Assembly (NCBI RefSeq): GCF_003003795.1
Contig: NZ_PVWK01000061.1
Location: 1-64,000, forward strand
Length of the DNA stretch: 64,000 bases
Origin: Stenomitos frigidus ULC18
GTDB taxonomy: Bacteria > Cyanobacteriota > Cyanobacteriia > Leptolyngbyales > Leptolyngbyaceae
Direction: 5' to 3'
Shown: positions 1-64,000 of the stretch, piece after piece
Numbering within the stretch: position 1 is the first letter of the stretch
How the letters are laid out: every line of letters starts with the position of its first letter
Notes under the pieces: generated by a model
Databases searched by the model: none
The model's input: only the letters and a program-made list of their open reading frames with translations
What the model was told of the DNA's origin: nothing
Program-made: the position numbers and the translations under genes

Positions 1-69
1 GGCGACTCGTTCATCGACCAAGTGGCGCAAGCCATGGTGCTGAAATCTGAGTCCGTCAGCCCACGCTAA
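1..69 (+). CDS. 3' end of an unknown gene (partial)
   Basis: Reading from base 1 gives 22 residues ending SESVSPR and a TAA stop at 67-69; the rest of the gene lies outside the window. The tail is too short to recognise. It converges with the S-formylglutathione hydrolase gene, whose 3' end is 36 bases away. It is not the usual C-terminus of the glutathione-dependent formaldehyde dehydrogenase that often neighbours that gene. Confidence 0.5.
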   Translation, partial: GDSFIDQVAQAMVLKSESVSPR

Positions 70-104
70 TCACATACCTTTCTTTAAGAAAGCGGCAGGC
101 TAAC

Positions 105-953
105 CTAGCGCCACAGGATTTCGGCATGGTGTCGAATGTGGTCTTCGACAAACGTGGCAATAAGGTAATAGCTATGGTCGTAGCCTTCCTGCATGCGTAG
201 CGTCAATGGTTGTTCTGATCTAGTACATGCCTGCTCAAACACCTGTGGCATCAGTTGTTTTTCCAGAAACGTATCAGCCGTACCCTGATCAATCAAAATC
301 GGATGCTTGAGCTGAGTGGTGAGGACAAGCGCGCTGGCATCGTACGATCGCCACGCCTCTTGATCCGCTCCAAGATAATTCGTGAATGCCTTTTGTCCCC
401 ACGGTACGCGACTGGAAGCGACGATCGGCGCAAAGGCAGACACCGATCGATACTGGTCAGGATTCCTTAACGCACAGACTAACGCTCCATGTCCGCCCAT
501 CGAATGCCCGAAGATTCCTTGTCGATCAGGTTGAGCTGGAAAATGCTCAGCAATCAACGTCGGCAATTCTTGGGTCACGTAGCTGTACATTTGGTAGTGC
601 GATCGCCATGGTACCTCAGTTGCATCCACATAGAATCCGGCTCCCGTACCAAAATCCCAGTCATCCTCTTCACCGGGAATACCTGCACTACGTGGACTTG
701 TATCGGGTGCGACTAGAATCACTCCATACTTTGCCGCAAACTGCTGTGCTCCCGCCTTCGTCATGAAATTCTCTTCTGTACAGGTTAACCCTGAAAGAAA
801 GTACAGCACGGGCAGGGGCTCAGACCGCGATCGCGGCGGCAAATACACGGCAAATTTCATCAAGCCGTTGCAGCTCACCGAGGGGTGGCTATAAAAGCCA
901 ACGGTGCCACCAAAGCAACGAGATTGATTGATAAGGCTAAGCGGTTGAGACAT
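105..953 (-). CDS. fghA: S-formylglutathione hydrolase
   Basis: This 282-residue esterase hydrolyses S-formylglutathione to formate and glutathione, the last step of glutathione-dependent formaldehyde detoxification in the cytosol. The alpha/beta-hydrolase nucleophile elbow GHSMGGHGAL is visible with Ser151, the oxyanion-region motif FLSGLTCTEENF lies near residue 52, and the C-terminal EGYDHSYY carries the expected catalytic His. Length is typical for the esterase D/FrmB family. The gene runs leftwards alone; no formaldehyde dehydrogenase is seen in the window. The ATG at 953 gives the family's usual N-terminus, so this start is preferred. The assignment is secure at family level; activity on other acyl esters is possible. 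Confidence 0.93.
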   Translation of the reverse strand: MSQPLSLINQSRCFGGTVGFYSHPSVSCNGLMKFAVYLPPRSRSEPLPVLYFLSGLTCTEENFMTKAGAQQFAAKYGVILVAPDTSPRSAGIPGEEDDWDFGTGAGFYVDATEVPWRSHYQMYSYVTQELPTLIAEHFPAQPDRQGIFGHSMGGHGALVCALRNPDQYRSVSAFAPIVASSRVPWGQKAFTNYLGADQEAWRSYDASALVLTTQLKHPILIDQGTADTFLEKQLMPQVFEQACTRSEQPLTLRMQEGYDHSYYLIATFVEDHIRHHAEILWR

Positions 954-1215
954 GGTTGTGCAATCAAGGACCGACTACGTTAGAGCTTCAGGCCACCTGA
1001 CCGCAATTTACACTAAATGACGCCCCTCAACAAACGATAATCGCTCCCCACTAAAACTCTAACAAGCCTGCTGCCACTCAGAACCCTAGCCCATTTCAGA
1101 CCTTCAAGCCAGCGAAGGAAGGAGCATTAGATGGGACTCTTGCAGGTTTTTGCATCTATCTTGTCCCTATTTCTCACGTCTGCCTGTACAGATTTCGTTC
1201 TTGTAGGGGCAAAGA

Positions 1216-1443
1216 CTATTCGCCAGCCTCACTATAAGTGATGAATCCTATTAGCAAGTCTATGGGGTAAAACCACCATAAGGCCTTGTCACCATCAAAG
1301 AAAGCAATCACACTCCCGCCCAGGAATATGGAGGTAATAGACCCTAAAAATTGATGAATCAATGAATCAAACCGAAGCAGGAAATATCTTACAAGTCATC
1401 CAATAACAAGACCCAAATAGGTAGCCCCTATAACTGGAATCAT
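1216..1443 (-). pseudogene. small membrane protein gene with in-frame TGA
   Basis: On the minus strand an ATG at 1443 opens a reading frame that gives 15 hydrophobic residues (MIPVIGATYLGLVIG), then TGA at 1398-1396. The same frame then continues for 59 coherent residues to TAG at 1218-1216 (starts LVRYFLLRFDSL, contains SIFLGGSVIAFF and WWFYPIDLLIGF). The hydrophobic periodicity continues across the stop, as in a two- or three-helix membrane protein of about 75 residues. TGA for TGG (Trp) is the simplest lesion. I do not recognise the family. It sits on the opposite strand upstream of the first CsbD gene, at the edge of the stress cluster. It could be a decayed gene or a base-call error. Confidence 0.5.
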
Positions 1444-1567
1444 GAGCATAATTCATTTGCAGATTGTAACAGTTTGCGATCAATCTATTTCCCTACATTT
1501 TGTATCAAATCTAACCAATTCCTTCAGAAAACGAACCAATAGATTAGGATCATATTAAGGACTAGAG

Positions 1568-1596
1568 TTGTTAATTCGCCTCAGACAAGCAGTCCT
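1568..1596 (+). promoter_or_regulatory. duplicated upstream block of first CsbD gene
   Basis: Twenty-nine bases beginning TTGTTAATTCGCCTCAGACA are identical to 3785-3813, at nearly the same distance from the start codon of the second CsbD gene. Weaker similarity extends about 70 bases further upstream in both copies (for example TTTGTATC followed by CAGAAAACGAACC or TAGAAAACAAACC). This is most likely a shared promoter and 5' leader copied with the gene. No sigma-factor class can be assigned from the sequence. Confidence 0.55.
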
Positions 1597-1626
1597 TATA
1601 TTCAATTATTCAATAAGGAGCGCACC

Positions 1627-1809
1627 ATGAGCTTAGAAGATAGAGCCAAGGCAACCGCTAAAAACATCGAAGGTAAAGTGCAAGAAGGGGTGGGCAATCT
1701 GACTGGCGATCCCAAAGATCAAATAGAGGGTAAAGCAAAACAGGCAGAGGCAAAAGTCCGGCACGCGGTTGAAGATGTGAAAGATAAAGCCAAGGAAACG
1801 CTTGATTAA
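1627..1809 (+). CDS. CsbD family stress protein
   Basis: A 60-residue, highly charged protein with the CsbD signature: MSLEDRAKATAKNIEGK, then GNLTGDPKDQIEGKAKQ and a charged amphipathic tail. CsbD proteins are small general-stress proteins first seen in the Bacillus sigma-B regulon; their biochemical role is unknown. An AAGGAG ribosome site lies 8 bases before the ATG. It is the first of four CsbD domains in this cluster and shares its upstream DNA with the copy at 3836. A weak stem-loop (CTCCC/GGGAG, 1837-1852) follows and may be its terminator. Confidence 0.93.
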   Translation: MSLEDRAKATAKNIEGKVQEGVGNLTGDPKDQIEGKAKQAEAKVRHAVEDVKDKAKETLD

Positions 1810-2078
1810 GAACGTTTTCTCTCTGTGCAGGAGTGCCTCCCTTGGTTGGGAGCAGTAGCCTATACAGCCTTTCTGCTTCCAACCACCAGGTAGAAATTGT
1901 GTCAGAGCTGATAGCAGGCGATCGTCAACCCAAACCTGAAAGATATTGCTCATCAGGTGAGCACAAAACTTCAAGCCGTGATTGAACATCTGTAATTTAT
2001 TCAGAGGGCAAAGTAGCCGAATAACCAAATAACTCGCTGTCAACTATAAAAAACTATCCAATAGATTTGGAGGGAAAA

Positions 2079-2765
2079 ATGACTTTCACTAACAATAAAC
2101 GAGCTGTGGGAATCTTCTCTAGCCATCAAGAGGCAGAGAATGCTCTACATGAACTGCGGGATGATGGCTTTGCAATGAATCAGGTATCCATGGTTGCGAG
2201 AGATACTGATCGCTTGGATCAGAGCCACCAGATTGGCGAAACACACGTCCAAGAACTGACCGAAACAACTCACATTGCGAGAGATACTGATCGCCTGGAT
2301 CGGAGCCACGAGATTAGTGAAACACACGTTCAAGCGCTGACCGAAACAACCCACGTTGACGAAGGAGCAAAGATAGGGCTCGCGTCAGGGGGAGCCGTCG
2401 GAGGACTGACCGGATTGCTGGTCGGGTTGGGCACACTGGCAATTCCTGGAGTGGGTCCCATTATGTTGGCAGGAGCAACCGCAACGGCGATCGCCAGCAC
2501 GCTCGCTGGCGGTGCGATCGGCGCGGCAGCTGGCGGTTTAGTTGGTGGTCTGATTGGTCTAGGCATTCCAGAAGAGCGGGCTCACGTTTATCACGATCAT
2601 GTGGTTCGTGGAGGCTATCTGGTCATCGTAGACGGTACAGAAGCTGAAATCCTTCGGGCTGAAGCAATTCTAAAACGCAGAGGGATTCGCGAGTGGGAAG
2701 TCTACCCCGCCTCGACCACGGGGGAAGTACACCGATCCGACGGCTCCTCATTTGTAAAATCGTGA
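2079..2765 (+). CDS. general stress protein with glycine-zipper membrane core
   Basis: A 228-residue protein. The N-terminal 45 residues (RAVGIFSSHQEAENALHELR onward) resemble the general-stress protein 17M (YflT) domain. The middle, about residues 93-160, is Gly/Ala-rich and hydrophobic (SGGAVGGLTGLLVGLG, GGAIGAAAGGLVGGLIG), typical of a glycine-zipper membrane segment. The C-terminus is a small alpha/beta region (GYLVIVDGTEAEILRAEAILKRRG). Between domains a 27-residue unit (RDTDRLD...ETHV..LTETTH) occurs twice, encoded by an 81-base tandem duplication at 2196-2276 and 2277-2357. The ATG at 2079, with GGAGGG just upstream, is preferred over the in-frame TTG at 2067. It lies in the small-protein stress cluster. 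Confidence 0.85.
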   Translation: MTFTNNKRAVGIFSSHQEAENALHELRDDGFAMNQVSMVARDTDRLDQSHQIGETHVQELTETTHIARDTDRLDRSHEISETHVQALTETTHVDEGAKIGLASGGAVGGLTGLLVGLGTLAIPGVGPIMLAGATATAIASTLAGGAIGAAAGGLVGGLIGLGIPEERAHVYHDHVVRGGYLVIVDGTEAEILRAEAILKRRGIREWEVYPASTTGEVHRSDGSSFVKS

Positions 2766-2801
2766 CTTAGTAAAATTGTGACTTAGTAAAGGCTTTGAAT
2801 T

Positions 2802-3272
2802 ATGAAAAAGATCACACTTTTAGTCCTCAGCAGCGTTTTACTAATTGGCACTATTGCCTGTAGTAACAACGCTAAAACCAGCGCGGATGCGCCCAAGTCT
2901 ACCGAGAAGATGGGAGAGGTGCCGACAACTAAAACAGTCAAAAATGACCAAAGCGATGCGGCTAGCAAAGTACGCCGAGATCAACTCAATTCAGATATTC
3001 GTGCTCGTGAACAACGCAACAACATGACTGGTAGCGATGCCGATCGTGCTAAAGGCGACCTTGCCAGTGAAGTTCGCTCCAAGCTAGAGGCCAACATCCC
3101 CAATGGAAACCTGACGGTTGCGGCTAAGGATGGAGCGATCGTTGTGTCTGGAACCGTACAAACTCAAAATCAGCTCGATAAAATTGAACCTTTGGCAAAA
3201 CAAATCAAGGGTGTCAAGAGTGTCAATGTTGCAGCAAAAGTTGCTCCAGCCGTTTCGGATAAAAAGCAGTAA
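2802..3272 (+). CDS. BON-domain lipoprotein
   Basis: A 156-residue protein with a lipoprotein signal (MKKITLLVLSSVLLIGTIAC, predicted lipid on Cys20), a polar Thr/Lys/Asp-rich linker, and a C-terminal BON domain at about residues 85-148 (SEVRSKLEANIPNGNLTVAA ... GAIVVSGTVQTQ ... VKSVNVAAKV). BON domains are found in osmotic-shock and envelope-stability proteins such as OsmY and are thought to bind membranes. It starts 37 bases after the glycine-zipper protein and is probably cotranscribed. A 16-base near-duplicate (GTGACTTAGTAAA) surrounds the preceding stop codon. The substrate or partner is unknown. Confidence 0.88.
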   Translation: MKKITLLVLSSVLLIGTIACSNNAKTSADAPKSTEKMGEVPTTKTVKNDQSDAASKVRRDQLNSDIRAREQRNNMTGSDADRAKGDLASEVRSKLEANIPNGNLTVAAKDGAIVVSGTVQTQNQLDKIEPLAKQIKGVKSVNVAAKVAPAVSDKKQ

Positions 3273-3321
3273 ATCGTTGCATTAATAAATGCATCACTCA
3301 ACTATTAAGGAGTAAAAGTAT

Positions 3322-3468
3322 ATGCTTTGGACAATTGCAGTGGTTTTGATCGTTCTGTGGGCACTTGGATTTGGGATTCACGTCGGAGGTGGTCTGATTC
3401 ACCTTCTTCTGGTTCTAGCCTTGATTGCTATTGTTTACAACCTTATTACAGGGCGTAGCGCTGTATAA
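3322..3468 (+). CDS. lmo0937-type small membrane protein
   Basis: A 48-residue protein, almost entirely two transmembrane helices: LWTIAVVLIVLWALGFGIHV, then GGLIHLLLVLALIAIVYNLI and a short polar tail GRSAV. The pattern W-ALG-F---VGG-IH-LLV-A matches the widespread lmo0937 (DUF5670) family, which often sits beside CsbD and BON genes; function is unknown. An AAGGAG ribosome site lies 8 bases before ATG. It starts 49 bases after the BON lipoprotein and is likely in the same operon. The strong hairpin at 3541 probably marks the end of the transcript. Confidence 0.85.
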   Translation: MLWTIAVVLIVLWALGFGIHVGGGLIHLLLVLALIAIVYNLITGRSAV

Positions 3469-3540
3469 AGCGTTTGAATTCTTGGTAGTAGTGTATTTTC
3501 TAGGAGTTTTAAAAAGAAATTAAATCTCCTGAAATTTCGC

Positions 3541-3583
3541 TCAAACTTGGTCAGCTCTCCACTAGAGAGCTGACCAAGTTTGA
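3541..3583. terminator. perfect 19-bp hairpin after small-protein operon
   Basis: Arms 3541-3559 (TCAAACTTGGTCAGCTCTC) and 3565-3583 are perfect reverse complements around a 5-base loop. It lies 72 bases after the lmo0937 gene. There is no following T-run, so it may be a processed 3' end or transcript-stabilising hairpin and not a classical intrinsic terminator. Confidence 0.6.
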
Positions 3584-3784
3584 ATACTTGATCACCTTCA
3601 AAGCGTTCAATCTGGTTTCTGATCCTTGTATAATGTCTCAATAAGATTATCTTGATATCTCTATCAAAACAACCTTGCCTCATTGCTAACTTGTCTTTTT
3701 ACGCTTTGTATCGAAACTGATCAATTCATTTAGAAAACAAACCAACAAACTTTTAGAGTCTTAGGATAATCATAAGGGATAAAT

Positions 3785-3813
3785 TTGTTAATTCGCCTCA
3801 GACAAGCAGTCCT
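3785..3813 (+). promoter_or_regulatory. duplicated upstream block of second CsbD gene
   Basis: Identical over 29 bases to 1568-1596 and placed 22 bases before the start of the second CsbD gene. The block probably belongs to the transcribed leader or promoter that was copied together with the gene. Confidence 0.55.
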
Positions 3814-3835
3814 CCCATTCAATCAGGAGTACACC

Positions 3836-4018
3836 ATGAGCTTAGAAGATAGAGCTAAGGCAATCGCCAAAAATATCGAAGGTAAAGTTCAAGAAGCCAT
3901 CGGCGATCTGACTGGCGATCGCCGAGATCAGGTAGAGGGAAAGGCAAAACAGGTAGAAGCAAACGTTCAGCAGGCGGTTGAAGATGTGAAGGATAAAGTC
4001 AAAAAAATTATTAATTAG
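3836..4018 (+). CDS. CsbD family stress protein, second copy
   Basis: A 60-residue CsbD protein: MSLEDRAKAIAKNIEGK, then IGDLTGDRRDQVEGKAKQ and a Lys-rich tail. It is a close paralogue of the copy at 1627, with the same first six residues and a shared 5' region. The ATG at 3836 has AGGAG upstream; an in-frame TTG at 3785 would add 17 residues from the copied leader and is unlikely. The pair suggests a segmental duplication of gene plus promoter. The molecular role of the family is not known. Confidence 0.93.
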   Translation: MSLEDRAKAIAKNIEGKVQEAIGDLTGDRRDQVEGKAKQVEANVQQAVEDVKDKVKKIIN

Positions 4019-4024
4019 GAAAGT

Positions 4025-4135
4025 CTTCTCTGTAGAACCCATTTGAGATCTCATCAAATAGCTATAGGCTCTAGGCTGCATCTCGATCGCCCTCATAGTC
4101 TAAGAGAACAATTCTCAATGGGCTCTACAGAGAAG
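4025..4135. repeat. imperfect long inverted repeat after CsbD copy 2
   Basis: Bases 4025-4047 (starts CTTCTCTGTAGAACCCATT) and 4114-4135 are reverse complements apart from two differences, enclosing about 66 bases. This could fold the 3' end of the CsbD transcript into a large hairpin and act as a terminator or stability element. Confidence 0.45.
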
Positions 4136-4300
4136 TAGAACGATGGAAGCTAATGATCACGTCCCGCGAAATCAGTTGCTGGAGTGAGCCACGATTCTTA
4201 AACTTCTCATTACTAGACTCGCCAAATAGCATTTTTTTTGCCATTCAGATTAGCTGCTGTTCAAGTCGTCACTTATTAGATTGAAGAAAGGAGGTTAGCT

Positions 4301-4492
4301 ATGGATCTCATTCAGCTTGTAGTTGTTCTGATCGTAGTTGGGGTTCTGTTGTGGTTAGTAAACAACTATATTCCGATGGATAGGAAGATCAAGAATATTC
4401 TGAACATCGTGGTAGTGGTTGCCGTCGTTTTATGGTTGCTGAACGTGTTCGGATTGACGACTTCTCTCCGTGGAATTCATGTCGGGAACTGA
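4301..4492 (+). CDS. Thivi_2564-type small membrane protein
   Basis: A 63-residue protein with two hydrophobic helices, about residues 3-22 (LIQLVVVLIVVGVLLWLVN) and 30-50, separated by the polar turn NYIPMDRKIKNI. This arrangement is characteristic of the Thivi_2564 family found near stress genes in cyanobacteria and proteobacteria; function is unknown. A strong AAGGAGG ribosome site precedes the ATG. It is separated from CsbD copy 2 by about 280 bases and probably has its own promoter. Confidence 0.82.
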   Translation: MDLIQLVVVLIVVGVLLWLVNNYIPMDRKIKNILNIVVVVAVVLWLLNVFGLTTSLRGIHVGN

Positions 4493-4647
4493 TCGATCAC
4501 TGGGTCTTTTATGATTTAGCAGAATCGGTGTCATTTCTCAAGGAGCTTTAGATGGCAATCAGCCCATCCAGACTTTCTGCTTCTGCATCAAGAATTAACA
4601 GACGATTGATCGCTCCTTGAGCGACTACATAATTTTTGGAGGATAAA

Positions 4648-5124
4648 ATGATCTCACTTCAGCAAGCACGTAAGTTTTTGCTAACGATTAGTATGGCTTT
4701 CTTGCTCTCAACTGCCATAACGTTTGGTTTCGCGTCTGAAAATAGTTGGGCTGCAACGCCACTCACGCTACGCATGAGCCAGCCACACACTCAAATTGCA
4801 GCTATGAATCGAGCCAAGGCAGTCACGAAGAACATCGAAGGCAAAGCCCAGGAAATGATTGGTAACATCACAGGTGATCCTAAAGATCAGGTGATGGGAA
4901 AAGCCAAGCAGGTTGAAAGTCAGGCTCGTCATGCAGCAGAAGATGTAAAAGACAGCATGCGGTTGAAAGAAAGAGCCAAGGCAGTCACCAAGAATGTTGA
5001 GGGCAAAGGACAGGAAGCGGTTGGCAAGATCACAGGTAGCCCTAAAGATCAGATGATGGGAAAAGCCAAGCAGGTTGAAAGTCAGGCTCGCCATGCAGCA
5101 GAAGACGTGAAGGCGAAGGGTTGA
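4648..5124 (+). CDS. exported tandem CsbD-domain protein
   Basis: A 158-residue protein. Residues 1-36 form a signal peptide (RKFLLTISMAFLLSTAITF, then SWAA as a possible cleavage site), followed by a short linker and two CsbD domains from about residues 54 and 108. Each has RAKAVTKN, a G--ITG-PKDQ core and GKAKQVESQARHAAEDVK. The domains come from a 162-base tandem duplication (about 4811-4972 and 4973-5112). The ATG at 4648 has GGAGG upstream; the in-frame TTG at 4636 is less likely. A CsbD protein carrying an export signal is unusual, because most are cytosolic. It would place CsbD domains in the periplasm or thylakoid lumen; this is an inference from the signal peptide. Confidence 0.85.
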   Translation: MISLQQARKFLLTISMAFLLSTAITFGFASENSWAATPLTLRMSQPHTQIAAMNRAKAVTKNIEGKAQEMIGNITGDPKDQVMGKAKQVESQARHAAEDVKDSMRLKERAKAVTKNVEGKGQEAVGKITGSPKDQMMGKAKQVESQARHAAEDVKAKG

Positions 5125-5286
5125 GATCTGCTCAGGTAAGACGTGCCTTGACCATGAGACGTAACTTCGCGACTGCTTAGCGGAATGAGGCGATCTCCCT
5201 TGCGCGGGTCAAAGCACTAACAGAAAGTCGCGATCAGATTGAAGGGTAGGCTTTTGGACTTGATGAGCTTGAAGGAGAGCAACAGG

Positions 5287-6177
5287 ATGAATTCGATTCA
5301 AAAGCGGGGAAAACTGGTCATTATTGGCGGCGCAGAAGATAAGGAGGGCGATTGTCTTATTCTGCGAGAATTTGTTCGTTGTGCTGGCGGCAGTAAGGCG
5401 AGAATTGTTGTTTTCACTGCTGCTAGTAGCGACCCTCAAGCCGTGGGAGAAAACTACGTCAGAGTATTCAAACGGATAGGAGTTGAAGATGTGCAAGTAC
5501 TTCATACCCGTGATCGAGATGATGTTGATAGTCATCAGGGGCTAGATTTCGTCAAGCAAGCAACTGGCGTCTTTTTTACTGGAGGCAATCAGGCCCGGAT
5601 CGTTGACATCATCAAAGGTACCAAACTCGATACCCTCATTCACGATCGCTACGCTGAGGGTCTGGTCGTAGGGGGTACCAGCGCAGGAGCCGCCATGATG
5701 CCAGATAAGATGATTGTCGAGGGAGAAGGTGAAACCGAGCCTACACTTAAGGTGGCAGAAATGGATGATGGGTTAGGCTTCCTTTCCAAAGTTGTCATCG
5801 ATCAGCATTTCGCCCAGCGAGGACGCTTGGGACGGTTGCTCTCAGCACTAATCCAGGATCCATCCTTTCTAGGGTTTGGCATTGATGAGGACACGGCAAT
5901 TGTTGTCAGTGGCGATGAATTAAAAGTTGTGGGCAGTGGCTCAGTCACCGTTTTAATGGAGTCAGAATCTGGCTATAACAATCTCTCTGATCTTAGAGAA
6001 GACGAAAGTATGGCAATTTTCGATGTTAAGCTCCATATTTTGCCTCATGGCTACCGCTTCAATCTCAAGGCTCTTAAACCCTTACGCCCTGAAACCCAGG
6101 TGGAGAGAGGCAAAGCGAAGTTGGATGGGCATGAAAGATCGATAGTCCCGCCTGAAATGAGTGGCCGCCCACTTTAG
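5287..6177 (+). CDS. cphB: cyanophycinase (peptidase S51)
   Basis: A 296-residue serine exopeptidase that degrades cyanophycin (multi-L-arginyl-poly-L-aspartate), releasing Asp-Arg dipeptides from the nitrogen store. The nucleophile elbow GGTSAGAAMM places Ser132. Also visible are GKLVIIGGAEDKEGD at the N-terminus, FFTGGNQARI near 97, and DQHFAQRGRLGRL, where a catalytic His is expected. The ATG at 5287 has AAGGAG 11 bases upstream and gives the common family N-terminus; ATG 5263 and TTG 5239 are alternatives. No cyanophycin synthetase lies in the window. Position right after the stress genes may reflect shared conditions but no operon link is visible. Confidence 0.93.
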   Translation: MNSIQKRGKLVIIGGAEDKEGDCLILREFVRCAGGSKARIVVFTAASSDPQAVGENYVRVFKRIGVEDVQVLHTRDRDDVDSHQGLDFVKQATGVFFTGGNQARIVDIIKGTKLDTLIHDRYAEGLVVGGTSAGAAMMPDKMIVEGEGETEPTLKVAEMDDGLGFLSKVVIDQHFAQRGRLGRLLSALIQDPSFLGFGIDEDTAIVVSGDELKVVGSGSVTVLMESESGYNNLSDLREDESMAIFDVKLHILPHGYRFNLKALKPLRPETQVERGKAKLDGHERSIVPPEMSGRPL

Positions 6178-6200
6178 GCTTACAAGCAGCAAAAGTGGGC
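6167..6200 (+). terminator. terminator of cyanophycinase gene
   Basis: GCCCACTTT (6167-6175, overlapping the stop codon) pairs with AAAGTGGGC (6192-6200) across a 16-base loop and is followed by TTCCTTTGTT. This resembles an intrinsic terminator. Confidence 0.6.
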
Positions 6201-6243
6201 TTCCTTTGTTAAGTGATGTGGGTAAGGTTACCTGCGAGGTTGA

Positions 6244-6423
6244 CTAGGGTAGTTGGTAACGCCAGTTCACGGCACACGGCGATCGTGTTAGGCGATGCAC
6301 GCTTGGCGTTTGTATATACAGCCATCCGGGAAGTTGATGCCGCCAGTTGATGGCACGAGGAGTCGCAAATTTGGTGGGGGCAGGAGTGTACTTAAAGTTT
6401 TGTGCGCGATAGATCAGGTTCAT
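6244..6423 (-). CDS. DUF4278-like small protein
   Basis: A 59-residue reading frame on the minus strand. It opens MNLIYRAQNFKYTPAPTKF, matching the cyanobacterial DUF4278 repeat start M-L-YRG--Y-Y-P. It also has PRAINWRHQLPGW and, at the very end, CAVNWRYQLP, resembling the tails of such proteins. The paired (A-N-W-R-x-Q-L-P) motifs suggest a short internal duplication. Family function is unknown. It converges with cyanophycinase, sharing the intergenic hairpin side. No strong ribosome site is visible before the ATG at 6423. Relaxation of the usual Gly in YRG to YRA and the short length leave open that it is a remnant. Confidence 0.6.
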   Translation of the reverse strand: MNLIYRAQNFKYTPAPTKFATPRAINWRHQLPGWLYIQTPSVHRLTRSPCAVNWRYQLP

Positions 6424-7027
6424 AGGATTAATTCACCGATTGTGTTTGCAAGCGTGAGCATTTACCTCTGAGAACACAATAATCACTATAGACTTTTTAC
6501 GTGATGAATCGTTGACAAATAACGAAGTTTTACTTCCAATCTAGGAAAATCAACGTTAAAAAGTAGCAACAATTGCAGAAATTCTAATCAGCTTTCAAGC
6601 CAAAAGAGCTGGCAAACAAGAACATCCCAGGTTGAAGGGGGAATGAATGGATGGGTGGGTGAACTGTGGGATGTTATTACCCCGCAAGTCCCTAAGTGAC
6701 AAAGAATGTCTAGCTTGCAATCAGACGCAGAGGATTCTTGATCGAGGGTGAGTGAGGGGCACCTCTTGCAGCAGGGAAAGGTCAAAGGGATGAAAAGCAA
6801 TCTGTTTTCCCTTACCTTTACTTTTTGCCCCTTACGAAAAAGCATGATAAGAGTGAGTCAACGCTGGGCGTATGGATGTATGGCGTCACAATTTACATCC
6901 CCCAGTATGCAAATGCCCCACAGTCTCAGGAGTCCGCAAGAATTCTGTGTCTGATACCATTCATACCGATCCTCTATGGGTCACCTGTGTTAGCATCTGT
7001 TAAACTCTTGTTTCAACAGAATCACAA
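6424..7027. other. 604-base intergenic region
   Basis: Lies between the DUF4278-like gene (reading away) and the HNH gene, so it must contain promoters for both. It is AT-rich to about 6600 and then G-rich on the plus strand. I could not find a supported gene or recognisable RNA in it; short open frames present have no family features. Confidence 0.4.
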
Positions 7028-7525
7028 ATGGGCAAGGTTCTGGTGCTGAATGCGTCCTACGAACCGCTCAACATTACGAGCTGGCGCAGGGCAGTTGTTT
7101 TGCTAATCAAAGGCAAAGCAGAGCAGGTTGAACACAACGGCAAGTACGTCTATTCTGGCTTCCCGCTGCCAACAGTGATTCGGCTGCGACATTACGTCCG
7201 CGTGCCCTACAAAGAAATTCCGCTGACACGTCGCAACCTTCTCCATCGCGATAGTCATTCCTGCCAGTACTGTGGCTACACTGGCGACGAGCTAACGCTT
7301 GATCATGTGATTCCCCGATCGCGCGGTGGTGGCGATTCGTGGGAGAATATTGTCACTGCTTGCGTCCGCTGCAACGTTAAGAAAGGTAATCGTACCCCTA
7401 AAGAAGCCAACATGCTGCTTCATTTTGCGCCCCGTAAACCTTACAGCGGGCTCTATTTTGAAGTCACCAAGCATCTTAAGAATGGGGTGAACCAGGAGTG
7501 GCGGAAGTATGTGATCGGCATTTAA
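7028..7525 (+). CDS. HNH endonuclease family protein
   Basis: A 165-residue protein conserved in cyanobacteria. The N-terminal 70 residues (MGKVLVLNASYEPLNITSWR) form a family-specific domain. The HNH motif follows: CQYCG (zinc Cys pair), LDHVIPRSRGGGDSWENIV (first His of HNH and Asn), and CVRCNVKKGNRTP (second Cys pair). The protein is likely a metal-dependent nuclease; whether it is a repair or restriction enzyme is unknown. The ATG at 7028 overlaps no neighbour. It is a common stand-alone gene in this phylum, not a mobile-intron nuclease as far as the context shows. Confidence 0.9.
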   Translation: MGKVLVLNASYEPLNITSWRRAVVLLIKGKAEQVEHNGKYVYSGFPLPTVIRLRHYVRVPYKEIPLTRRNLLHRDSHSCQYCGYTGDELTLDHVIPRSRGGGDSWENIVTACVRCNVKKGNRTPKEANMLLHFAPRKPYSGLYFEVTKHLKNGVNQEWRKYVIGI

Positions 7526-7798
7526 ATGTCTCTGTTTTCATTGGAACGGTTTTTGGTCAGTCATTAGCAGCAGATTACGAGCAGCGCACAACGAATTAAG
7601 CCCTTGAACGGGAAGCCTGATACTTCTAATACTCGCTGCGCGATTTACGTAAGCAGAGATATGGCGTTTGGCTTATGACGTTTTCCGGTTTTTTTGCGAA
7701 GATCGAAACAGACCGATCGTTCGACCCCTTCTTGATTCGTTGTAAGAGTGGTCAGGCGATCACACCGAAGCCCAGCTTCATCCACCTTTTAACCAAAC

Positions 7799-9097
7799 AT
7801 GCACGATTCGCCTTCTTCCCTCGACAGCCTGGTAATGCTCACAGACGCCCATCCGCTCACAGCCCCTGCGACGCCAAACGGGGTTGAGCAGATAACCACT
7901 TCACCAGCAGCAACGCCGATTCAACCGCCACTGACGCAACACTCAGTGCAGCCTTTTGGGTATGACATTCCTCGTTCTGCCGAGCAAATTCAAAAGGTAG
8001 AAGCTTTTCGGCAGACCCTGGAGCGGCATCGGGGCAATCGGCATTTGCTCGTACTGCAGGATTTCCCCGATCCCGATGCATTGTCATCGGCTTGGACGTA
8101 TAAGCTGATCGCGCAGAAGTACGACATTCAGTGCGACATGGTCTATGCAGGCACCCTCAGCCACCAGGAAAATATTGCCCTAGTCAAGCTGACCAACTTG
8201 CCTGTGCAGCGTCAAACGCCACAAACGTTGAAGACGCGAGACTTATCCAAATATCAGGGCTGCGCTTTATTAGACAACCAGGGAACTACTAGCCAACTCC
8301 TGCCGTCTGTCCTGCAGGCAGGTATTCCCCTTACGGTTGTTATCGATCATCACAGTATGCAGGGAGACATCAACGCTGAGTTTGTCGATATTCGCCCTTA
8401 CACACGCGCCACGGCAACGATTCTGACGCAGTATCTTCAGGCAGGGTTGCTTAAGCTGGATAGTAACACCAGTGAACATGTGAAGTGCGCTACAGCGCTG
8501 ATGCATGGACTGCGGTCTGATACCAATGCCTTGAGACAGGCTGGGGAAGAAGATTTTCTCGCCGCCGCCTACTTGAGTCGTTTTTATGACGCTCAGTTAC
8601 TAAACGCGGTATTGCAATCCTCTCGATCGCGCCAGGTAATGGACGTGATTGAGCGATCGCTCAAGAACCGCATTGTGCAAAACAACTTTTCGATCGCGGG
8701 CGTAGGGTATCTGCGCTATGACGATCGAGACGCGATTCCTCAGGCAGCAGACTTTCTCGTTACTGAAGAAAACGTCCACACAGCTGTCGTCTATGGCATT
8801 GTCCATGACGAAGATGATGAGTTGGAGGTCGTCATCGGCTCCTTACGCACTAACAAGCTCACGCTTGATCCCGATGAATTTATCAAAGAAGCCTTTGGGC
8901 AGGATGCTCAGGGACGCTTCTTTGGTGGTGGGCGATCGCAGGCAGGTGGGTTTGAGATTCCCCTCGGGTTTCTGTCTGGTTTTACCGAAAGCTCCGAGTA
9001 CGCCAAGATGAAATGGAGCGTCTTTGATGCTCAGGTAAAGCAAAAGCTCTTGCGCCTGGTGAACCCCGATCAGCATTATCCCAATGGGGTGAGTTAA
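7799..9097 (+). CDS. DHH family phosphoesterase (NrnA-like)
   Basis: A 432-residue protein of the DHH/DHHA1 superfamily, which includes nanoRNase and pAp phosphatase. After a low-complexity N-terminus (residues 1-50) come the motifs LQDFPDPDALSSAW (DxD metal site near 95), CALLDNQGT, and IDHHSMQGD (the DHH signature). The C-terminal DHHA1 motif GGGRSQAGGFEIPLG lies near residue 380. These place manganese-dependent hydrolysis of short oligoribonucleotides or 3'-phosphoadenosine 5'-phosphate as the likely reaction. The exact substrate cannot be read from sequence. It is 70 bases upstream of sixA, with a long hairpin between. Confidence 0.88.
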   Translation: MHDSPSSLDSLVMLTDAHPLTAPATPNGVEQITTSPAATPIQPPLTQHSVQPFGYDIPRSAEQIQKVEAFRQTLERHRGNRHLLVLQDFPDPDALSSAWTYKLIAQKYDIQCDMVYAGTLSHQENIALVKLTNLPVQRQTPQTLKTRDLSKYQGCALLDNQGTTSQLLPSVLQAGIPLTVVIDHHSMQGDINAEFVDIRPYTRATATILTQYLQAGLLKLDSNTSEHVKCATALMHGLRSDTNALRQAGEEDFLAAAYLSRFYDAQLLNAVLQSSRSRQVMDVIERSLKNRIVQNNFSIAGVGYLRYDDRDAIPQAADFLVTEENVHTAVVYGIVHDEDDELEVVIGSLRTNKLTLDPDEFIKEAFGQDAQGRFFGGGRSQAGGFEIPLGFLSGFTESSEYAKMKWSVFDAQVKQKLLRLVNPDQHYPNGVS

Positions 9098-9159
9098 GAG
9101 TCTAAAGGCTAAAGGCTAAAGGCTAAACTAATCCTTCAGCCTTTAGCCTTTAGACTCTT
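9096..9159 (+). terminator. 22-bp repeat-derived hairpin between DHH gene and sixA
   Basis: Arm 9096-9117 (AAGAGTCTAAAGGCTAAAGG + CT) is a perfect reverse complement of 9138-9159 around a 20-base loop, and it overlaps the DHH stop codon. It is made of the GGCTAAA repeat words found in several other gaps here, so it is probably a dispersed repeat that serves as a terminator. Confidence 0.6.
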
Positions 9160-9167
9160 TAAAGAAG

Positions 9168-9665
9168 ATGCCAAACATCACTCTCTACCTTATCCGTCAC
9201 GGCCTCGCTGGTGAGCATGGCAGCTACGCTAACGATGATGAGCGTCCATTGACTGAAGAAGGCAAGCAAAAAACGCAGCAGGTAGCCAAACGGCTTCATG
9301 CGTTGAATCTACGCCTTGATTTGATCATGACTAGCCCACTGGTACGGGCGCACCAAACCGCAGACCTTTTGCTAGAAGCGAAGCTGTCGCAGGCGTTGCA
9401 GGTGTCTCCTTATCTCGCCCCTCATGGCAGTTTGGATCAGTGGTTAAATTGGTTTCAGCAAGAGCGATCGCCCGAAGTGACGACCCTTGCCCTGGTTGGA
9501 CATGAGCCGAATTTGAGCGCCTGGGCAGAAACGCTCCTGTGGGATGAATCCAGAGGTGCGTTGAGCCTGAAAAAAGCGGGTGTAATTGGGTTAACGTTGC
9601 CCGAACAGTCTCCTGTGGGCAATAGTGCTTTATTTTGGCTGACACCACCTCGGTTTTTGCTGTAA
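9168..9665 (+). CDS. sixA: phosphohistidine phosphatase SixA
   Basis: A 165-residue histidine-phosphatase superfamily protein. The catalytic LIRHG motif (His11) is followed by the SixA-specific GLAGEH with no inserted helical cap, TSPLVRAHQTADLL supplies the second Arg, and LVGHEPNLS supplies the second catalytic His near residue 108. SixA removes phosphate from histidine residues of phosphorelay or phosphotransfer proteins; its cyanobacterial target is unknown. The ATG at 9168 directly follows the hairpin. Length fits the family. Confidence 0.9.
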   Translation: MPNITLYLIRHGLAGEHGSYANDDERPLTEEGKQKTQQVAKRLHALNLRLDLIMTSPLVRAHQTADLLLEAKLSQALQVSPYLAPHGSLDQWLNWFQQERSPEVTTLALVGHEPNLSAWAETLLWDESRGALSLKKAGVIGLTLPEQSPVGNSALFWLTPPRFLL

Positions 9666-9747
9666 GACAGTAGGGGGAACCGAGTCTGCAAGCACTTGAT
9701 AGCACTCAAAGAATAACGTATTCTAAAAATAGTAAGCGCGCTAAGTA

Positions 9748-10230
9748 ATGAGGTCAAGCCAGATGCTCTTTCAACCAGTGAGTCAGACTGTTTCAGAGGG
9801 ATTCGAGGCAGTCCTGGCACCTCACGGGATTGGCTACCGGATTAAACTCTTGTCGCAGTTATTGGCGCGACGCTTTCAAGAGCAGTTAGACCAGTTTGAC
9901 CTCACCATCTTTCACTGGGTCGTGCTGTGTTGTCTTTGGAAAGAAGATGGTCTCGCCATTTCTAGCCTTGGCGAAAAGCTGCAGCAGGTTGGTGGTACCC
10001 TCACAGGCGTCCTCGATCGCATGGAAAGTCGAGGCTTGATTCGGCGCGAGCGAGATCTGCACGATCGCCGCATCTGGCGCATCTGGCTGACTGAAGAGGG
10101 TCGCAACTTTGAGGCGATTCTGCCACCGATCGCGATGGAAGTGCGCGAACAAGCGATGGAAGGCATGTCTAGTGGTGACCGCGATCGCTTTTCGGATCTG
10201 TTGAATCAGGCGATCGCGAACCTTTCCTAG
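9748..10230 (+). CDS. MarR family transcriptional regulator
   Basis: A 160-residue winged-helix regulator. A central dimer/HTH core reads LDQFDLTIFHWVVLCCL, then EKLQQVGGTLTGVLDRMESRGLIRRER and the wing DLHDRRIWRIWLTEEG. MarR proteins repress efflux and oxidative-stress genes and release DNA on binding phenolic ligands or on oxidation. Adjacent Cys residues (VLCCL, near 57) could be redox-active; this is an inference. ATG 9748 has no good ribosome site; ATG 9763, with GAGG upstream, is an alternative. The MFS exporter at 10866 is the nearest downstream candidate target. Confidence 0.88.
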   Translation: MRSSQMLFQPVSQTVSEGFEAVLAPHGIGYRIKLLSQLLARRFQEQLDQFDLTIFHWVVLCCLWKEDGLAISSLGEKLQQVGGTLTGVLDRMESRGLIRRERDLHDRRIWRIWLTEEGRNFEAILPPIAMEVREQAMEGMSSGDRDRFSDLLNQAIANLS

Positions 10231-10568
10231 TAGAAGACTCCATGCCTCTGCCTCCTTCCTCCTGCATCCAGTAACTCTGTCTTCATCCGATAGGCTGTCT
10301 TCACCCGATAGAGTAATGCCATTTGGGGAAGCGAATCGCTGCTTTGCTTGCCATCATGGGAATCATCGAAAGAAGACGCACCGTTAATTATGTCCTAGGC
10401 ATCATGGACTCTTAACAAAACTTTGTTACGCTACCTTCATCTAAAAAAACTACGCACATGAAATAAATGAGTTCTTACTAATTTATTTCATCCTCCTTAC
10501 GTTCTGATCTCATCTTTTCTTTTTCTTGCCGTTACATCACACCGTTTTTCCAAAGTCAGGTAATTGCT
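10231..10568. other. intergenic region with AT-rich hairpins
   Basis: Contains TAACAAAACTTTGTTA (10413-10428, dyad with a 2-base centre) and an 11-bp perfect hairpin ATGAAATAAAT/ATTTATTTCAT (10458-10468 with 10481-10491). These lie 80-150 bases before a possible 46-codon gene and could be its promoter or operator region. No other gene seen. Confidence 0.35.
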
Positions 10569-10709
10569 ATGAAACGCTCGAATGGTCAATCATTGAATGG
10601 ACGTGGTTTCACGGTTCTGGAGCCTGCCCCGATTGAGCCGATTCAAACCACTGACGCCCTTAAAGTCTTAACCCCTATAGAGGCAGGCGGTAGAAGGATA
10701 AAAGCTTAA
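10569..10709 (+). CDS. possible 46-residue peptide
   Basis: An ATG-started frame gives a peptide beginning MKRSNGQSLNGRGFTVLEP, then PIEPIQTTDALKVLTPIEAGG and a basic end RRIKA. It has no cysteine or transmembrane segment. The final codons run into the GGATAAAGGCTAAAGG low-complexity repeat, which suggests that the repeat extended or overwrote the original stop. A weak AGG ribosome site lies upstream. It sits between a MarR gene and an MFS exporter. I do not recognise it; a leader-type peptide is possible but unsupported. Confidence 0.3.
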   Translation: MKRSNGQSLNGRGFTVLEPAPIEPIQTTDALKVLTPIEAGGRRIKA

Positions 10710-10800
10710 GGATAAAGGCTAAAGGGGTTGTTAGTTGTTGGTTAGAAAAAGCTGATCGCTGACTGCTGACCGCTGGTCGCTCAATCAACTCAAAACTCTT
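10689..10800. repeat. low-complexity intergenic repeat tract
   Basis: Contains GGATAAAAGCTTAAGGATAA, GGCTAAAGG, GTTAGTTGTTGGTTAG, then GCTGATCGCTGACTGCTGAC and CAAAACTC words. The same words recur at 9096, 27557, 32231, 38870, 57785, 59250, 61065 and 63940, marking a genome-specific dispersed repeat family. Confidence 0.7.
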
Positions 10801-10865
10801 CGCTCAAAACTCTCTTTTACCCCTCACTCCTCTCTCAACTTGATGTGACACATTAGATAAAAGCA

Positions 10866-12149
10866 ATGAATTTCGGAATTGAACGCTTGAAGCCGATGCT
10901 GCGTGCCCTACGATCGCGCAACTATCGGCTTTTTTTCTTGGGTCAGGGTGCGTCGCTGATTGGCACCTGGATGACGCAAACTGCCACCATCTGGTTGGTG
11001 TATCATCTGACGGGATCAGCGCTGATGTTAGGCGTCGTTGGGTTTGCCAACCAGTTTCCCAACTTTGTGCTGACACCGTTCGCTGGTGTGTGGGTCGATC
11101 GGTGGGATCGCCGCCGGACGATCGTCATTACACAGATTCTTGCCATGATTCAATCGTTGGCGTTGGCATTTTTGGCGTTGACGGGAACGATCGAGATATG
11201 GCAAATTATTGTGCTGGCAGCGTTTCAGGGTGGCATTAATGCCTTTGATATGCCCGCTCGGCAATCGTTTGTAGTGAAGATGGTCGATCGTCGGGAGGAT
11301 TTAAGCAACGCGATCGCACTCAATTCGTCGATGTTCAGCGGTGCGCGGCTTCTGGGACCGGCGATCGCGGGTTTAATCATCGCCGCTACGAATACAGGTG
11401 TTTGCTTTCTCATTGATGGTGTCAGCTACATTGCCGTGATTGCTGGCTTACTGGCGATGCGCTTACCACCGCAACCAACCGCGATCGAAAAGCCACGAGA
11501 AACGCTCTGGTACAGCCTGAAAGAAGGGTTTAATTACGCCTTTAGTTTTCAGCCGATTCGTTCCATTCTGTTGCTGATTGCGCTGGTGAGCCTGGTGGGA
11601 ATGCCCTACATGACGCTGGCACCGATTTTTGCCTCCCAGATCTTGCATGGTGGCCCCGAAACTCTGGGCTTTTTGATGGCAGCGTCGGGGCTGGGGGCGC
11701 TGTTGACATCGGTTTATCTCAGCTCCCGACCGAGTGCACTGGGGTTGAGTAAGCTGATTGCGATCGCCCCTGCCCTTTTTGGTGGCGCTTTGATCGTCTT
11801 TGCCTTGTCACGGGTGCTGTGGTTATCCATGCTGGCAGTGTTGGTGGTTGGCATGGCTCTCGTGCTGCAACACACGTCTGGTAATACCGTACTGCAAACG
11901 ATCGTTGAGGATGACAAACGCGGCAGGGTGATGAGCTTTTACATGATGGCGTTTACCAGCACGGTGACGTTCGGTAATCTGGTGGCAGGCAGTCTTGCAA
12001 CCCATATCGGTGCGCCCAATACGGTGATGATCGGCGGCGTTCTTTGTATGGGCGGTTCGCTACTGTTTACGAAACAGCTACCAGAAATGCGGCGATCGAT
12101 GCGAGTCGCCTATCGACGCATTGGGCTACTGCCACAGGTGGATGCTTAA
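10866..12149 (+). CDS. MFS exporter (EntS/MFS_3 type)
   Basis: A 427-residue inner-membrane transporter with about 12 helices. It starts LRSRNYRLFFLGQGASLIGT and has the family loop AGVWVDRWDRRRTIVI between helices 2 and 3, and VEDDKRGRVMSFYMM later. This pattern belongs to the MFS_3 group that includes enterobactin exporter EntS and many proton-driven drug exporters. The substrate is not predictable. The upstream MarR gene is 640 bases away and may control it. A 42-bp palindrome lies 80 bases beyond its stop but probably serves the next gene. Confidence 0.88.
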   Translation: MNFGIERLKPMLRALRSRNYRLFFLGQGASLIGTWMTQTATIWLVYHLTGSALMLGVVGFANQFPNFVLTPFAGVWVDRWDRRRTIVITQILAMIQSLALAFLALTGTIEIWQIIVLAAFQGGINAFDMPARQSFVVKMVDRREDLSNAIALNSSMFSGARLLGPAIAGLIIAATNTGVCFLIDGVSYIAVIAGLLAMRLPPQPTAIEKPRETLWYSLKEGFNYAFSFQPIRSILLLIALVSLVGMPYMTLAPIFASQILHGGPETLGFLMAASGLGALLTSVYLSSRPSALGLSKLIAIAPALFGGALIVFALSRVLWLSMLAVLVVGMALVLQHTSGNTVLQTIVEDDKRGRVMSFYMMAFTSTVTFGNLVAGSLATHIGAPNTVMIGGVLCMGGSLLFTKQLPEMRRSMRVAYRRIGLLPQVDA

Positions 12150-12228
12150 GTGGTTTTTGGTCTAGCTCAAATTGGGTATTGGGCAAGGAGCCTTGAACCA
12201 GTTCCTTGACAGGACCCTTTTTGAATGT

Positions 12229-12270
12229 GATTATTTAGGAGTCCTAATTAATTAGGACTCCTAAATAATC
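12229..12270. promoter_or_regulatory. 42-bp perfect palindrome, likely double operator
   Basis: Bases 12229-12270 equal their own reverse complement, 21 bases per arm with no loop. Inside are two copies of TTAGGA-N-TCCTAA, each itself an inverted repeat, separated by four bases. This is the form of a tandem site for a dimeric winged-helix repressor. It ends 14 bases before the start codon of the thioredoxin-like gene, with a GAGAGGT ribosome site in between. A terminator role for the preceding MFS gene is less likely, because there is no loop or T-run. Confidence 0.7.
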
Positions 12271-12284
12271 TGAGAGGTCAATCA

Positions 12285-12671
12285 ATGAAGACTGCTACGT
12301 TTTATCACGTTGGCTGTACAGTCTGTGTTACGGCTGAACAAGAATTTGTTGGAGCGTTATACCAAATCAATTAGTAAAGGCTACAGATCTTGCCCTCATC
12401 CCCAACCCTTCTCCCAAGGGGAGAAGAGAGCCGGATTCAAAGGCCCTCTCCTGTGTGAGAGGGATTTAGGGTGAGGGCGTATCTGTAGTGTTTATTGCGA
12501 GATTTGGTATTAGACCCGGCTCAATATGCGGTGGAAGTTGTGCATTTAGGAGAAAGCCCAAATCGCATTGCTGAAGCAGAAATCGCTGGGGTTGAGTCTG
12601 TGCCAGCGTTGGTCATTGACGATCAGCCATTCCATATCAACTTTGGCGCGGCGATCGCTGCTTTGAAGTAG
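12285..12671 (+). pseudogene. thioredoxin-like gene interrupted by a MITE
   Basis: The first 25 codons read MKTATFYHVGCTVCVTAEQE... with a CxxC redox motif (Cys11, Cys14). After a 150-base insertion the frame resumes at 12513 with DPAQYAVEVVHLG and continues through GVESVPALVIDDQPFHINFG (cis-Pro motif VPA) to TAG at 12669. Removing the insert and one copy of its TTA target duplication joins ...VGAL to DPAQ in frame, giving a normal 77-residue thioredoxin/glutaredoxin-fold protein. As it stands, translation stops at TAG after 29 codons, so the gene is inactivated. The strong palindrome just upstream indicates that it was tightly regulated. Confidence 0.85.
12360..12509. mobile_element. 150-bp MITE inserted in thioredoxin-like gene
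   Basis: The element begins TACCAAATC and ends GATTTGGTA, and is flanked by direct repeats TTA (12357-12359 and 12510-12512). Inside, CTACAGAT and GCCCTCA near the left pair with TGAGGGC and ATCTGTAG near the right, so most of the element folds into one long hairpin. The core words CCCTCATCCCCAACCCTTCT and AGGGATTTAGGGTGAGGGC are typical of a dispersed repeat common in cyanobacteria. It encodes no protein and must be moved by a transposase in trans; no full transposase for it is in the window. Confidence 0.8.
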
Positions 12672-12980
12672 TTCCATCCATCCAACAACCGATGGAGCGT
12701 GTTTCTAGCTTTTTCGTGCTCTCACTTGCTGCGGTTCTTTTGGCAGCGTTGTTGGGTCTGGCATCGCACCGATTTGCAGTGGATTTTCCACCAGCGATGC
12801 TCTAAAAAGGCAGCCGCTTTGTCGCTGAGTCTTGGGGAAAATGCTGTTACTCACTGCCATTGATGCTTTGGCGTAGCATCGCAAAGCATCAATGGCAGTG
12901 ATGTTTTGACGGCACACCTTAGTCACACTTTTTAGCTACTTCAATTCATTTCAAGTTAGTTCATACAACAGGAGGTTGTC
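12672..12980. other. intergenic region with 19-bp hairpin
   Basis: Holds a perfect 19-bp stem CACTGCCATTGATGCTTTG (12852-12870) with 12882-12900 and an 11-base loop. A 37-codon hydrophobic frame at 12692-12805 (MERVSSFFVLSLAAVLLAAL...) lacks a ribosome site and may be a remnant. The end of the region is AT-rich and leads to the GGAGG site of the next gene. Confidence 0.4.
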
Positions 12981-13775
12981 ATGAAGCGATTTCTCATTGC
13001 CTTGTTCGGTCTTGGGTTAAGTATCACTTTGGGCATCTACTTCAGCCTTAAGACTGATGCCCGCCCTACTGCTCCATCAGTCTCAGCACCCGTGCTTCAG
13101 GCTGTTTCTCAGGCTATACCAACTCCAAAATCACCTGATTTAGAAGTCCTTAGCACCCGTGTTCGTTATTTCAAAGAGGCAGATTTACTCGTTTTTGAGC
13201 AAACGGTAAAAGGAACAGCAGGCAAAACCCTGCCTAAAGCCAACGGTAGCCTTAATGGTGCCCCTGTGCTGAGCTATGTCTTTCCAACAACGCTAAAACC
13301 CGAAGAGGCTGGGTTTGGCAAGGTTGAAGGCATTTTAGCGCTGGCAGTTACATCCCATCCAGATTTCGATGATACGCCGCTGTGGGATGAGAACAACAAC
13401 TTGAACTATGGCGATGACGGCATTGTCTTTCATAGTCACTGGGTAGTGCTGGTGAAAGACGATCGCGTCCCCGGTGGTTTAGCGGTCAAGCAATTTGACA
13501 AGACTGACAAAACTGTTGTGCTGCCGCCCACCAATCCCGGTATGCCCATGTATTTGGATTCTCCCGGTTTTTCGGTTGTTTTAAGCGGCAACAAGCTCAG
13601 TGTTTTGGTGCCAGCGCAACGCCTGCGATCGAAAACAACGTTCAAGTTTGATGGCGTTGTTGCCTATATGCAGGTGAACACCACAAACAAAAACCTCCCC
13701 ATGCTTGGTGTATACAAAGCCTACAGCGTTAGCTCAGGGAACTTAAGCCTTCCCTACAGCGTTCAACCTCAGTAA
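12981..13775 (+). CDS. exported protein of unknown function
   Basis: A 264-residue protein with an N-terminal signal or anchor helix (MKRFLIALFGLGLSITLGIY, charged start, hydrophobic 5-22), a Pro/Ala/Val linker to about residue 50, then a single globular domain rich in beta-type sequence. Conserved-looking stretches are HPDFDDTPLWDENNNLNYGD, DGIVFHSHWVVLVKD and MPMYLDSPGFSV. The Asp/His-rich HPDFDDTPLWDE...HSHW could bind a metal; this is an inference. I do not recognise a named family. CAGGAGG is well placed before the ATG. The globin gene starts 13 bases after its stop, so the two are likely cotranscribed. Confidence 0.75.
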   Translation: MKRFLIALFGLGLSITLGIYFSLKTDARPTAPSVSAPVLQAVSQAIPTPKSPDLEVLSTRVRYFKEADLLVFEQTVKGTAGKTLPKANGSLNGAPVLSYVFPTTLKPEEAGFGKVEGILALAVTSHPDFDDTPLWDENNNLNYGDDGIVFHSHWVVLVKDDRVPGGLAVKQFDKTDKTVVLPPTNPGMPMYLDSPGFSVVLSGNKLSVLVPAQRLRSKTTFKFDGVVAYMQVNTTNKNLPMLGVYKAYSVSSGNLSLPYSVQPQ

Positions 13776-13788
13776 CGGAGAAAAACAA

Positions 13789-14232
13789 ATGGCTCTCAAT
13801 GTGGCATTGCTAGAAAGCAGCTTTGCTCAACTTAAAGTCAACAGTGCAGCGGTGACGCAACTGTTTTACACACGGCTCCTGACAGATTACCCCGAAGTCC
13901 AGCCGTTGTTTGCCAAGACCCATATGGAGAAGCAAGGACAGCAACTGTTTCAGTCTCTCGTTTTTACGATCGATCACTTGCGCCAGCCTGATGTCTTGAG
14001 CAATGCCTTGAAAGGTTTAGGGACTCGCCATGTGCAATACGGCGTGTTGCCACAGCATTACCCAATGGTAGGCAGTAGCTTGCTAAAAGCCCTCGAAGCA
14101 AGCCTGGGCACAGCCTGGACTCCTGAAGTGCAGCAAGCATGGGTAGAGGCGTATGGCGTCATTACCCAGTTAATGCTGGAAGGCGCAGACTGTGCGCCAG
14201 AGCAATTGCACTTACCAATTTCAGTGAAATAA
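13789..14232 (+). CDS. single-domain globin
   Basis: A 147-residue bacterial globin of the flavohaemoglobin/Vitreoscilla-type single-domain class, without a reductase domain. It starts LLESSFAQLKVNSAAVTQLFYTRL, where Tyr29 of the B helix is in the position of the ligand-stabilising residue, and GTRHVQYGVLPQHYP supplies the proximal His of the F helix near residue 84. Such globins bind oxygen or nitric oxide. GGAGA lies before the ATG. The close upstream gene for an exported protein suggests a joint role, perhaps in nitrosative or redox stress, but this is not shown by sequence. Confidence 0.9.
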   Translation: MALNVALLESSFAQLKVNSAAVTQLFYTRLLTDYPEVQPLFAKTHMEKQGQQLFQSLVFTIDHLRQPDVLSNALKGLGTRHVQYGVLPQHYPMVGSSLLKALEASLGTAWTPEVQQAWVEAYGVITQLMLEGADCAPEQLHLPISVK

Positions 14233-14240
14233 GCAGAATG

Positions 14241-14267
14241 GTAAACCTGATTAGCGACCAGGTTTAC
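14241..14267 (+). terminator. hairpin after globin gene
   Basis: GTAAACCTG (14241-14249) and CAGGTTTAC (14259-14267) form a perfect 9-bp stem with a 9-base loop, eight bases after the globin stop codon. No T-run follows, so the termination role is tentative. Confidence 0.5.
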
Positions 14268-14324
14268 TGCCTCATGCGATCGCCATGAATCATTGCAGGG
14301 AACACGAATAATGGACGGTATGTA

Positions 14325-14585
14325 ATGGATGACTATCGCCTCGTTGACTGTGGTTTTCATGATCAGCTAGAAGCACTGTCAACCTTACGGCAAACGTGTC
14401 AGATCACGTATCGCAACGTGGTTAAGGAAAGTGTGGCTGAGGAATTGGTTGAAGTTCGCACGCAAATTATCGATGTCTATGCAGCGAACAAAGCCGATTT
14501 TTTGAAATTGAGCGATGGCACTGAAATTCGACTCGATCGCCTGCTTTCAGTGGATGGCAAACCCATTTGCTTTACTCAGGCATAA
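14325..14585 (+). CDS. Rof-like (Rho-binding antiterminator family) protein
   Basis: An 86-residue protein: MDDYRLVDCGFHDQLEALST, ITYRNVV, then IIDVYAANKADFLKLSDGTE and IRLDRLLSVDGK. The order Y--VDC--HD-LE, a beta-strand core, and EIRLD--LSVDG matches the Rof/YaeO family, whose E. coli member binds Rho through an Sm-like fold and inhibits termination. Most cyanobacteria lack Rho, so here it may bind another partner or RNA. The assignment rests on motif order and length; I cannot confirm it by alignment. It lies between globin and a MarR-efflux pair, with no clear operon link. Confidence 0.6.
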   Translation: MDDYRLVDCGFHDQLEALSTLRQTCQITYRNVVKESVAEELVEVRTQIIDVYAANKADFLKLSDGTEIRLDRLLSVDGKPICFTQA

Positions 14586-14717
14586 CCTGCTGGTCGATCG
14601 CTGCCGCAGCCAGAGTGAACGAAGGGTGAAACATTTGAACCGTCTGTTGATCGCCTGGGTTCATCTGGCTGTGCGATCGCCCGACCTCAAAGTGGCTGCT
14701 GTTGTAGGATCAGTACT

Positions 14718-15476
14718 ATGCCTCATGCATCATGCCCTACAGCGTCAGTATTCATGGACAACTCTCAACCTGGTACCGATCGCTCAGAAGCCGCTCTTCC
14801 GCCTGAAGACTTGAACATTGGTGTGGCGGTCAATCCATTTGATGCCTCGGATCACACGACAGCACAGCACATTCTGATTGGGTTAGCAAAGATTGGGCTG
14901 GCTTTAAAGAGTCAATCCTGGCAGGATGCAGGGCAGCAGGGATTAACGCCAACGCAGGGGCAAATTTTGTCGCTGCTGCTTGATAAAGGTGCATCAGGTA
15001 TGCGGTTGTCAGAGGTTGCCAAAAACCTCTCAATCACAGCCGCCACTGCGAGTGATGCGGTGTCTTCGCTGGTGGATAAGGGCTTTGTGCAAAAAACGCG
15101 ATCGCCTCAAGATGGACGGGCGATCGCCATTACCCTCACTCCTGATGGCGATCGTGCCGCCGCACAAACCGCTTCCTGGTCGAATTTTCTGCTTAATACG
15201 ATGGAGGAACTATCGAGTGAGGAACAGACACTCTTCCTGCGGAGCTTGATTAAAATGATCCGCAAGCTGCAAACCCAGGGGCAAATTTCCGTTGCCAGGA
15301 TGTGCGTCACCTGTGCCTTCTTTCAACCCAATCAGTATGCTAGTGCCGAAAATCCACATCATTGTGCTTTGGTCAATGCCCCGTTTGGCGATCGCAATCT
15401 TCGCCTTAACTGCCCGGAACACGTCGCTGCTCAACCAGAGATTGCCGAAAAAAATTGGCAGCTTTACCGTTCGTAA
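14718..15476 (+). CDS. MarR family regulator with Cys/His-rich C-terminus
   Basis: A 252-residue protein. Residues 45-190 are a MarR winged-helix (QGLTPTQGQILSLLLDKG, SEVAKNLSITAATASDAV, VDKGFVQKTRSPQDGRAIAI). An extra C-terminal segment of about 60 residues carries CVTC (Cys196, Cys199), HHC (Cys216) and CPEH (Cys232), a CxxC-x16-C-x15-C pattern expected to hold a metal or Fe-S cluster. AGGA 8 bases before ATG 14718 supports this start; ATG 14754 is an alternative. The DHA2 exporter begins 111 bases downstream, so this is probably its ligand- or redox-controlled repressor. Confidence 0.85.
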   Translation: MPHASCPTASVFMDNSQPGTDRSEAALPPEDLNIGVAVNPFDASDHTTAQHILIGLAKIGLALKSQSWQDAGQQGLTPTQGQILSLLLDKGASGMRLSEVAKNLSITAATASDAVSSLVDKGFVQKTRSPQDGRAIAITLTPDGDRAAAQTASWSNFLLNTMEELSSEEQTLFLRSLIKMIRKLQTQGQISVARMCVTCAFFQPNQYASAENPHHCALVNAPFGDRNLRLNCPEHVAAQPEIAEKNWQLYRS

Positions 15477-15587
15477 GGTGACGTTGTTAAAAAGCAGCTT
15501 TGTCAAGCCTGCGAGACTCAGGGATAACGCGCTACATTAGGGCTCCGGTTTGCTCGCTCGATTGCAACTCTTTGTTCGGAGGTTCCT

Positions 15588-17162
15588 GTGGCAACATCCA
15601 TCACAACTCAAGCGCCGCCCGATCGTGTCTCCTTCAAAACCTGGGTGGGCGTTTGTGGCACGATGCTGGGTGCCTTCATGGCAGTACTGGATATTCAGAT
15701 CACTAACGCCTCACTCAAGGATATTCAAGCCGCGCTGGGCGCAACGCTGGAGGAAGGTTCCTGGATTTCGACCTCCTACCTGGTTGCCGAAATTGTGGTG
15801 ATCCCGCTGACGGGTTGGCTGTCGCAGGTCTTCTCGACACGGCGCTATTTGTTAGTAAATGCAACGCTGTTTGTCTTCTTTTCAGTCTGCTGCGCCTGGG
15901 CATGGGATTTGCCGTCAATGATTGTCTTTCGGGCATTCCAGGGCTTTACAGGTGGGATCCTCATTCCAATGGCGTTTACGGTGCTACTGACGATGCTGCC
16001 GCCGAGCAAGCAGTCAACGGGACTGGCGATGTTTGCAGTGACGGCTGTTTTTGCGCCGTCGATCGGTCCCACCTTAGGTGGCTGGCTCACAGAGACCTTT
16101 AGCTGGCACTATGTCTTTTATTTGAACGTGATCCCTGGTGCGCTGCTGATTGCGGCAGTCTGGTACGCCATTGATGCCAAGCCCATGAAGCTGGAGATGC
16201 TGAAGCAGGGTGACTGGTTTGGCATTGCTGCGATGGCGATCGGGCTGGGATCGCTGCAAGTGGTGCTGGAGGAAGGCAGTCGCAAAGATTGGTTTGGGTC
16301 GCAGTTGATTGTGCGGCTAACGGCGATCGCGGTCATTTTCCTTGCCATCTTTTTCTTGATTGAACTGACTCGCAAAAAGCCGTTTATCAATCTACGGTTG
16401 ATGAAGCAGCGAAACTTTGGGTTAGCAAGTATTGTCAATATTTCGCTGGGGTTGGGGCTGTACGGCTCGGTTTACATCATGCCGCTGTACCTGAGCCAAA
16501 TTCAGGGCTACAACGCCATGCAGATTGGCGAAGTCCTCATGTGGGTGGGTATACCACAATTGTTCCTAATCCCCTTTGTGCCAAAGCTGATGCAACGGTT
16601 TGATGCTCGTCTGATTATTGCCGTTGGTGTGAGCTTGTTTGCGGTGAGTTGTTTCATGAATTCAACGTTGACTAATTTGACGGCGATCGATCAACTGCGT
16701 TGGTCACAACTGGTACGGGCGATCGGACAGCCGTTAATTATGGTGCCGCTATCCTCAGTGGCAACAGCAGGACTGCCCAAAGAGCAAGCTGGTTCGGCAT
16801 CTGGCTTGTTTAACATGATGCGAAATCTGGGTGGTTCGCTGGGAATTGCTGCGATCGCCACCTTGCTCACTCAGCGCGAGCAGTTTCACTCTAATCGCTT
16901 GGGCGAAGCCGTCTCCATCTACAGCCCTGCGACGCAAGAGCGGATGGATCAGATGACGCAGTACTTTACCAGCAAAGGTGCGGATTTAGTGACAGCGCAA
17001 CAGCAAGCAATGGGGGCGATCGCGAACACCGTTCGCCGTGAAGCCTACGTCATGGCGTATAACGACTGTTTCTATTTCATTGCCTGTGCACTGCTGCTTA
17101 GCGGTCTCGCCATTATTTTTCTTAGAAGAGTTCAAGCAGGCGGAGCAGCAGGCGGACATTAG
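15588..17162 (+). CDS. DHA2 family drug exporter (EmrB/QacA type)
   Basis: A 524-residue membrane protein with the 14-helix DHA2 pattern: GTMLGAFMAVLDIQITNASL (motif D1), WISTSYLVAEIVVIPLTGWL, FRAFQGFTGGILIPMAFT, and AVFAPSIGPTLGGWLTETFSWHY across helix 5 (the antiporter motif C region). These proton-antiport exporters often work with a membrane-fusion protein; none is adjacent here. The start is GTG at 15588 with GGAGG 6 bases upstream. It follows the Cys-rich MarR gene in the same direction and is its probable target. The substrate is unknown. Confidence 0.9.
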   Translation: MATSITTQAPPDRVSFKTWVGVCGTMLGAFMAVLDIQITNASLKDIQAALGATLEEGSWISTSYLVAEIVVIPLTGWLSQVFSTRRYLLVNATLFVFFSVCCAWAWDLPSMIVFRAFQGFTGGILIPMAFTVLLTMLPPSKQSTGLAMFAVTAVFAPSIGPTLGGWLTETFSWHYVFYLNVIPGALLIAAVWYAIDAKPMKLEMLKQGDWFGIAAMAIGLGSLQVVLEEGSRKDWFGSQLIVRLTAIAVIFLAIFFLIELTRKKPFINLRLMKQRNFGLASIVNISLGLGLYGSVYIMPLYLSQIQGYNAMQIGEVLMWVGIPQLFLIPFVPKLMQRFDARLIIAVGVSLFAVSCFMNSTLTNLTAIDQLRWSQLVRAIGQPLIMVPLSSVATAGLPKEQAGSASGLFNMMRNLGGSLGIAAIATLLTQREQFHSNRLGEAVSIYSPATQERMDQMTQYFTSKGADLVTAQQQAMGAIANTVRREAYVMAYNDCFYFIACALLLSGLAIIFLRRVQAGGAAGGH

Positions 17163-17404
17163 GTGAAGGATGAAGAAAAGTTTGGAGTGTGGAGCAGACC
17201 TCAGCCTCCTCGTTTTCCCTGCTCCCCTTGCTCCCCCTCCTTCCCCCGCCCCCGCCGCTGACGCTGCTCCCTCTGCCTTCCGTCCCCACAGCGGCAATCA
17301 TCACTCTCATCGGTTCGGTTCCACGACTCCTCTTTAAGCAATAATCTAGATACCGTCATAGTAAGAGTTATGAGGAGGGGTATTCTGGCGACAGGTATCC
17401 CGAA

Positions 17405-19084
17405 GTGGAAGTGAACTTTGTGCCTAAGTGGTTACTGCCAACGTTAAGTGAAATTCTGGCGCTGAATGATCCGGCCTGGATGGTTCAGTTTGAGCTGCCG
17501 TCGGGTCGAGCGGCAGGAGCTGAACCGATCGGTCAGCCTCGGTCAAGCCGTTTGGCAATCCAGCGGGTGCGGGCAGAGCGCGAGTGGTCGGGGGCGATCG
17601 CGGCGCTCAATATCCTGCTGCAGAATGTTGTCGTCACGGCTGAAGCGAGTGATCGTGAACCAACGTCACATGGGTTTGTTCTGTCAGGGCCACTTCCAGT
17701 GATCAGCCATCCTGCGTTAGTCTGCAACTTTTCGACCTGGTCGCTCACCGCCAATCCTCTAAACGTTGCCGCCTGGCTACCACTACAACTGCTGCCAGCA
17801 AATGAAACAACAACAGCGATCGATGTAGACGAAACGCCTTCAGACACACGCCCTTCAGAGAAACCAACCACGTCTGCATTGCCTCTATTACCCGGTGATC
17901 CGTTAGCCGCAGAGCAATTCTGTTTAGTGCTAACGCCTCAATTCAGCCTGGTGTTGGTTTTAGGCGAATCGCTGCAGGGCACACCGGCGTTTATGTTTTC
18001 GTTCATGCCAGAGGTTGTGGAGCAAGCGTGGAATGCCATTCGTCCGCGCATTTTGCTCATGAATGCGGATCAGATCGATCAGTTGGATGACTTGGCTAAG
18101 CAATTTACACCCGTGGCACCCGACTACACAACGGTGATGCAATTCAGTCGCTTGATGCTGGCACATTTGCCCGAACCGCTGGAGGAATGGCGTAGTGACA
18201 AAGCCGATAGTCAGCCTGTCGCGTTTCGGCAAGAAGCGGTTAAGCATGGTCAAGCATCATTTAAACGCAAAGATGTGATAGCACACTCGCTACTCGATCC
18301 ATCCCCCTATCACGCTCCGTTTTCATCATCGGATGATCCAAGTAGTCCCGATGCTGATGATCCAACTAGCCCGGATATTGAACTCTTGCAGGCACTTGCC
18401 CACGAGATTCGCACGCCTCTGACCACCATTCGTACCCTGACACGATCGCTGCTCAAACGTACCGATTTGCCCCCCGATGCATTGAAGCGTCTCAGCATTA
18501 TCGATCGCGAATGTAGCGAACAGATCGATCGGTTCGGCTTAATCTTTCGGGCAGTTGAACTGCAAACGTCTCCCGCTCGTCATGACAAAATGTCGCTGAC
18601 GCGCACGCCGCTGGCACAGATGTTCCAGCAAAGTATTCCCCGTTGGCAGCAGCAAGCCAGCCAGCGACAGCTCACCCTGGCTGTGGTGCTGCCTCCTAAA
18701 ATGCCGACCGTTGTCAGCGACCCAACGATGCTGGATCAAGCGCTGACGAGCCTCATTGAACGTTTCACACGTAGCCTTCCAGGCGGTAGCCACATTCAAG
18801 TCGAAGTGATGCTGGCAGGCGATCAGCTTAAGGTACAACTCCAATCTGAACCAGATGCAGCCGTTGCCTCTCGACACCATCACCGACCATTATTGCGATC
18901 GCTCGGACAATTACTGATGTTTCAACCCGAAACCGGCAGTCTTAGCCTCAATCTCGCAGTGACAAAAAGCCTTTTCCAAGCGCTGGGTGGCAAGCTCATT
19001 GTGCGCGATCGGCCTCAACAAGGCGAGGTGATGACGGTCTTTTTACCGCTAGAAATGAGCAGCATGGATATCATGGAAATCTGA
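17405..19084 (+). CDS. sensor histidine kinase with degenerate ATP site
   Basis: A 559-residue soluble protein. The N-terminal 310 residues contain no recognised sensor domain and a Ser/Asp/Pro-rich linker (DDPSSPDADDPTSPD). A clear HisKA dimerisation motif LLQALAHEIRTPLTTIRTLT places the phospho-acceptor at His333. The following ATPase region is weak: the expected N-box Asn is absent (LTSLIERFTRSLPGGS), the D-box Gly motif is not found, and only the final GGKLIVRDRPQQGEVMTVFL matches. It may be a pseudokinase, or phosphorylated in trans. GTG 17405 is the only start after an in-frame stop at 17342. It converges on the cyclase gene. Confidence 0.8.
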   Translation: MEVNFVPKWLLPTLSEILALNDPAWMVQFELPSGRAAGAEPIGQPRSSRLAIQRVRAEREWSGAIAALNILLQNVVVTAEASDREPTSHGFVLSGPLPVISHPALVCNFSTWSLTANPLNVAAWLPLQLLPANETTTAIDVDETPSDTRPSEKPTTSALPLLPGDPLAAEQFCLVLTPQFSLVLVLGESLQGTPAFMFSFMPEVVEQAWNAIRPRILLMNADQIDQLDDLAKQFTPVAPDYTTVMQFSRLMLAHLPEPLEEWRSDKADSQPVAFRQEAVKHGQASFKRKDVIAHSLLDPSPYHAPFSSSDDPSSPDADDPTSPDIELLQALAHEIRTPLTTIRTLTRSLLKRTDLPPDALKRLSIIDRECSEQIDRFGLIFRAVELQTSPARHDKMSLTRTPLAQMFQQSIPRWQQQASQRQLTLAVVLPPKMPTVVSDPTMLDQALTSLIERFTRSLPGGSHIQVEVMLAGDQLKVQLQSEPDAAVASRHHHRPLLRSLGQLLMFQPETGSLSLNLAVTKSLFQALGGKLIVRDRPQQGEVMTVFLPLEMSSMDIMEI

Positions 19085-19149
19085 TCTAGAGGCTCTCATC
19101 AACCAATTTCTACAACCCATAATGTGCTGTAGGAGTGGGTTTTATGATT

Positions 19150-19177
19150 GCAAAATAGCAAACGCTTGCTATTTTGC
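19150..19177. terminator. bidirectional terminator between kinase and cyclase
   Basis: GCAAAATAGCAA (19150-19161) and TTGCTATTTTGC (19166-19177) form a perfect 12-bp stem with a 4-base loop. It lies between two convergent genes, 66 bases after one stop and 5 bases from the other. Confidence 0.65.
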
Positions 19178-19182
19178 ACAAG

Positions 19183-21123
19183 TTAGGTTCGTGATTGTTG
19201 GTAGTCCAAATAGCGGCACAATTCTTCATGTACCTGATGGTAAAGGGTTGGCGGTTCACCCCTTAGACCAACCAAGCTATAGAGTCGAGTGGGACTATCT
19301 TCGCGTCCACGGAGCAGATGTTCGCCCACAAATATGACTTCAACATGCTCCTGCACCAATTGATACAGCGATTCCGTAATCAAAATATCCGTCCGGAAGC
19401 TTTTGGTTAGCCCTTCGACGCGACTGGCAACGTTGACCGTATCACCAATGACGGTGTATTCCAAGCGCCGCAATGAACCGATATTACCTGCAATGACTTC
19501 ACCGTAGCTAATACCAATACCGTGATAGAGCAAGGTTTTGCCTTCTTGCTGCCATTGCGATCGCAACGCTGCCAGCAATCGACGCATACCCAACGCGGCT
19601 CGAATCGCATTCATTGCATCGGCCTGTTCGCCATAAGAAACCGGGGAGCCAAATTCTGCCATCACCGCATCCCCAATGAACTTGTCGATCGTGCCACTGG
19701 CTGTAGCAATTGCCTCTACCATCGCGTTCAGGTAGGCATTGAGTAGCGCGATCAACTCTTCGGGCGGTAGTTTATAAGACAATGAGGTAAAGCCACGAAT
19801 ATCGCAAAACAAGACTGCTGCGTTCAGCTTCCGTCCTTGCAGCAAGGCCTGAAAATCTTCCGGCTGGTTGAGAATTTCGTTGACGATCGGTGTCGCCACA
19901 TAACGCTCTAACGTGCGGCGCAGACGGAGCTTTTCGAGCTGATCGCTGACGGCTCCAGTACCCAAATAGGAGAGACCACTGAGGGCGATCGCCAGCATCG
20001 GTGTAACAACAGGGAGAATGAAACCGGCATAAGCAAAACTGACATGCCCGACTAGCAGCCATGCACCGGCAACCGCGATCGCTAAGAGAAAGCGTGGCGT
20101 AGCACGTTTTGATAATTGACCGATTGCAATGCCAATTCCCGCAACGCCAAACAAGAGATAAAGCCCTCGCCAAAGCGGATCGGGAACCGCTTCGGCGAGG
20201 GCCTGATTCTCTAACACAGTGGCGATCGCGTTGGCATGAATTTCGACACCCGAGACCTCGCCAAAGGGAGTGGGGTGATGATCTTGTAGAAACGCAGCAG
20301 TGGGGCCAATCAGCACAATTTTGTCTTTGAACATCTGCTGCTGCTTCAGCAACGCCCAATTTTGAGGATGCAGCACATGCCAAAACGAAACCGTTGTGAA
20401 CGTATTTTGACCACCGTAGAAGAAAATGTAATCGCCTTTGGGGGGGACAAACGGCAGCTTTGAGGCTTGCAAACTCGCTTCATCAAAGGATCGTAGATTG
20501 GGCTGTGATCGACGTAAGTCAGCGTCAATGCGGTTGAGGTAGGCGCTGGCAAAGCGACGAAGCTGCCCATCAGGTTCGGCAAGATAGTTAATAAACCCAA
20601 TCGATTGGGGTTCAAACTGAAACGATGGATCAGGGTTAACGAACTGTTCAAGACCACCACCATCACTCTGTGACGTCGCGTGCTGTGACGCCAAAGTGAC
20701 GCGACCAGCATACCGTTGCAGTGTTTCCCGAAGGCGTTGATCGTCAGCAGGTCGATCGCTCGGCAAATCCCAAAGTACATCAATCGCAACGGAGCGGGCT
20801 CCGGCTGCCATCAGTTTATTGATCGCTTCAGCGTACGCAGTCCGTCGCCACGGCCAGGATTGGATGGCGGCCAAGGTCTTCGAGTCTTTGAAGTCTCGCC
20901 CTTGCGTCAATGAATCGTCATCGATCGCCAAAATCACAATTTCTTGTGGTGGTGCAATCGACCCTCGCAGCCGAAAAAAAAGTGTTTGTGACTGTAACTC
21001 CAGCAGTTGAAACGGTTGGAGGTTGAAAGCGGTCGCGATCGCACCTGTCACTGCCCAGAGGCTAATGCATAGAGGCGCGATCGTGGCAGGTCTTACAGCC
21101 CATCTACGTTTACCCTTGATCAT
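19183..21123 (-). CDS. CHASE2-domain class III nucleotide cyclase
   Basis: A 646-residue membrane protein. A first helix near residues 14-35 is followed by an extracytoplasmic CHASE2 domain (about 40-300, with VILAIDDDSL, SVAIDVLWDLPSDRPADD, DKIVLIGPTA). Then three helices (about 320-395) lead to a catalytic class III cyclase domain from about 430: AAVLFCDIRGFTSLSYKLPP (metal Asp), GTIDKFIGDAVMAEFG (second Asp), GIGISYGEVIAGNIGS and YTVIGDTVNVASRVE. It makes cAMP or possibly cGMP in response to an external signal. No effector protein is nearby. Start at ATG 21123 gives the full N-terminal helix. Confidence 0.92.
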   Translation of the reverse strand: MIKGKRRWAVRPATIAPLCISLWAVTGAIATAFNLQPFQLLELQSQTLFFRLRGSIAPPQEIVILAIDDDSLTQGRDFKDSKTLAAIQSWPWRRTAYAEAINKLMAAGARSVAIDVLWDLPSDRPADDQRLRETLQRYAGRVTLASQHATSQSDGGGLEQFVNPDPSFQFEPQSIGFINYLAEPDGQLRRFASAYLNRIDADLRRSQPNLRSFDEASLQASKLPFVPPKGDYIFFYGGQNTFTTVSFWHVLHPQNWALLKQQQMFKDKIVLIGPTAAFLQDHHPTPFGEVSGVEIHANAIATVLENQALAEAVPDPLWRGLYLLFGVAGIGIAIGQLSKRATPRFLLAIAVAGAWLLVGHVSFAYAGFILPVVTPMLAIALSGLSYLGTGAVSDQLEKLRLRRTLERYVATPIVNEILNQPEDFQALLQGRKLNAAVLFCDIRGFTSLSYKLPPEELIALLNAYLNAMVEAIATASGTIDKFIGDAVMAEFGSPVSYGEQADAMNAIRAALGMRRLLAALRSQWQQEGKTLLYHGIGISYGEVIAGNIGSLRRLEYTVIGDTVNVASRVEGLTKSFRTDILITESLYQLVQEHVEVIFVGEHLLRGREDSPTRLYSLVGLRGEPPTLYHQVHEELCRYLDYQQSRT

Positions 21124-21226
21124 TAATCATCCGGTGCTTAGAACCTGTTTGAAAAGTAGGTTGCAGGCGGTAGAACCTCTATAGCGAGGGCGTTATAAAG
21201 TAAGAAGGTCTATAGGAACCCCTCAA

Positions 21227-21535
21227 ATGATACGACTAGCATACGACACAGACTTGAGCGATCACCAGTGGGAGATTCTCAAACCGCTGCTGCCGAGTGC
21301 GAAGACCGGGGGCGGCCTCGGAGTTTCGACATGCGGGAGGTGCTGAATGCAATCTTCGACTTGGTGGCCAACGGGATTAAATAGCGGGCGATGCCCCAAG
21401 ACTTACCGCGTTGGCAAAGCGTCTACACCTACTTTCGAGCCTGGGAGAACGATGCTACTTGGGTGCAGCGCAATGATACCTTGCGCAGACTGGTCAGGCT
21501 GCGAGCAGGACGCAACGCCGAACCAAGTCCTGGGA
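21227..21535 (+). pseudogene. IS5-type transposase remnant
   Basis: The frame opens with MIRLAYDTDLSDHQWEILKP, typical of IS5-group transposases, but shifts near 21305 (GACCGGGGGC tract), continues as RPRSFDMREVLNAIFDLVAN, meets an in-frame TAG where a Trp is usual, then continues RAMPQDLPRWQSVYTYFRAW and ends in recognisable AGRNAEPSPGSVDS near 21535. The catalytic DDE half is missing. GAACCTGTTTGAAAAGT at about 21140 may be the left inverted terminal repeat. The relic is therefore inactive and records a past insertion beside the toxin-antitoxin/NACHT patch. Confidence 0.8.
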
Positions 21536-21621
21536 GTGTGGATAGCCATAGGACTGCGCCCCGCCAAAGGCGTACGGTAAAAACAGCGCACGGCGGTGAA
21601 GAGACTGCTGAAGTTGTGATG

Positions 21622-21777
21622 TCATGGCGTATCCTCCTTTTCTAATTTTAGATTTTGCATTCCTAATTGTTCCTGCGCCCATTCTCGCAATTGCTGGTCG
21701 GGGTCGTTGGCGGCTCGATACGTGCTTCGTGCATACTAATGTGAATGCACAACAATTCGAGGCTTTCAGGATGGGTG
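21622..21777 (-). pseudogene. C-terminal remnant of a NACHT-NTPase paralogue
   Basis: On the minus strand, HPESLELL is followed after a small disruption by RAANDPDQQLREWAQEQLG and a stop (21624-21622). This parallels the last residues of the NACHT protein at 22980-25778 (HPKTLELL...RAENDPDEQLRQWAQEQL). It is the tail of a second, mostly lost copy. Its stop overlaps (ATGA) the start of another minus-strand frame with an AAGGAGG site, MTSQLQQSLHRRALF..., which runs into the transposase relic and appears cut by it. Confidence 0.65.
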
Positions 21778-21790
21778 AAGTAATAAAAGA

Positions 21791-22051
21791 TCATTGCTTA
21801 TAAGCATCCTTCCGATGTTTGCATTGCAACAAGAGAATAGTTAATTTTCCATCATTAATTTCATAGCGAATACGGTAATCACCGATGCGAATACGGTATT
21901 CGCTGGCAAAGCCTTTTAGTTTCACTACTCCATCTGGGCGTGGATTTTCGGCAAGTTGCCGGATTTTAATAGCGGCACGATCGTAGACTTCGTTAGGCAA
22001 CGCATCTAACTGTTTTTGCACAGCTTTAGGCGTAATAATCGTATAAATCAC
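21791..22051 (-). CDS. RelE/ParE family toxin
   Basis: An 86-residue protein with the RelE-like layout: YTIITPKAVQKQLDALPNE, IKIRQLAENPRPDGVVKLKG and EYRIRIGDYRIRYEINDGKLTILLLQCKHRKDAY. Family members cleave mRNA on the ribosome or inhibit gyrase; the basic C-terminal HRK fits an mRNA-interferase type. It overlaps the upstream antitoxin by 4 bases (ATGA), so translation is coupled. It is the last gene of a four-gene overlapping array on this strand. Confidence 0.88.
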   Translation of the reverse strand: MIYTIITPKAVQKQLDALPNEVYDRAAIKIRQLAENPRPDGVVKLKGFASEYRIRIGDYRIRYEINDGKLTILLLQCKHRKDAYKQ

Positions 22052-22287
22052 GTCGATTTGCCTGCTCGTTGAGCTGCATATTGCTCGAACGTCGTGTAAT
22101 CACCCGCTTCGTAGTCGGCGCGGGCTGCCTGAATTTCGGCAATATCTTCTGGAGAATCGTCTTCATCTGGAAATAGTTCAGCTTCTAAAAACTCCCAAAG
22201 CTGGTGTTTTTCAGCCGTTTCTAGGGATGAAATTGCTACCAATAGTGATTGAAATGAAATGTCTACTTTTACAGTATGGTCAGTCAT
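22048..22287 (-). CDS. antitoxin partner of RelE/ParE toxin
   Basis: A 79-residue acidic protein (VKVDISFQSLLVAISSLETA, EFLEAELFPDEDDSPEDIAE, ARADYEAGDYTTFEQYAA). The N-terminal part is predicted to pair with DNA or self-associate, and the acidic C-terminus (DYEAGDYTTFEQY) is of the form that wraps RelE toxins. The start overlaps the end of the broken toxin upstream by 8 bases, and the end overlaps the downstream toxin by 4. Assignment is from position and composition; the DNA-binding class is uncertain. Confidence 0.78.
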   Translation of the reverse strand: MTDHTVKVDISFQSLLVAISSLETAEKHQLWEFLEAELFPDEDDSPEDIAEIQAARADYEAGDYTTFEQYAAQRAGKST

Positions 22288-22675
22288 CAGAATGATCCTC
22301 CATCAAGAAATCCATGTTTTCTTCATTTTGTCGTTTAACAGCCTCAACAATCTGCTCAATTTCCTTTGCATCTATATTTGATTGATCAGCTTTGGAGTAG
22401 ATTGTGAGCAGGGTGATTTTAGCTGGTGTTTCAACCTGATAAATAATGCGGTAGCCTGCGCTTTTGCCTTTTTGGATATTGCTGTTCTTAACCCGAACCT
22501 TAAATGCAGTGACATTCAAACCTGATAGCCGATCGCCTGGAAGTTCTCCAATTTGTAATTGTTCGACGACCGTTTAAACATCTGAGCGAATTTGGCGATA
22601 GCGTTTGTATAGAATGCGGATCTGTCGCTCAAATTCTGGCGCGAATTCAACCTGAATAATGGGTGGCTCAGTCAT
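22280..22675 (-). pseudogene. RelE-like toxin gene with in-frame TAA
   Basis: From ATG 22675 the frame reads EPPIIQVEFAPEFERQIRIL, YKRYRQIRSDV, then TAA at 22576-22574, and without frame change continues TVVEQLQIGELPGDRLSGLN, VKNSNIQKGKSAGYRIIYQV, LLTIYSKADQSNID to 22280. The two halves together form a complete RelE/StbE-type toxin of about 131 codons. The stop is best explained by CAA (Gln) to TAA. The start overlaps the antitoxin upstream by 8 bases and the end overlaps the next antitoxin by 8, so the original operon structure is kept. A toxin-free antitoxin would remain functional. Confidence 0.82.
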
Positions 22676-22913
22676 CATCCAGGCTATCCCAAAGTTGAGC
22701 AATGGGTTTTGTTTGTCCAGTTTTGACTTCATGAAGCGCTCTGAGAAGACTGGTTGCAATTTCTTCTACACTGGTATCATCTTCGTCTTCTGCCTGAGAA
22801 TCAGGAAGTTCCTCAACGAGAACGATCACTCTAACTTGACGATTCTTTAAATGGTCGGGGAGTTCAAGTTTTCCATCTGGAGCGATTTTGGTAGAAAATT
22901 CGTAGGCTCGCAT
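22668..22913 (-). CDS. antitoxin upstream of broken RelE gene
   Basis: An 81-residue acidic protein: MRAYEFSTKIAPDGKLELPD, LKNRQVRVIVLVEELPDSQA, then EDEDDTSVEEIATSLLRALH and AQLWDSLDDD. The N-terminal G-LELP pattern recalls AbrB-like swapped-hairpin antitoxins, and the acidic tail fits toxin binding. It overlaps the disrupted toxin by 8 bases. It starts 66 bases downstream of the NACHT gene on the same strand, so it may share that transcript or use a promoter in the gap. Confidence 0.78.
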   Translation of the reverse strand: MRAYEFSTKIAPDGKLELPDHLKNRQVRVIVLVEELPDSQAEDEDDTSVEEIATSLLRALHEVKTGQTKPIAQLWDSLDDD

Positions 22914-22979
22914 AGTAGTAATATGTGGATTAGTTTTAGGGTCGTGTGGGTTAGTTTTAGACTATCAAACATTGATTTC

Positions 22980-25778
22980 TCATTGTTGGCTTCGCTGCGT
23001 TAACTGTTCCTGTGCCCATTGCCGCAGTTGCTCGTCGGGGTCGTTTTCTGCCCTGTCGCGCAACAGTTCGAGGGTTTTGGGATGGGTGGGATAGTGAGTG
23101 AGAAGGGCTTGAAGGGCAGTTCGTCGAGCCCAATAATCGATATCGTGAGCAGCAGAATCGAGAAATAGATCAAGCAAATTAAGATCAAGCAAATTAAGCT
23201 GAGTAACTGAAGACAACGCTATTTGATCTTTTGCCCAAGTCAAAGCTAACTCTTGTAGTGCAACATGCCGAATCTCCTCATTCTCAGACTTTGTACATTT
23301 CATCAACCAAGTCAATGTATTAGGATCATTTTTCCAGTCTCTCGATATCCTGGCAAAAATAGTTATTAAAACGCTGAAGCCAAAAGTGCTTTGCTCGACA
23401 ATATTCTTGAACCAAGATAAAATTTCAATCTCATATTTCCAGTATTTAGCGATTTCTCGAATTGCTTGGTCTCTGGAATTATCACGATAAGCTATTAACA
23501 CAAAATTCTTAAGCCAAGCAAGCTTAATAGGGTCATCTTTCCAAAGGGATGCAATAATTGAAACTGCAGGAACATTAATCTTATAATCATCTAATCTATC
23601 AAATCCTGTATAGTTAGCAAGTTTTTCTAAGCAGCCAAATAGTTTGGTTGAGATTGCTGAGAGTGAGTTTCGATTTTTGATTTCCGAAAAACAATGCGCT
23701 GCTAAAAATACATTGGCAAATTCTTCATTCTCTCCATTTTGCTCAAGTAAATAATCAACAATGTTGCTGGAAAAGTGAACATTTAACATACTTGAAACTA
23801 AACGAAGAGTTTCATGCCAGGTTTCGTCTTGCCAGTGGTTCCCGAAGACCTCATCGCGCAATTGTTCAAAGGTGAGGGTGCGTTGTTTCTCGAAGCGATG
23901 GACGATTTCAACGGCGCAGAAATATTCTAAAAAGGTGCGGTGGACGAAGCCGTAGGTGTCGGCACCCCGATCGCACAAAATAAAGTTGCGATGGCGTAGC
24001 TGATCGATGAGTTTGTTTGCCTTCTCGCGGGGTTCGCTAAAGCCCTGGTCGCGCAAATAGTCGGTGAGGATGCGGGTGAGGCGATCGGCACTGATCAAAT
24101 TGCCTTTCAGCCCTTCCTCACCCGCCTGCATGTCGTAGGCGATCAGGCGCAGCATTTCCTGTTTTTCGCGTCGCCCAATGGTGTCTAGAGGCAGATTCAG
24201 CTTTTTGTGATCCACATCCCAGTGGTAGAGCAGCACTCGCGAAGCCTGATCGTAGAGGTCGGCGCGATCGCGGGGTAATTCCTGCCGTCGGTTGAGGATT
24301 GCCATCATCGTCAGCAGCAGGGGATTGTCTGCCAGGTTGCGGATGGCTTGGGAGTTTGAGATCGCCTCCTTCAAGCGTGTGACTAAGCGATCCTTGTCGG
24401 GATCGTTGCCGAGGGCAAGGGTGTACCAGCGATTGATAAACTCGTGGATTTCGTCGGTGTCTAAGGGTTGGATAGTGAAGTGACGGAAGCCAGCGTGTTG
24501 CAGGCGCTCTGGGCTATAGCCGATGATGCGCGAGGTGATGAGAATTTGCGCGTGGGGATATTGCTGGGCAAAGCGGATGATGTCGTCGGTGATGGCGGCT
24601 TGGGTGGGGCGATCGAACACTTCATCCAAGCCATCAAACATCACCAGCGTGGGATGCTCTTGCAAGTACTGATGCAACTGCTGTTGGTCAAACTGCCAAT
24701 CAACGCCGCGCCCACGATGAAGAAATTCGAGGAAACTGTTGGTCTGGGCGATCGCATATTCCCGCAATTCAATCAGCAACGGCAATCGCGCTGAGACCTC
24801 GGAGGTTTTTGAAACCTCCGAGGTCTGGGACTCCACCCATTCGAGCGCGAGATATTGCAGCAGGGTAGACTTCCCCGCACCCGGATCGCCAAGGATGACC
24901 CCCCGTTCTGAGAACCCCGTTGAGATCCCCGACTTTTCGGAAAAGTCGGGGATCTGGGAGTTGATCACCTCCAACACTTTCCGCGACGGCTGCTGAAAAT
25001 ACTCACGCCGATCGTGCTCCAACGCCTCTGATTCCGAAACCTCGGAGGTCTTCAAGACCTCCGAGGTTTGCCGAAGGTCTTCCCGCACCGTTTGCTCGAT
25101 AAACATCTTCCAGAGCTTGACGCGATACTGCTGGTCGGTTGTGTCAATGGTGGACAGCTTCAAATAGCCGTAGCTGGTCTGCAAACTGTCCCGATATTTG
25201 GCAACATCAAAGCCTGGAGAGATCTGCTTGTTCAGATGTGCGGTGTTGCGAGCGATGTCTTCCAGCAATGCGGTTTCGAGGAGCGATCGCAGTTCCGGTG
25301 TTTCTCGCACAATCCGTCGTACTTTCTTCAGGTATTCGCCGCCAATGCGCTGCCAGTCAAAGCCCTCTGGCATCGCTGGAAAGGGCTTACCTCGCAAAGT
25401 GGCTTGTGCCCAAAGGGTGGCTAAGGCGGCACTGTCGATCGCGCTGCAATCCTTCTCGAACGCTTGACCGAGAATGGGCTTCACCAAATCGTCTTTGACA
25501 AACTGGATGAGGGCAGGATCGTAGCGATCGCGAATTTCCGCCTTCGACAACTCCTGATCTTCCAGTTCCTCTGTCACCAACAGCAAAAACGCCTGTAACG
25601 CTCCAGCGACCGCCTTCTTTGCCACCTCTGGTTTTGCCGCTGCCACACCTTCCTTCAAACAGCCTTTAAAGAAGTCCTTGACATAATCTTCCGCAGCCGT
25701 TTGCCCCAACTTCAAGCCCTGCTCAAAGATGGCTTTTCCCAGTTCTGTTGCGCCGATCGTCAGCAACCATTCCAACAT
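22980..25778 (-). CDS. NACHT-domain NTPase with HEAT-like repeats
   Basis: A 932-residue STAND-type protein. The N-terminal 230 residues are helical with no recognised effector domain. A NACHT ATPase follows, with Walker A GDPGAGKST (297-305), Walker B LVMFDGLDE (378-386) and sensor ILITSRIIGYSPE. The C-terminal 330 residues contain HEAT-like alpha repeats ending RWAQEQL-type units. The family works as nucleotide-driven switches; several bacterial NACHT proteins protect against phage. Three translated palindromic repeats sit in linkers around the ATPase (residues 237-248, 274-286, 318-329). The gene precedes two toxin-antitoxin modules and an IS relic. A defence role is an inference. Confidence 0.88.
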   Translation of the reverse strand: MLEWLLTIGATELGKAIFEQGLKLGQTAAEDYVKDFFKGCLKEGVAAAKPEVAKKAVAGALQAFLLLVTEELEDQELSKAEIRDRYDPALIQFVKDDLVKPILGQAFEKDCSAIDSAALATLWAQATLRGKPFPAMPEGFDWQRIGGEYLKKVRRIVRETPELRSLLETALLEDIARNTAHLNKQISPGFDVAKYRDSLQTSYGYLKLSTIDTTDQQYRVKLWKMFIEQTVREDLRQTSEVLKTSEVSESEALEHDRREYFQQPSRKVLEVINSQIPDFSEKSGISTGFSERGVILGDPGAGKSTLLQYLALEWVESQTSEVSKTSEVSARLPLLIELREYAIAQTNSFLEFLHRGRGVDWQFDQQQLHQYLQEHPTLVMFDGLDEVFDRPTQAAITDDIIRFAQQYPHAQILITSRIIGYSPERLQHAGFRHFTIQPLDTDEIHEFINRWYTLALGNDPDKDRLVTRLKEAISNSQAIRNLADNPLLLTMMAILNRRQELPRDRADLYDQASRVLLYHWDVDHKKLNLPLDTIGRREKQEMLRLIAYDMQAGEEGLKGNLISADRLTRILTDYLRDQGFSEPREKANKLIDQLRHRNFILCDRGADTYGFVHRTFLEYFCAVEIVHRFEKQRTLTFEQLRDEVFGNHWQDETWHETLRLVSSMLNVHFSSNIVDYLLEQNGENEEFANVFLAAHCFSEIKNRNSLSAISTKLFGCLEKLANYTGFDRLDDYKINVPAVSIIASLWKDDPIKLAWLKNFVLIAYRDNSRDQAIREIAKYWKYEIEILSWFKNIVEQSTFGFSVLITIFARISRDWKNDPNTLTWLMKCTKSENEEIRHVALQELALTWAKDQIALSSVTQLNLLDLNLLDLFLDSAAHDIDYWARRTALQALLTHYPTHPKTLELLRDRAENDPDEQLRQWAQEQLTQRSQQ
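24794..24826. repeat. in-frame palindromic repeat in NACHT gene (1)
   Basis: AGACCTCGGAGGTTT pairs perfectly with AAACCTCCGAGGTCT across a 3-base loop. Translated on the minus strand it gives TSEVSKTSEV just after the Walker A helix region. It shares its core with the element at 25037. Confidence 0.75.
24923..24955. repeat. in-frame palindromic repeat in NACHT gene (2)
   Basis: AGATCCCCGACTTTT pairs perfectly with AAAAGTCGGGGATCT, loop CGG. Translated, it gives IPDFSEKSGIS immediately before the Walker A motif. The sequence differs from the other two, so it is a second repeat family. Confidence 0.75.
25037..25069. repeat. in-frame palindromic repeat in NACHT gene (3)
   Basis: AAACCTCGGAGGTCTT pairs perfectly with AAGACCTCCGAGGTTT across a single base. 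Translated, it gives QTSEVLKTSEVS in the linker before the ATPase. It belongs to the same family as the copy at 24794, with the loop side reversed. Confidence 0.75.
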
Positions 25779-25874
25779 ACTGAACCAGACGTGTTGAATG
25801 TTCTCTCCACTATCGCATTCACATTCCAGAGATGCGAACGATTACAGTATGGAGAGCAGCGTTCAGGCGAATTA

Positions 25875-27248
25875 ATGACCAGCTACCAGTTTCCTGAAAA
25901 CTTCCTCTGGGGAGCCGCCACCGCATCCTATCAAATTGAAGGGGCAGCGAAAGAGGATGGGCGCAAGCCAAGCGTGTGGGATACCTTTAGCGCCAAGCGG
26001 GGACGAACGTTAAATGGCGATACGGGTGCGATCGCCTGTGACCACTACCACCTTTATGAAAGCGACGTCAAGCTGATGGCAGCGTTGGGCATTAAACATT
26101 ACCGCTTTAGCATTGCCTGGACGCGGATTATTCCCGACGGGCGGGGAGCCGTCAACGAAGCGGGTGTGGATTTCTACAGACGACTGGTAGATTGTTTGCG
26201 CGAGCATGGGATTACGCCTCACGCCACTCTGTTTCATTGGGATAGTCCCCAGGCGCTAGAGGATCGCTACGGTTCCTGGCGCAGTCGGGAGATGGCGCAG
26301 GATTTTGCGGCTTATGTGACCGCAGTGGTAAGTCGGCTGGGCGATCGCATCACCCACTGGATGACCATCAACGAAATTTCGTGCTTTACCCATCTGGGGT
26401 ATGCGGTGAATGCCGATCCGCCTCACGCTCCGGGCACTCGTGTCAAAAGCCGCAAAGAAGTCTGGCAAACCAGCCATCATGCGATTGTGGCACACGGACT
26501 GGGCTGTCAAGCCATTCGAGCCGCCTCGCCTGTTCCCTGTTCCATTGCCCTGGTGGATAATCCGGCTGTAACGGTGCCGATCGCTGAATCGCCAGAACAC
26601 ATTGCTGCGGCACAAAAAGCGTTGCCGACCTGTTGGGCAAATGGGGGCATCCTGTATCCCGTCTTAACTGGTGCCTACAGCCCAGCGCTATTGGAGCAAT
26701 TGGGGCATGATGCGCCAACCATTCAGGCAGGTGATTTAGACACGATCCATCAACCCCTGGATGCGCTGGGGCTGAACATCTACACGGGTACTTACGTGCG
26801 AGCAGCCGACAACCCTAGTGGTTACGAATGTCTCGACTTTCGTGACAGCTACCCACGCCTCAACATGCCCTGGCTCTGGATGTTGCCAGAAGCGCTGTAT
26901 TGGGGGGTGCGTCACGTTAGCGAAACGCTGGGACGACCTGATTTGCCCGTATTTATTACCGAAAATGGCTGTGCCGCTCAAGATACTGTGGATGCTCAAG
27001 GCGAAGTCATCGATCTAGAGCGAATTGCCTATCTGCGGCAGAACCTCAAAGCGGCTCATCGTGCGGTGGAGGACGGCTATCCCCTACACGGCTATTTTGT
27101 TTGGAGCCTGCTGGACAACTTTGAATGGGCGTGGGGCTACGATCGCCGCTTTGGCATCACCTACATCGACTATCCCACTCAACAGCGCACCCCCAAAGCG
27201 AGCTTTCACTGGTATGCGGAGTGTATTCGGCAAAAGCGGGTGGTTTGA
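25875..27248 (+). CDS. GH1 beta-glucosidase
   Basis: A 457-residue cytosolic glycoside hydrolase of family 1. It starts YQFPENFLWGAATASYQIEG, the family signature. The acid/base Glu167 lies in WMTINEISCF and the nucleophile Glu363 in VFITENGCA; the aglycone-site segment SLLDNFEWAWGYDRRFG is near the end. It hydrolyses terminal beta-glucosides, such as cellobiose; the exact substrate is not readable. The usual Pro after the acid/base Glu is Ile here. ATG 25875 is the family start; the long upstream extension overlaps the NACHT gene on the other strand and is not coding. Confidence 0.92.
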   Translation: MTSYQFPENFLWGAATASYQIEGAAKEDGRKPSVWDTFSAKRGRTLNGDTGAIACDHYHLYESDVKLMAALGIKHYRFSIAWTRIIPDGRGAVNEAGVDFYRRLVDCLREHGITPHATLFHWDSPQALEDRYGSWRSREMAQDFAAYVTAVVSRLGDRITHWMTINEISCFTHLGYAVNADPPHAPGTRVKSRKEVWQTSHHAIVAHGLGCQAIRAASPVPCSIALVDNPAVTVPIAESPEHIAAAQKALPTCWANGGILYPVLTGAYSPALLEQLGHDAPTIQAGDLDTIHQPLDALGLNIYTGTYVRAADNPSGYECLDFRDSYPRLNMPWLWMLPEALYWGVRHVSETLGRPDLPVFITENGCAAQDTVDAQGEVIDLERIAYLRQNLKAAHRAVEDGYPLHGYFVWSLLDNFEWAWGYDRRFGITYIDYPTQQRTPKASFHWYAECIRQKRVV

Positions 27249-27286
27249 GGAAAGGGATGAGGGATTAGGACTTACGCATTTGCCCC

Positions 27287-27333
27287 AAGCCCCCTTTCTT
27301 GTATGCCCGGTAAGGGGTATATGCTGGGGGCTT
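27287..27333 (+). terminator. terminator after GH1 gene
   Basis: AAGCCCCC (27287-27294) and GGGGGCTT (27326-27333) form a stem with an inner region that can also pair partly, followed by TTC. It lies about 40 bases after the GH1 stop. The adjoining GGACTTACGCATTTGCCCC resembles ends of common cyanobacterial repeats. Confidence 0.5.
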
Positions 27334-27606
27334 TTCTGAAGCATGCCAATGGGCGCTTGGTGTGCGATGGATTCAGAGAGAAGGGTCTGATGTGGCACAG
27401 ACGGTGGGGTGAAAAGGGCGATGAACTTTGCAGTCAATCGCACAAATGAGCATCGTGCAGAATGCTCGTCGCAGTATTCAGACGCTGCCGCAGCCGTTTA
27501 ACTCTCGCTAGTGTTCCCCTGGGAGTGATTGGTGATGGGCGCGCTGTGTAAGGTTTTGCCTCAGCCTTTAGCTTTTAGCTCTCAGTTTGCTGGGTTGCGT
27601 CTTTGG

Positions 27607-28569
27607 TTAAGACAGTAAGCAGGCGATCGGGAACATTAAATATTCCAGGAAAAACAGCTTCCAGATGAACTGGTAGTAGCGACTAATCGATGCCTGGGTT
27701 GTGAGGTCTACTCGCATACTGCGTAGCCACAGCAAACCTAAGGCCACGAGATGGAAGACAACCAGAAACAGACGATTGGTGCCAGGAAGCCCTGCTAAAC
27801 CTGCCAAAATCATGCCCAAATAGCAGATTGTGATGACCCAGAGGGCAAGGTGAAAGATGGTTCTTTGCCCTAACCTCAAGGTGAACGTGTTGATGTTAAA
27901 CCGACGATCGCCCTCCATGTCAGGAATATCCTTAAAGATGGCGATCGCAAACGTGAAGACCAGCACAAACAGTGTCAGTGCCCAAACGGATGGTGGAATG
28001 GCTAGTCTGCCCTGGAAGTGCAGAAAAAGCCCCAGATTTACGATCACTCCCCGCACCGTAAAAATGCAAAGAGACGCCCAGACTGGAAAGCGCTTGAGTC
28101 TAAACGGTGGTAGAGAGTAGGCAGTGCCAATGAGCAGACTGGTACCAACTGTGATCAACAAAAACAGTCCTTGCCATAGTGCCAACAGGAATGCCAGCAC
28201 ACCTGCGATCGCCACAATGACGACACCTTGCGGATGCGAAAATTCCCCCGATGCTAGTGGGAGATGCGGTTTGTTAATGCGATCGATCCCCACATCCTCT
28301 AGCTGGTTTAGCCCCACAATATAGACGTTACCGCAGAGACACGCTAGAAGCGGCGGCACAAGAGACGCGACGGCCTCTTCGATCGACCACTCCCCACGAC
28401 CAGCTCTAGCGATCAAATACAGCCCCAAGACACTTAAGCTAGTGCCAATGATGGTGTGTGGACGAGCGAACTTCCAGAACGAGTAGAGTCCCGGAGCATG
28501 GCGTTGAAGTAACCCGTTTTTCCTAAATTGAGGGGCGGAAAAAGGGGATTTGGAGACAATCCGGCTCAT
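27607..28569 (-). CDS. hpt: homogentisate phytyltransferase
   Basis: A 320-residue membrane prenyltransferase of the UbiA superfamily that joins homogentisate and phytyl diphosphate, the committed step of tocopherol (vitamin E) synthesis. Aspartate-rich motif 1 is NQLEDVGIDRINKPHLPLAS (about residues 107-126) and motif 2 is KDIPDMEGDRRFNINT near 215; the N-terminal FWKFARPHTIIGTSLSV is also typical. About eight to nine helices are seen, placing it in the thylakoid or cytoplasmic membrane. Length matches cyanobacterial Hpt. A low-complexity repeat lies at its 3' side. Homogentisate solanesyltransferase-like activity is the main alternative. Confidence 0.93.
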   Translation of the reverse strand: MSRIVSKSPFSAPQFRKNGLLQRHAPGLYSFWKFARPHTIIGTSLSVLGLYLIARAGRGEWSIEEAVASLVPPLLACLCGNVYIVGLNQLEDVGIDRINKPHLPLASGEFSHPQGVVIVAIAGVLAFLLALWQGLFLLITVGTSLLIGTAYSLPPFRLKRFPVWASLCIFTVRGVIVNLGLFLHFQGRLAIPPSVWALTLFVLVFTFAIAIFKDIPDMEGDRRFNINTFTLRLGQRTIFHLALWVITICYLGMILAGLAGLPGTNRLFLVVFHLVALGLLWLRSMRVDLTTQASISRYYQFIWKLFFLEYLMFPIACLLS

Positions 28570-28986
28570 GTGTACCTTTGAAACAAGACACTCTAAACTC
28601 TGGACTTTAGACGTTTCGCCCCTTAAAGTCTAGTATCCTAAGTTGGGTTGCACTGGTATCAGGTCACTAGATGTGTGGCTCTATACTATTGCTCATGAGC
28701 TTGTGACGACAGGGCTTGCTTGCCTCATCTAACGTGTAGTGTTGACTGCTGGAAGTCTTGATGTAGCGGGATTTTAAACAGTTTTGCACTCACAGTTATT
28801 GTCATTTGAGACGGCTCATGTTCTCGCTATCTTTACGGAGGTTGAGCTAGCGGTCAGCGTTTTTTAAGCACCTTGAATCATGATCGCGGCTAGTGAAATG
28901 ATCGGGGTTACTAGGCAAAATAACGAATCAGCCTGGTTATAATCGCCCCGGTATGTTCGCGCTTAATGACTGACGTTAATTGATTC
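28570..28986. other. 417-base divergent intergenic region
   Basis: Lies between divergent hpt and the M28 peptidase gene and must hold both promoters. It contains a tract of TAAAGTCTAG-like repeat words near hpt. No gene or RNA was recognised. Confidence 0.4.
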
Positions 28987-29877
28987 TTGTCCCTGATTCC
29001 CTTGCCTCTTAAAGAACGGCTCTACACTCACCTAGTGCAAATTGCTCGCGATCGCGACCCTTACTTGGCGACCGCAGGACATTTTTTTGTGCGTGAGTAC
29101 ATTCGGGCACAGTTGGCGCAGTGGGGCACGGTTGAAACCCACACATTTCAGGCACAGGGCATGGAGTTTCAGAATCTGATTTTGAATTTGCCTGCCAGAT
29201 CTGACGGTGGCAAGACACGCTTCTCCCTGAGCAAGGCCTCGCCAATGCCAAAACCACCCATTCTGATTGGTGCTCATTATGATGCTGTACCGGGTTCACC
29301 GGGAGCCGATGACAATGCTACAGGAGTGGCGGTTTTGCTGGAACTGGCACGGCTGTTTAGCGTCGAACCTGCACGTTACCCTATACGCCTTGTGGCCTTT
29401 GATCTAGAAGAAACGAGCTACGATCGCGCTGGCAGCACCCATTATGCCCACTCGCTTCAAGGGGAGCCGCTACGACTGATGCTGTCTCTGGAAATGCTGG
29501 GCTATTGCGATCAAACGCCCGGTTCTCAACGGTATCCCACTGGGCTGCAGGCGTTTTACCCCGATCGCGGCAATTTCATTGGCTTGATTGGTAATCTCAG
29601 AACCATACCCGATCTGATCCGCCTCAGTCGTCAGATGCGACAATGCCTCCCTTGCGAATGGTTACCTGCTGGCAAACGGGGGCTTATCGTGCCTGATACT
29701 CGCCGTAGTGATCATGCTGTCTTTTGGGACAAGGGCTATCGGGCGCTGATGGTGACAGATACGTCCTTTCTTCGCAACCCTCACTATCACAAAAGTAGCG
29801 ATCGACTGGACACGTTAGATCTTGCTTTCTTGACGAATGTCTGTCGTGGCTTGGTACGCGGTTTGCAGCAGTTGTAA
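28987..29877 (+). CDS. M28 family zinc peptidase
   Basis: A 296-residue metallopeptidase of the aminopeptidase Y/glutaminyl-cyclase group. Zinc ligands and catalytic residues are seen in order: GAHYDAVPG (His), GADDNATG (Asp), DLEETSYDRAG (Glu-Glu pair), SLEMLGY, and NPHYHKSSD (final His). No signal peptide is present, so it is probably cytosolic. The start is TTG at 28987, because an in-frame TGA lies two codons upstream and the sequence PLKERLYTHLVQIARDRDPY starts immediately. It removes N-terminal amino acids from peptides; specificity is unknown. Confidence 0.88.
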   Translation: MSLIPLPLKERLYTHLVQIARDRDPYLATAGHFFVREYIRAQLAQWGTVETHTFQAQGMEFQNLILNLPARSDGGKTRFSLSKASPMPKPPILIGAHYDAVPGSPGADDNATGVAVLLELARLFSVEPARYPIRLVAFDLEETSYDRAGSTHYAHSLQGEPLRLMLSLEMLGYCDQTPGSQRYPTGLQAFYPDRGNFIGLIGNLRTIPDLIRLSRQMRQCLPCEWLPAGKRGLIVPDTRRSDHAVFWDKGYRALMVTDTSFLRNPHYHKSSDRLDTLDLAFLTNVCRGLVRGLQQL

Positions 29878-30282
29878 CCCTTGAGCTGACTTTTTGAGAA
29901 TGGCAAACCCGACGTAAAAGTATGGAAAAGATCGCCCTCATTGCTCAAAACTGGTTGGTTTGAACTGGGCTGGGCTAATGCTAAAGCCTCCATGTTTCTA
30001 GTCTCTCAGGATGCCAAAGTGGGTTGCAGATCACCGTCCGACAGTGATTTAGAGCAGCAGCTTTCGTGATGGCATGAGGCACATTCAAGCCATGATTCAT
30101 GAAACAAACTCAGCCTTTTCTCGATCGGTGCTTTGTTAAGAAAGAGGGCTGTAAATGACGCCGACTTATCTTGCGACACAGATGTTTCCTAAGCGCATTG
30201 TTGTTGAAACTCCGAGAAATTAATGATACCGTTTGTGCTTTTTAGAGCTATCGTGTAGGAACAGTGATTGGGGGAGAAAATC
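29878..30282. other. 405-base intergenic region
   Basis: Separates the M28 gene from the lipoprotein gene. No supported gene, RNA or strong hairpin was found. GGGGGAG just before 30283 is the ribosome site of the next gene. Confidence 0.4.
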
Positions 30283-31002
30283 ATGCGTAAACTTGTGCTT
30301 GTCGGACTTGCTGGAGCGATCGCGTTAACGGTCGCCAGTTGTTCATCCGATTCAGGCGGCGATGTCGCCTCCTCCCCATCGCCCATTGCCTCTCCCGTGG
30401 CTAAAAAGCCCGCTACCACCCAGCCGTTTGGTGCTAAAGGAGCCGCTCCCTTAGTGGCTCAAAAACCACCTGCGGGTGATACGATTCCAGGCTTAATTCA
30501 ATCAACAAACGGCGACGAACGGGCAAAACAAGTACAAGCAAGTATTGACGGTCAGAAGGGGAAAGATCCGTTTGCAGGCTTGCCGCCGAAAGTGGAACGG
30601 TCTCGTACTGCGGCTAGTCGCCAAAACGTACCCACCGTCAGCCAACTGCCAACCAAACCTCGATCGACGACCACTGCCTTTAATCCCAGAACCCCGATGC
30701 CTCCTGGGAAAGGCATTCCGACCATCAAAACCTTACCACCACTGCCCTCTGCAAACTTAGCAAATGCCGTTGAAGTGAGTGGCGTTGTGATGGTGGGTGG
30801 CGTCGCTCAGGCGATCGTCAAGGCACCCAATGAAGAAACTAGCCGCTACGTGCGGGTTGGGCAACGACTCTCCAACGGTCAGGTGCTCGTTAAGCGCATT
30901 GAGATGAATGCGGGATCTGATCCGATCGTGATTCTTGAAGAAAACGGGGTTGAAGTTTCGAGAGCCGTTGGTACGGTAGCACCCACAGCTAAACCGGCCT
31001 AA
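30283..31002 (+). CDS. proline-rich lipoprotein with PilP/GspC-like C-terminus
   Basis: A 239-residue lipoprotein. The signal MRKLVLVGLAGAIALTVASC places the lipid on Cys20. A long low-complexity Pro/Ser/Ala/Lys linker runs to about residue 165. The C-terminal 65 residues (VEVSGVVMVGGVAQAIVKAP, RYVRVGQRLSNGQVLVKRIE, VILEENGVEVSR) resemble the PilP/GspC homology-region fold of type IV pilus and type II secretion assemblies. It could act in the periplasm as a pilus-alignment component; no pil genes adjoin it. ATG 30283 with GGGGAG upstream is preferred to TTG 30268. Confidence 0.7.
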   Translation: MRKLVLVGLAGAIALTVASCSSDSGGDVASSPSPIASPVAKKPATTQPFGAKGAAPLVAQKPPAGDTIPGLIQSTNGDERAKQVQASIDGQKGKDPFAGLPPKVERSRTAASRQNVPTVSQLPTKPRSTTTAFNPRTPMPPGKGIPTIKTLPPLPSANLANAVEVSGVVMVGGVAQAIVKAPNEETSRYVRVGQRLSNGQVLVKRIEMNAGSDPIVILEENGVEVSRAVGTVAPTAKPA

Positions 31003-31106
31003 GCGCTGGTAACAACGATTTGCAACGACTGAAAACGACTGTGATCAGCAAGCGCTAGAGTGTAAAGACAGGCTTGTCGTTCGTTTTCGCTTGGAGCTGT
31101 GCAGCC

Positions 31107-31778
31107 ATGACACATGCGACGTCTCAGCAGCAGCCGTGGGGCTTTTTAGGAACGGATTTGATTGATCTGGTCTTCTCACCAAGCCAGCAGCCAAATCCTC
31201 AAGCAACGCAGGATGCTGATCTGCTGCGTTGGTTCAGCTTTGTGCCGGGGTTGCAAGAGCTGCTAACGCTACGACAGGTGCATGCCCTGGAACACGCTAC
31301 TGTATGGGTTTTAAGCAGTCGGGCAAAACCACGCCCGTTTACGGCTATGGGCAGTGCGCCAGATAACGAATTGCTCGGTGGGATGTCTACCGATCGTGGC
31401 TTTTACCTCTACGGACAGGTGGATACGGCTGAATTGCATCGTGCTGTTCAAGTGGCGTTGCGGCGGATTACCGCTGGCGAGTGGCACCTGGCGGTGCATC
31501 CCCGCTGTGGTACAAATTTATCTGTAGGGATGCTGCTCACTGCTGGGTTTGCCCTTGGCACGTCGGCGTTACTACCCCGTGGGCCGATCGAGCAGTTTGT
31601 GGGCTTGGGGGTTGCCGCTGCTACAGCGGCTCATCTTACGCCTGACTTCGGTAGCTTTGCTCAGCAGTACATCACAACTGCCATTCCGTTCAATTTGGCG
31701 ATCGATCGCATCATTGCCAATCAAGATGCCCTCGGTCGTCCGGCTCACTTCGTACAAGTGCGCTGGAGAGAAGAGTAG
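31107..31778 (+). CDS. DUF6391 family protein
   Basis: A 223-residue cyanobacterial protein. A polar N-terminus is followed by LLTLRQVHALEHATVWVLSS (the HALEHA motif may bind metal), GGMSTDRGFYLYGQVDTAEL, and WHLAVHPRCGTNLSVGMLLT. Two hydrophobic segments near residues 135-185 (LLTAGFALGTSALLP, VGLGVAAATAAHL) indicate membrane association. This order fits DUF6391, which has no known function. ATG 31107 has GGAG 8 bases upstream and is preferred to TTG 31074. It converges on larB. Confidence 0.75.
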   Translation: MTHATSQQQPWGFLGTDLIDLVFSPSQQPNPQATQDADLLRWFSFVPGLQELLTLRQVHALEHATVWVLSSRAKPRPFTAMGSAPDNELLGGMSTDRGFYLYGQVDTAELHRAVQVALRRITAGEWHLAVHPRCGTNLSVGMLLTAGFALGTSALLPRGPIEQFVGLGVAAATAAHLTPDFGSFAQQYITTAIPFNLAIDRIIANQDALGRPAHFVQVRWREE

Positions 31779-31804
31779 GGGTGGCTGTGCGCCCCTACGT
31801 AAGG

Positions 31805-32626
31805 CTAATCTTTTATCCTTTCCGCGAGTCGAGCGGCGGTTCGCAAAATCTGACCTGCTAAGATGGCTGCGCCGAAGCCATTGTCGATATTGACAACCCC
31901 CACCCCAGCGGCACAGGAGTTCAGCATGGTGAGCAGAGGCGCTAGCCCATTGAAGCTGGCTCCGTAGCCAACACTGGTTGGCACAGCGACAACGGGGCAG
32001 TCTGCCAGCCCGGCAACGACGCTTGGCAACGCACCTTCCATCCCAGCGACAACAATGAGCACATCCGCTTCGACGATCGCCCAACGGTTTTCGAGTAGCC
32101 GATGAATGCCGGATACACCCACATCCCATAGACGATTGACCTTGAAGCCACACAGTTCAGCGGTGACGGCAGCTTCTTCGGCAACAGGTAGATCGACAGT
32201 GCCTGCGGAAAGAATGCTGATGGTGCCGGGGCGGGAGGATACGGAGTGAGGAACTGACGACTGACCGCTGACCGCTGACCGCTCATTTACTTTCAACGCA
32301 CAAATGCGTGCCGTAGCGTAATACTCCACATCTCGCACTCGTGCTTTCAGTTGGGCATACATGTCTGGCTCAATGCGAGTTGCCATCACAACAGCAGCAC
32401 GATCGCGCATCACTTCCATAATTTGAGCAATCTGATCCGGAGTTTTGCCCAAGCCCCAGATGAATTCAGGAAAGCCAGTACGCAAGGCGCGGTGGTGGTC
32501 AATGCGGGCGAAGTCTTCAACCGTTTCAAAATTCAGGTTTTTGAGTTTGTTGAACGCGACCTCTGGAGTCAGTTCACCAGCAGCAACGGCGTTAAGGAGA
32601 TGCTTGAGTTGTTCGGGTTGGGTCAT
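31805..32626 (-). CDS. larB: nickel-pincer cofactor synthase LarB-type carboxylase
   Basis: A 273-residue protein. The N-terminal half (LKHLLNAVAAGELTPEVAFN, DHHRALRTGFPEFIWGLGKT) is the LarB-specific domain. The C-terminal half is a PurE/AIR-carboxylase-like fold (ISILSAGTVDLPVAEEAAVT, WDVGVSGIHRLLENR, VVAGMEGALPSVVAGL). LarB carboxylates nicotinic acid adenine dinucleotide as the first step to the nickel-pincer cofactor. LarC and LarE are not in the window. About 18 residues at the domain junction (ERSAVSGQSSVPHSVSSR) come from an inserted repeat. ATG 32626 is preferred over a longer frame. It lies 81 bases downstream of the peptide-binding gene. Confidence 0.9.
   Translation of the reverse strand: MTQPEQLKHLLNAVAAGELTPEVAFNKLKNLNFETVEDFARIDHHRALRTGFPEFIWGLGKTPDQIAQIMEVMRDRAAVVMATRIEPDMYAQLKARVRDVEYYATARICALKVNERSAVSGQSSVPHSVSSRPGTISILSAGTVDLPVAEEAAVTAELCGFKVNRLWDVGVSGIHRLLENRWAIVEADVLIVVAGMEGALPSVVAGLADCPVVAVPTSVGYGASFNGLAPLLTMLNSCAAGVGVVNIDNGFGAAILAGQILRTAARLAERIKD
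32231..32285. repeat. repeat tract translated inside larB
   Basis: The tract CTGACCGCTGACCGCTGACC and flanking GAGGAACTGACGA words match intergenic repeats at 10750 and 57120. It is an in-frame insertion in the linker between the two LarB domains. Confidence 0.7.
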
Positions 32627-32707
32627 TGGGGAAGAGATGAGAGGTGAGAGGAGTAAGGAGTGAGGGGGACGAAGGAAACGTTCTCCCCATTGCCGATTCC
32701 CCACTCC

Positions 32708-34624
32708 CTACTCCCTAATTCTAAGTTCCTGAATATTCCACAGCCCCCAACTGGGCAAACCTGTGTACTTTAGTCCTTCGACTCGATCGCGGACGGCCAT
32801 CAAGGCACGATCGTTGACGAGATGGATCACTGGAAGCTGTTCTTGCACCACCCGCTGGAATTCGGCGTAGATGGCTTTGCGCTTCGTTGCGTCTAGCTCA
32901 CGTGCGCCACTGATGAAAAGGCGATCGATCGTCGTTTCCCAGTCTTTGGGTGCCCAACCCTGAACGGGAGGCTGTCCGGGCTGTGGCTTCAGGTTGAACG
33001 AATGGGAGGCACCACTGCTCACCCACAAATTTGAGGCGGCATGAGGTTCGATGCCGCCTGTAAAGCCGATCATGTGTGCATCCCAATCGCGCGAGTTGTT
33101 GACTTTCTCAATCAGCACATTGAAGTTGATGGGTCGATAGTCAACCTGAATGCCGATTTTGCCGAGGTCTTGCTGCACCTGGGCACCGATCGCCACACGG
33201 ACAGGATTATTCGCGTTGGTAATCAAGTTGAATCGGACACGATGATCATCCGCATCAAACAGTTGACCTTGAGCGTTGTACTTAAAGCCTGCCTGCTTCA
33301 GTAGGGTTTTGGCTTTTTCAGGGTCGTAGTGATAAACCTTGAGCCCTTCTTTAAGGAAGAAAGGGCTTTGTACAGAAATGGGTGAATCCTGGATGACGCC
33401 CAGGCCTCGAAAGAGGTTGTTATTGATGCGCTGGCGATCGATCCCATACGCCACTGCTTGCCGGAATGCCAATGTGTTGAACCAGCGTGATTTGATGGGA
33501 TCGACGAAGGGTTTGTCGTTTTTAGCCTTCGCTGTGTTCAGGTTAAAGGTGAGATAGAGCGTCCCCGACCACGGCCCCCCATCCTGGATGGTAAATTTGC
33601 CCCGTTTCTCTTCGCGCTTGAGCAAGGGCACGTACTCCGATCGCAATGGTCGGACATCGCCGATGACATCCATATCACCTGAACGAAACCGCAAGAGCTG
33701 CGTATCCAGGTTTTCCACAATTTGCCAAATGATGCGATCGATGTAAGGAAGCTGTTTACCCTGAGCATCTTTACGCCAGTAGTAGGGATTGCGGCGAAAG
33801 ACCAGGCGCTGACCAGCGATGTAGCGCTCCATCACATAGGGGCCGTTCACCACAATCTGCGTCGGGTCGGTATCAGTGCCCCAGGTGGAGAGAAACTTCA
33901 GGTTACCATCCGCACCTTTGGTTTTCAGCGTCTCGGCCAGCACATGCTTGGGCAAGATGACGATGCCGTCTGGTCCTGCTGTTGCGTTGAGCAAGGGCGC
34001 AAAGGGTTCCGGCAGGATGAATTCGACGCGCAGATCATCCAGCTTTCGCACGTCAGGATAGGCTTTGTTCACCCCAATTTGAATCCCTTCTTTAGCATCA
34101 GTCGGCACCTCTGGGTTTGCCACCACATCCCGGTACGTAAAGACCACATCATCCGCAGTGAGCGGTGCCCCATCCGACCATTTCAACCCAGGACGCAGCT
34201 TGAAAACTACCCGCTTGTTGTCGTCTGAAAACTGCCAGGACTCTGCTAACGCAGGCTCGATCGCACCAGTCACGCCGTTTGCAAGCGTCAGACATTCGTA
34301 GGTGAAGAGAAAAATGCTGGGAAAGGTGTTTTTGTTCGCAAAGTTGAAGGTGTTTGGGTCGGTGATGGTGCTCAGCACCAGTTGACTACCTTGCGCTGCT
34401 TGAGTGCGCCACTGATTTGGCTGACAGCCTGTGAGGGGAAGGGCAAGGACAATCGCCAAACCGATTGTAAGGATGGAAGCTCTGACCGGAACGGTTCTGA
34501 CCGAAATCCTGATACGACTCTCAAGCGTGCGATCGCCCTCCAAAACAAGCTTGGGGACGAAGCGGGCGATCGCCAACCAGAACCAATGGTGCAGAGCCTT
34601 AACCAGAGAAGCGACAGAAACCAT
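32708..34624 (-). CDS. ABC transporter substrate-binding lipoprotein, family 5
   Basis: A 638-residue oligopeptide/nickel-type periplasmic binding protein. The lipobox ALPLTGC places the lipid on Cys67 after a hydrophobic stretch at 50-66. The solute-binding domain follows: LSTITDPNTFNFANKNTFPS, AESWQFSDDNKRVVFKLRPG, LKWSDGAPLTADDVVFTYRD, and AVAYGIDRQRINNN, all DppA/OppA hallmarks. No permease or ATPase genes are next to it, so the protein is an orphan component. The 49 residues before the signal helix are longer than usual, but no better downstream ATG is visible. The ligand is likely a peptide. Confidence 0.88.
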   Translation of the reverse strand: MVSVASLVKALHHWFWLAIARFVPKLVLEGDRTLESRIRISVRTVPVRASILTIGLAIVLALPLTGCQPNQWRTQAAQGSQLVLSTITDPNTFNFANKNTFPSIFLFTYECLTLANGVTGAIEPALAESWQFSDDNKRVVFKLRPGLKWSDGAPLTADDVVFTYRDVVANPEVPTDAKEGIQIGVNKAYPDVRKLDDLRVEFILPEPFAPLLNATAGPDGIVILPKHVLAETLKTKGADGNLKFLSTWGTDTDPTQIVVNGPYVMERYIAGQRLVFRRNPYYWRKDAQGKQLPYIDRIIWQIVENLDTQLLRFRSGDMDVIGDVRPLRSEYVPLLKREEKRGKFTIQDGGPWSGTLYLTFNLNTAKAKNDKPFVDPIKSRWFNTLAFRQAVAYGIDRQRINNNLFRGLGVIQDSPISVQSPFFLKEGLKVYHYDPEKAKTLLKQAGFKYNAQGQLFDADDHRVRFNLITNANNPVRVAIGAQVQQDLGKIGIQVDYRPINFNVLIEKVNNSRDWDAHMIGFTGGIEPHAASNLWVSSGASHSFNLKPQPGQPPVQGWAPKDWETTIDRLFISGARELDATKRKAIYAEFQRVVQEQLPVIHLVNDRALMAVRDRVEGLKYTGLPSWGLWNIQELRIRE

Positions 34625-34926
34625 GCTGAGATGACTGAAGGGAAACTATTTCTCTACCAGTTTGCGTCTAAAACCTTTGCTTCGTGCACTGAAATCAGTA
34701 AAACTCCAGCATGATCCCGCTTGCAGTCCCCGAAAGGCAAGGCATTCAAGGGAATATCCTTCACAAATAAGGGGCTGAATGAAAAGGAATGCGATTCATC
34801 AACACACAGTGCCCACAAGTATACGGCGGGTAAGCGATGATGGTGGCATAACCGGATGCGCGATCGCAGTCCGCACACAACCGTCGCTTCACGCTAAAAA
34901 TCCGTTAAGGAGAGGGGAGGAGAGTT
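34625..34926. other. 302-base divergent intergenic region
   Basis: Contains the promoters of the peptide-binding lipoprotein (leftwards) and the small secreted protein (rightwards). Ends with AAGGAGAGGGGAGGAGAG, the ribosome site of the latter. No other feature seen. Confidence 0.4.
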
Positions 34927-35391
34927 ATGGCAAGTCGCTTGCAATGGAGTAGTTGGCTTGTTTCACTAGCCGTTTTGGGCGCGTTGCCGGCACTGGGACA
35001 GTCTAATTTTGGTGGGTTGACTTTGGGTGCCAATAAACAGTCGGGCACTTTAACAGGCTCTACGGGAGGAGCGACGTCGCTACCGGCCATTGTTAGTAAC
35101 CGCGATCGCAACAACAACAAGTGCCTCGGCTTTGGTGACCCGACTCCCGATCACATTCTGGTGCTGCAGCAAAATGTCCCTAGCCTCAAGCTGCGCGTCA
35201 ATAGTAGTGGTGGCGACACAACGCTAGTCGTTCAGGGTGCTCAGGGTGATGTTCGCTGCGGTGACGATTCCAAGGGTGGCAAAGATGCCAGCCTCACTGA
35301 TACTGACTGGCAAGCGGGTACCTATAAAATTTGGGTTGGCACTGCAACACCTGGTGTACGGCGAGACTACACGCTGTATGTGCGACCATAG
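34927..35391 (+). CDS. small secreted beta-rich protein
   Basis: A 154-residue protein with a signal peptide (SWLVSLAVLGALPALGQ, probable cleavage near residue 24). The mature part is Gly/Thr/Asp-rich with a beta-sandwich-like pattern: PDHILVLQQNVPSLKLRVNS, GDTTLVVQGAQGDVRCGDDS, WQAGTYKIWVGTATPGVRRD, YTLYV. This resembles the bacterial pre-peptidase C-terminal fold. Two Cys (near 67 and 111) could form a disulfide. Such proteins are common in cyanobacteria with no known role. The long purine ribosome site suggests strong translation. Confidence 0.7.
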   Translation: MASRLQWSSWLVSLAVLGALPALGQSNFGGLTLGANKQSGTLTGSTGGATSLPAIVSNRDRNNNKCLGFGDPTPDHILVLQQNVPSLKLRVNSSGGDTTLVVQGAQGDVRCGDDSKGGKDASLTDTDWQAGTYKIWVGTATPGVRRDYTLYVRP

Positions 35392-35468
35392 AGACGCAAA
35401 GCCTTGTGCCCCCACGTGAGGCAGGCAAATAATGGATCATTTTTTTCTGGAAAGCTCCTCAATGGCAG

Positions 35469-36536
35469 ATGGTTTCTAAGGATGTGCTGACCGGCTTTGT
35501 GGAGCGCTTGGCAAAGGGCGCGTCGCTGTCATCAGAAGATCGGCGGCAGCTAGAAGATCTGACCTTGCAGGACACTTCACGTGCGATCGCATTCGGCATC
35601 ATGCCTGAAACAGTCGGTGTGGTCTTGGAGGAGCGATCGCGCCTGCTGCAAACGGTTTATCCACAAATTGACCAATTTTGCCAGACGCATCCGACGCTTG
35701 CTGACCACTTGCTTGAAACCCTGTGGAACCTATGGCTACCGCTGGCAACCTGGTTAGCAGCAAAACGTCAGGCCAGCGATCGACCCTGGATTCAAGGCAT
35801 TCTGGGTGGACAGGGAACGGGCAAAACAACGCTGGGCGCAATCTTGACGCTGATACTGCGAGAGTACGGCTACCAGACTATCAGCCTTTCGTTGGATGAC
35901 CTTTACAAGACGCATCGCGATCGCCAGCAGCTGAGTCAAGCAGACCCACGACTGCTCTGGCGTGGCCCACCGGGCACGCATGATATTGCTTTGGGTCTTC
36001 AGACACTCGACGCGCTACGACAACCGACAGGCCAGACGATCGCCATTCCCCGCTTTGACAAAGCGCTACACAATGGTGCAGGCGATCGCACAACTCCGAC
36101 CATCATTAACGGCGCAGATATCGTGCTGTTTGAAGGCTGGTTTGTTGGTGTACGTCCTGTTGATCCAGTCGTTTTTGATCAGTCGATCGCACCGATCACA
36201 ACCGATGCCGATCGCACCTTTGCCCGTGATATGAACGCTGAACTGCACGACTACTTACCGCTTTGGGAACGGTTGGATAGCCTCCTAGTGCTTCAGCCAG
36301 TTGATTATCGACTCAGCCAACAGTGGCGGAAACAAGCAGAACAGCAAATGCGGGCGGACGGCAGACCGGGCATGAGCGATGCCGAAATTGATGCCTTCGT
36401 TGAGTATTTTTGGAAAGCCTTACATCCTGAACTCTTGATTAAACCATTGGTGACGCATCCAGACGAGGCCGATCTAGTGATCGAGATTCAGGCCGATCAC
36501 TCTGTAGGAGCGGTTTATCGAGGGGGCGCTTGCTGA
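35469..36536 (+). CDS. glyK: D-glycerate 3-kinase, plant type
   Basis: A 355-residue P-loop kinase that phosphorylates D-glycerate to 3-phosphoglycerate, the last step of photorespiration. The P-loop is ILGGQGTGKTTLG (about residue 117), followed by SLDDLYKTHRDRQQL, WRGPPGTHDI, IPRFDKALHNGAGDR and VLFEGWFVGVRP, all typical of the GLYK family. An N-terminal helical region of about 100 residues is also normal. The ATG at 35469 fits the family length; a near upstream ATG at 35462 is out of frame. It follows the secreted protein by 77 bases on the same strand. Confidence 0.92.
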   Translation: MVSKDVLTGFVERLAKGASLSSEDRRQLEDLTLQDTSRAIAFGIMPETVGVVLEERSRLLQTVYPQIDQFCQTHPTLADHLLETLWNLWLPLATWLAAKRQASDRPWIQGILGGQGTGKTTLGAILTLILREYGYQTISLSLDDLYKTHRDRQQLSQADPRLLWRGPPGTHDIALGLQTLDALRQPTGQTIAIPRFDKALHNGAGDRTTPTIINGADIVLFEGWFVGVRPVDPVVFDQSIAPITTDADRTFARDMNAELHDYLPLWERLDSLLVLQPVDYRLSQQWRKQAEQQMRADGRPGMSDAEIDAFVEYFWKALHPELLIKPLVTHPDEADLVIEIQADHSVGAVYRGGAC

Positions 36537-36596
36537 ATCGGGGTACGGCCGTGCCCCTACAGGATGTGTTGCTTTTGTCCGCTGCCTGCACTGAAC

Positions 36597-36776
36597 TTAT
36601 GGTTCTGTTCGCCATCCCAAACGTTCTAGATTCTGGCGTTGCCCACAAACCACCGTATTTGTTGAGGGGCAGTAAATAATGACACTCTCATAGAGGTCAA
36701 CTTTACGCACATAGCAATTGGTGGCCTGTTGTCCTAGCCGATCGCACACCACTTTTTGTCCAGCTTTCCACTTCAT
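36597..36776 (-). CDS. small four-cysteine protein
   Basis: A 59-residue minus-strand frame: MKWKAGQKVVCDRLGQQATN, CYVRKVDLYESVIIYCPSTN, then VVCGQRQNLERLGWRTEP. The alternation of polar and beta-branched residues and Cys11, Cys21, Cys36 and Cys44 suggest a compact beta protein, perhaps metal-binding or disulfide-bonded. ATG at 36776, TAA at 36599-36597. No strong ribosome site. Codon use, with GTGTGCGATCGG, looks native. The family is not recognised. It lies between glycerate kinase (convergent) and the flavodiiron genes (same strand). Confidence 0.6.
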   Translation of the reverse strand: MKWKAGQKVVCDRLGQQATNCYVRKVDLYESVIIYCPSTNTVVCGQRQNLERLGWRTEP

Positions 36777-36912
36777 CGCAGCATGCTATTGAGAATATCA
36801 CCGCTCCCAGATTAGGTGAAGCGGTGGTGAGCTACATCCTACGATCGGTCGCTTTAAAGATAGACTTTCTCGTCCAGTGAACTACATTTGCCAAGCGCTT
36901 GGCAGACATTTT

Positions 36913-36948
36913 GTGCAAGGAAATCTGGTTGTGCAAGGAAATCTGGTT
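36913..36948. repeat. 18-bp tandem duplication
   Basis: GTGCAAGGAAATCTGGTT occurs twice head to tail, 14 bases beyond the stop of the first flavodiiron gene. It looks like a recent slippage or duplication event. Confidence 0.8.
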
Positions 36949-36962
36949 TCTGCGTTGACGCC

Positions 36963-38834
36963 TCAATGCTGGAGGGCTGATTTGCGATGGTTAACGGCAG
37001 TCACACCCGCAGCATCTAAGACCTTGCCCTGATCAACCACGGCATAGAGCAGCCAATGATCGCCGCATTCTATCCGGTTTTGGACGGTGCATTCCAGGTA
37101 GGCAAGGGCGTCGCTGAGCACCGGACTACCATTGTTCGCTGTCTCAGTGGCGATCGCTGAAAACGGGTCTTCGCCTGGGCCAGGTGGTTTGAGAAAGTAG
37201 CGCCGAAGATTTTTTCCCTGCTTCAGAATGTTGAGGACGAATGGTTCGCCCGTATGTGCTAGAAGGTCGGCGGTCTGCTCTTTGGCGATCGCAATGGTCA
37301 ATCCGGGTGGGTTAAAGCTAGCTTGCGATACCCAGGAGGTCAGCACGCCCAGTTTGGTGTCGTCTTGTTGGGCAGTAAGGACGCATAGAGAACCCGTCAC
37401 TCGTCCGACTGCTTGCCCGGTGCGATCGGTTTGCCCATCGGCAGCCGTCTGATACGGTGCGCGAATCCGCTTCTCTTTGCGAAGGCTTTGGGCAAACTCA
37501 GTGCCTGCCGCTTCACATTGCTGCAACGTTTCATCTGTCGGCTTGAACTTGATCCGCAGCGTCTCAAACCCCAAACGATAGCCTGAGTCCTTCAGCTTCT
37601 CCTCAATCTGATCGACCGCTTCACCACTCCAGCCGTAGGAGCCAAAGACTCCTGCCAGGTGCGTTCTAGGAGCGGTCGATAAAATAATACCCAGAGCCGT
37701 CTGAATCTGTGTCGGTGCATGTCCGCCCAGCGTTGGCGAACCAATGACAAAACCGTCGCAGCGCTCAATCAGGCTAGTAATTTCGGCAGGGTCAGTGAAC
37801 TCACAGTTGACGCATTCTACCGACACACCCGTTTGCGCAATGCCTTTCGCGATCGCCTGCCCAATAGTCGCCGTGTTGCCGTAAGCAGAGGTATAGAGCA
37901 GCGCGACCATCAGGTCTTTTGTCTTCTGCTGTTGGCTCCACTCCCGATAGTCATAGGTCAGACGACTCAAGCTATAGCGCACCATCGGCCCGTGACCAGG
38001 CGCATAGAGTTTCGCTTTGGCAAAGGTCGCAAACTTATCCAGGGCCGCTTCGACCTGGCGGGTTTGAGCCGCATGAAGACAATCGAAATAGTAATGTCGG
38101 TCTTCATCCAACTGCTTCCAGTTTTCATCCAGGACTGCTTCATCGCAGATGTGCGCGCCAAAAAACTTATCGGTAAACAGAGTGCGAGTAGCAGGGTCGT
38201 AAGTGCAAAGGGCGTCATGCCAACGAGGAGTCGGCACAAACACAAACCGCAGTTCGTGTCCCTGGCCCAGATCCAGCACTTCATCCCCTCGAATCGGCTT
38301 GATCTGCGTGTCACTGTCTGCAAAGACCGCCCGTAGCGCGATCGCCGCTGGCTTTGAGCAAATGACCGTTGCTTGCGGTGCCAATGCCAGTAAGCGTTTC
38401 AACGTCGTGATGCGATTGGGATTCACATGCCCCACAATCACATAGTCCAGCGTTGCCAGATCTGTATGCTGCTGTACCTCTTTCAGAAAAATTTCGGTAA
38501 ACGACTCGCCTGGTGGATCAAGCAGCGCCACCTTGTCAGCCTGAATCAGATACGCATTGGCTGTGGTGCCCTTTTGCCGCCCATACTCCACCTCAAACTT
38601 GAGACGATCCCACGTGCGCGATCGCAGCACCGTTGTCCCATCTCCGATCGACGCGACCTGCACATCACGCGGTCGGGTGACGACAGCCACTGCCGCGTTT
38701 TCAATTTGCGCATCGTTGCCTACTGGTGCCTCTGTGATCGCGTCATGCACATCCGTTTCCTGCAACGCATCAGGCGACGGCGCAAACTTAAAGAAACTGG
38801 AAAGAGCTTTGAGGAATGAGTTGGAGGAAGACAT
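36963..38834 (-). CDS. flv1: flavodiiron protein, Flv1/Flv2 class
   Basis: A 623-residue three-domain protein: a metallo-beta-lactamase-like diiron domain (about 65-310), a flavodoxin domain (ALLYTSAYGNTATIGQAIA, from about 330) and a C-terminal flavin-reductase domain (from about 480). It partners a second Flv to reduce oxygen to water with electrons from photosystem I. The canonical HxExDH iron-ligand motif is replaced by GHVNPNR (His136, Asn138, Asn140), which marks the Flv1/Flv2 class. It lies downstream of the Flv3-class gene on the same strand. No sll0218-like gene intervenes, which favours Flv1 over Flv2. Confidence 0.85.
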   Translation of the reverse strand: MSSSNSFLKALSSFFKFAPSPDALQETDVHDAITEAPVGNDAQIENAAVAVVTRPRDVQVASIGDGTTVLRSRTWDRLKFEVEYGRQKGTTANAYLIQADKVALLDPPGESFTEIFLKEVQQHTDLATLDYVIVGHVNPNRITTLKRLLALAPQATVICSKPAAIALRAVFADSDTQIKPIRGDEVLDLGQGHELRFVFVPTPRWHDALCTYDPATRTLFTDKFFGAHICDEAVLDENWKQLDEDRHYYFDCLHAAQTRQVEAALDKFATFAKAKLYAPGHGPMVRYSLSRLTYDYREWSQQQKTKDLMVALLYTSAYGNTATIGQAIAKGIAQTGVSVECVNCEFTDPAEITSLIERCDGFVIGSPTLGGHAPTQIQTALGIILSTAPRTHLAGVFGSYGWSGEAVDQIEEKLKDSGYRLGFETLRIKFKPTDETLQQCEAAGTEFAQSLRKEKRIRAPYQTAADGQTDRTGQAVGRVTGSLCVLTAQQDDTKLGVLTSWVSQASFNPPGLTIAIAKEQTADLLAHTGEPFVLNILKQGKNLRRYFLKPPGPGEDPFSAIATETANNGSPVLSDALAYLECTVQNRIECGDHWLLYAVVDQGKVLDAAGVTAVNHRKSALQH

Positions 38835-38869
38835 GGTAGAGGTGAGGGGAGAGGGATAAGGGATGAAAC

Positions 38870-39031
38870 AAGGCTAAAGGTTAAAAGTTTTGAGTTTTGA
38901 GTTTTGAGTTTTGAATTTTGAGTGAAGTTAGAGGTGTAAGAGTTTTAAATTGTCTTACTACTCCCGACTCCCCACTCCCGACTCCCTTGTGATCTTCTAA
39001 CAACCAATAACTAACCACTAACCACTAACAA
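38870..39031. repeat. low-complexity tract between flavodiiron genes
   Basis: Contains GGCTAAAGGTTAAAAG, repeated GTTTTGAGTTTTGAG units, CCCGACTCCCCACTCCCGAC and CTAACCACTAACCACTAAC. It belongs to the dispersed repeat words of this genome and fills most of the gap between the two genes. Confidence 0.7.
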
Positions 39032-40777
39032 CTAATAATGGTTTCCCACCTTCCGATGATGCACTGCCGTCAGTCCGTCCTGGCTGGATAGTCGTCCTAC
39101 ATCGATCGTGCTGTAGACGATCCAATGATCGCTACACTCCATCCGGCTGGCCACTTCGCACTCTAGATAGGCTAAGGCGTCTGCCAGAATCGGTGAACCG
39201 TTGGTGGCGGGATAGGTTTTGATATCAACAAAGCGATCGGCTCCAGGGGCAAAGCGCTTCAAAAAGTGCCGCATCAAGGGCTGGTAGTTGCCTTCTTCCA
39301 GAATGTTGAGCACAAAGCGATCGCCCACGTGCATGAAGGATTCAATCGCCCGATCTTTCGCCACCGCGATCGTGATGCCCAACGGTTCGATGCTGGCTTG
39401 AGCGACCCAGGAGGCAAGCATCGCGCTGGAAGCGTTCCCTTTCTGGGCCGTGATGATGTAAAGCCCGCCGCTGAGCCGTCCCAGCGCCTTGTCTAAATCG
39501 CCATCAAGAGACTTCATCTGCTTGATGGTGCGATCGCGAGTCAGCCATTGCCCCATATCTGTGCCCGCTTCGTCGCAGAGCTGATAGACCGCTTCGGTCG
39601 GTGCTTCCTTAATGAGGATGGGTGGGAACGCTTCGGTTAAGCCGACATCTTGCAGTTTGTTGCGCAATAAATAGACAGACTCATCATCACCGCCGCCGCT
39701 TTCAAACAGCCCAAAAGACTGCTTCGCATGGGTCGCAGCCAGAACCGTGCCCAAGGCAGCTTTTGCAGTGGGCGCAAAGTCACCGGACTGAGGTGGCATT
39801 GCTATCACTACACCAGCGGCGATAGTGACCAGTTCACGAATTTCGTGCGGCTCTGCGGTGCGGAGATCCATCTGTTCGACCGCGACTCCAGTTTTCATTA
39901 CGCCCTGCACGATCGAGTGTGCCAACCGCTCCGCTTCACCATAGTCGGAGACATAGAACAGCGCGACCGTTGTAACCGCTTTGGCTTGCTCTTTGCTCCA
40001 CGTGCGGTAGCGTTCAACCAGTTCATGCAGGTTGTATTGCAGAAGTGGACCGTGCCCTGTCGCGATCGTCACTACTTCAGGCAAATCGCCCATGCGCTTC
40101 AGGGCAGAGAGCACCGATCGCGCGTTGGGACCCATCAAGCAGTCGTAGTAGTAGCGGAAGTCGTGCTCAATAAGTTCCAAATCCTCGTCGAAGGTAGAAT
40201 CGTCGCAGTAATGCATCCCAAACGCATCACAGGTAAACAGCACCTGCGTTTTGTGGTCGTAGGTAAAGATGGTGTCAGGCCAGTGCAGATTGGGCGCAGA
40301 CACAAATTCCAGGATGTGACCGTCGCCGAGATCGAGGCGATCGCCATTCTTCACCAGCTTCCGCTCAAAGGGTTGATGCACCAGATCTTCAAGAAACTGG
40401 ATCGCCACTTTTGCGCCCACTACCGTTATGTGGGGAGCCAGCTTGAGCAGGTCTGCCACCAAGCCGCTGTGATCTGGCTCAGTGTGGCTAATGATCAGGT
40501 AATCAATCTCAGCCGGATCAATCAAACCCTTCAGGGTATCCAGATAGAGCTGCCGAAACTTTTCGTGGGAGGTATCAACCAGGGCAACTTTCTTACCACA
40601 AATGAGAAACGAGTTGTAGGTTGTGCCGTTGTTGAGCGCAAATTCAATGTCGAAGCGTTCTCGATCCCAGTCCAAACAGCGGATGGCGGTTGTATCGGTG
40701 GTGCCAACGCCGTCTGGGTGTGCCAATGCAACGGTCTCCAGGGTCAATCGTTGAACCCGCTCGGTGAGTGCTACCAT
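39032..40777 (-). CDS. flv3: flavodiiron protein, Flv3/Flv4 class
   Basis: A 581-residue protein with diiron, flavodoxin (ALFYVSDYGEAERLAHSIV) and flavin-reductase domains. The diiron ligand motif SHTEPDHSG (His98, Glu100, Asp102, His103) is intact, as expected for the Flv3/Flv4 class. Together with the downstream Flv1-class protein it would form the heteromer that protects photosystem I during light fluctuation. GGGAGG lies before the ATG. An imperfect palindrome TGTAACGTGTTACA (40811-40824) lies 34 bases upstream. Flv3 and Flv4 cannot be fully separated by eye; the gene order favours Flv3. Confidence 0.87.
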   Translation of the reverse strand: MVALTERVQRLTLETVALAHPDGVGTTDTTAIRCLDWDRERFDIEFALNNGTTYNSFLICGKKVALVDTSHEKFRQLYLDTLKGLIDPAEIDYLIISHTEPDHSGLVADLLKLAPHITVVGAKVAIQFLEDLVHQPFERKLVKNGDRLDLGDGHILEFVSAPNLHWPDTIFTYDHKTQVLFTCDAFGMHYCDDSTFDEDLELIEHDFRYYYDCLMGPNARSVLSALKRMGDLPEVVTIATGHGPLLQYNLHELVERYRTWSKEQAKAVTTVALFYVSDYGEAERLAHSIVQGVMKTGVAVEQMDLRTAEPHEIRELVTIAAGVVIAMPPQSGDFAPTAKAALGTVLAATHAKQSFGLFESGGGDDESVYLLRNKLQDVGLTEAFPPILIKEAPTEAVYQLCDEAGTDMGQWLTRDRTIKQMKSLDGDLDKALGRLSGGLYIITAQKGNASSAMLASWVAQASIEPLGITIAVAKDRAIESFMHVGDRFVLNILEEGNYQPLMRHFLKRFAPGADRFVDIKTYPATNGSPILADALAYLECEVASRMECSDHWIVYSTIDVGRLSSQDGLTAVHHRKVGNHY

Positions 40778-40810
40778 ACCTGCCTCCCTGTCTAAAGACG
40801 TTTGGGTTTC

Positions 40811-40824
40811 TGTAACGTGTTACA
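40811..40824. promoter_or_regulatory. dyad upstream of flavodiiron operon
   Basis: TGTAACGTGTTACA is a 6+6 inverted repeat with a 2-base centre, 34 bases before the flv3 start codon. It could be an operator. It does not fit the NtcA form GTA-N8-TAC, because the spacing is six. Confidence 0.4.
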
Positions 40825-40951
40825 CCTCTATTATTGGTGTGCGATCGCGATCTGTAAAGTTTTGTTAGGTAAACCTACTCATCAGCTACAGTTATCATTA
40901 CCGTCCTCACAGCTAACCTGCACAACATAGCGCCATTGTTGAGCGGTAGCC

Positions 40952-41251
40952 TTACTCGATCTGCCGTCGTTTCCAATAATTGGGTCTACGCTTACCATGC
41001 GCGATCGCGACGATCCAGATCAATGTTTCCAGTTCCGCATAGAAAATGAGGAATGGAAACCGCCGAATCACATATCGACGTAAACCGCTGGCTTTGTACA
41101 CCCCTAGATTGGGGTTCCGCTGAATTTTGTCGAGAGCTTGCTCTACTTCAGACAAAAAATCAAGTCCCAAGCCTGCGTTCTGTGCTTCATAGTAAGAAAT
41201 GGCACCGTCAAGCTCAGCGATCGCTTCACTGTGAATGACAACAGGCTTCAC
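40952..41251 (-). CDS. ParE/RelE family toxin
   Basis: A 99-residue toxin of a type II module: IHSEAIAELDGAISYYEAQN, FLSEVEQALDKIQRNPNLGV, RRYVIRRFPFLIFYAELETL, and the basic end HGKRRPNYWKRR. The AELD-AISYYE-QN opening and FPF-I-Y core are typical of ParE-type toxins that act on gyrase. It overlaps its antitoxin by 4 bases (ATGA), so translation is coupled. The unit lies in a small accessory patch between the flv genes and a broken NTPase. Confidence 0.9.
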   Translation of the reverse strand: MKPVVIHSEAIAELDGAISYYEAQNAGLGLDFLSEVEQALDKIQRNPNLGVYKASGLRRYVIRRFPFLIFYAELETLIWIVAIAHGKRRPNYWKRRQIE

Positions 41252-41478
41252 GCGTACTTCTCTCTCAGATCGGTAAAGACCTTGCTGGCTGGCTCACCAG
41301 AGGCAGTCCCATCATTAATTGTCTGCATTCTTTGCGTTAATTCAACATCCCAGGCGCTCTCTACGTTGTCATCGATCGCGTTATCTAAGGAGTGGATCAG
41401 GAAGTAGGCAAGTTCTGCACGCTCTTGTGTGGAGAGTTGGGACAGTTCACGCTTCAGTTTTTCCGCTGTTTCGGTCAT
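41248..41478 (-). CDS. addiction-module antitoxin (PF09720 type)
   Basis: A 76-residue protein: AEKLKRELSQLSTQERAELA, YFLIHSLD, then VESAWDVELTQRMQTINDGT and a C-terminal KVFTDLREKY. The S-L---ERAELA--L--SLD and W--E---R-------G patterns match the addiction-module component family that neutralises ParE/RelE toxins. AGGAGAGG is well placed before the ATG at 41478. It is the first gene of the two-gene module. Confidence 0.9.
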   Translation of the reverse strand: MTETAEKLKRELSQLSTQERAELAYFLIHSLDNAIDDNVESAWDVELTQRMQTINDGTASGEPASKVFTDLREKYA

Positions 41479-41655
41479 CTCTGCCTCTCCTGCTGGCTTG
41501 CCGATCTAACAATGATTCAGCTTTGGGATTCAGCTTTTGTCGTTTGTTTTAACTCATTATGACGTTGTTCCAAGATGTTTGCGAAGGGGTTGGTCAGCTA
41601 TACCGCCGACCTGAAGTAGAATACAGGCAAATTCTGTAGGAATTGAGACGCCGCT

Positions 41656-43171
41656 ATGCCCGATCGCGAGGCACTTGAACGCCAGCTTGAAGACTTTCGC
41701 ATGGCTGGGAAAAACCTTCAGCTTGAGCCGTTGGTGACGCGAAAGGCATTGGCTGAGTTTGGGGTGAAATACCAGACGGAACTAGTGGATGCGCTAGAAC
41801 AGGCGATCGAAGATTGTGCTGAGCAGGACAACAAGCTGATTTTTACCGGACATCTCGGCTGCGGCAAATCGACACTGTTGGCAGAACTGGGCTTCCGCCT
41901 AACAGAGACAGGCCGCTACTTTGTCGTGAATTTCTCGATCGCCGATACGATCGAGGAGTCAGCCGTCGATCATGTCAATATTTTGTTCTCGATGGCGGTG
42001 CAATTGCTGGATGCCGCAGAACGCCGAGCGGTAACGCTGAAGCCAGGACTTAAACACGACCTCTATCGCTGGCTGGCAAAGCACACCAAAACCGAGATCA
42101 AAGCGGTGGATGCCGCGATCGAAACGAGCGGTGAGTCAAGCCTGAAGGGGGGACTGCCAGCAATTTTGGAGTTTTTGGTCAAAGTGAAAGCCATTTTGAA
42201 GGTGAATTCGATCGTTCGCGACGAGATTACGACAGAATTTGCCCGCAGAATTTCTGACCTCATTGCGCGGCTGAATGAAATTCAGACCTACATCGAAAAC
42301 GCGACGGGACAAACGGTGTTGGTGATCATTGATGATCTCGATAAGCTGGACTTAAGCATCACAGAAACAATCTTTAGCAAGAATATTAAGACGTTGCTTG
42401 CGCCCACCTTTCGGATTGTCTACACCATCCCCTTTTTCCACGCTCCGACACGCGGCAGTTAAAAGCATCGTCACTGCCAACATCAAGAAAATCCACACGA
42501 TGCCAGTAGCGAAGTTTTTTAGTAAGGCAACGGTACGTCAACCCGATCGCGTCCCTAATGCAGAGATGATGGCAATCTTTAGCGAAATATTGGCAAAGCG
42601 ATTGCACCCACACCCACATTTAATCGATTCGGCGTTGCTGCCACAGATGATCCTCAAAAGTGGCGGCGTGTTGCGAGAACTGATTCGGATTGTGGATCTC
42701 TGCTGCGATAAGTGTATGCAGCAAATTCGTCGTCAGTTACGTCAGTCTCAGTTTGATCACCCTGCTGTGGTGATCGATGTTCTTCAGCAGTCCTTAGAAA
42801 TTGACCGCGAGATCGGCGATCGCAACGGTGAAGCTGATTCTCTATTCAACAGGGCGATTGACCTTAATAAGCTGGGGCGATCTTGGGAGGCACTCCAGCA
42901 TTACCAGAAAGCCAAAAAAATCTATCAATCGTTGGGATTGGAACACAGAGTAAAAATGTGCGACGCTGCCATTTATCAACTCAACCAGATTATTCCAGCG
43001 CAACATCCTGCTCATGAGCACATTCCGCCTGCCCTGCCTGATTGGTATGTAAAATCTCTTCCTACACCACCGCGCTCAACATCTCAAAGTCGTAGATCCT
43101 CTCAATCTCTATGGGTCTACGGTCTGGTGGGGGTGACGATCACCCTTCTCCTCTTTTGGCTGAAACGATAG
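41656..43171 (+). pseudogene. P-loop NTPase with TPR and membrane tail, frameshifted
   Basis: Frame 1 from ATG 41656 encodes a P-loop ATPase: Walker A FTGHLGCGKSTLLAELGFRL (about 75-94), Walker B TVLVIIDDLDKLDL near 222, then RIVYTIPF. At the run of five T (42433-42437) the frame must move by one base to continue STLRHAAVKSIVTANIKKIH, VLRELIRIVDLCCDKCMQQI, a TPR-like repeat (GDRNGEADSLFNRAIDLNKL) and a final membrane helix LWVYGLVGVTITLLLFWLKR. The unshifted frame ends 42460-42462. The intact protein would be about 504 residues. One extra T explains it: mutation, base-call error or frameshifting. The family looks STAND-like; function is unknown. Confidence 0.8.
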
Positions 43172-43207
43172 CAGGGATGATGAAGGCGCGATTGTGTCCA
43201 GTTACTA

Positions 43208-43492
43208 TCAGGTGGGCGATCGGGCAATCAATAGAGCAACGCTATCCGCCAGCGATTTCGCTACATCTGCTTGCTTATCTACAGTTTCCGATTGCTTTTG
43301 TATTAGCACTTTTAGCTCTGTAAAGCCTGTCTCAACAAAATGAGTCAGACTAGCAACATTGTGCGTCAAAGTTGCGATGTTGTCTGCCAAACCATCAACT
43401 GTTCCAGATAAGTGAGTAACAGTCTCGGTTAGATGTCCAACTTGCTCTGTCAGGATATCAAGTTTATCCATCGGTTCAGGGGTATGCATCAT
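43208..43492 (-). CDS. small coiled-coil protein
   Basis: A 94-residue protein dominated by regular seven-residue repeats: LDILTEQVGHLTETVTHLSG, TVDGLADNIATLTHNVASLT, HFVETGFTELKVLIQKQSET. This would form a parallel coiled coil without membrane anchor. Similar short proteins are common in cyanobacteria; no function is known. The start may be the second or third Met (MDKLDILTE). It converges on the broken NTPase, 37 bases away. Confidence 0.7.
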   Translation of the reverse strand: MMHTPEPMDKLDILTEQVGHLTETVTHLSGTVDGLADNIATLTHNVASLTHFVETGFTELKVLIQKQSETVDKQADVAKSLADSVALLIARSPT

Positions 43493-43895
43493 GGCGATCG
43501 GGCGTGGTCAGCGTCGATTTTTTGTATAGCCAGATTAGCATACGGGCACGAATTCTATGGCTGACGTTGCCATTGGCGCGGTGCGCGATCGCCGCAAAAC
43601 TTCAAATAACGTGAAAAAACGCTATCGATACTGTCCATCCTTGCACGATAAACTAATGGACTCTGTAGAAGTCGCATTCTCTCTACATAGAAAATGCTGC
43701 ATCAGAGCTGGCATGATCGAGTCCCTGTCAATCTGTCACGTATTTTGGTCGATCGAACAAATCGTAAGGGACGGGTTTCGCAACATAACTGAACCACTGC
43801 ATGGAAAGCTTGCTAAACCCGCCGCTACCAGCTGCCTGCATTGATTTACACTCCTTCGCCTCAGACTTAACCACTTCAATCACTCACGTTGACCT
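43493..43895. other. 403-base intergenic region
   Basis: Contains a 95-codon open frame from 43557 whose translation shows no family, ribosome site or hydrophobic pattern, so it is not called. The region must contain the promoter of the phosphorylase gene. Confidence 0.4.
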
Positions 43896-46109
43896 ATGTT
43901 AAATTCCACTGCTACTACATCGGCTGCCCGTTTGAGTGTCAAATTGCCGCACTCGCTGAAGCGGTTAGCAGACCTTGCTTACAACTATTGGTGGTGTTGG
44001 ACGGCTGACCAGGTTTCGTTGTTTGAGACACTGAATCCTGATGAATGGGAGCGTTGCGGGCATAATCCTGTCGTCCTGCTAGAATCCATTGCCTACAATC
44101 GCCTGACGCAACTGGCGATCGATCCTCAGTACATCAAGCGGCTGAACCTGGTCGTCGAGAAATTCGATCGCTACATGGCAGCCGGTAACACCTGGGCAAG
44201 CCGCGTTGCGCCCCAAATCTCCAAAGAGCATCCTGTTGCTTACTTCTGTGCTGAGTTTGGCTTACACGAATCGCTTCAGGTCTATTCTGGTGGTTTAGGC
44301 ATTCTGGCAGGCGACCACCTCAAATCTGCCTCTGACCTTGGTGTGCCGCTGGTGGCGATCGGCCTCCTCTACCGTCAGGGCTACTTTCACCAACGGTTGA
44401 ACCAGGATGGCTGGCAAGAAGACTATTACATCGACAACGAGTTCGATCGCCTGCCGATCGAACTCATGCGAAATGAACACGGGGATGCCATTACCGTTGA
44501 GCTACAGGTACGTAGTCGCGTCGTCAAAGTGCAGATCTGGCGCGTGCGGGTGGGACGGGTTGACCTCTATCTACTCGACACCAACCGGGACGACAACGAC
44601 TCTATCGATCGCTGGCTAACAGGACACCTCTACGGCGGCAACCAGGAAACTCGGATTGCTCAGGAAGTGATTTTGGGGATCGGCGGTGTGCGCGCGCTCC
44701 AGGCATTGGGCATCGAGCCAGGTGTGTATCACCTCAACGAAGGTCACGCGGCTTTCTGCCTGCTAGAAGTGTCGCGGCTGGAGATTCAGCGCACCCGCAA
44801 ATCGTTCTACGACATTGAGGCGGCAGTCCGCCAGCGCTGCGTCTTCACCACACACACGCCCGTTCCTGCGGGGCATGATGTCTTCTCTGCAGATCTGATG
44901 GATTCCTTCTTTGCTAGCTACTGGCCGCAACTGGGACTCTCGCGTGAGCAGTTTCTGGTGTTGGGTGCTCGTCGTCTGGGCGATCCCTGGGAACCGTTTG
45001 GGATGACACCGTTGGCGTTGCGCCTGTGTCGTGCCGCCAACGGTGTGAGCGAACTCCACGGGCATGTCTCGCGTCAAATGTGGACGGTGCTATATCCAGA
45101 GCGATCGGAAGACAAGGTGCCGATCGGCTACATTACCAACGGTGTGCATGCGACTACTTGGACGGCAGCGCTGATTGGTGATTTGTACAATGAGTATCTG
45201 GGTAACGATTGGGCAACGAAAGCCGTTGATCCTGCTGTCTGGGCAAAGGTCGATCACATCCCTGATGCCGAACTCTGGCAGCGTCATCAAATCCTCAAAG
45301 AACGTCTGGTTGCACATACCCGTTCCAAGCTGAAAAAAGCGCGAGAAGGTCGTGGTGAACATTGGGATTATATCCAGGCGGCCGATCGTGTGCTTGATCC
45401 TACGATTCTGACGATCGGCTTTGCCCGTCGCTTTAGCCCCTACAAGCGCGGCGATCTTTTGCTGCGAGATGCCGATCGCGCCATGTCCATCTTCGCCAAC
45501 ACCGATCGTCCTGTTCAGATTATCTTTTCTGGTAAAGCACATCCCGCCGACGAAGAAGGCAAGCGGATTATTCAACGCCTGATGGAATGGTGCAAACAGC
45601 CCGGCATCTGGAATCGGGTTGCCTTTATCGAAGACTACGACATGCATACCGCACGGAAGCTGGTGCAGGGTGTCGATGTGTGGTTGAACAATCCCCGTCG
45701 TCCTCTGGAAGCATCGGGCACCAGCGGTCAAAAAGTCTGCTTTAACGGTGGGCTGAACTGTAGCGTCCTGGATGGCTGGTGGTGTGAAGGCTACCAAGCC
45801 GATGCGAACGGCAAGGGACTGAATGGCTGGGCGATCGGAAAAGATGCTCATACCAGCGACCAGAAGCTCCAGGACGATATCGACTCGCAGGCGCTCTATG
45901 CTCTACTGCAAGACGAAATCGTGCCGCTCTACTACGATCAGGATGAGCATGGCGTACCCCACGGTTGGGTCAAAATGATGAAGGCATCCATCAAAACCAA
46001 TTCCCCAGCCTTCAATACCCATCGGATGATTGCCGATTATGTCACGCAGGTCTATGCTCCTGGTGCCGTTACCGAAGTTGGTCGCAGTCTGGCAAGCATC
46101 CCATCTTAA
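43896..46109 (+). CDS. glgP: alpha-glucan (glycogen) phosphorylase, short type
   Basis: A 737-residue GT35 enzyme that releases glucose-1-phosphate from glycogen or maltodextrin. The N-terminal LKRLADLAYNYWWCWTADQV marks the short DUF3417-containing group. Catalytic parts include YSGGLGILAGDHLKSASDLG, YHLNEGHAAFCLLE, and the PLP-lysine segment EASGTSGQKVCFNGGLNCSV followed by LDGWWCEGYQ...NGWAIG. The Met usual before the PLP Lys (SGMK) is Gln here. It is shorter than the 800-850 residues of classical GlgP but normal for this subgroup. It stands alone. Confidence 0.9.
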   Translation: MLNSTATTSAARLSVKLPHSLKRLADLAYNYWWCWTADQVSLFETLNPDEWERCGHNPVVLLESIAYNRLTQLAIDPQYIKRLNLVVEKFDRYMAAGNTWASRVAPQISKEHPVAYFCAEFGLHESLQVYSGGLGILAGDHLKSASDLGVPLVAIGLLYRQGYFHQRLNQDGWQEDYYIDNEFDRLPIELMRNEHGDAITVELQVRSRVVKVQIWRVRVGRVDLYLLDTNRDDNDSIDRWLTGHLYGGNQETRIAQEVILGIGGVRALQALGIEPGVYHLNEGHAAFCLLEVSRLEIQRTRKSFYDIEAAVRQRCVFTTHTPVPAGHDVFSADLMDSFFASYWPQLGLSREQFLVLGARRLGDPWEPFGMTPLALRLCRAANGVSELHGHVSRQMWTVLYPERSEDKVPIGYITNGVHATTWTAALIGDLYNEYLGNDWATKAVDPAVWAKVDHIPDAELWQRHQILKERLVAHTRSKLKKAREGRGEHWDYIQAADRVLDPTILTIGFARRFSPYKRGDLLLRDADRAMSIFANTDRPVQIIFSGKAHPADEEGKRIIQRLMEWCKQPGIWNRVAFIEDYDMHTARKLVQGVDVWLNNPRRPLEASGTSGQKVCFNGGLNCSVLDGWWCEGYQADANGKGLNGWAIGKDAHTSDQKLQDDIDSQALYALLQDEIVPLYYDQDEHGVPHGWVKMMKASIKTNSPAFNTHRMIADYVTQVYAPGAVTEVGRSLASIPS

Positions 46110-46299
46110 GAAGTTGTTGGTTTTTCACCGCTTCAATGGCGGCGTAGCGGCGGCGCTCCTTTTCGGATCAGGACTGATAGTAGCGTTGCCTTTGGGATTC
46201 TATAGCAGCAGGGTAGGTTTGCTTCAATCCACCTATTTTTTAGTCTCTCTCTAGCTGACAGAGGCAACTGGCAGAATTACACCATTTAATCCACGATCC

Positions 46300-47478
46300 T
46301 TAGTGATGATCCGTTGACGTTTCACCATGCCTCAATGCCTCAATAATCTGTACGTTCGCCTTCGGAAATGGGTATTGGTCAATGTCTGTTAGCGTCACCC
46401 AGCGCACTTCGTCACACTCGATCGCCTGGGGTTCACCGCTAACATGACGACAGTGGTGGACGTTTAACGTCACTCGAAAGTGGCTGTAGGCATGATCGAC
46501 AACTATGAGGTGATCGCCGACCGTAATCTCAATCCCCAATTCTTCGCGAATCTCACGCTGGATGCAGGCTTCGACCGTTTCACCTGGTTCGACTTTGCCA
46601 CCAGGAAACTCCCATAAGCCACCCAGTAGACCTTCCTGACGACGGCGATCGATCAAAATCTGTCCTTGATCATTCCAAATTACTGCTACACCAATGCTTT
46701 TGTGGGGTAGCGGCGCACGCGTTTCAGCCATAGGTAGTTCTGCTTGAATGCCTTGATTGTACGCCTCACAGTGACCGTTCCACGGACAGCTTGAGCACAA
46801 CGGCTGGTGAGGCATACAGACCGTGGCACCCAAATCCATGATTGCCTGGTTAAAGTCACGTGGCTGTTGTCTGTCCAGTAGCGCTTCTGAAAGTTGCCAA
46901 AGGTCAGCGATCGCCCGCTTCGGTGGTACAGGTAGAGCGACCAGACGCGTCAGTACACGCTTTACATTCCCATCCAAGATGGCCATTGGTTGGTCGAACG
47001 CGGCACTCAAAATGCCGCCAGCGGTCGTGCGTCCAATCCCAGGTAGCTGCATCACATCAGCCGGGGACGCTGGGAAAACTCCTTGATGGCGCAACATAAT
47101 GTCTTGAGCAGCACGATGCAAGTTACGAGCACGGGCATAGTAACCCAACCCTTCCCAAGCTTTGAGTACCTGCTGCTGTTCGGCGATCGCCAGCGCTGAA
47201 AGGGTCGGGAACAAGGTTAGCCAGCGCTCATAGTAAGGGATCACCGTTTTCACCTGAGTCTGCTGGAGCATAATCTCCGATACCCAGATGGCGTAAGGAT
47301 CACGACTTTGTCGCCAGGGGAGATCCCGCCCGAAATGACCATACCAAAGCAACAGGGTCTCCCTAAGATTGACGACAACAGAACCGGGCAGACGATCGCG
47401 ATCGTCTGCCCGGTCTAAAGAATTTCGTTGCGGCTGTGAAGCGGTAGCTTTCAAAGCGTTGATTGGTGTTCGCGGCAT
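46300..47478 (-). CDS. mutY: A/G-specific adenine glycosylase MutY
   Basis: A 392-residue DNA-repair enzyme that removes adenine mispaired with 8-oxoguanine. The glycosylase domain has the catalytic Glu in WVSEIMLQQTQVKTVIPYY, the helix-hairpin-helix LPGIGRTTAGGI, and the iron-sulfur ligands CMPHQPLCSSCPWNGHC. The C-terminal domain is NUDIX-like (GGKVEPGETVEACIQREIREELGIE), keeping the full NUDIX box. ATG 47478 is preferred over TTG 47487. It is convergent with the phosphorylase gene and upstream of nothing in operon. Confidence 0.93.
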   Translation of the reverse strand: MPRTPINALKATASQPQRNSLDRADDRDRLPGSVVVNLRETLLLWYGHFGRDLPWRQSRDPYAIWVSEIMLQQTQVKTVIPYYERWLTLFPTLSALAIAEQQQVLKAWEGLGYYARARNLHRAAQDIMLRHQGVFPASPADVMQLPGIGRTTAGGILSAAFDQPMAILDGNVKRVLTRLVALPVPPKRAIADLWQLSEALLDRQQPRDFNQAIMDLGATVCMPHQPLCSSCPWNGHCEAYNQGIQAELPMAETRAPLPHKSIGVAVIWNDQGQILIDRRRQEGLLGGLWEFPGGKVEPGETVEACIQREIREELGIEITVGDHLIVVDHAYSHFRVTLNVHHCRHVSGEPQAIECDEVRWVTLTDIDQYPFPKANVQIIEALRHGETSTDHH

Positions 47479-47612
47479 AGCGAGCAATGCAACCTGGACA
47501 TTCGCTTTCAGATTTAGCCCCTTAGTGTATCGGAGCCTGGGGCGCTTGCGAACACAGAACCAAACCCGGTTCTAAATCGATCACGCCGATGATCGACGGT
47601 TTGGCTTGCAAC

Positions 47613-47957
47613 CTAGCTTTCTGGAGTGGAAGCGTCCGTTGCAGTGGAGGCCAACGATTTTTCAAACGCCATTCGCTGTTCGGCATTGTGTAAGAAGTAG
47701 CCACTCATCATTGCAGACGCTAGTAGACGGCCCAAGTCCTCACGGCTAGTTGTGATCATCACGTTAAAGCTGTCGGGAGGCAAGGCACCGAGCAAGCCAA
47801 CGATATTTCGCTCCATCACCTGGAAGACATCCACTGACGCCGGTCGGGAGAGCTGGGCAATGGCTTCTGGACTCAACGATTGGACGTAGCTCAGGAACTG
47901 ATTGCTGGAGTCAGCGCCGCTTAGAAATTCTGGCACTCGATCTGACATGTTGTTCAC
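47613..47957 (-). CDS. DUF760 family protein
   Basis: A 114-residue protein conserved in cyanobacteria and plastids: RVPEFLSGADSSNQFLSYVQ, SLSPEAIAQLSRPASVDVFQ, VMERNIVGLLGALPPDSFNV, MITTSREDLGRLLASAMMSG YFL. This is the DUF760 signature; function is unknown. GTG 47957 has GAGG 8 bases upstream; ATG 47948 is an alternative. It precedes mutY on the same strand by 134 bases. Confidence 0.85.
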   Translation of the reverse strand: MNNMSDRVPEFLSGADSSNQFLSYVQSLSPEAIAQLSRPASVDVFQVMERNIVGLLGALPPDSFNVMITTSREDLGRLLASAMMSGYFLHNAEQRMAFEKSLASTATDASTPES

Positions 47958-48248
47958 TGAAGGAACCTCGATCTAAACTGCTGTAAGTTTCTATAAACAA
48001 ATGTATCAGCGGACGTTGAGAACCGAAGTGAGTAGAACCGAACCAGAACTTGGGTGATGGACGTACATAAGTGAGAGTTCTGAGTTCTGAGTTAAAGATT
48101 TCAACTTACAGCCGCTTACAAATGGGTCAGCCACAGAGCGAACATCTTACTCGCAGGCGTGAGCGAGACGCTCACACTTAGTTGAGATGGCTTATTCAAA
48201 TGAAAATTGCTGTAAAACTCACAACTCAGAACTGATCGCTTGCCAGCC

Positions 48249-49205
48249 CTAGCTAGCTAAGTACTCGCCGATCGCAGCTTTACGTTTCCTCAATTTGGTC
48301 AGGGCTTCGCGTTCGATCTGGCGGACGCGCTCACGGCTGATGCTAAGGCGATCGCCAATTTTTGCCAGTGTAAGCGCTTGTCCGTCTTCTAGCCCAAACC
48401 GGAGTGCTAAGACTTCGCGTTGCTGGGGTGTCAGGTCTGCCATCAGCGTTTCTAAATCAGCACGGAGTGACGATTGCAGGGCAAAGTCTTCCGGCGAGGC
48501 ACCTGTGTCTTCCAGCAGTTCACCCAATTCAGTGTCCTGGTTGTCGCCTACGCGCAGATCGAGTGAAAGCGGCTGGCGCGATCGCTCCAGGTACTCACGC
48601 ACTTGACGGGGAGTTAGCTCCAGTTCGTTGGCGAGTTCAGACGCAGTGGCGGCCCGACCCAACTGTTGAGAGAGTTGACGTTGAGCCTTCTTAATCTTGT
48701 TCAGTTTTTCGGTGATGTGGATAGGTAGGCGAATCGTGCGACCTTTTTCGGCGATCGCACGGGTAATTGCTTGCCGAATCCACCAGTAAGCGTAGGTCGA
48801 AAAGCGATAGCCCTTCGTGGGATCAAACTTCTCTACACCACGCTGCATTCCAATCGTGCCTTCTTGAATCAGATCCAGCAGATCAACATTACGCTTCGTA
48901 TACTTCTTGGCGACAGAAACAACCAGGCGCAGGTTAGCTTCGACCATCTTGCGCTTCGCGTTTTCGCCCTCTGCGATCGCCTGCTGCAATTCGCTTTCAG
49001 AGAGGTCAGCCTTCTGAGCCCACTCCTCCAGCGCCAGTTCACGGCCAAACTGCTGTGTCAGAAGCTCCTTTGTGTCGTAGAGTATTGCCAAGCGCTGAAC
49101 CTGTTTGCCATAGAGGATCTCCTGCTCATGAGTGAGCAGGGGAACCCGACCAATTTCTCGTAAGTAAGCGCGTACTAAGTCGGTTGAGGTTTGAGCGGTC
49201 TTCAT
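48249..49205 (-). CDS. group 2 sigma-70 factor (SigB/C/D type)
   Basis: A 318-residue sigma factor lacking region 1.1. It begins [20 protein letters not shown] (region 1.2), then [20 protein letters not shown] and [20 protein letters not shown] (2.1-2.2), [19 protein letters not shown] (2.3-2.4), region 3, and [19 protein letters not shown] (4.2). The -10 and -35 recognition residues look like the principal factor, as in cyanobacterial group 2 sigmas that respond to light, nutrient and heat stress. ATG 49205 is preferred over an upstream TTG at 49274, which adds an unrelated leader. The exact group 2 member cannot be named with certainty. Confidence 0.9.
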
Positions 49206-49826
49206 GGCGCTGTTGGAAAGGCTACAGTGGATAGAACGCTGGAATTTCCAGCTACAAGAAATGGTCAATGACAACCGAAGCGAAGCTTAAAGAATGCTTG
49301 TTTAAAGCATCTTTACGATCGTTCAAGACTGTTCTTTAAGAAGCCTTGAGGGTAGAGCTTGAAGAGCGTTTTCGGAGATGACCAAGAGGCTGTGACAGAA
49401 AAACCAACAATCTGGAGCAAGCCTGCAATATTAACAGTGTCGTCAGTGAGCAGACAAACTCTTCATCGTCGGTGCGTCAGGCTTGTTAAGACGTCGTATT
49501 AACAAATGTAACATTCCTGAGAGAAGACGTATATACCCTCAGAAAGATTCTTTTCAAAGCGGACGCTTTAGAGACCGATCGCTTCCAGCTATGAGTTACA
49601 CAAGAGTACCCAGGATTGCGCTTTGCAAATGCATCCCATAGAACAAAATGCACTTGCTGAAATCAAGGCCGCACAAATATTTACCTTCTCTTAAGAACTC
49701 GATTTAGAGAGTCTTTTCTACAAAGAGTTTTAAGTTTCTTTAAGGGGCTTGATCACTTTACATGCCTGCTCAAGGCTTAAGCAGGCATGCTTAGAGGTGA
49801 CCAAGGCCATCCCAGGTTCACCACGG
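49206..49826. other. 621-base region upstream of sigma gene, downstream of carB
   Basis: Holds the sigma-factor promoter and probably a long leader. No gene recognised. It is AT-rich with repeated TTTAAAG and CTTTAAG words. Confidence 0.4.
49761..49789 (-). terminator. hairpin downstream of carB
   Basis: CATGCCTGCT (49761-49770) and AGCAGGCATG (49780-49789) form a perfect 10-bp stem with a 9-base loop, 37 bases beyond the carB stop codon in the direction of carB transcription. Confidence 0.6.
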
Positions 49827-52800
49827 CTAATGAATATAGTCTTGCAGTGCCTTGACCGAAAGTGGTTGAGACTGCAGTGATCGGATGGCGGCTGTAGTTG
49901 CTTTTGCGCCTGCGATCGTGGTGACGATAGGAATTTTGTAAGACAAAGCGGTACGACGAATCAGACGACCATCGGCTTTGGCTTCTTCCCCGGAAGGAGT
50001 ATTAATAATGAGCTGAATTTTCTCATTTTTAATAGAGTCCATGATGTTTGGGCGACCTTCATGGAGCTTGAGCACCAATTCAACCTCAACGCCTTGTTCT
50101 CGGAGTGCTTTTCGAGTGCCCTCTGTAGCAACCACGTGAAAGCCAAGTTCTAGTAACTCTTTAGCCACGGAAACAACAGCCGCTTTGTCGCGATCGCTGG
50201 TCGAGACAAACACCGTGCCACCTTGCGGTAAGCGCTGACCAGCCCCCAACTCTGCCTTAGCAAACGCAGCGCCAAAGTTGTCGTCAATGCCCATCACCTC
50301 GCCGGTCGATCGCATTTCAGGGCCCAGAATCGTATCGGTGCCAGGGAATTTCTCGAAGGGCAGAACCGCTTCTTTAACCGCAATATGTTTGGGGATGATT
50401 TCCTTTGTATAGCCTAGCTCCGCAAGGGATTTGCCAGACATAATGCGGGCTGCCATTTTTGCCAACGGCACGCCGATCGCCTTCGAGACAAACGGTACCG
50501 TGCGCGAGGCGCGTGGGTTAGCTTCCAGGATATAGACTTGTTCACCCTGTACGGCGTATTGGATATTCATCAAGCCAACGACATTCAAGGCTTTGGCAAG
50601 TTGCACTGTCCAGGTTCGAATCTGGGTTAAGACGGCTTCACTGAGGAACACCGATGGCAACGAGCAGGCCGAGTCGCCAGAATGAATGCCTGCTTCCTCA
50701 ATATGCTCCATAATGCCGCCGATGACCACGTTGCCACCCTGGTCGGCGATCGCGTCTACATCTACTTCCACTGCATTTTCGAGATACTTGTCAATCAGAA
50801 TGGGGTGATCAGGTTCGACGAGAACGGCAGCAGTCATGTAACGCTGTAGCTCCGTGTCGGAGTAGACAATTTCCATGCCGCGTCCACCGAGGACATAGCT
50901 GGGGCGCACGACTACGGGATAGTTGATGCGACGGGCAACCTCTAAAGATTCCCCATAGCTGCGGGCTAGACCGTTGGCAGGTTGCTTAATATCCAACTCT
51001 CGCAGAATTTTCTCAAAGCGCTCTCGATCTTCAGCCGTATCGATCGAATCCGGTGAGGTACCCCAGATTTTGGTTGAAACGGTACAGGTATCGCCGTTGA
51101 GGTATTTCTGCAAGGGCACTGCCAGCTTCAGCGGCGTTTGTCCACCAAACTGAATGATCACGCCTTCAGGATTCTCCGCCTCAATGATGTTGAGCACATC
51201 TTCTTTCGTGAGCGGTTCAAAGTAGAGCCGATCGCTGGTGTCATAGTCAGTCGAAACCGTTTCGGGATTGGAGTTGACCATGATTGTCTCGAAACCGTCT
51301 TCCCGCAAGGCAAAGGAGGTGTGACAGCAGCAGTAGTCAAACTCAATGCCCTGACCAATACGGTTAGGGCCGCCACCCAAGATCATCACTTTGCGCCTGT
51401 CTGACGGCAAAATTTCGCTTTCGCCTGCTTCGTAAGTGGAGTAGTAGTAGGGCGTGAGGGCTTCAAATTCAGCCGCACAGGTATCGACGGTTTTGTAAAC
51501 GGGGATCACCTGTAACGACTTTCGGTAGGTGCGAACCTCATCTTCAGTCGTCTTAGTCGCATAGGCGATTTGGCGATCGCTAAAGCCCTGTCGCTTAATG
51601 TCAAATAGCTGCTCTTTGGTCAGGCTCTTCAGCGGAGCGCGCTTGAGCACTTTCTCAGTTTCCAGCAGTGCATAGAGCTTGTCCAGGAACCAGGGGTCGA
51701 TCGCAGTCAGTTCATACACCTCATCCACCGTCATGCCCATTTGAAACGCATGGTGGATGGTAAAGATGCGCTCTGGATTCGGCGTCCGTAAACCCGCGCG
51801 AATTTGCTCTAAGCTAGGCACTTTTTCGCTGCGATCGCAGCCCCAACCCGCGCGTCCCGTTTCCATCGATCGCAGCGCTTTTTGGAATGATTCCTGAAAC
51901 GTACGCCCGATCGCCATCGCTTCGCCCACCGATTTCATTTGAGTCGTGAGGGTAGGGATAGAGCCGGGAAATTTCTCGAACGCGAAGCGGGGAATTTTGG
52001 TCACAACGTAGTCGATCGTTGGCTCAAAACTGGCAGGCGTCTTCTTCGTAATGTCGTTAGGAATCTCGTCCAGCGTGTAGCCGACGGCAAGTTTGGCTGC
52101 CATTTTGGCGATCGAAAACCCTGTTGCCTTTGAAGCGAGTGCAGAACTGCGCGACACACGAGGGTTCATCTCAATCACTACCACGTCGCCATTGTCGGGA
52201 TTAACCGAAAACTGGATGTTGGAACCACCTGTCTCCACACCGATCTCGCGAATGATCTTGATTGACGCATCCCGCAACCGCTGGTACTCCTTATCGGTCA
52301 GGGTTTGAGCAGGCGCAACGGTAATGGAGTCGCCCGTATGCACACCCATTGGGTCAAGGTTTTCGATCGAGCAGATGATCACCACGTTGTCTGCCAAATC
52401 GCGCATGACTTCGAGTTCGTATTCCTTCCAACCCAGCAGCGATTTCTCAATCAAAATCTGCGAAACCGGACTGGCATCCAGACCAGACTGGGAAATTTCC
52501 TCAAACTCTTCCTGGTTATAGGCAATGCCACCACCGGAACCGCCCATCGTATAAGCAGGCCGAATGATCAACGGATAGCTGCCGATTTCGTGCCCAATCT
52601 GACGCGCCTCTTCTAGTGTGGTTGCGAGGCCAGAGGGACAAACTCCCACGCCAATCCGTGCCATTGCTTCTTTGAAGAGCTTGCGGTCTTCCGCCATTTC
52701 GATCGCAGGTAGCTTTGCCCCAATGAGCTCTACGCCATATTTCTCCAGCGTGCCGTTTTTTGCCAGGGCGACTGCCAGGTTTAACGCAGTCTGTCCGCCC

Positions 52801-53069
52801 ATCGTTGGCAGCAAGGCATCAGGGCGCTCTTTCTCAATAATTTTCTCGACGACTTCTGGTGTCAGAGGCTCAATGTAGGTGCGATCGGCCGTCTCCGGGT
52901 CGGTCATAATCGTCGCCGGATTGGAGTTGACCAGAACGACTTCGTAGCCCTCATCCCGCAGGGCTTTACAGGCTTGCGTACCAGAATAATCAAACTCGCA
53001 GGCTTGCCCAATCACAATGGGGCCAGAGCCAATCAACAGAATTTTGTGGAGATCGTTGCGACGCGGCAT
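49827..53069 (-). CDS. carB: carbamoyl-phosphate synthase large subunit
   Basis: A 1080-residue enzyme making carbamoyl phosphate from glutamine-derived ammonia, bicarbonate and two ATP, for arginine and pyrimidine synthesis. Two homologous ATP-grasp halves are seen: [20 protein letters not shown] at the N-terminus with [20 protein letters not shown], and [20 protein letters not shown] in the second half with [20 protein letters not shown]. The C-terminal MGS-like allosteric domain ends near [23 protein letters not shown] 53069 ([10 protein letters not shown]) is the family start; TTG 53126 would add 19 residues. No carA is adjacent. Confidence 0.96.
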
Positions 53070-53171
53070 GGTAGTGATGTGGGGGTCGAGGTCTGAAATC
53101 CCACTTATTGTAAAGGGTTTCTTCAACTTAGACGGTAGTCTTCTTTCTAATCCCAGTGCTTGGGATATGCA

Positions 53172-53564
53172 TTAGTTCGATTTGCCGTCGCTGCCAAAGT
53201 ACTCTCGATAGGCACAAATGCGATCGCCCCGAAGGTCGAAAGAGACGGCCACGCGATTCTTATAGGGTTCTCCCAGCAGTAAACCTTCGTCTCGAAACTC
53301 AAACACAACGGTTGTCTCATTGCTCGTCACGCGATCGAGCGTGAGCGACAGCCCCTCTTTGAAGGTTTCAGCGACGTACTGAAAGAAGGCGATCGCACGC
53401 TCCTTACCCTTATTGAAGCCACGATACGGTCCCATAGGGAAGCAAAACGTAAAATCATCGGAGAGCAAATCGATAAACGCTTGCCATTCTCCTGTTGCTA
53501 AACCATGCTGGAAATGCCCAAAGGCTCGGTAAGCAACTTCCAAGGTGTTTGAGCGCTGTGTCAT
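53172..53564 (-). CDS. NTF2-like (SnoaL) fold protein
   Basis: A 130-residue protein with the alpha+beta cone pattern of the NTF2/SnoaL group: VAYRAFGHFQHGLATGEWQA, FIDLLSDDFTFCFPMGPYRG, KGKERAIAFFQYVAETF, then TVVFEFRDEGLLLGEPYKNR and CAYREYFG. Such proteins bind small hydrophobic ligands or act as isomerases; the ligand is unknown. It lies 102 bases upstream of carB on the same strand, with no evident functional link. Confidence 0.8.
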   Translation of the reverse strand: MTQRSNTLEVAYRAFGHFQHGLATGEWQAFIDLLSDDFTFCFPMGPYRGFNKGKERAIAFFQYVAETFKEGLSLTLDRVTSNETTVVFEFRDEGLLLGEPYKNRVAVSFDLRGDRICAYREYFGSDGKSN

Positions 53565-54043
53565 ATAGCAACCCTATCTGATTGATGAAAGCTGATGGCT
53601 ATTTATAAGAGGTTTAAGACGTTTTGTTCGATAAATTTATACAAGTGTAGTTATTCTATCTCTAGCGGATGCAGCTCTCTAAAACAGCTAGCTTTGATCG
53701 GAACGTTTGATCTAAACAAATTGTCAAAGAAGCCTGCAAACTTTTGGCCAGGAGTCATATTCGTTCCGTAGGCATCTGTGACTGGGCTAAAAATCCGTCA
53801 TACTAAGAGAAAGAACCATTTCCTGTAAGATCATTATTACAAGCCCAGCTAGTGATGCAATCTAGCCAGCCTCATCCACCTTGTGCTCAATCGAGTCACA
53901 GGATCGATGCGGTCGAAAGCTGGCACAAAGTTCATAACGCGATCGCTTCTTTAAATGAGAAATTCATGCTTTTAGTAAGTTGAAAAACGCTTAGAAACTG
54001 CAGCAATTGATGTTCCTTAGCTCACATATTCTGACAATTTTCT
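53565..54043. other. 479-base divergent intergenic region
   Basis: Between the NTF2-like gene and the RpaB-like regulator, with promoters for both. AT-rich from 53620. No gene, RNA or clear operator was recognised. Confidence 0.4.
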
Positions 54044-54052
54044 GTGAACCGA

Positions 54053-54778
54053 ATGTTGCATAGCCAAGAACGATCGAAGCAAACAATCCTGGTTGTTGAT
54101 GATGATGCTAATATTCGTCGAATTCTGGCCACTCGCCTCTCGATGGCTGGCTACATAGTTTCAACAGCCGCGGATGGATCGCAAGCGCTGACTAGTTTCC
54201 GTCAACAAGCGCCCGATCTCATTGTTTTAGATGTCATGATGCCTGAACTAGATGGCTACGACGTTTGCCGCACCCTGCGAAAAGAGTCAAATGTCCCAAT
54301 CATTTTGCTAACCGCTTTGGCAAATGTAGCCGATCGCATCACTGGCTTAGAAGCAGGTGCCGATGACTACATGGTGAAACCATTTTCGCCAAAAGAATTA
54401 GAGACTCGTATTCGCTGTATTCTGCGTCGTCTTGACAAGGTAAACGATGATGCTACGACGTCTGGAATTCTTGAAGTCGGCTCTCTGCGGATTGAAACGT
54501 ACACGCGAAAGGTCTATCAAAACAACGTGCCAGTTCGACTCACTGACATGGAATTCAACATGTTGAAACTATTAGTGAGTCAAGCAGGAGTATGCATTTC
54601 TCGACTTGAAATTTTAGAGAAAGTATGGGGTTATAACCAACCGAGTTTGGGAGATGTACGGATTGTTGACGTACACATTTCTCGGCTACGTGAAAAACTG
54701 CAAGCTTTACCTGAGCAAGCTGAGTCGATCGTTACTGTCCGTGGTAAAGGATATATCTTCCCTCGTGTTGATTCCTGA
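54053..54778 (+). CDS. OmpR-family response regulator, RpaB-like
   Basis: A 241-residue regulator. The receiver domain has acidic residues in VVDDDAN, the phospho-acceptor Asp60 in LIVLDVMMPELDGYD, and Lys in MVKPFSPKELE. The C-terminal winged helix contains VRLTDMEFNMLKLLVSQAG, SRLEILEKVWGY and VDVHISRLREKL. Phrases such as TRLSMAGY, ADRITGLEAGADDY and SPKELETRIR--LRR closely follow RpaB (ycf27), the light and redox regulator, but the C-terminal half differs more, so this may be an RpaB paralogue. ATG 54053 or GTG 54044 are both possible starts. It converges on crtW. Confidence 0.87.
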   Translation: MLHSQERSKQTILVVDDDANIRRILATRLSMAGYIVSTAADGSQALTSFRQQAPDLIVLDVMMPELDGYDVCRTLRKESNVPIILLTALANVADRITGLEAGADDYMVKPFSPKELETRIRCILRRLDKVNDDATTSGILEVGSLRIETYTRKVYQNNVPVRLTDMEFNMLKLLVSQAGVCISRLEILEKVWGYNQPSLGDVRIVDVHISRLREKLQALPEQAESIVTVRGKGYIFPRVDS

Positions 54779-54881
54779 TAGGCGTTGATGTTACCCAGCT
54801 TCAGGTCGTGTTTCGCATCAACAAGCCCTATAGGAGAAGCGACCGAGATTCGATCGCGGCTCGCGCTTGAACCGCTACCGA

Positions 54882-55661
54882 TCAAGTGTTGATCCTGGCA
54901 ATGCCATGCTTGGCGATCGTGGGCAGTTGCCACCAGGGAACATGAGGATACTCGTGATGTTCGTAATGGTAGCCAAAGTGATAGCAAGCCAGCAGTGACA
55001 ACAGCAACGGTCGATGAGCGCTCTGAGCGCGAAAAACGTTTTGGTAGCCGCCTGCTGGTTCACGATGAGGCAAATAAGTCCCAAAGTAAAAAAGCTGCAC
55101 CGAACTGAGCAACGATGGCACAATCCAAAACATCAGCAAATTCGACTCCGGCACGTGTAAGAGAAGATGCATGGCGTGAAACACCGCAATGAGTGCAAGC
55201 AACCGCCCCCAACTCCAATAACGCTGCAAAAAACGAAAATACCAGGCAAACGGGTTTTTGTGCTGACCGTCATGAAAGTCAGGGTCTAAAGGACTCGCAG
55301 GATCACGGTGGTGCTGCCAGTGAGCCTTAAACAATTGCTTGTAAGAAAATAAACCATACATCAGTAGTGCTGACGTACCCATGAAGTGATTCAGCCTGGG
55401 ATGCTGAGGCGCAACACACCCATGCATCGCATCATGAGCCGTGACGAATAAGCCTGCATAAAGAAACGTTTGCCAAAACACGGCCAGTATTGTCCAGAGC
55501 GACTGTTGGCTGAGTGAAGCATTGAAGAGGATTGTCAGGCTGCCTGCCCAAGTTGCCATGATGAGGCTAGCGATGCATAAGCCTCGTAGACTAGAGCCGA
55601 TGATGACAGGTGATGCTGTGGGTGAAAGCTGATCGCCATTGATTGGCAAAACGGTAGACAT
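54882..55661 (-). CDS. crtW: beta-carotene ketolase CrtW
   Basis: A 259-residue membrane di-iron oxygenase that adds 4-keto groups to beta-carotene, giving echinenone and canthaxanthin. Histidine boxes are TAHDAMHG, HWQHHRDP and YHYEHHEYPHVPWWQLP. Other ketolase features are LLMYGLFSYKQLFKAHWQ and LFYFGTYLPHREP. Four helices are visible. ATG 55661 starts MSTVLPINGDQ as in other CrtW proteins; the upstream extension of the frame has no family match. Ketocarotenoids are ligands of orange carotenoid protein, which is not in the window. Confidence 0.92.
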   Translation of the reverse strand: MSTVLPINGDQLSPTASPVIIGSSLRGLCIASLIMATWAGSLTILFNASLSQQSLWTILAVFWQTFLYAGLFVTAHDAMHGCVAPQHPRLNHFMGTSALLMYGLFSYKQLFKAHWQHHRDPASPLDPDFHDGQHKNPFAWYFRFLQRYWSWGRLLALIAVFHAMHLLLHVPESNLLMFWIVPSLLSSVQLFYFGTYLPHREPAGGYQNVFRAQSAHRPLLLSLLACYHFGYHYEHHEYPHVPWWQLPTIAKHGIARINT

Positions 55662-56192
55662 GAGGGCTGTTTTCTCGTTGTGATAGTAGCTAGCTTTAGC
55701 TTGTCGATCGAGCGCTAGCAGTAGAGGCGGTGCATCCTCATGCATCAGGTTTGATAAATCGAGTCGGACTGCCAAATCTGATTTGTATAAACAATGTAAC
55801 AGAATGGTAATAATTCTGTGAAGCTTAAAACTCCCCTTTAGGTATAGGTTTGCGCAATCTATGCAAGGAGACGTAAGGACTGGTTCAAGCAAACGTTTAT
55901 AACCTCGTTGAGGGAGGTAGGAGCGCAAGACTTATGCCCCCCATTGAGGCAGGTACTTAGAATCGCGGATTTACAGCGGTTTTCATTCAGATAGGGTACA
56001 CGGGTAATATCGGAAAGCTTTACTCAGAGAGCATTTGATGATCTTAGATGTCCCCTATTAAGCTGCGATCCGCTGTAATAAGGTTGAGAATTTGTATTGT
56101 TGCTAGGGTATGCCGTGCGCCCTTACGGAAGAATGGCGGAGTGACGCTCACCGCTAGCCGCTCCATAACAAGTACTTTCTAGCGAATATTTA
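55662..56192. other. 531-base intergenic region upstream of crtW
   Basis: Contains crtW upstream DNA; the open frame that extends crtW to 55928 is probably leader. No gene or RNA identified between it and the LapA-domain gene's 3' end. Confidence 0.4.
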
Positions 56193-57008
56193 TTACCGAG
56201 AGCGATCGCGGGTACTGCCACCCTCAAAGCTGTCGCCATCCTCTTCGAACCAATCATCGGCACTTTCGGCACTGGTCGGCACCTCGGTTGGCGTTGCGTC
56301 ATCAAGCGGACGAAAAGGCGGCACAAGGACGCGATAGTCAGCATCAACAACCGGTTTGCCGATAACCGATTCGGCTTTACCAACACCAGAATCTTTCGGC
56401 TCACGGTAGCTGTAGGAATACACAGAGCCGTTACGAGAGGTCGTTTTTGGTTCTTGCTTGACTTCATAGTCCGTGCGGACTCTTGGCGCGGTAGACCGAG
56501 TCTCTCTGGGTTCATCTCTGGGGATATCCCTGGGTTCATCCACGTCCCAATCATCGCTCGATTCATCGTCCCAGTCATCGATCGGATCAGAGTCTACGGG
56601 CGAGCGTCCGGTGCTTGCTTGACGCGCCGCTGATTCCTCATAGCCGTCCCAATTGTTCCAGGCCGCATCGTCTTCAACCGTTTTCGCAGCGGGTGGACGA
56701 GAAAAGAAGGGGCTTGGTTCTGGTGACGGTGTAGTTGAACGCGCCTGAAAACCACTCTGACGGGATACTTGCCGAAACTTCGATCGTGCCGCACGGACTG
56801 CAAAGTAATTAGACGCGCTGAACAAGCTGGTAATCAACAGATTGGTGACAACGCCAGCCCCGATCGCGCCTAAAATCCATAGCGCCAACGGTAAGGCAGG
56901 CGTTTGGATGCCCAAAAACGTCAGTTGTAGGGGCGACCAGTTGAACTGAACAAGGAGGAATAGGCCTCCAGCCAGTCCGAGCAACAGAACCAGGCGGATA
57001 AGGGGCAT
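56193..57008 (-). CDS. LapA-domain (DUF1049) membrane protein with acidic tail
   Basis: A 271-residue protein. Two N-terminal helices (about 3-22 and 38-62) enclose the LapA signature VQFNWSPLQLTFLGIQTPAL, PLALWILGAIGAGVV. A basic segment AARSKFRQVSRQSGF follows. The remaining 180 residues are a disordered, Asp/Glu/Pro/Ser-rich cytoplasmic tail with short repeats of DDWD and EPRDIPRDEPRE. Family members help lipopolysaccharide assembly in enterobacteria; in cyanobacteria the role is unknown. It is 151 bases downstream of ubiX on the same strand. Confidence 0.82.
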   Translation of the reverse strand: MPLIRLVLLLGLAGGLFLLVQFNWSPLQLTFLGIQTPALPLALWILGAIGAGVVTNLLITSLFSASNYFAVRAARSKFRQVSRQSGFQARSTTPSPEPSPFFSRPPAAKTVEDDAAWNNWDGYEESAARQASTGRSPVDSDPIDDWDDESSDDWDVDEPRDIPRDEPRETRSTAPRVRTDYEVKQEPKTTSRNGSVYSYSYREPKDSGVGKAESVIGKPVVDADYRVLVPPFRPLDDATPTEVPTSAESADDWFEEDGDSFEGGSTRDRSR

Positions 57009-57159
57009 AATTTTAGCGGTCAGCCATCAACTATCAGCCTACCTTGGATCGAAATCACGTTACCAGCCTATCCTAGCAATTTGACATACAGCTGTTGCAA
57101 ACCCTTCTAGTGACTCTTGCTGATTGCTGATTGCTGACGGTTGACCGACCGCTAAGCCT

Positions 57160-57783
57160 CTAATGTCCCTGCCAACGGTTAATCGGAATGCAGTCAATAT
57201 CCAGCTGATCGAGCGCGCGGGCAACGACAAAATCAACCAGATCTTCGATCGTCTGTGGGTTGTGATACCAGGCAGGAATGGCAGGTACAATGCGCACTCC
57301 CGCTTCTGCTAATGCCGTCAGATTGCGGAGATGGATTAGACTAAAGGGCGTTTCGCGGGGTACGACGACGAGTTTTCGCCCTTCCTTCAACTGGACATCG
57401 GCAGCGCGTTCAAGCAAATCGGAACTGAGCCCGCCTGCCAGTTTGGCAACCGTGCTCATGCTGCACGGAAGGATGAGCATACCCAATGTACGAAAGGAAC
57501 CGCTTGCGATCGTCGCTCCGACATCGCTCCAGGGGTGGCAGGTAAGTTTGCCAGCACGTTCCACCTCTGCCTGCTGCCGCCAGAATTGTTCTTGCTGTAA
57601 GGGTTCTGGTGGCATTCGCGTGTTTTGCTCTGCCTGCCAAACCATATAGACCGACTTAGAGGCCACTAATTCGATCGCGTAGTCTGCCTGCAAGAGAAAC
57701 TTAAGGGCACGAACGGCATAAATGAGCCCAGACGCTCCGGTGATGCCAAGGATAAGGGGACGAGAGGGAGGAGGAGAGAACAA
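57160..57783 (-). CDS. ubiX: flavin prenyltransferase UbiX
   Basis: A 207-residue enzyme that attaches a dimethylallyl group to FMN, making the prenylated flavin cofactor of UbiD decarboxylases, used in plastoquinone synthesis in cyanobacteria. Seen motifs: LILGITGASGLIYAVRALKF (FMN site), ASGSFRTLGMLILPCSMSTV, RAADVQLKEGRKLVVVPRET, and PAIPAWYHNPQTIEDLVDF. Length is normal. The partner ubiD is not present in the window. A low-complexity repeat lies just upstream of its ATG. Confidence 0.93.
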   Translation of the reverse strand: MFSPPPSRPLILGITGASGLIYAVRALKFLLQADYAIELVASKSVYMVWQAEQNTRMPPEPLQQEQFWRQQAEVERAGKLTCHPWSDVGATIASGSFRTLGMLILPCSMSTVAKLAGGLSSDLLERAADVQLKEGRKLVVVPRETPFSLIHLRNLTALAEAGVRIVPAIPAWYHNPQTIEDLVDFVVARALDQLDIDCIPINRWQGH

Positions 57784-57784
57784 G

Positions 57785-58040
57785 GGGAGGAGACGTTTTG
57801 AGTTCTAAGTTTTGAGTTCTAAGTTTTGAGTTCTAAGTTTTGAGTAGGAAGAGAGGAGTTAGGGGTGAGGGAAAGTTTTGAGTTTTGAAGTGCGTTAGCG
57901 GCAGTGATTTCCTTCTAAAACGTCTCTTGGATGCCTGTTTCGATCAGGCAAGGCTTTAGGGTTTTACAACTCCTTCAGCCTTCAGCTGCTAACTTTTAGC
58001 CTCTGACTCCTGACTTCTGACACCTCTCTCCTCACCCAGA
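57785..58040. repeat. low-complexity tract between ubiX and RNase R
   Basis: Made of tandem GAGTTCTAAGTTTT units (three copies, 57800-57842), GGGAAAGTTTTGAGTTTTGA, and near 57971 CCTTCAGCCTTCAGCTGCTA with CTCCTGACTTCTGACACC. It belongs to the dispersed repeat words of this genome. No gene seen. Confidence 0.75.
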
Positions 58041-58041
58041 C

Positions 58042-60417
58042 TTAATCATCTTCAAACTCTGGTTCTGATTCAGCAATTTGGATGGCGTCTAGACCGACTT
58101 CGTCATCCGTTGCTTCGCTGCCACCACCGACTGCGATTAAGTCGATCTGCTGGCGGTAGTAGTCCACGCTCTTCACCTGCACTTCGATGCGATCGCCTAG
58201 GCGGTATTGCTTGCGGTTTTTGCGTCCAACCAGGGTTTGCTGGCGCGATCGGTACTCGTACCAGTCATCCTTGAGGGAACTGACGTGTACCAGTCCTTCA
58301 ACCAACAACTCCTCGATTTCGACAAAGAGCCCATAGGACTGGACGCCCGTGATCAGTCCGTGGAAAATCTCACCAGTGCGCTCCCGCATCAGTTCGGCTT
58401 TCTTGAGTCCTTCCAGGTCTTGCTCTGCTTCTTGCGCCACTTTCTCGCGTTCGCTCAGATGCACCACCTGTGACGCGAAGTAGGTTTCTAATTCTTGATG
58501 GATCTCAGGAGGCAGCACGTTCCAGCTAATGTTGCCGTGCGACGAGCTGTGTCGTAAGTTGACCATTTCTTTAGAACGGCTGGATTTGCGATCGCGTCCT
58601 TCTTCAAACACAGCATGCAGTGCGCGCTGTACCAACAGATCGGGATAGCGGCGGACAGGCGAGGTGAAATGGGTGTACCCATGATCCAAAGCAAGCCCAA
58701 AGTGCGATCGAGGGGTTGTGCTGTAAAACGCAGGCTTCAGCGTTTCTAGCAAGAGATAGGTCATCACCCGCTCGGCATCTGACTCAGCAAACTTCTGCGT
58801 AAAGTGCTGGTAGTCTTCTGGCCGCACGACATCTTCTTGCTCCAGGTGCAGTTCAATGCCCATGTTGATAGACAGCTTGATCAACTCTTGCACATCGTCT
58901 GGGTCAGGTGTGGGATGCACCCGATAGAGGCTCGGAGCGCCCAACGCTTGTAGGTGATTGGCGACGAGTTGATTAGCCAGCAGCATCAGTTCAGCAATCA
59001 TGGCGTAGGTTGGAACGGATGGTGAGACGACGATCGCGCCCAGTACCCCTTCATCGTCATAGTGAAACTTAGGCGTAAAGACAAGCTTCCCTGTGTCCTG
59101 ATCAGCCTCAGCAAGACTGCTGGAACTCGGCTTTTCGGGTAGGTTCAGTTCAAACGCACCCCGTTGGTGCCGTTGCTCTTTTAAGGCATGGCTGACGGCC
59201 GCTAGCTGATCCAACAGCTCAAACACAGGCTCAAGAGGCTGAATGTCTACAGTTGAGGGCTGATCGCTGGCGGCTGACCGCTCTAGAATCGCCTGCGCCT
59301 GCTGATAGCTCAGCTGATGATCAACCTTGATGACTGTTGGCTGGATTTCGTACTCTACGACGTGTCCCTCGGCATCTAGCGTCACCAGCACAGAAACAGC
59401 CAGTCGCTCGTGCCCAAGCTGAAACGCACAGAGCGAGTGAGCGATCGCATCCGGCAGCATAGGGATGACAAGGTCGCCCAAATAGACCGAGGTGCCACGT
59501 TTGCGTGCCTCGCGATCGACGGGTGAATCGGGCTCCACATAGTGTGCTACATCCGCAATATGAACCCCTAAACGCCAGTTCCCACCTTTCGTTTTTTCTA
59601 AGGTGAGGGCATCATCCAGACTATCGGTAGTGGCCTGACTGCTGTCTGCCTTGATGGTAATGGTGGTCAGCTTGCGCAAATCTAACCGGGCTTTCAGCTC
59701 TGTTTTAGCGAGTTTGGTCGGTAGTGCGTTGGCTGCAGCTTGCACTTCATCGCTAAAAGTGCGGGAAAGATAATGCTTGCAGCAGACAATATCGATGTCG
59801 GCAGCATCCGTATCGGTACCTAAAATTTGCGCTACGCTGCCCAACGGTGGATTCTGCCCCAGGGGATAACGCAGTAACTTGACATGTGCGAGGTGGTCGA
59901 TCGCGTCGCTCAGGTTCTCACCATTTTGCTCTAGCCGCACTTCAAACAGCAGACGATCGTCCAATGGTACGGCTCGAAAGCCCTCTTCGGCCTGCTTGAC
60001 CCGCGCCAGCACTGAAGGATTAGAGCGCTCTAGAATCAGACGGACTTCGCCTTCGGGGCTGCGACGACGACTCCCTTCCTTGGTCACGCGGACTAAAACG
60101 CGATCGCCATTCCACGCATTACTCAATTGGCTTTCGCGAATGTAGATGTCTTCTGCGCCTTCGGCATCTTGAATAGCAAAGCAGAAACCTTTGCTGGAGC
60201 AGCGCAGTTTGCCCTCAACAACGCCTTCTTCTGCAATACGCTTGTACCGGCCGCGATCTTTGGTCAGAATGCCAATTTTTTCGAGCGCATCCAGCGCAAT
60301 CTGAAGCCTTAGTAAGTCATCGTCGTCTCTACAATCCAGTTTTTTTTCTAAAACCTTAGGAGCAACGAGTTTGTCATCGGTGAAGTTTGACAGCAGGGCA
60401 GCGATCGAAAATTCCAT
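58042..60417 (-). CDS. rnr: ribonuclease R/II family exoribonuclease
   Basis: A 791-residue 3'-5' exoribonuclease. An N-terminal winged-helix region and cold-shock-type domains (GVVEGKLRCSSKGFCFAIQD, DIYIRESQLSNAWNGDRVLV) precede the RNB catalytic domain, with ADSSQATTDSLDDALTLEKT giving the Asp cluster and YTHFTSPVRRYPDLLVQRAL the late motif. A C-terminal S1 domain is GEIFHGLITGVQSYGLFVEI to VHVSSL. It degrades structured RNA and helps quality control. A repeat-derived insertion (ERSAASDQPSTVDIQ, near residue 384) sits between catalytic motifs. The start at 60417 gives normal length. Confidence 0.92.
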   Translation of the reverse strand: MEFSIAALLSNFTDDKLVAPKVLEKKLDCRDDDDLLRLQIALDALEKIGILTKDRGRYKRIAEEGVVEGKLRCSSKGFCFAIQDAEGAEDIYIRESQLSNAWNGDRVLVRVTKEGSRRRSPEGEVRLILERSNPSVLARVKQAEEGFRAVPLDDRLLFEVRLEQNGENLSDAIDHLAHVKLLRYPLGQNPPLGSVAQILGTDTDAADIDIVCCKHYLSRTFSDEVQAAANALPTKLAKTELKARLDLRKLTTITIKADSSQATTDSLDDALTLEKTKGGNWRLGVHIADVAHYVEPDSPVDREARKRGTSVYLGDLVIPMLPDAIAHSLCAFQLGHERLAVSVLVTLDAEGHVVEYEIQPTVIKVDHQLSYQQAQAILERSAASDQPSTVDIQPLEPVFELLDQLAAVSHALKEQRHQRGAFELNLPEKPSSSSLAEADQDTGKLVFTPKFHYDDEGVLGAIVVSPSVPTYAMIAELMLLANQLVANHLQALGAPSLYRVHPTPDPDDVQELIKLSINMGIELHLEQEDVVRPEDYQHFTQKFAESDAERVMTYLLLETLKPAFYSTTPRSHFGLALDHGYTHFTSPVRRYPDLLVQRALHAVFEEGRDRKSSRSKEMVNLRHSSSHGNISWNVLPPEIHQELETYFASQVVHLSEREKVAQEAEQDLEGLKKAELMRERTGEIFHGLITGVQSYGLFVEIEELLVEGLVHVSSLKDDWYEYRSRQQTLVGRKNRKQYRLGDRIEVQVKSVDYYRQQIDLIAVGGGSEATDDEVGLDAIQIAESEPEFEDD
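59250..59285. repeat. repeat tract translated inside RNase R gene
   Basis: AGGGCTGATCGCTGGCGGCT followed by GACCGCTC matches the GCTGACCGCTGA repeat family seen at 10750 and in larB at 32231. On the minus strand it encodes ERSAASDQPS, the same opening as the larB insert. Confidence 0.65.
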
Positions 60418-61122
60418 GAAGCGATAGATCCTTGTGTACTTAATTCTGTATCAGATGTGGAACAGAACCTTAAATTCAGGTTTGGATGAATGCTGCCACG
60501 CATCGATTGTTAGGCAACGCTTCATCCGGTGTAAACGTGACCTCGCCCAATGCCTTTAGCTCCGCTTACCCTCAATGCGTTTGAGCAACCATGTTTGCTC
60601 GATCGCTTAGGACATAACGCAATGCTGAAGGCACTACCGCGATCGATCAGCCTGAACCGAAGTTGGCTCAAATCGAATAGCGCAACGGTAGTCGGAGAAC
60701 CCAGAAACAGCGCTTCTGAGTCACTCAAAGAGCGGCAAACAGGCGATCGCTAACAATTTGGGTACATCATCAAACCGCTGTAAGCGCTGTACGGCAATCC
60801 CTGTCAATGACTGATGAGCAATGAACAGGTGACCGTACTGAGACGTCATTGGTTAGCGTCAATGCCAGGAATCTGGTGCTGTCGCTTGTCGATCGCCAAT
60901 CACTCAATACCTACAGACTGATGCTCAAACCTTAGCGATTTCCTTTCTCTATTAAAACTCTATTTAGCACTTTCGCACCAATGGTCAAGTTAGCAAGTTG
61001 TGTAGATCACTCTGAAAGTAGCCGCAGCGATCGATCAGAAGGAGTCAGTATGCAAGAGTCAGTATGCACTCAAAACTCAAAACTCAAAAATTACTCCGCC
61101 CTTTGGCCTTTGCCTTCTAACA
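60418..61122. other. 705-base intergenic region
   Basis: Lies upstream of rnr. Open frames exist on both strands at 60522-60753 but their translations match no family and lack ribosome sites. The end (61065-61110) is a CAAAACTCAAAACTCAAAA repeat tract. Other small sequences are not recognisable. Confidence 0.4.
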
Positions 61123-61701
61123 TTAATCAGCTTGCCAATGTGCATTCATGAGGCTAGTCAAAATGTGGTCTTCCCATTTACCGTTAATCAACAAATAGTC
61201 CCTTGCGTAGCCTTCAACGACAAAGCCCAATCGCCTGAGTAGATTGCCACTGCGTTGATTGCGCGGCATATAGTTGGCAGTAATCCGATGAAACCTTAAT
61301 TCGTTAAAAATGTACTGAATCGACCGTCCAACGGCTTCTGCCATGTAGCCGTTCCCTTGCTTATGCTCTGCTAAGCTATAGCCCAAAATGCAGGCATGTA
61401 GAGGCTCTCGAAAGAATTGGGTGAAATTGATAATACCAACGATCGTTTCGGGCTTTGCTTGCTCAAACACAAACAGTCTGAGCGATTGGTTGTAGTTAAA
61501 TTCGATGAGATTTCGCTCTACCTGACCCCGCCAAAAGTCTTCAGTAAAAAAGTTCTCCGATCGCGTTGGCTCAAAGGGCTTCAAAAAGGCTCGATTCGTG
61601 CGGTAGTAGCGTGCAATTTCAGGCACATCTCGCTTGGTCGCCAGGCGGATAAAAAGCCGATTGGTCGCTAGCTGTGGTGGGTCTGAAGGGTAGTCTTTCA
61701 T
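61123..61701 (-). CDS. GNAT N-acetyltransferase, RimJ/RimL type
   Basis: A 192-residue acetyltransferase. The core has [60 protein letters not shown] (acetyl-CoA motif), [39 protein letters not shown]. The pattern matches ribosomal-protein alanine acetyltransferases such as RimJ. Acceptors in cyanobacteria are not known. The ATG overlaps the stop of selO by 4 bases, so the two are translationally coupled. Confidence 0.92.
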
Positions 61702-63119
61702 CTCGCTCGAATGCTCTCTAGCAACGCATTAAAGGGCTGCCAGTCGTCATGCTGAGCGATCGCGTCCCAGACGGTTTCAATCTCTGGGCGCAGGGGAACG
61801 GTGAGCGGGTTGTGGTCACGGAGCCGATTGGCGATCGTGTCCATTTCCGCCTCCGGCAAACTCAACAAAAGATTGAAGTAGCCATTTTTCCAGGCCTGCC
61901 ATAAGGTTGCAAACTCACCAGGAGAGACACTCGCCTGACTGAAAATATGACCCACATCTTCTCGCCAGGTGGCTGCAAACTGTTGAGCTAAGGTAGCAAA
62001 GAAACTGTGGTAGCCAATTTGCGTTTCCCGTAACAGTTGCAGGGTGAGTTTAAGTAGTTCGTCTAACGCTGGATGTTCTGATACTTCAAAGCCCAATTTA
62101 GACAGCATTCGCTGGCGATAAGCGCGCTCATAGTGTTGGTCAAACGTTGCTAGCCCTGCCTCTAACGTGGATGACGCAATGACCCGCTCTAACGGACGTT
62201 GCAACATCTCTAAATTCCAGCGGCAAATTGCAGGTTGTCGGCCATAGCTGTAGCGCCCAAAGTGGTCGAAATAGGCAGCCGTAAAACTTGGATCAAGGGT
62301 GGGAAGGAAGGCAAACGGCCCATAGTCAAAGCTTTCCCCTGTAATCGCCATATTGTCTGTATTGAGCACCGCATGGCAAAAGCCAGCCGACATCCATTGC
62401 GCGGCTAATTCTGCCACCCGCTGCACCAGTTCCGCATAAAACAGGGCGTAGCGATCGCTCGTGCCTGCCAAATGCGGGTAGTAGACTTCAATCACGTGAT
62501 CGAGCAAAATCGCGATCAGATCTTTGCGATCGAGGTAGTGCAGTCGCTCAAAGGTGCCAAAGCGAATGTGCGATTGCTGAAAGCGCACCATCACAGACGA
62601 CCGTGTGGGTGAAGGCTCATCGCCGCGCCAGAGCGATTCCCCAGTTTCAATTAAGCTCAGGCAACGAGAGGTTAAAACGCCCGCACGGTGTAAGGACTCC
62701 GCTGCTAACACTTCACGTACGCCCCCTTTCAGCGTGAGTCGGCCGTCGCCCCCTCTAGAGTAGGGCGTTGTTCCCGACCCTTTGGTGCCCATATCGTACA
62801 GGTTGCCGTCTGTGCCGCGTACCTGCCCGTACAGAAAACCTCGACCGTCGCCCAGAAAGGCGTTGTATTCACCGAACTGATAGCCGTGATAGCGTAGCGC
62901 CAACAACGGACGTGGCGCTTGAAACGTGCCAAAAGCCTCCACAAAGTCAGTGTCACTCACGGCTTGCGGCTCAAGTCCTAGTTTGGGCAGTAGCGCATCG
63001 TTGCGAAACCGCAGGCGATACGTTGGAAACTCAGCCGCCGCCACCTGGTCATAGTAATCATCTCCCAGACGTTCGAGAGACGGTTCGTAGTCGAGCAGCA
63101 GCAGGGGATTAGCAGACAT
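61698..63119 (-). CDS. selO: protein adenylyltransferase SelO (YdiU family)
   Basis: A 473-residue pseudokinase-fold protein that transfers AMP to Ser, Thr or Tyr of target proteins, linked with redox stress. Conserved parts include [80 protein letters not shown] and [13 protein letters not shown]. Asn/Asp in LNTDNM and Asp in TFDYGPF match the metal and ATP sites of the family. ATG 63119 is preferred; a longer frame to 63278 is not conserved in character. It overlaps the GNAT gene by ATGA. Confidence 0.92.
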
Positions 63120-63375
63120 TGCAAAGTTTAAGGAACGTAAGAACTGTGAACACTTGACGCACGACACCTGCGCTTGATCCAACAAGAGAACCGTTTGGTT
63201 AGCCACAGTGTGGCACGTGGATTGATAATCCGTGCTTGAACGCTTTAAGGGACGACTGAGGCGATTGCTAGCAAACAAAAGACTCGTACCGGCAGGTTTG
63301 GCAAGGCTAGTGACTGAAGATAAAGTCTCTGCAAAACGTGCTCCTACCCAATGGTCAATTTTTCTTGGAAAGCTC

Positions 63376-63921
63376 CTAAGAGCGCCATTTTACAGAACAG
63401 CCGATCGGTTCTGTAGAGGTTGGCTTGATCGGAGCATTGAGCAAAATTTGGGCGATCGCGTCTCGCAAATAGGTGACTCGTACTGAGTTGGGATCATTGG
63501 GGCTATCGTCCACTGAGCCGCTATAGCAAAGTACGCCGTTTTGATTTAGCAAGAAAAGATGGGGGGTTTTCTCAGCGCCAAAGCTTTGAGCCACTTCTTG
63601 CGTGACATCCCGCAGGTAAGGAAAGTTTAGCTGATTGTCGGTGGCAAAACGCTTCATGTTGTCAAAGCTATCGGCAGGGTAGCGATCGGCATCGTTAGAG
63701 TTAATGCCAATGAGCGTCACACCCTGGCGTTCAAACTCCGTCTGGATTTGTTTCAGGCGATCGAGGTACAGCTTCACATAAGGACAGTGATTGCACATAA
63801 ACACAACCCCTACCGCTCTAAACTGTTCGAGATAACGAGCGAGATGGTGCACAGAGCCATCAATACCGGGTATCTCGAAATCAGGAGCGTAATTGCCAAT
63901 CACGGTACTCATTTTTTCCAT
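63376..63921 (-). CDS. thioredoxin-fold peroxiredoxin-like protein
   Basis: A 181-residue protein of the AhpC/TSA-like thiol reductase group: [40 protein letters not shown] with a CxxC motif (Cys43, Cys46 counting from ATG 63921), [20 protein letters not shown], and [17 protein letters not shown] with the cis-Pro. This matches cyanobacterial proteins annotated as thioredoxin family. A third Cys at LCYSG and a fourth near the C-terminus could join the redox cycle. ATG 63912 is an alternative start. It lies upstream of selO by about 256 bases on the same strand. Confidence 0.85.
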
Positions 63922-63939
63922 GCACGTGGGGGGGGGAGA

Positions 63940-64000
63940 GGGGGAAAGAGTTTTGAGTTTTGAATTTTGAGTTTCGACTAACTTCTGACTCCTACTAAAA
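63940..64000. repeat. low-complexity GAGTTTTGA tract at window end
   Basis: Contains AAAGAGTTTTGAGTTTTGAA and TTTTGAGTTTCGACTAAC followed by TTCTGACTCC. It is another member of the dispersed repeat words found across the window. Confidence 0.65.

Follow-up and report, generated by a model that had tools for sequence, protein, structure and literature searches.

In the window (the whole 64,000-nucleotide stretch of Stenomitos frigidus ULC18 DNA that was analysed), a thioredoxin-like gene is split by a 150-bp element with TTA on both sides (Table 1). As the initial annotation had claimed, the gene can be repaired on paper: deletion in silico of the 150 bp and one TTA joins ...FVGAL to DPAQYAVEVV... 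in frame and yields a 77-aa CxxC protein with the motif CTVC. Its relatives bear this reconstruction out. Specifically, the joined protein is uninterrupted at the insertion site in 6/6 named relatives, from a Leptolyngbya MAG (61%), a Nitrospinaceae MAG (68%), a Vampirovibrionales MAG (60%), two Flavobacteria (55%) and Calothrix NIES-3974 (48%), and the insert is also missing from the only same-genus homologue found among six other genomes of the genus (G006, 64%). In its own genome, the joined protein matches only the two pieces of the window locus. The product scores 23.8 bits against Thioredoxin_3 (PF13192; E 4.8e-05), below the curated cut-off of 24.8 bits, and the gene is therefore named thioredoxin-like only. 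To judge from the reading frames, the most likely effect of the insertion on the gene is its loss. Upstream, 14 bp before the start codon, lies a perfect 42-bp palindrome (window 12229-12270) of two 21-nt arms with TTTAGGAGTCCTAATT, and a similar TTAGGAATCCTAA is found upstream of the relative in L062; the palindrome is perhaps a repressor site.

The inserted element is short, carries no transposase gene, ends in terminal inverted repeats and recurs in several near-identical copies with target duplications, as a MITE does. Its arms are 77% complementary across 30 nt and its fold beats all 200 of its own shuffles (z -6.0 as DNA, -7.4 as RNA); an Rfam search of the window gave 0 matches at the gathering score. 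BLAST of the 150 bp against its own genome (6.98 Mb in 167 contigs) returns 19 matches, seven of which are full 150-bp copies (contigs C12, C33, C89, C76, C147, C126, C50), and the six others are 96-99% identical to the window copy, so that further copies with the same ends exist, as had been expected. The other complete copies measure 171 bp (C94), 181 bp (C6) and, in a split copy, 348 bp (C36), and one partial copy lies near a contig end. The recent insertion that the initial annotation had taken the exact repair to indicate is retained as plausible rather than as settled, in view of the 96-99% identity among the 150-bp copies and of the intact flanking codons. The split copy (G000:C36, where G000 is this genome) is interrupted by another repeat of about 190 bp (L017 about 1599-1787), which has the inverted ends GTGTACACACAAGT..ACTTGTGTGTACAC and CCTGTGGGAG on either side and may be a MITE that inserted into the first one. 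As part of the best overall explanation, the window element is very probably a non-autonomous MITE made of two 29-bp IS630-type ends and a core of ~88 bp.

Table 1. Features of the interrupted locus (positions in the window)
Feature	Position	Strand	Description
Thioredoxin-like gene, 5' part	12285..12359	+	25 codons, with GCTVC; last bases are the left TTA
Target duplication, left copy	12357..12359	.	TTA
MITE, IS630-type ends (type A)	12360..12509	+	150 bp, TACCAAATC...GATTTGGTA
MITE left terminal inverted repeat	12360..12388	+	29 bp, TACCAAATC...CTACAGAT
Shared core	12392..12478	-	90% identity over 90 columns to the core consensus
Second triplex-motif unit	12393..12426	-	CTTCTCCCC..GGGAGAAGGG..TTGGGGATGAGGG; pattern match
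Triplex-motif unit	12444..12477	+	CCCTCTCC..GAGAGGG..TTTAGGGTGAGGG; like the type A unit described in Holder et al. (PMC4666352)
MITE right terminal inverted repeat	12481..12509	-	29 bp
Target duplication, right copy	12510..12512	.	TTA
Thioredoxin-like gene, 3' part	12513..12671	+	residual open frame from a TTG inside the MITE (12495), without CxxC

Target duplication and probable partner insertion sequence

The 3-bp target duplication proposed for this element holds throughout its own genome, as the left 3 bp equal the right 3 bp in 10/10 complete copies (TTA in three, TAA in five, TGA in two). In the sister genome G004, 16 end pairs were recognised at 21 loci; apart from one pair at a contig edge, 11 of 15 have identical flanks. 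Moreover, the direct repeat of 31 measured type A MITEs is exactly 3 bp in 25, 2 bp in one, absent in five and never longer, although a 3-bp match also arises in 36% of type A flanks when these are permuted, because the T and the A are fixed. Genes that the MITE has broken give a clean measure of the target duplication in an IS630 group with a rule other than TA. Three copies in the own genome lie in such genes, namely the thioredoxin-like gene, one for a TnpB-like protein at C33 (OrfB_IS605, 5.7e-20) and one for an IS110 transposase at C50. Removal of 150+3 bp leaves frames that are open from stop to stop over 88, 417 and 312 residues, respectively, whereas none of the three survives if a TA stays between the TNA copies, which excludes a TA target. 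When the element is removed and both TNA copies are kept, the frame also stays open, so it is the alignments and not the frames that show the duplication: the IS110 join has no gap at the junction in 6/6 aligned homologues and is spanned by a Pfam domain, the thioredoxin-like join agrees with its relatives, and the TnpB-like join is judged by frame alone.

The terminal design of the MITE recurs on elements of ~1.1 kb that were found by a TIR pattern search over seven genomes of the genus, including a 1142-bp IS630 element with TTA/TTA (G005:C93, L144 273-1414) and a degenerate one of 1099 bp with TAA/TAA (G002). Membership of the IS630 family is supported by the transposase, the C-terminal part of which scores 125 bits against NF033545 (IS630; cut-off 100) and 62 bits against DDE_3 (PF13358), the N-terminal part reaching 69 bits, below the cut-off. 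The transposase of the G005:C93 element is encoded by two frames that overlap around an A7 run, which suggests programmed frameshifting. Relatives of this transposase occur in 37/97 genomes searched, and 19 of the 30 loci returned have end pairs that are alike in at least 20/29 bases. In the account of PMC2170065, the target of IS630-family elements is TA, and its duplication measures 2 bp. Here this rule fails, as all 19 relatives have TNA on both sides, with the same TNA in 12 and differing TNA in seven. Judged by its predicted protein, the group is IS630 by transposase and departs from the family in its target rule.

Most TACCAATTC-type TIRs of the own genome lie close to contig ends, as assembly-breaking repeats would, and the IS630 element is therefore presumably multicopy there, with no complete copy assembled; the best piece matches the G005 transposase with 90% identity across residues 3-203 of the C-terminal query. 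TNA adjoins 13/13 fetched ends of this type, a set that leaves out three 3-mismatch sites (C49, C78, C144) and in which two ends belong to a derivative of the IS630 element that an internal deletion has shortened to 607 bp (L146 86-692, G000:C154). This derivative has TTA on both sides, retains transposase sequence, lacks the triplex core and is an ordinary route towards a MITE. The IS ends of the own genome agree with the MITE's two ends in 18-21 of 29 bases. Exact TACCAAATC tips on an IS were seen only in L181, from another genus (1127 bp, TGA/TGA), and lone TACCAAATC sites in the own genome revealed no autonomous IS with exact tips. Base for base, this comparison shows the MITE ends to be akin to those of an IS630 group present in the same genome, the transposase of which would move the MITE in trans.

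One triplex-motif core between unrelated ends

The middle of the MITE has a wider distribution than its ends. The core of ~88 bp consists of two units CCCTCTCCC-GGGAGAGGG-TTAGGGTGAGGG in inverted orientation, with a linker near CTTTGAATCCGGCTC; its consensus was drawn up by eye from copies in cyanobacteria. A C-rich stem, a G-rich stem and a G-rich third strand follow in line on both core strands, with mismatches, and at the level of sequence the core is thus shown to be an inverted pair of the G/C-rich intrastrand triplex motif described in Holder et al. 2015 (PMC4666352). Many bacteria are known to carry this motif (TM/TMECO); according to that description, it is very frequent in some cyanobacteria, and inverted pairs of it are also reported. 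A literature search on the triplex motif, MITEs and transposase in cyanobacteria gave nothing beyond PMC4666352. The window holds no second copy of the core. The 150 bp have a BLAST match in 47/58 genomes, and outside the genus the matches listed cover the inner part only (query about 20-130); TACCAAATC-type ends around a core were encountered in this genus alone (G000, G001, G002, G004). The view of the initial annotation that the ends of the 150 bp are those of a widespread repeat must therefore be given up, since the widespread part is the ~88-bp core, which lies elsewhere between other ends. Plasmids hold the core in 10 records, eight with at least 80% of the query and all eight cyanobacterial, and half-matches come from one Oscillatoria and one Variovorax plasmid; phages gave no match.

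Altogether, 127 distinct cores were collected from the own genome and its relatives, and since they are mostly the best BLAST matches to the window core, their proportions are no census. Recognised ends stand on both sides of 89 of them and belong to six types: A (TACCAAATC, 32 cores), B (GGGTGCATCCCA, 41), C (ACGCGACGTGC, 3), D (GTTGCTGAAT, 2), E (TATTAACCTGGCA, 4) and F (GACCTCTTGCA, 7). The other 38 lack recognised ends; by eye some are damaged A, B or F, and eight are from genome G039. The latter (L204-L207, L209, L210, L212, L213) are flanked by long conserved sequences without an obvious inverted-repeat structure and may represent another kind of carrier. The own genome alone carries types A, B, C and D, including a type B copy at C161 with one damaged end and GCTTCAACT on both sides (borders by eye), three type C copies, two of them with 6-bp repeats, and a type D copy at C64 with GAGATTG on both sides (borders by eye).

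Partner ISs were identified for two of these end types, namely IS630 for A (3-bp duplication) and ISKra4 for B (8-9 bp). Type B ends are those of an ISKra4 element of 1182 bp (268 bits) in G057, of which two copies were examined, with 9- and 8-bp repeats, and at least three more places have the same spacing; the type B MITEs themselves have repeats of at least 8 bp in 23/40, against 1.2% with permuted flanks. For type C, the search for a partner in the own genome gave three matches, all at the three known short copies, and in four loci with long type F pairs no transposase was recognised. Read from the aligned copies, the same core is shown to lie between unrelated ends with different duplication lengths. 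MITEs that share the core must be moved by different transposases, given that neither their ends nor their duplications are the same (3 bp, 8-9 bp and, in the smaller groups, 6 bp or TA).

MITEs are usually viewed as shrunken copies of one IS. On that model, the window element would be an internal deletion of one IS630, with its GC-rich middle as a leftover unlinked to other repeats, and its ends, its TNA duplications and the 607-bp derivative in the same genome would all fit such an origin. This reading is nevertheless highly improbable, as it is contradicted by the shared core: the 607-bp derivative has transposase sequence inside, whereas the interior of the MITE matches cores that lie between unrelated ends in other genera. 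An independent rise of similar cores through selection for triplex or terminator hairpins in MITEs is also unlikely. It would find some backing in E. coli, since of two inverted pairs examined in MG1655 one has its third strands inward and in the other they point outward, the cyanobacterial arrangement, with a gap of 59 bp between the units. However, the linker CTTTGAATCCGGCTC (and near forms) and the close spacing are common to B, E, F and the window's type A element, which exceeds what a hairpin needs; types C, D and part of A carry a second linker form.

Searches that start from the ends, and thus involve no selection for cores, covered the first 30 loci of each. For type F in G009 (first 30 of 60 sites), they gave 23 distinct short pairs, 21 of which have the core; in the other two (L337 and L349, 78 bp), the same terminal repeats enclose another interior. 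TA stands on both sides of 15/21 core-bearing type F elements of this genome, which may be a preference and not a duplication. For type D in G000, G034 and G009, 12 of 14 short pairs match the core, two of these only over 35-40 bp, and 8-bp repeats are present in 4/14. For type A in G004, about 23 TIR pairs were found and 20 were fetched, all 20 with the core. A core that is itself mobile and inserts into short TIR pairs would account for the many end contexts and for the 38/127 copies without recognised ends. Still, the core-free 78-bp type F elements differ in their whole interior, which is not what a clean insertion would leave, and this explanation is improbable.

Core history and comparison with known systems

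In the core tree (89 cores, 95 columns, many forks unresolved), the end type changes 11 times, against a minimum of 5, and well-supported branches force at least four changes for A and at least three for B; a single clade is rejected for both, modestly for A (p = 0.029) and more firmly for B (p = 0.0002). Some type A cores of G004 branch beside those of types C and D, and the type A cores of G001 are placed among type B ones from G001 and G006. At the same time, clustering by end type is strong, as shuffled end-type labels need 39.7 changes on average. On this tree, cores mostly amplify with their own ends and swap partners now and then. Since a single origin is rejected for A and B, and since two MITEs combine the same ends with another interior, the triplex pair behaves like a core that can be exchanged between MITEs, and the tree points to its repeated packaging or exchange. 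With good confidence, the window element can thus be read as a MITE with IS630-type ends around a triplex-motif core that has probably been packaged more than once as an interchangeable module.

Alternatively, one ancestral capture may have been followed by core swaps between MITE families through homologous recombination or gene conversion. This history deserves consideration, although it falls clearly short of probable. The type A cores of G001 among the type B cores are what local exchange predicts, a linker and a length are common to the cores, and a pattern like that of repeated capture could come from gene conversion among resident cores. Conversely, full exchange needs homology on both sides and none is seen between A and B ends outside the core, and the few columns of the core tree cannot separate exchange from repeated capture.

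For repeated packaging, a sequence of events can be proposed. IS ends would come to flank the triplex motif, fold-back or fork stalling at the motif would promote deletions that leave only the terminal repeats of the IS, and the fold-back core may then draw the ends together and favour copying. Elements of types A and B are little more than terminal repeat, core and terminal repeat, and look like an IS of which only the ends are left, directly beside the motif. Such trimming may plausibly come from fork stalling and fold-back, in line with the instability at the triplex motif that is described in Holder et al. (PMC4666352). More tentatively, and with rather less than even confidence, the triplex pair may be a selfish or selected module that repeatedly acquires the minimal ends of resident ISs (IS630, ISKra4 and further types), the IS630 group having changed from TA to a 3-bp TNA. 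If so, one structured core would be carried by several unrelated transposases, and the enigmatic triplex repeats of bacteria would gain a vehicle.

Among known systems, Nezha (Zhou et al. 2008, by its title) is reportedly an active MITE in cyanobacteria. The ISKra4 family lends its ends and 8-9 bp duplications to the core-bearing type B MITEs; its transposase and ends are unrelated to those of the window element, but the core is the same. ISY100 of Synechocystis and IS630, as presented in PMC2170065, resemble the partner element in the NF033545 and DDE_3 transposase, the length of ~1.1 kb and the inverted terminal repeats, but they duplicate TA, whereas here the duplication is a 3-bp TNA and the transposase lies in two overlapping frames around the A7 run. 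Lastly, both half-cores match the TM/TMECO unit CCCTCTCCC..GGGAGAGGG..TTAGGGTGAGGG as given in PMC4666352. The cyanobacterial units lie close together with a shared linker, in contrast to the 59-bp gap of the outward E. coli pair. In what PMC4666352 relates of E. coli, the motif has no association with transposons, phages or plasmids, whereas in cyanobacteria it forms the core of MITEs, and its presence inside several otherwise unrelated mobile elements suggests how the motif spreads.
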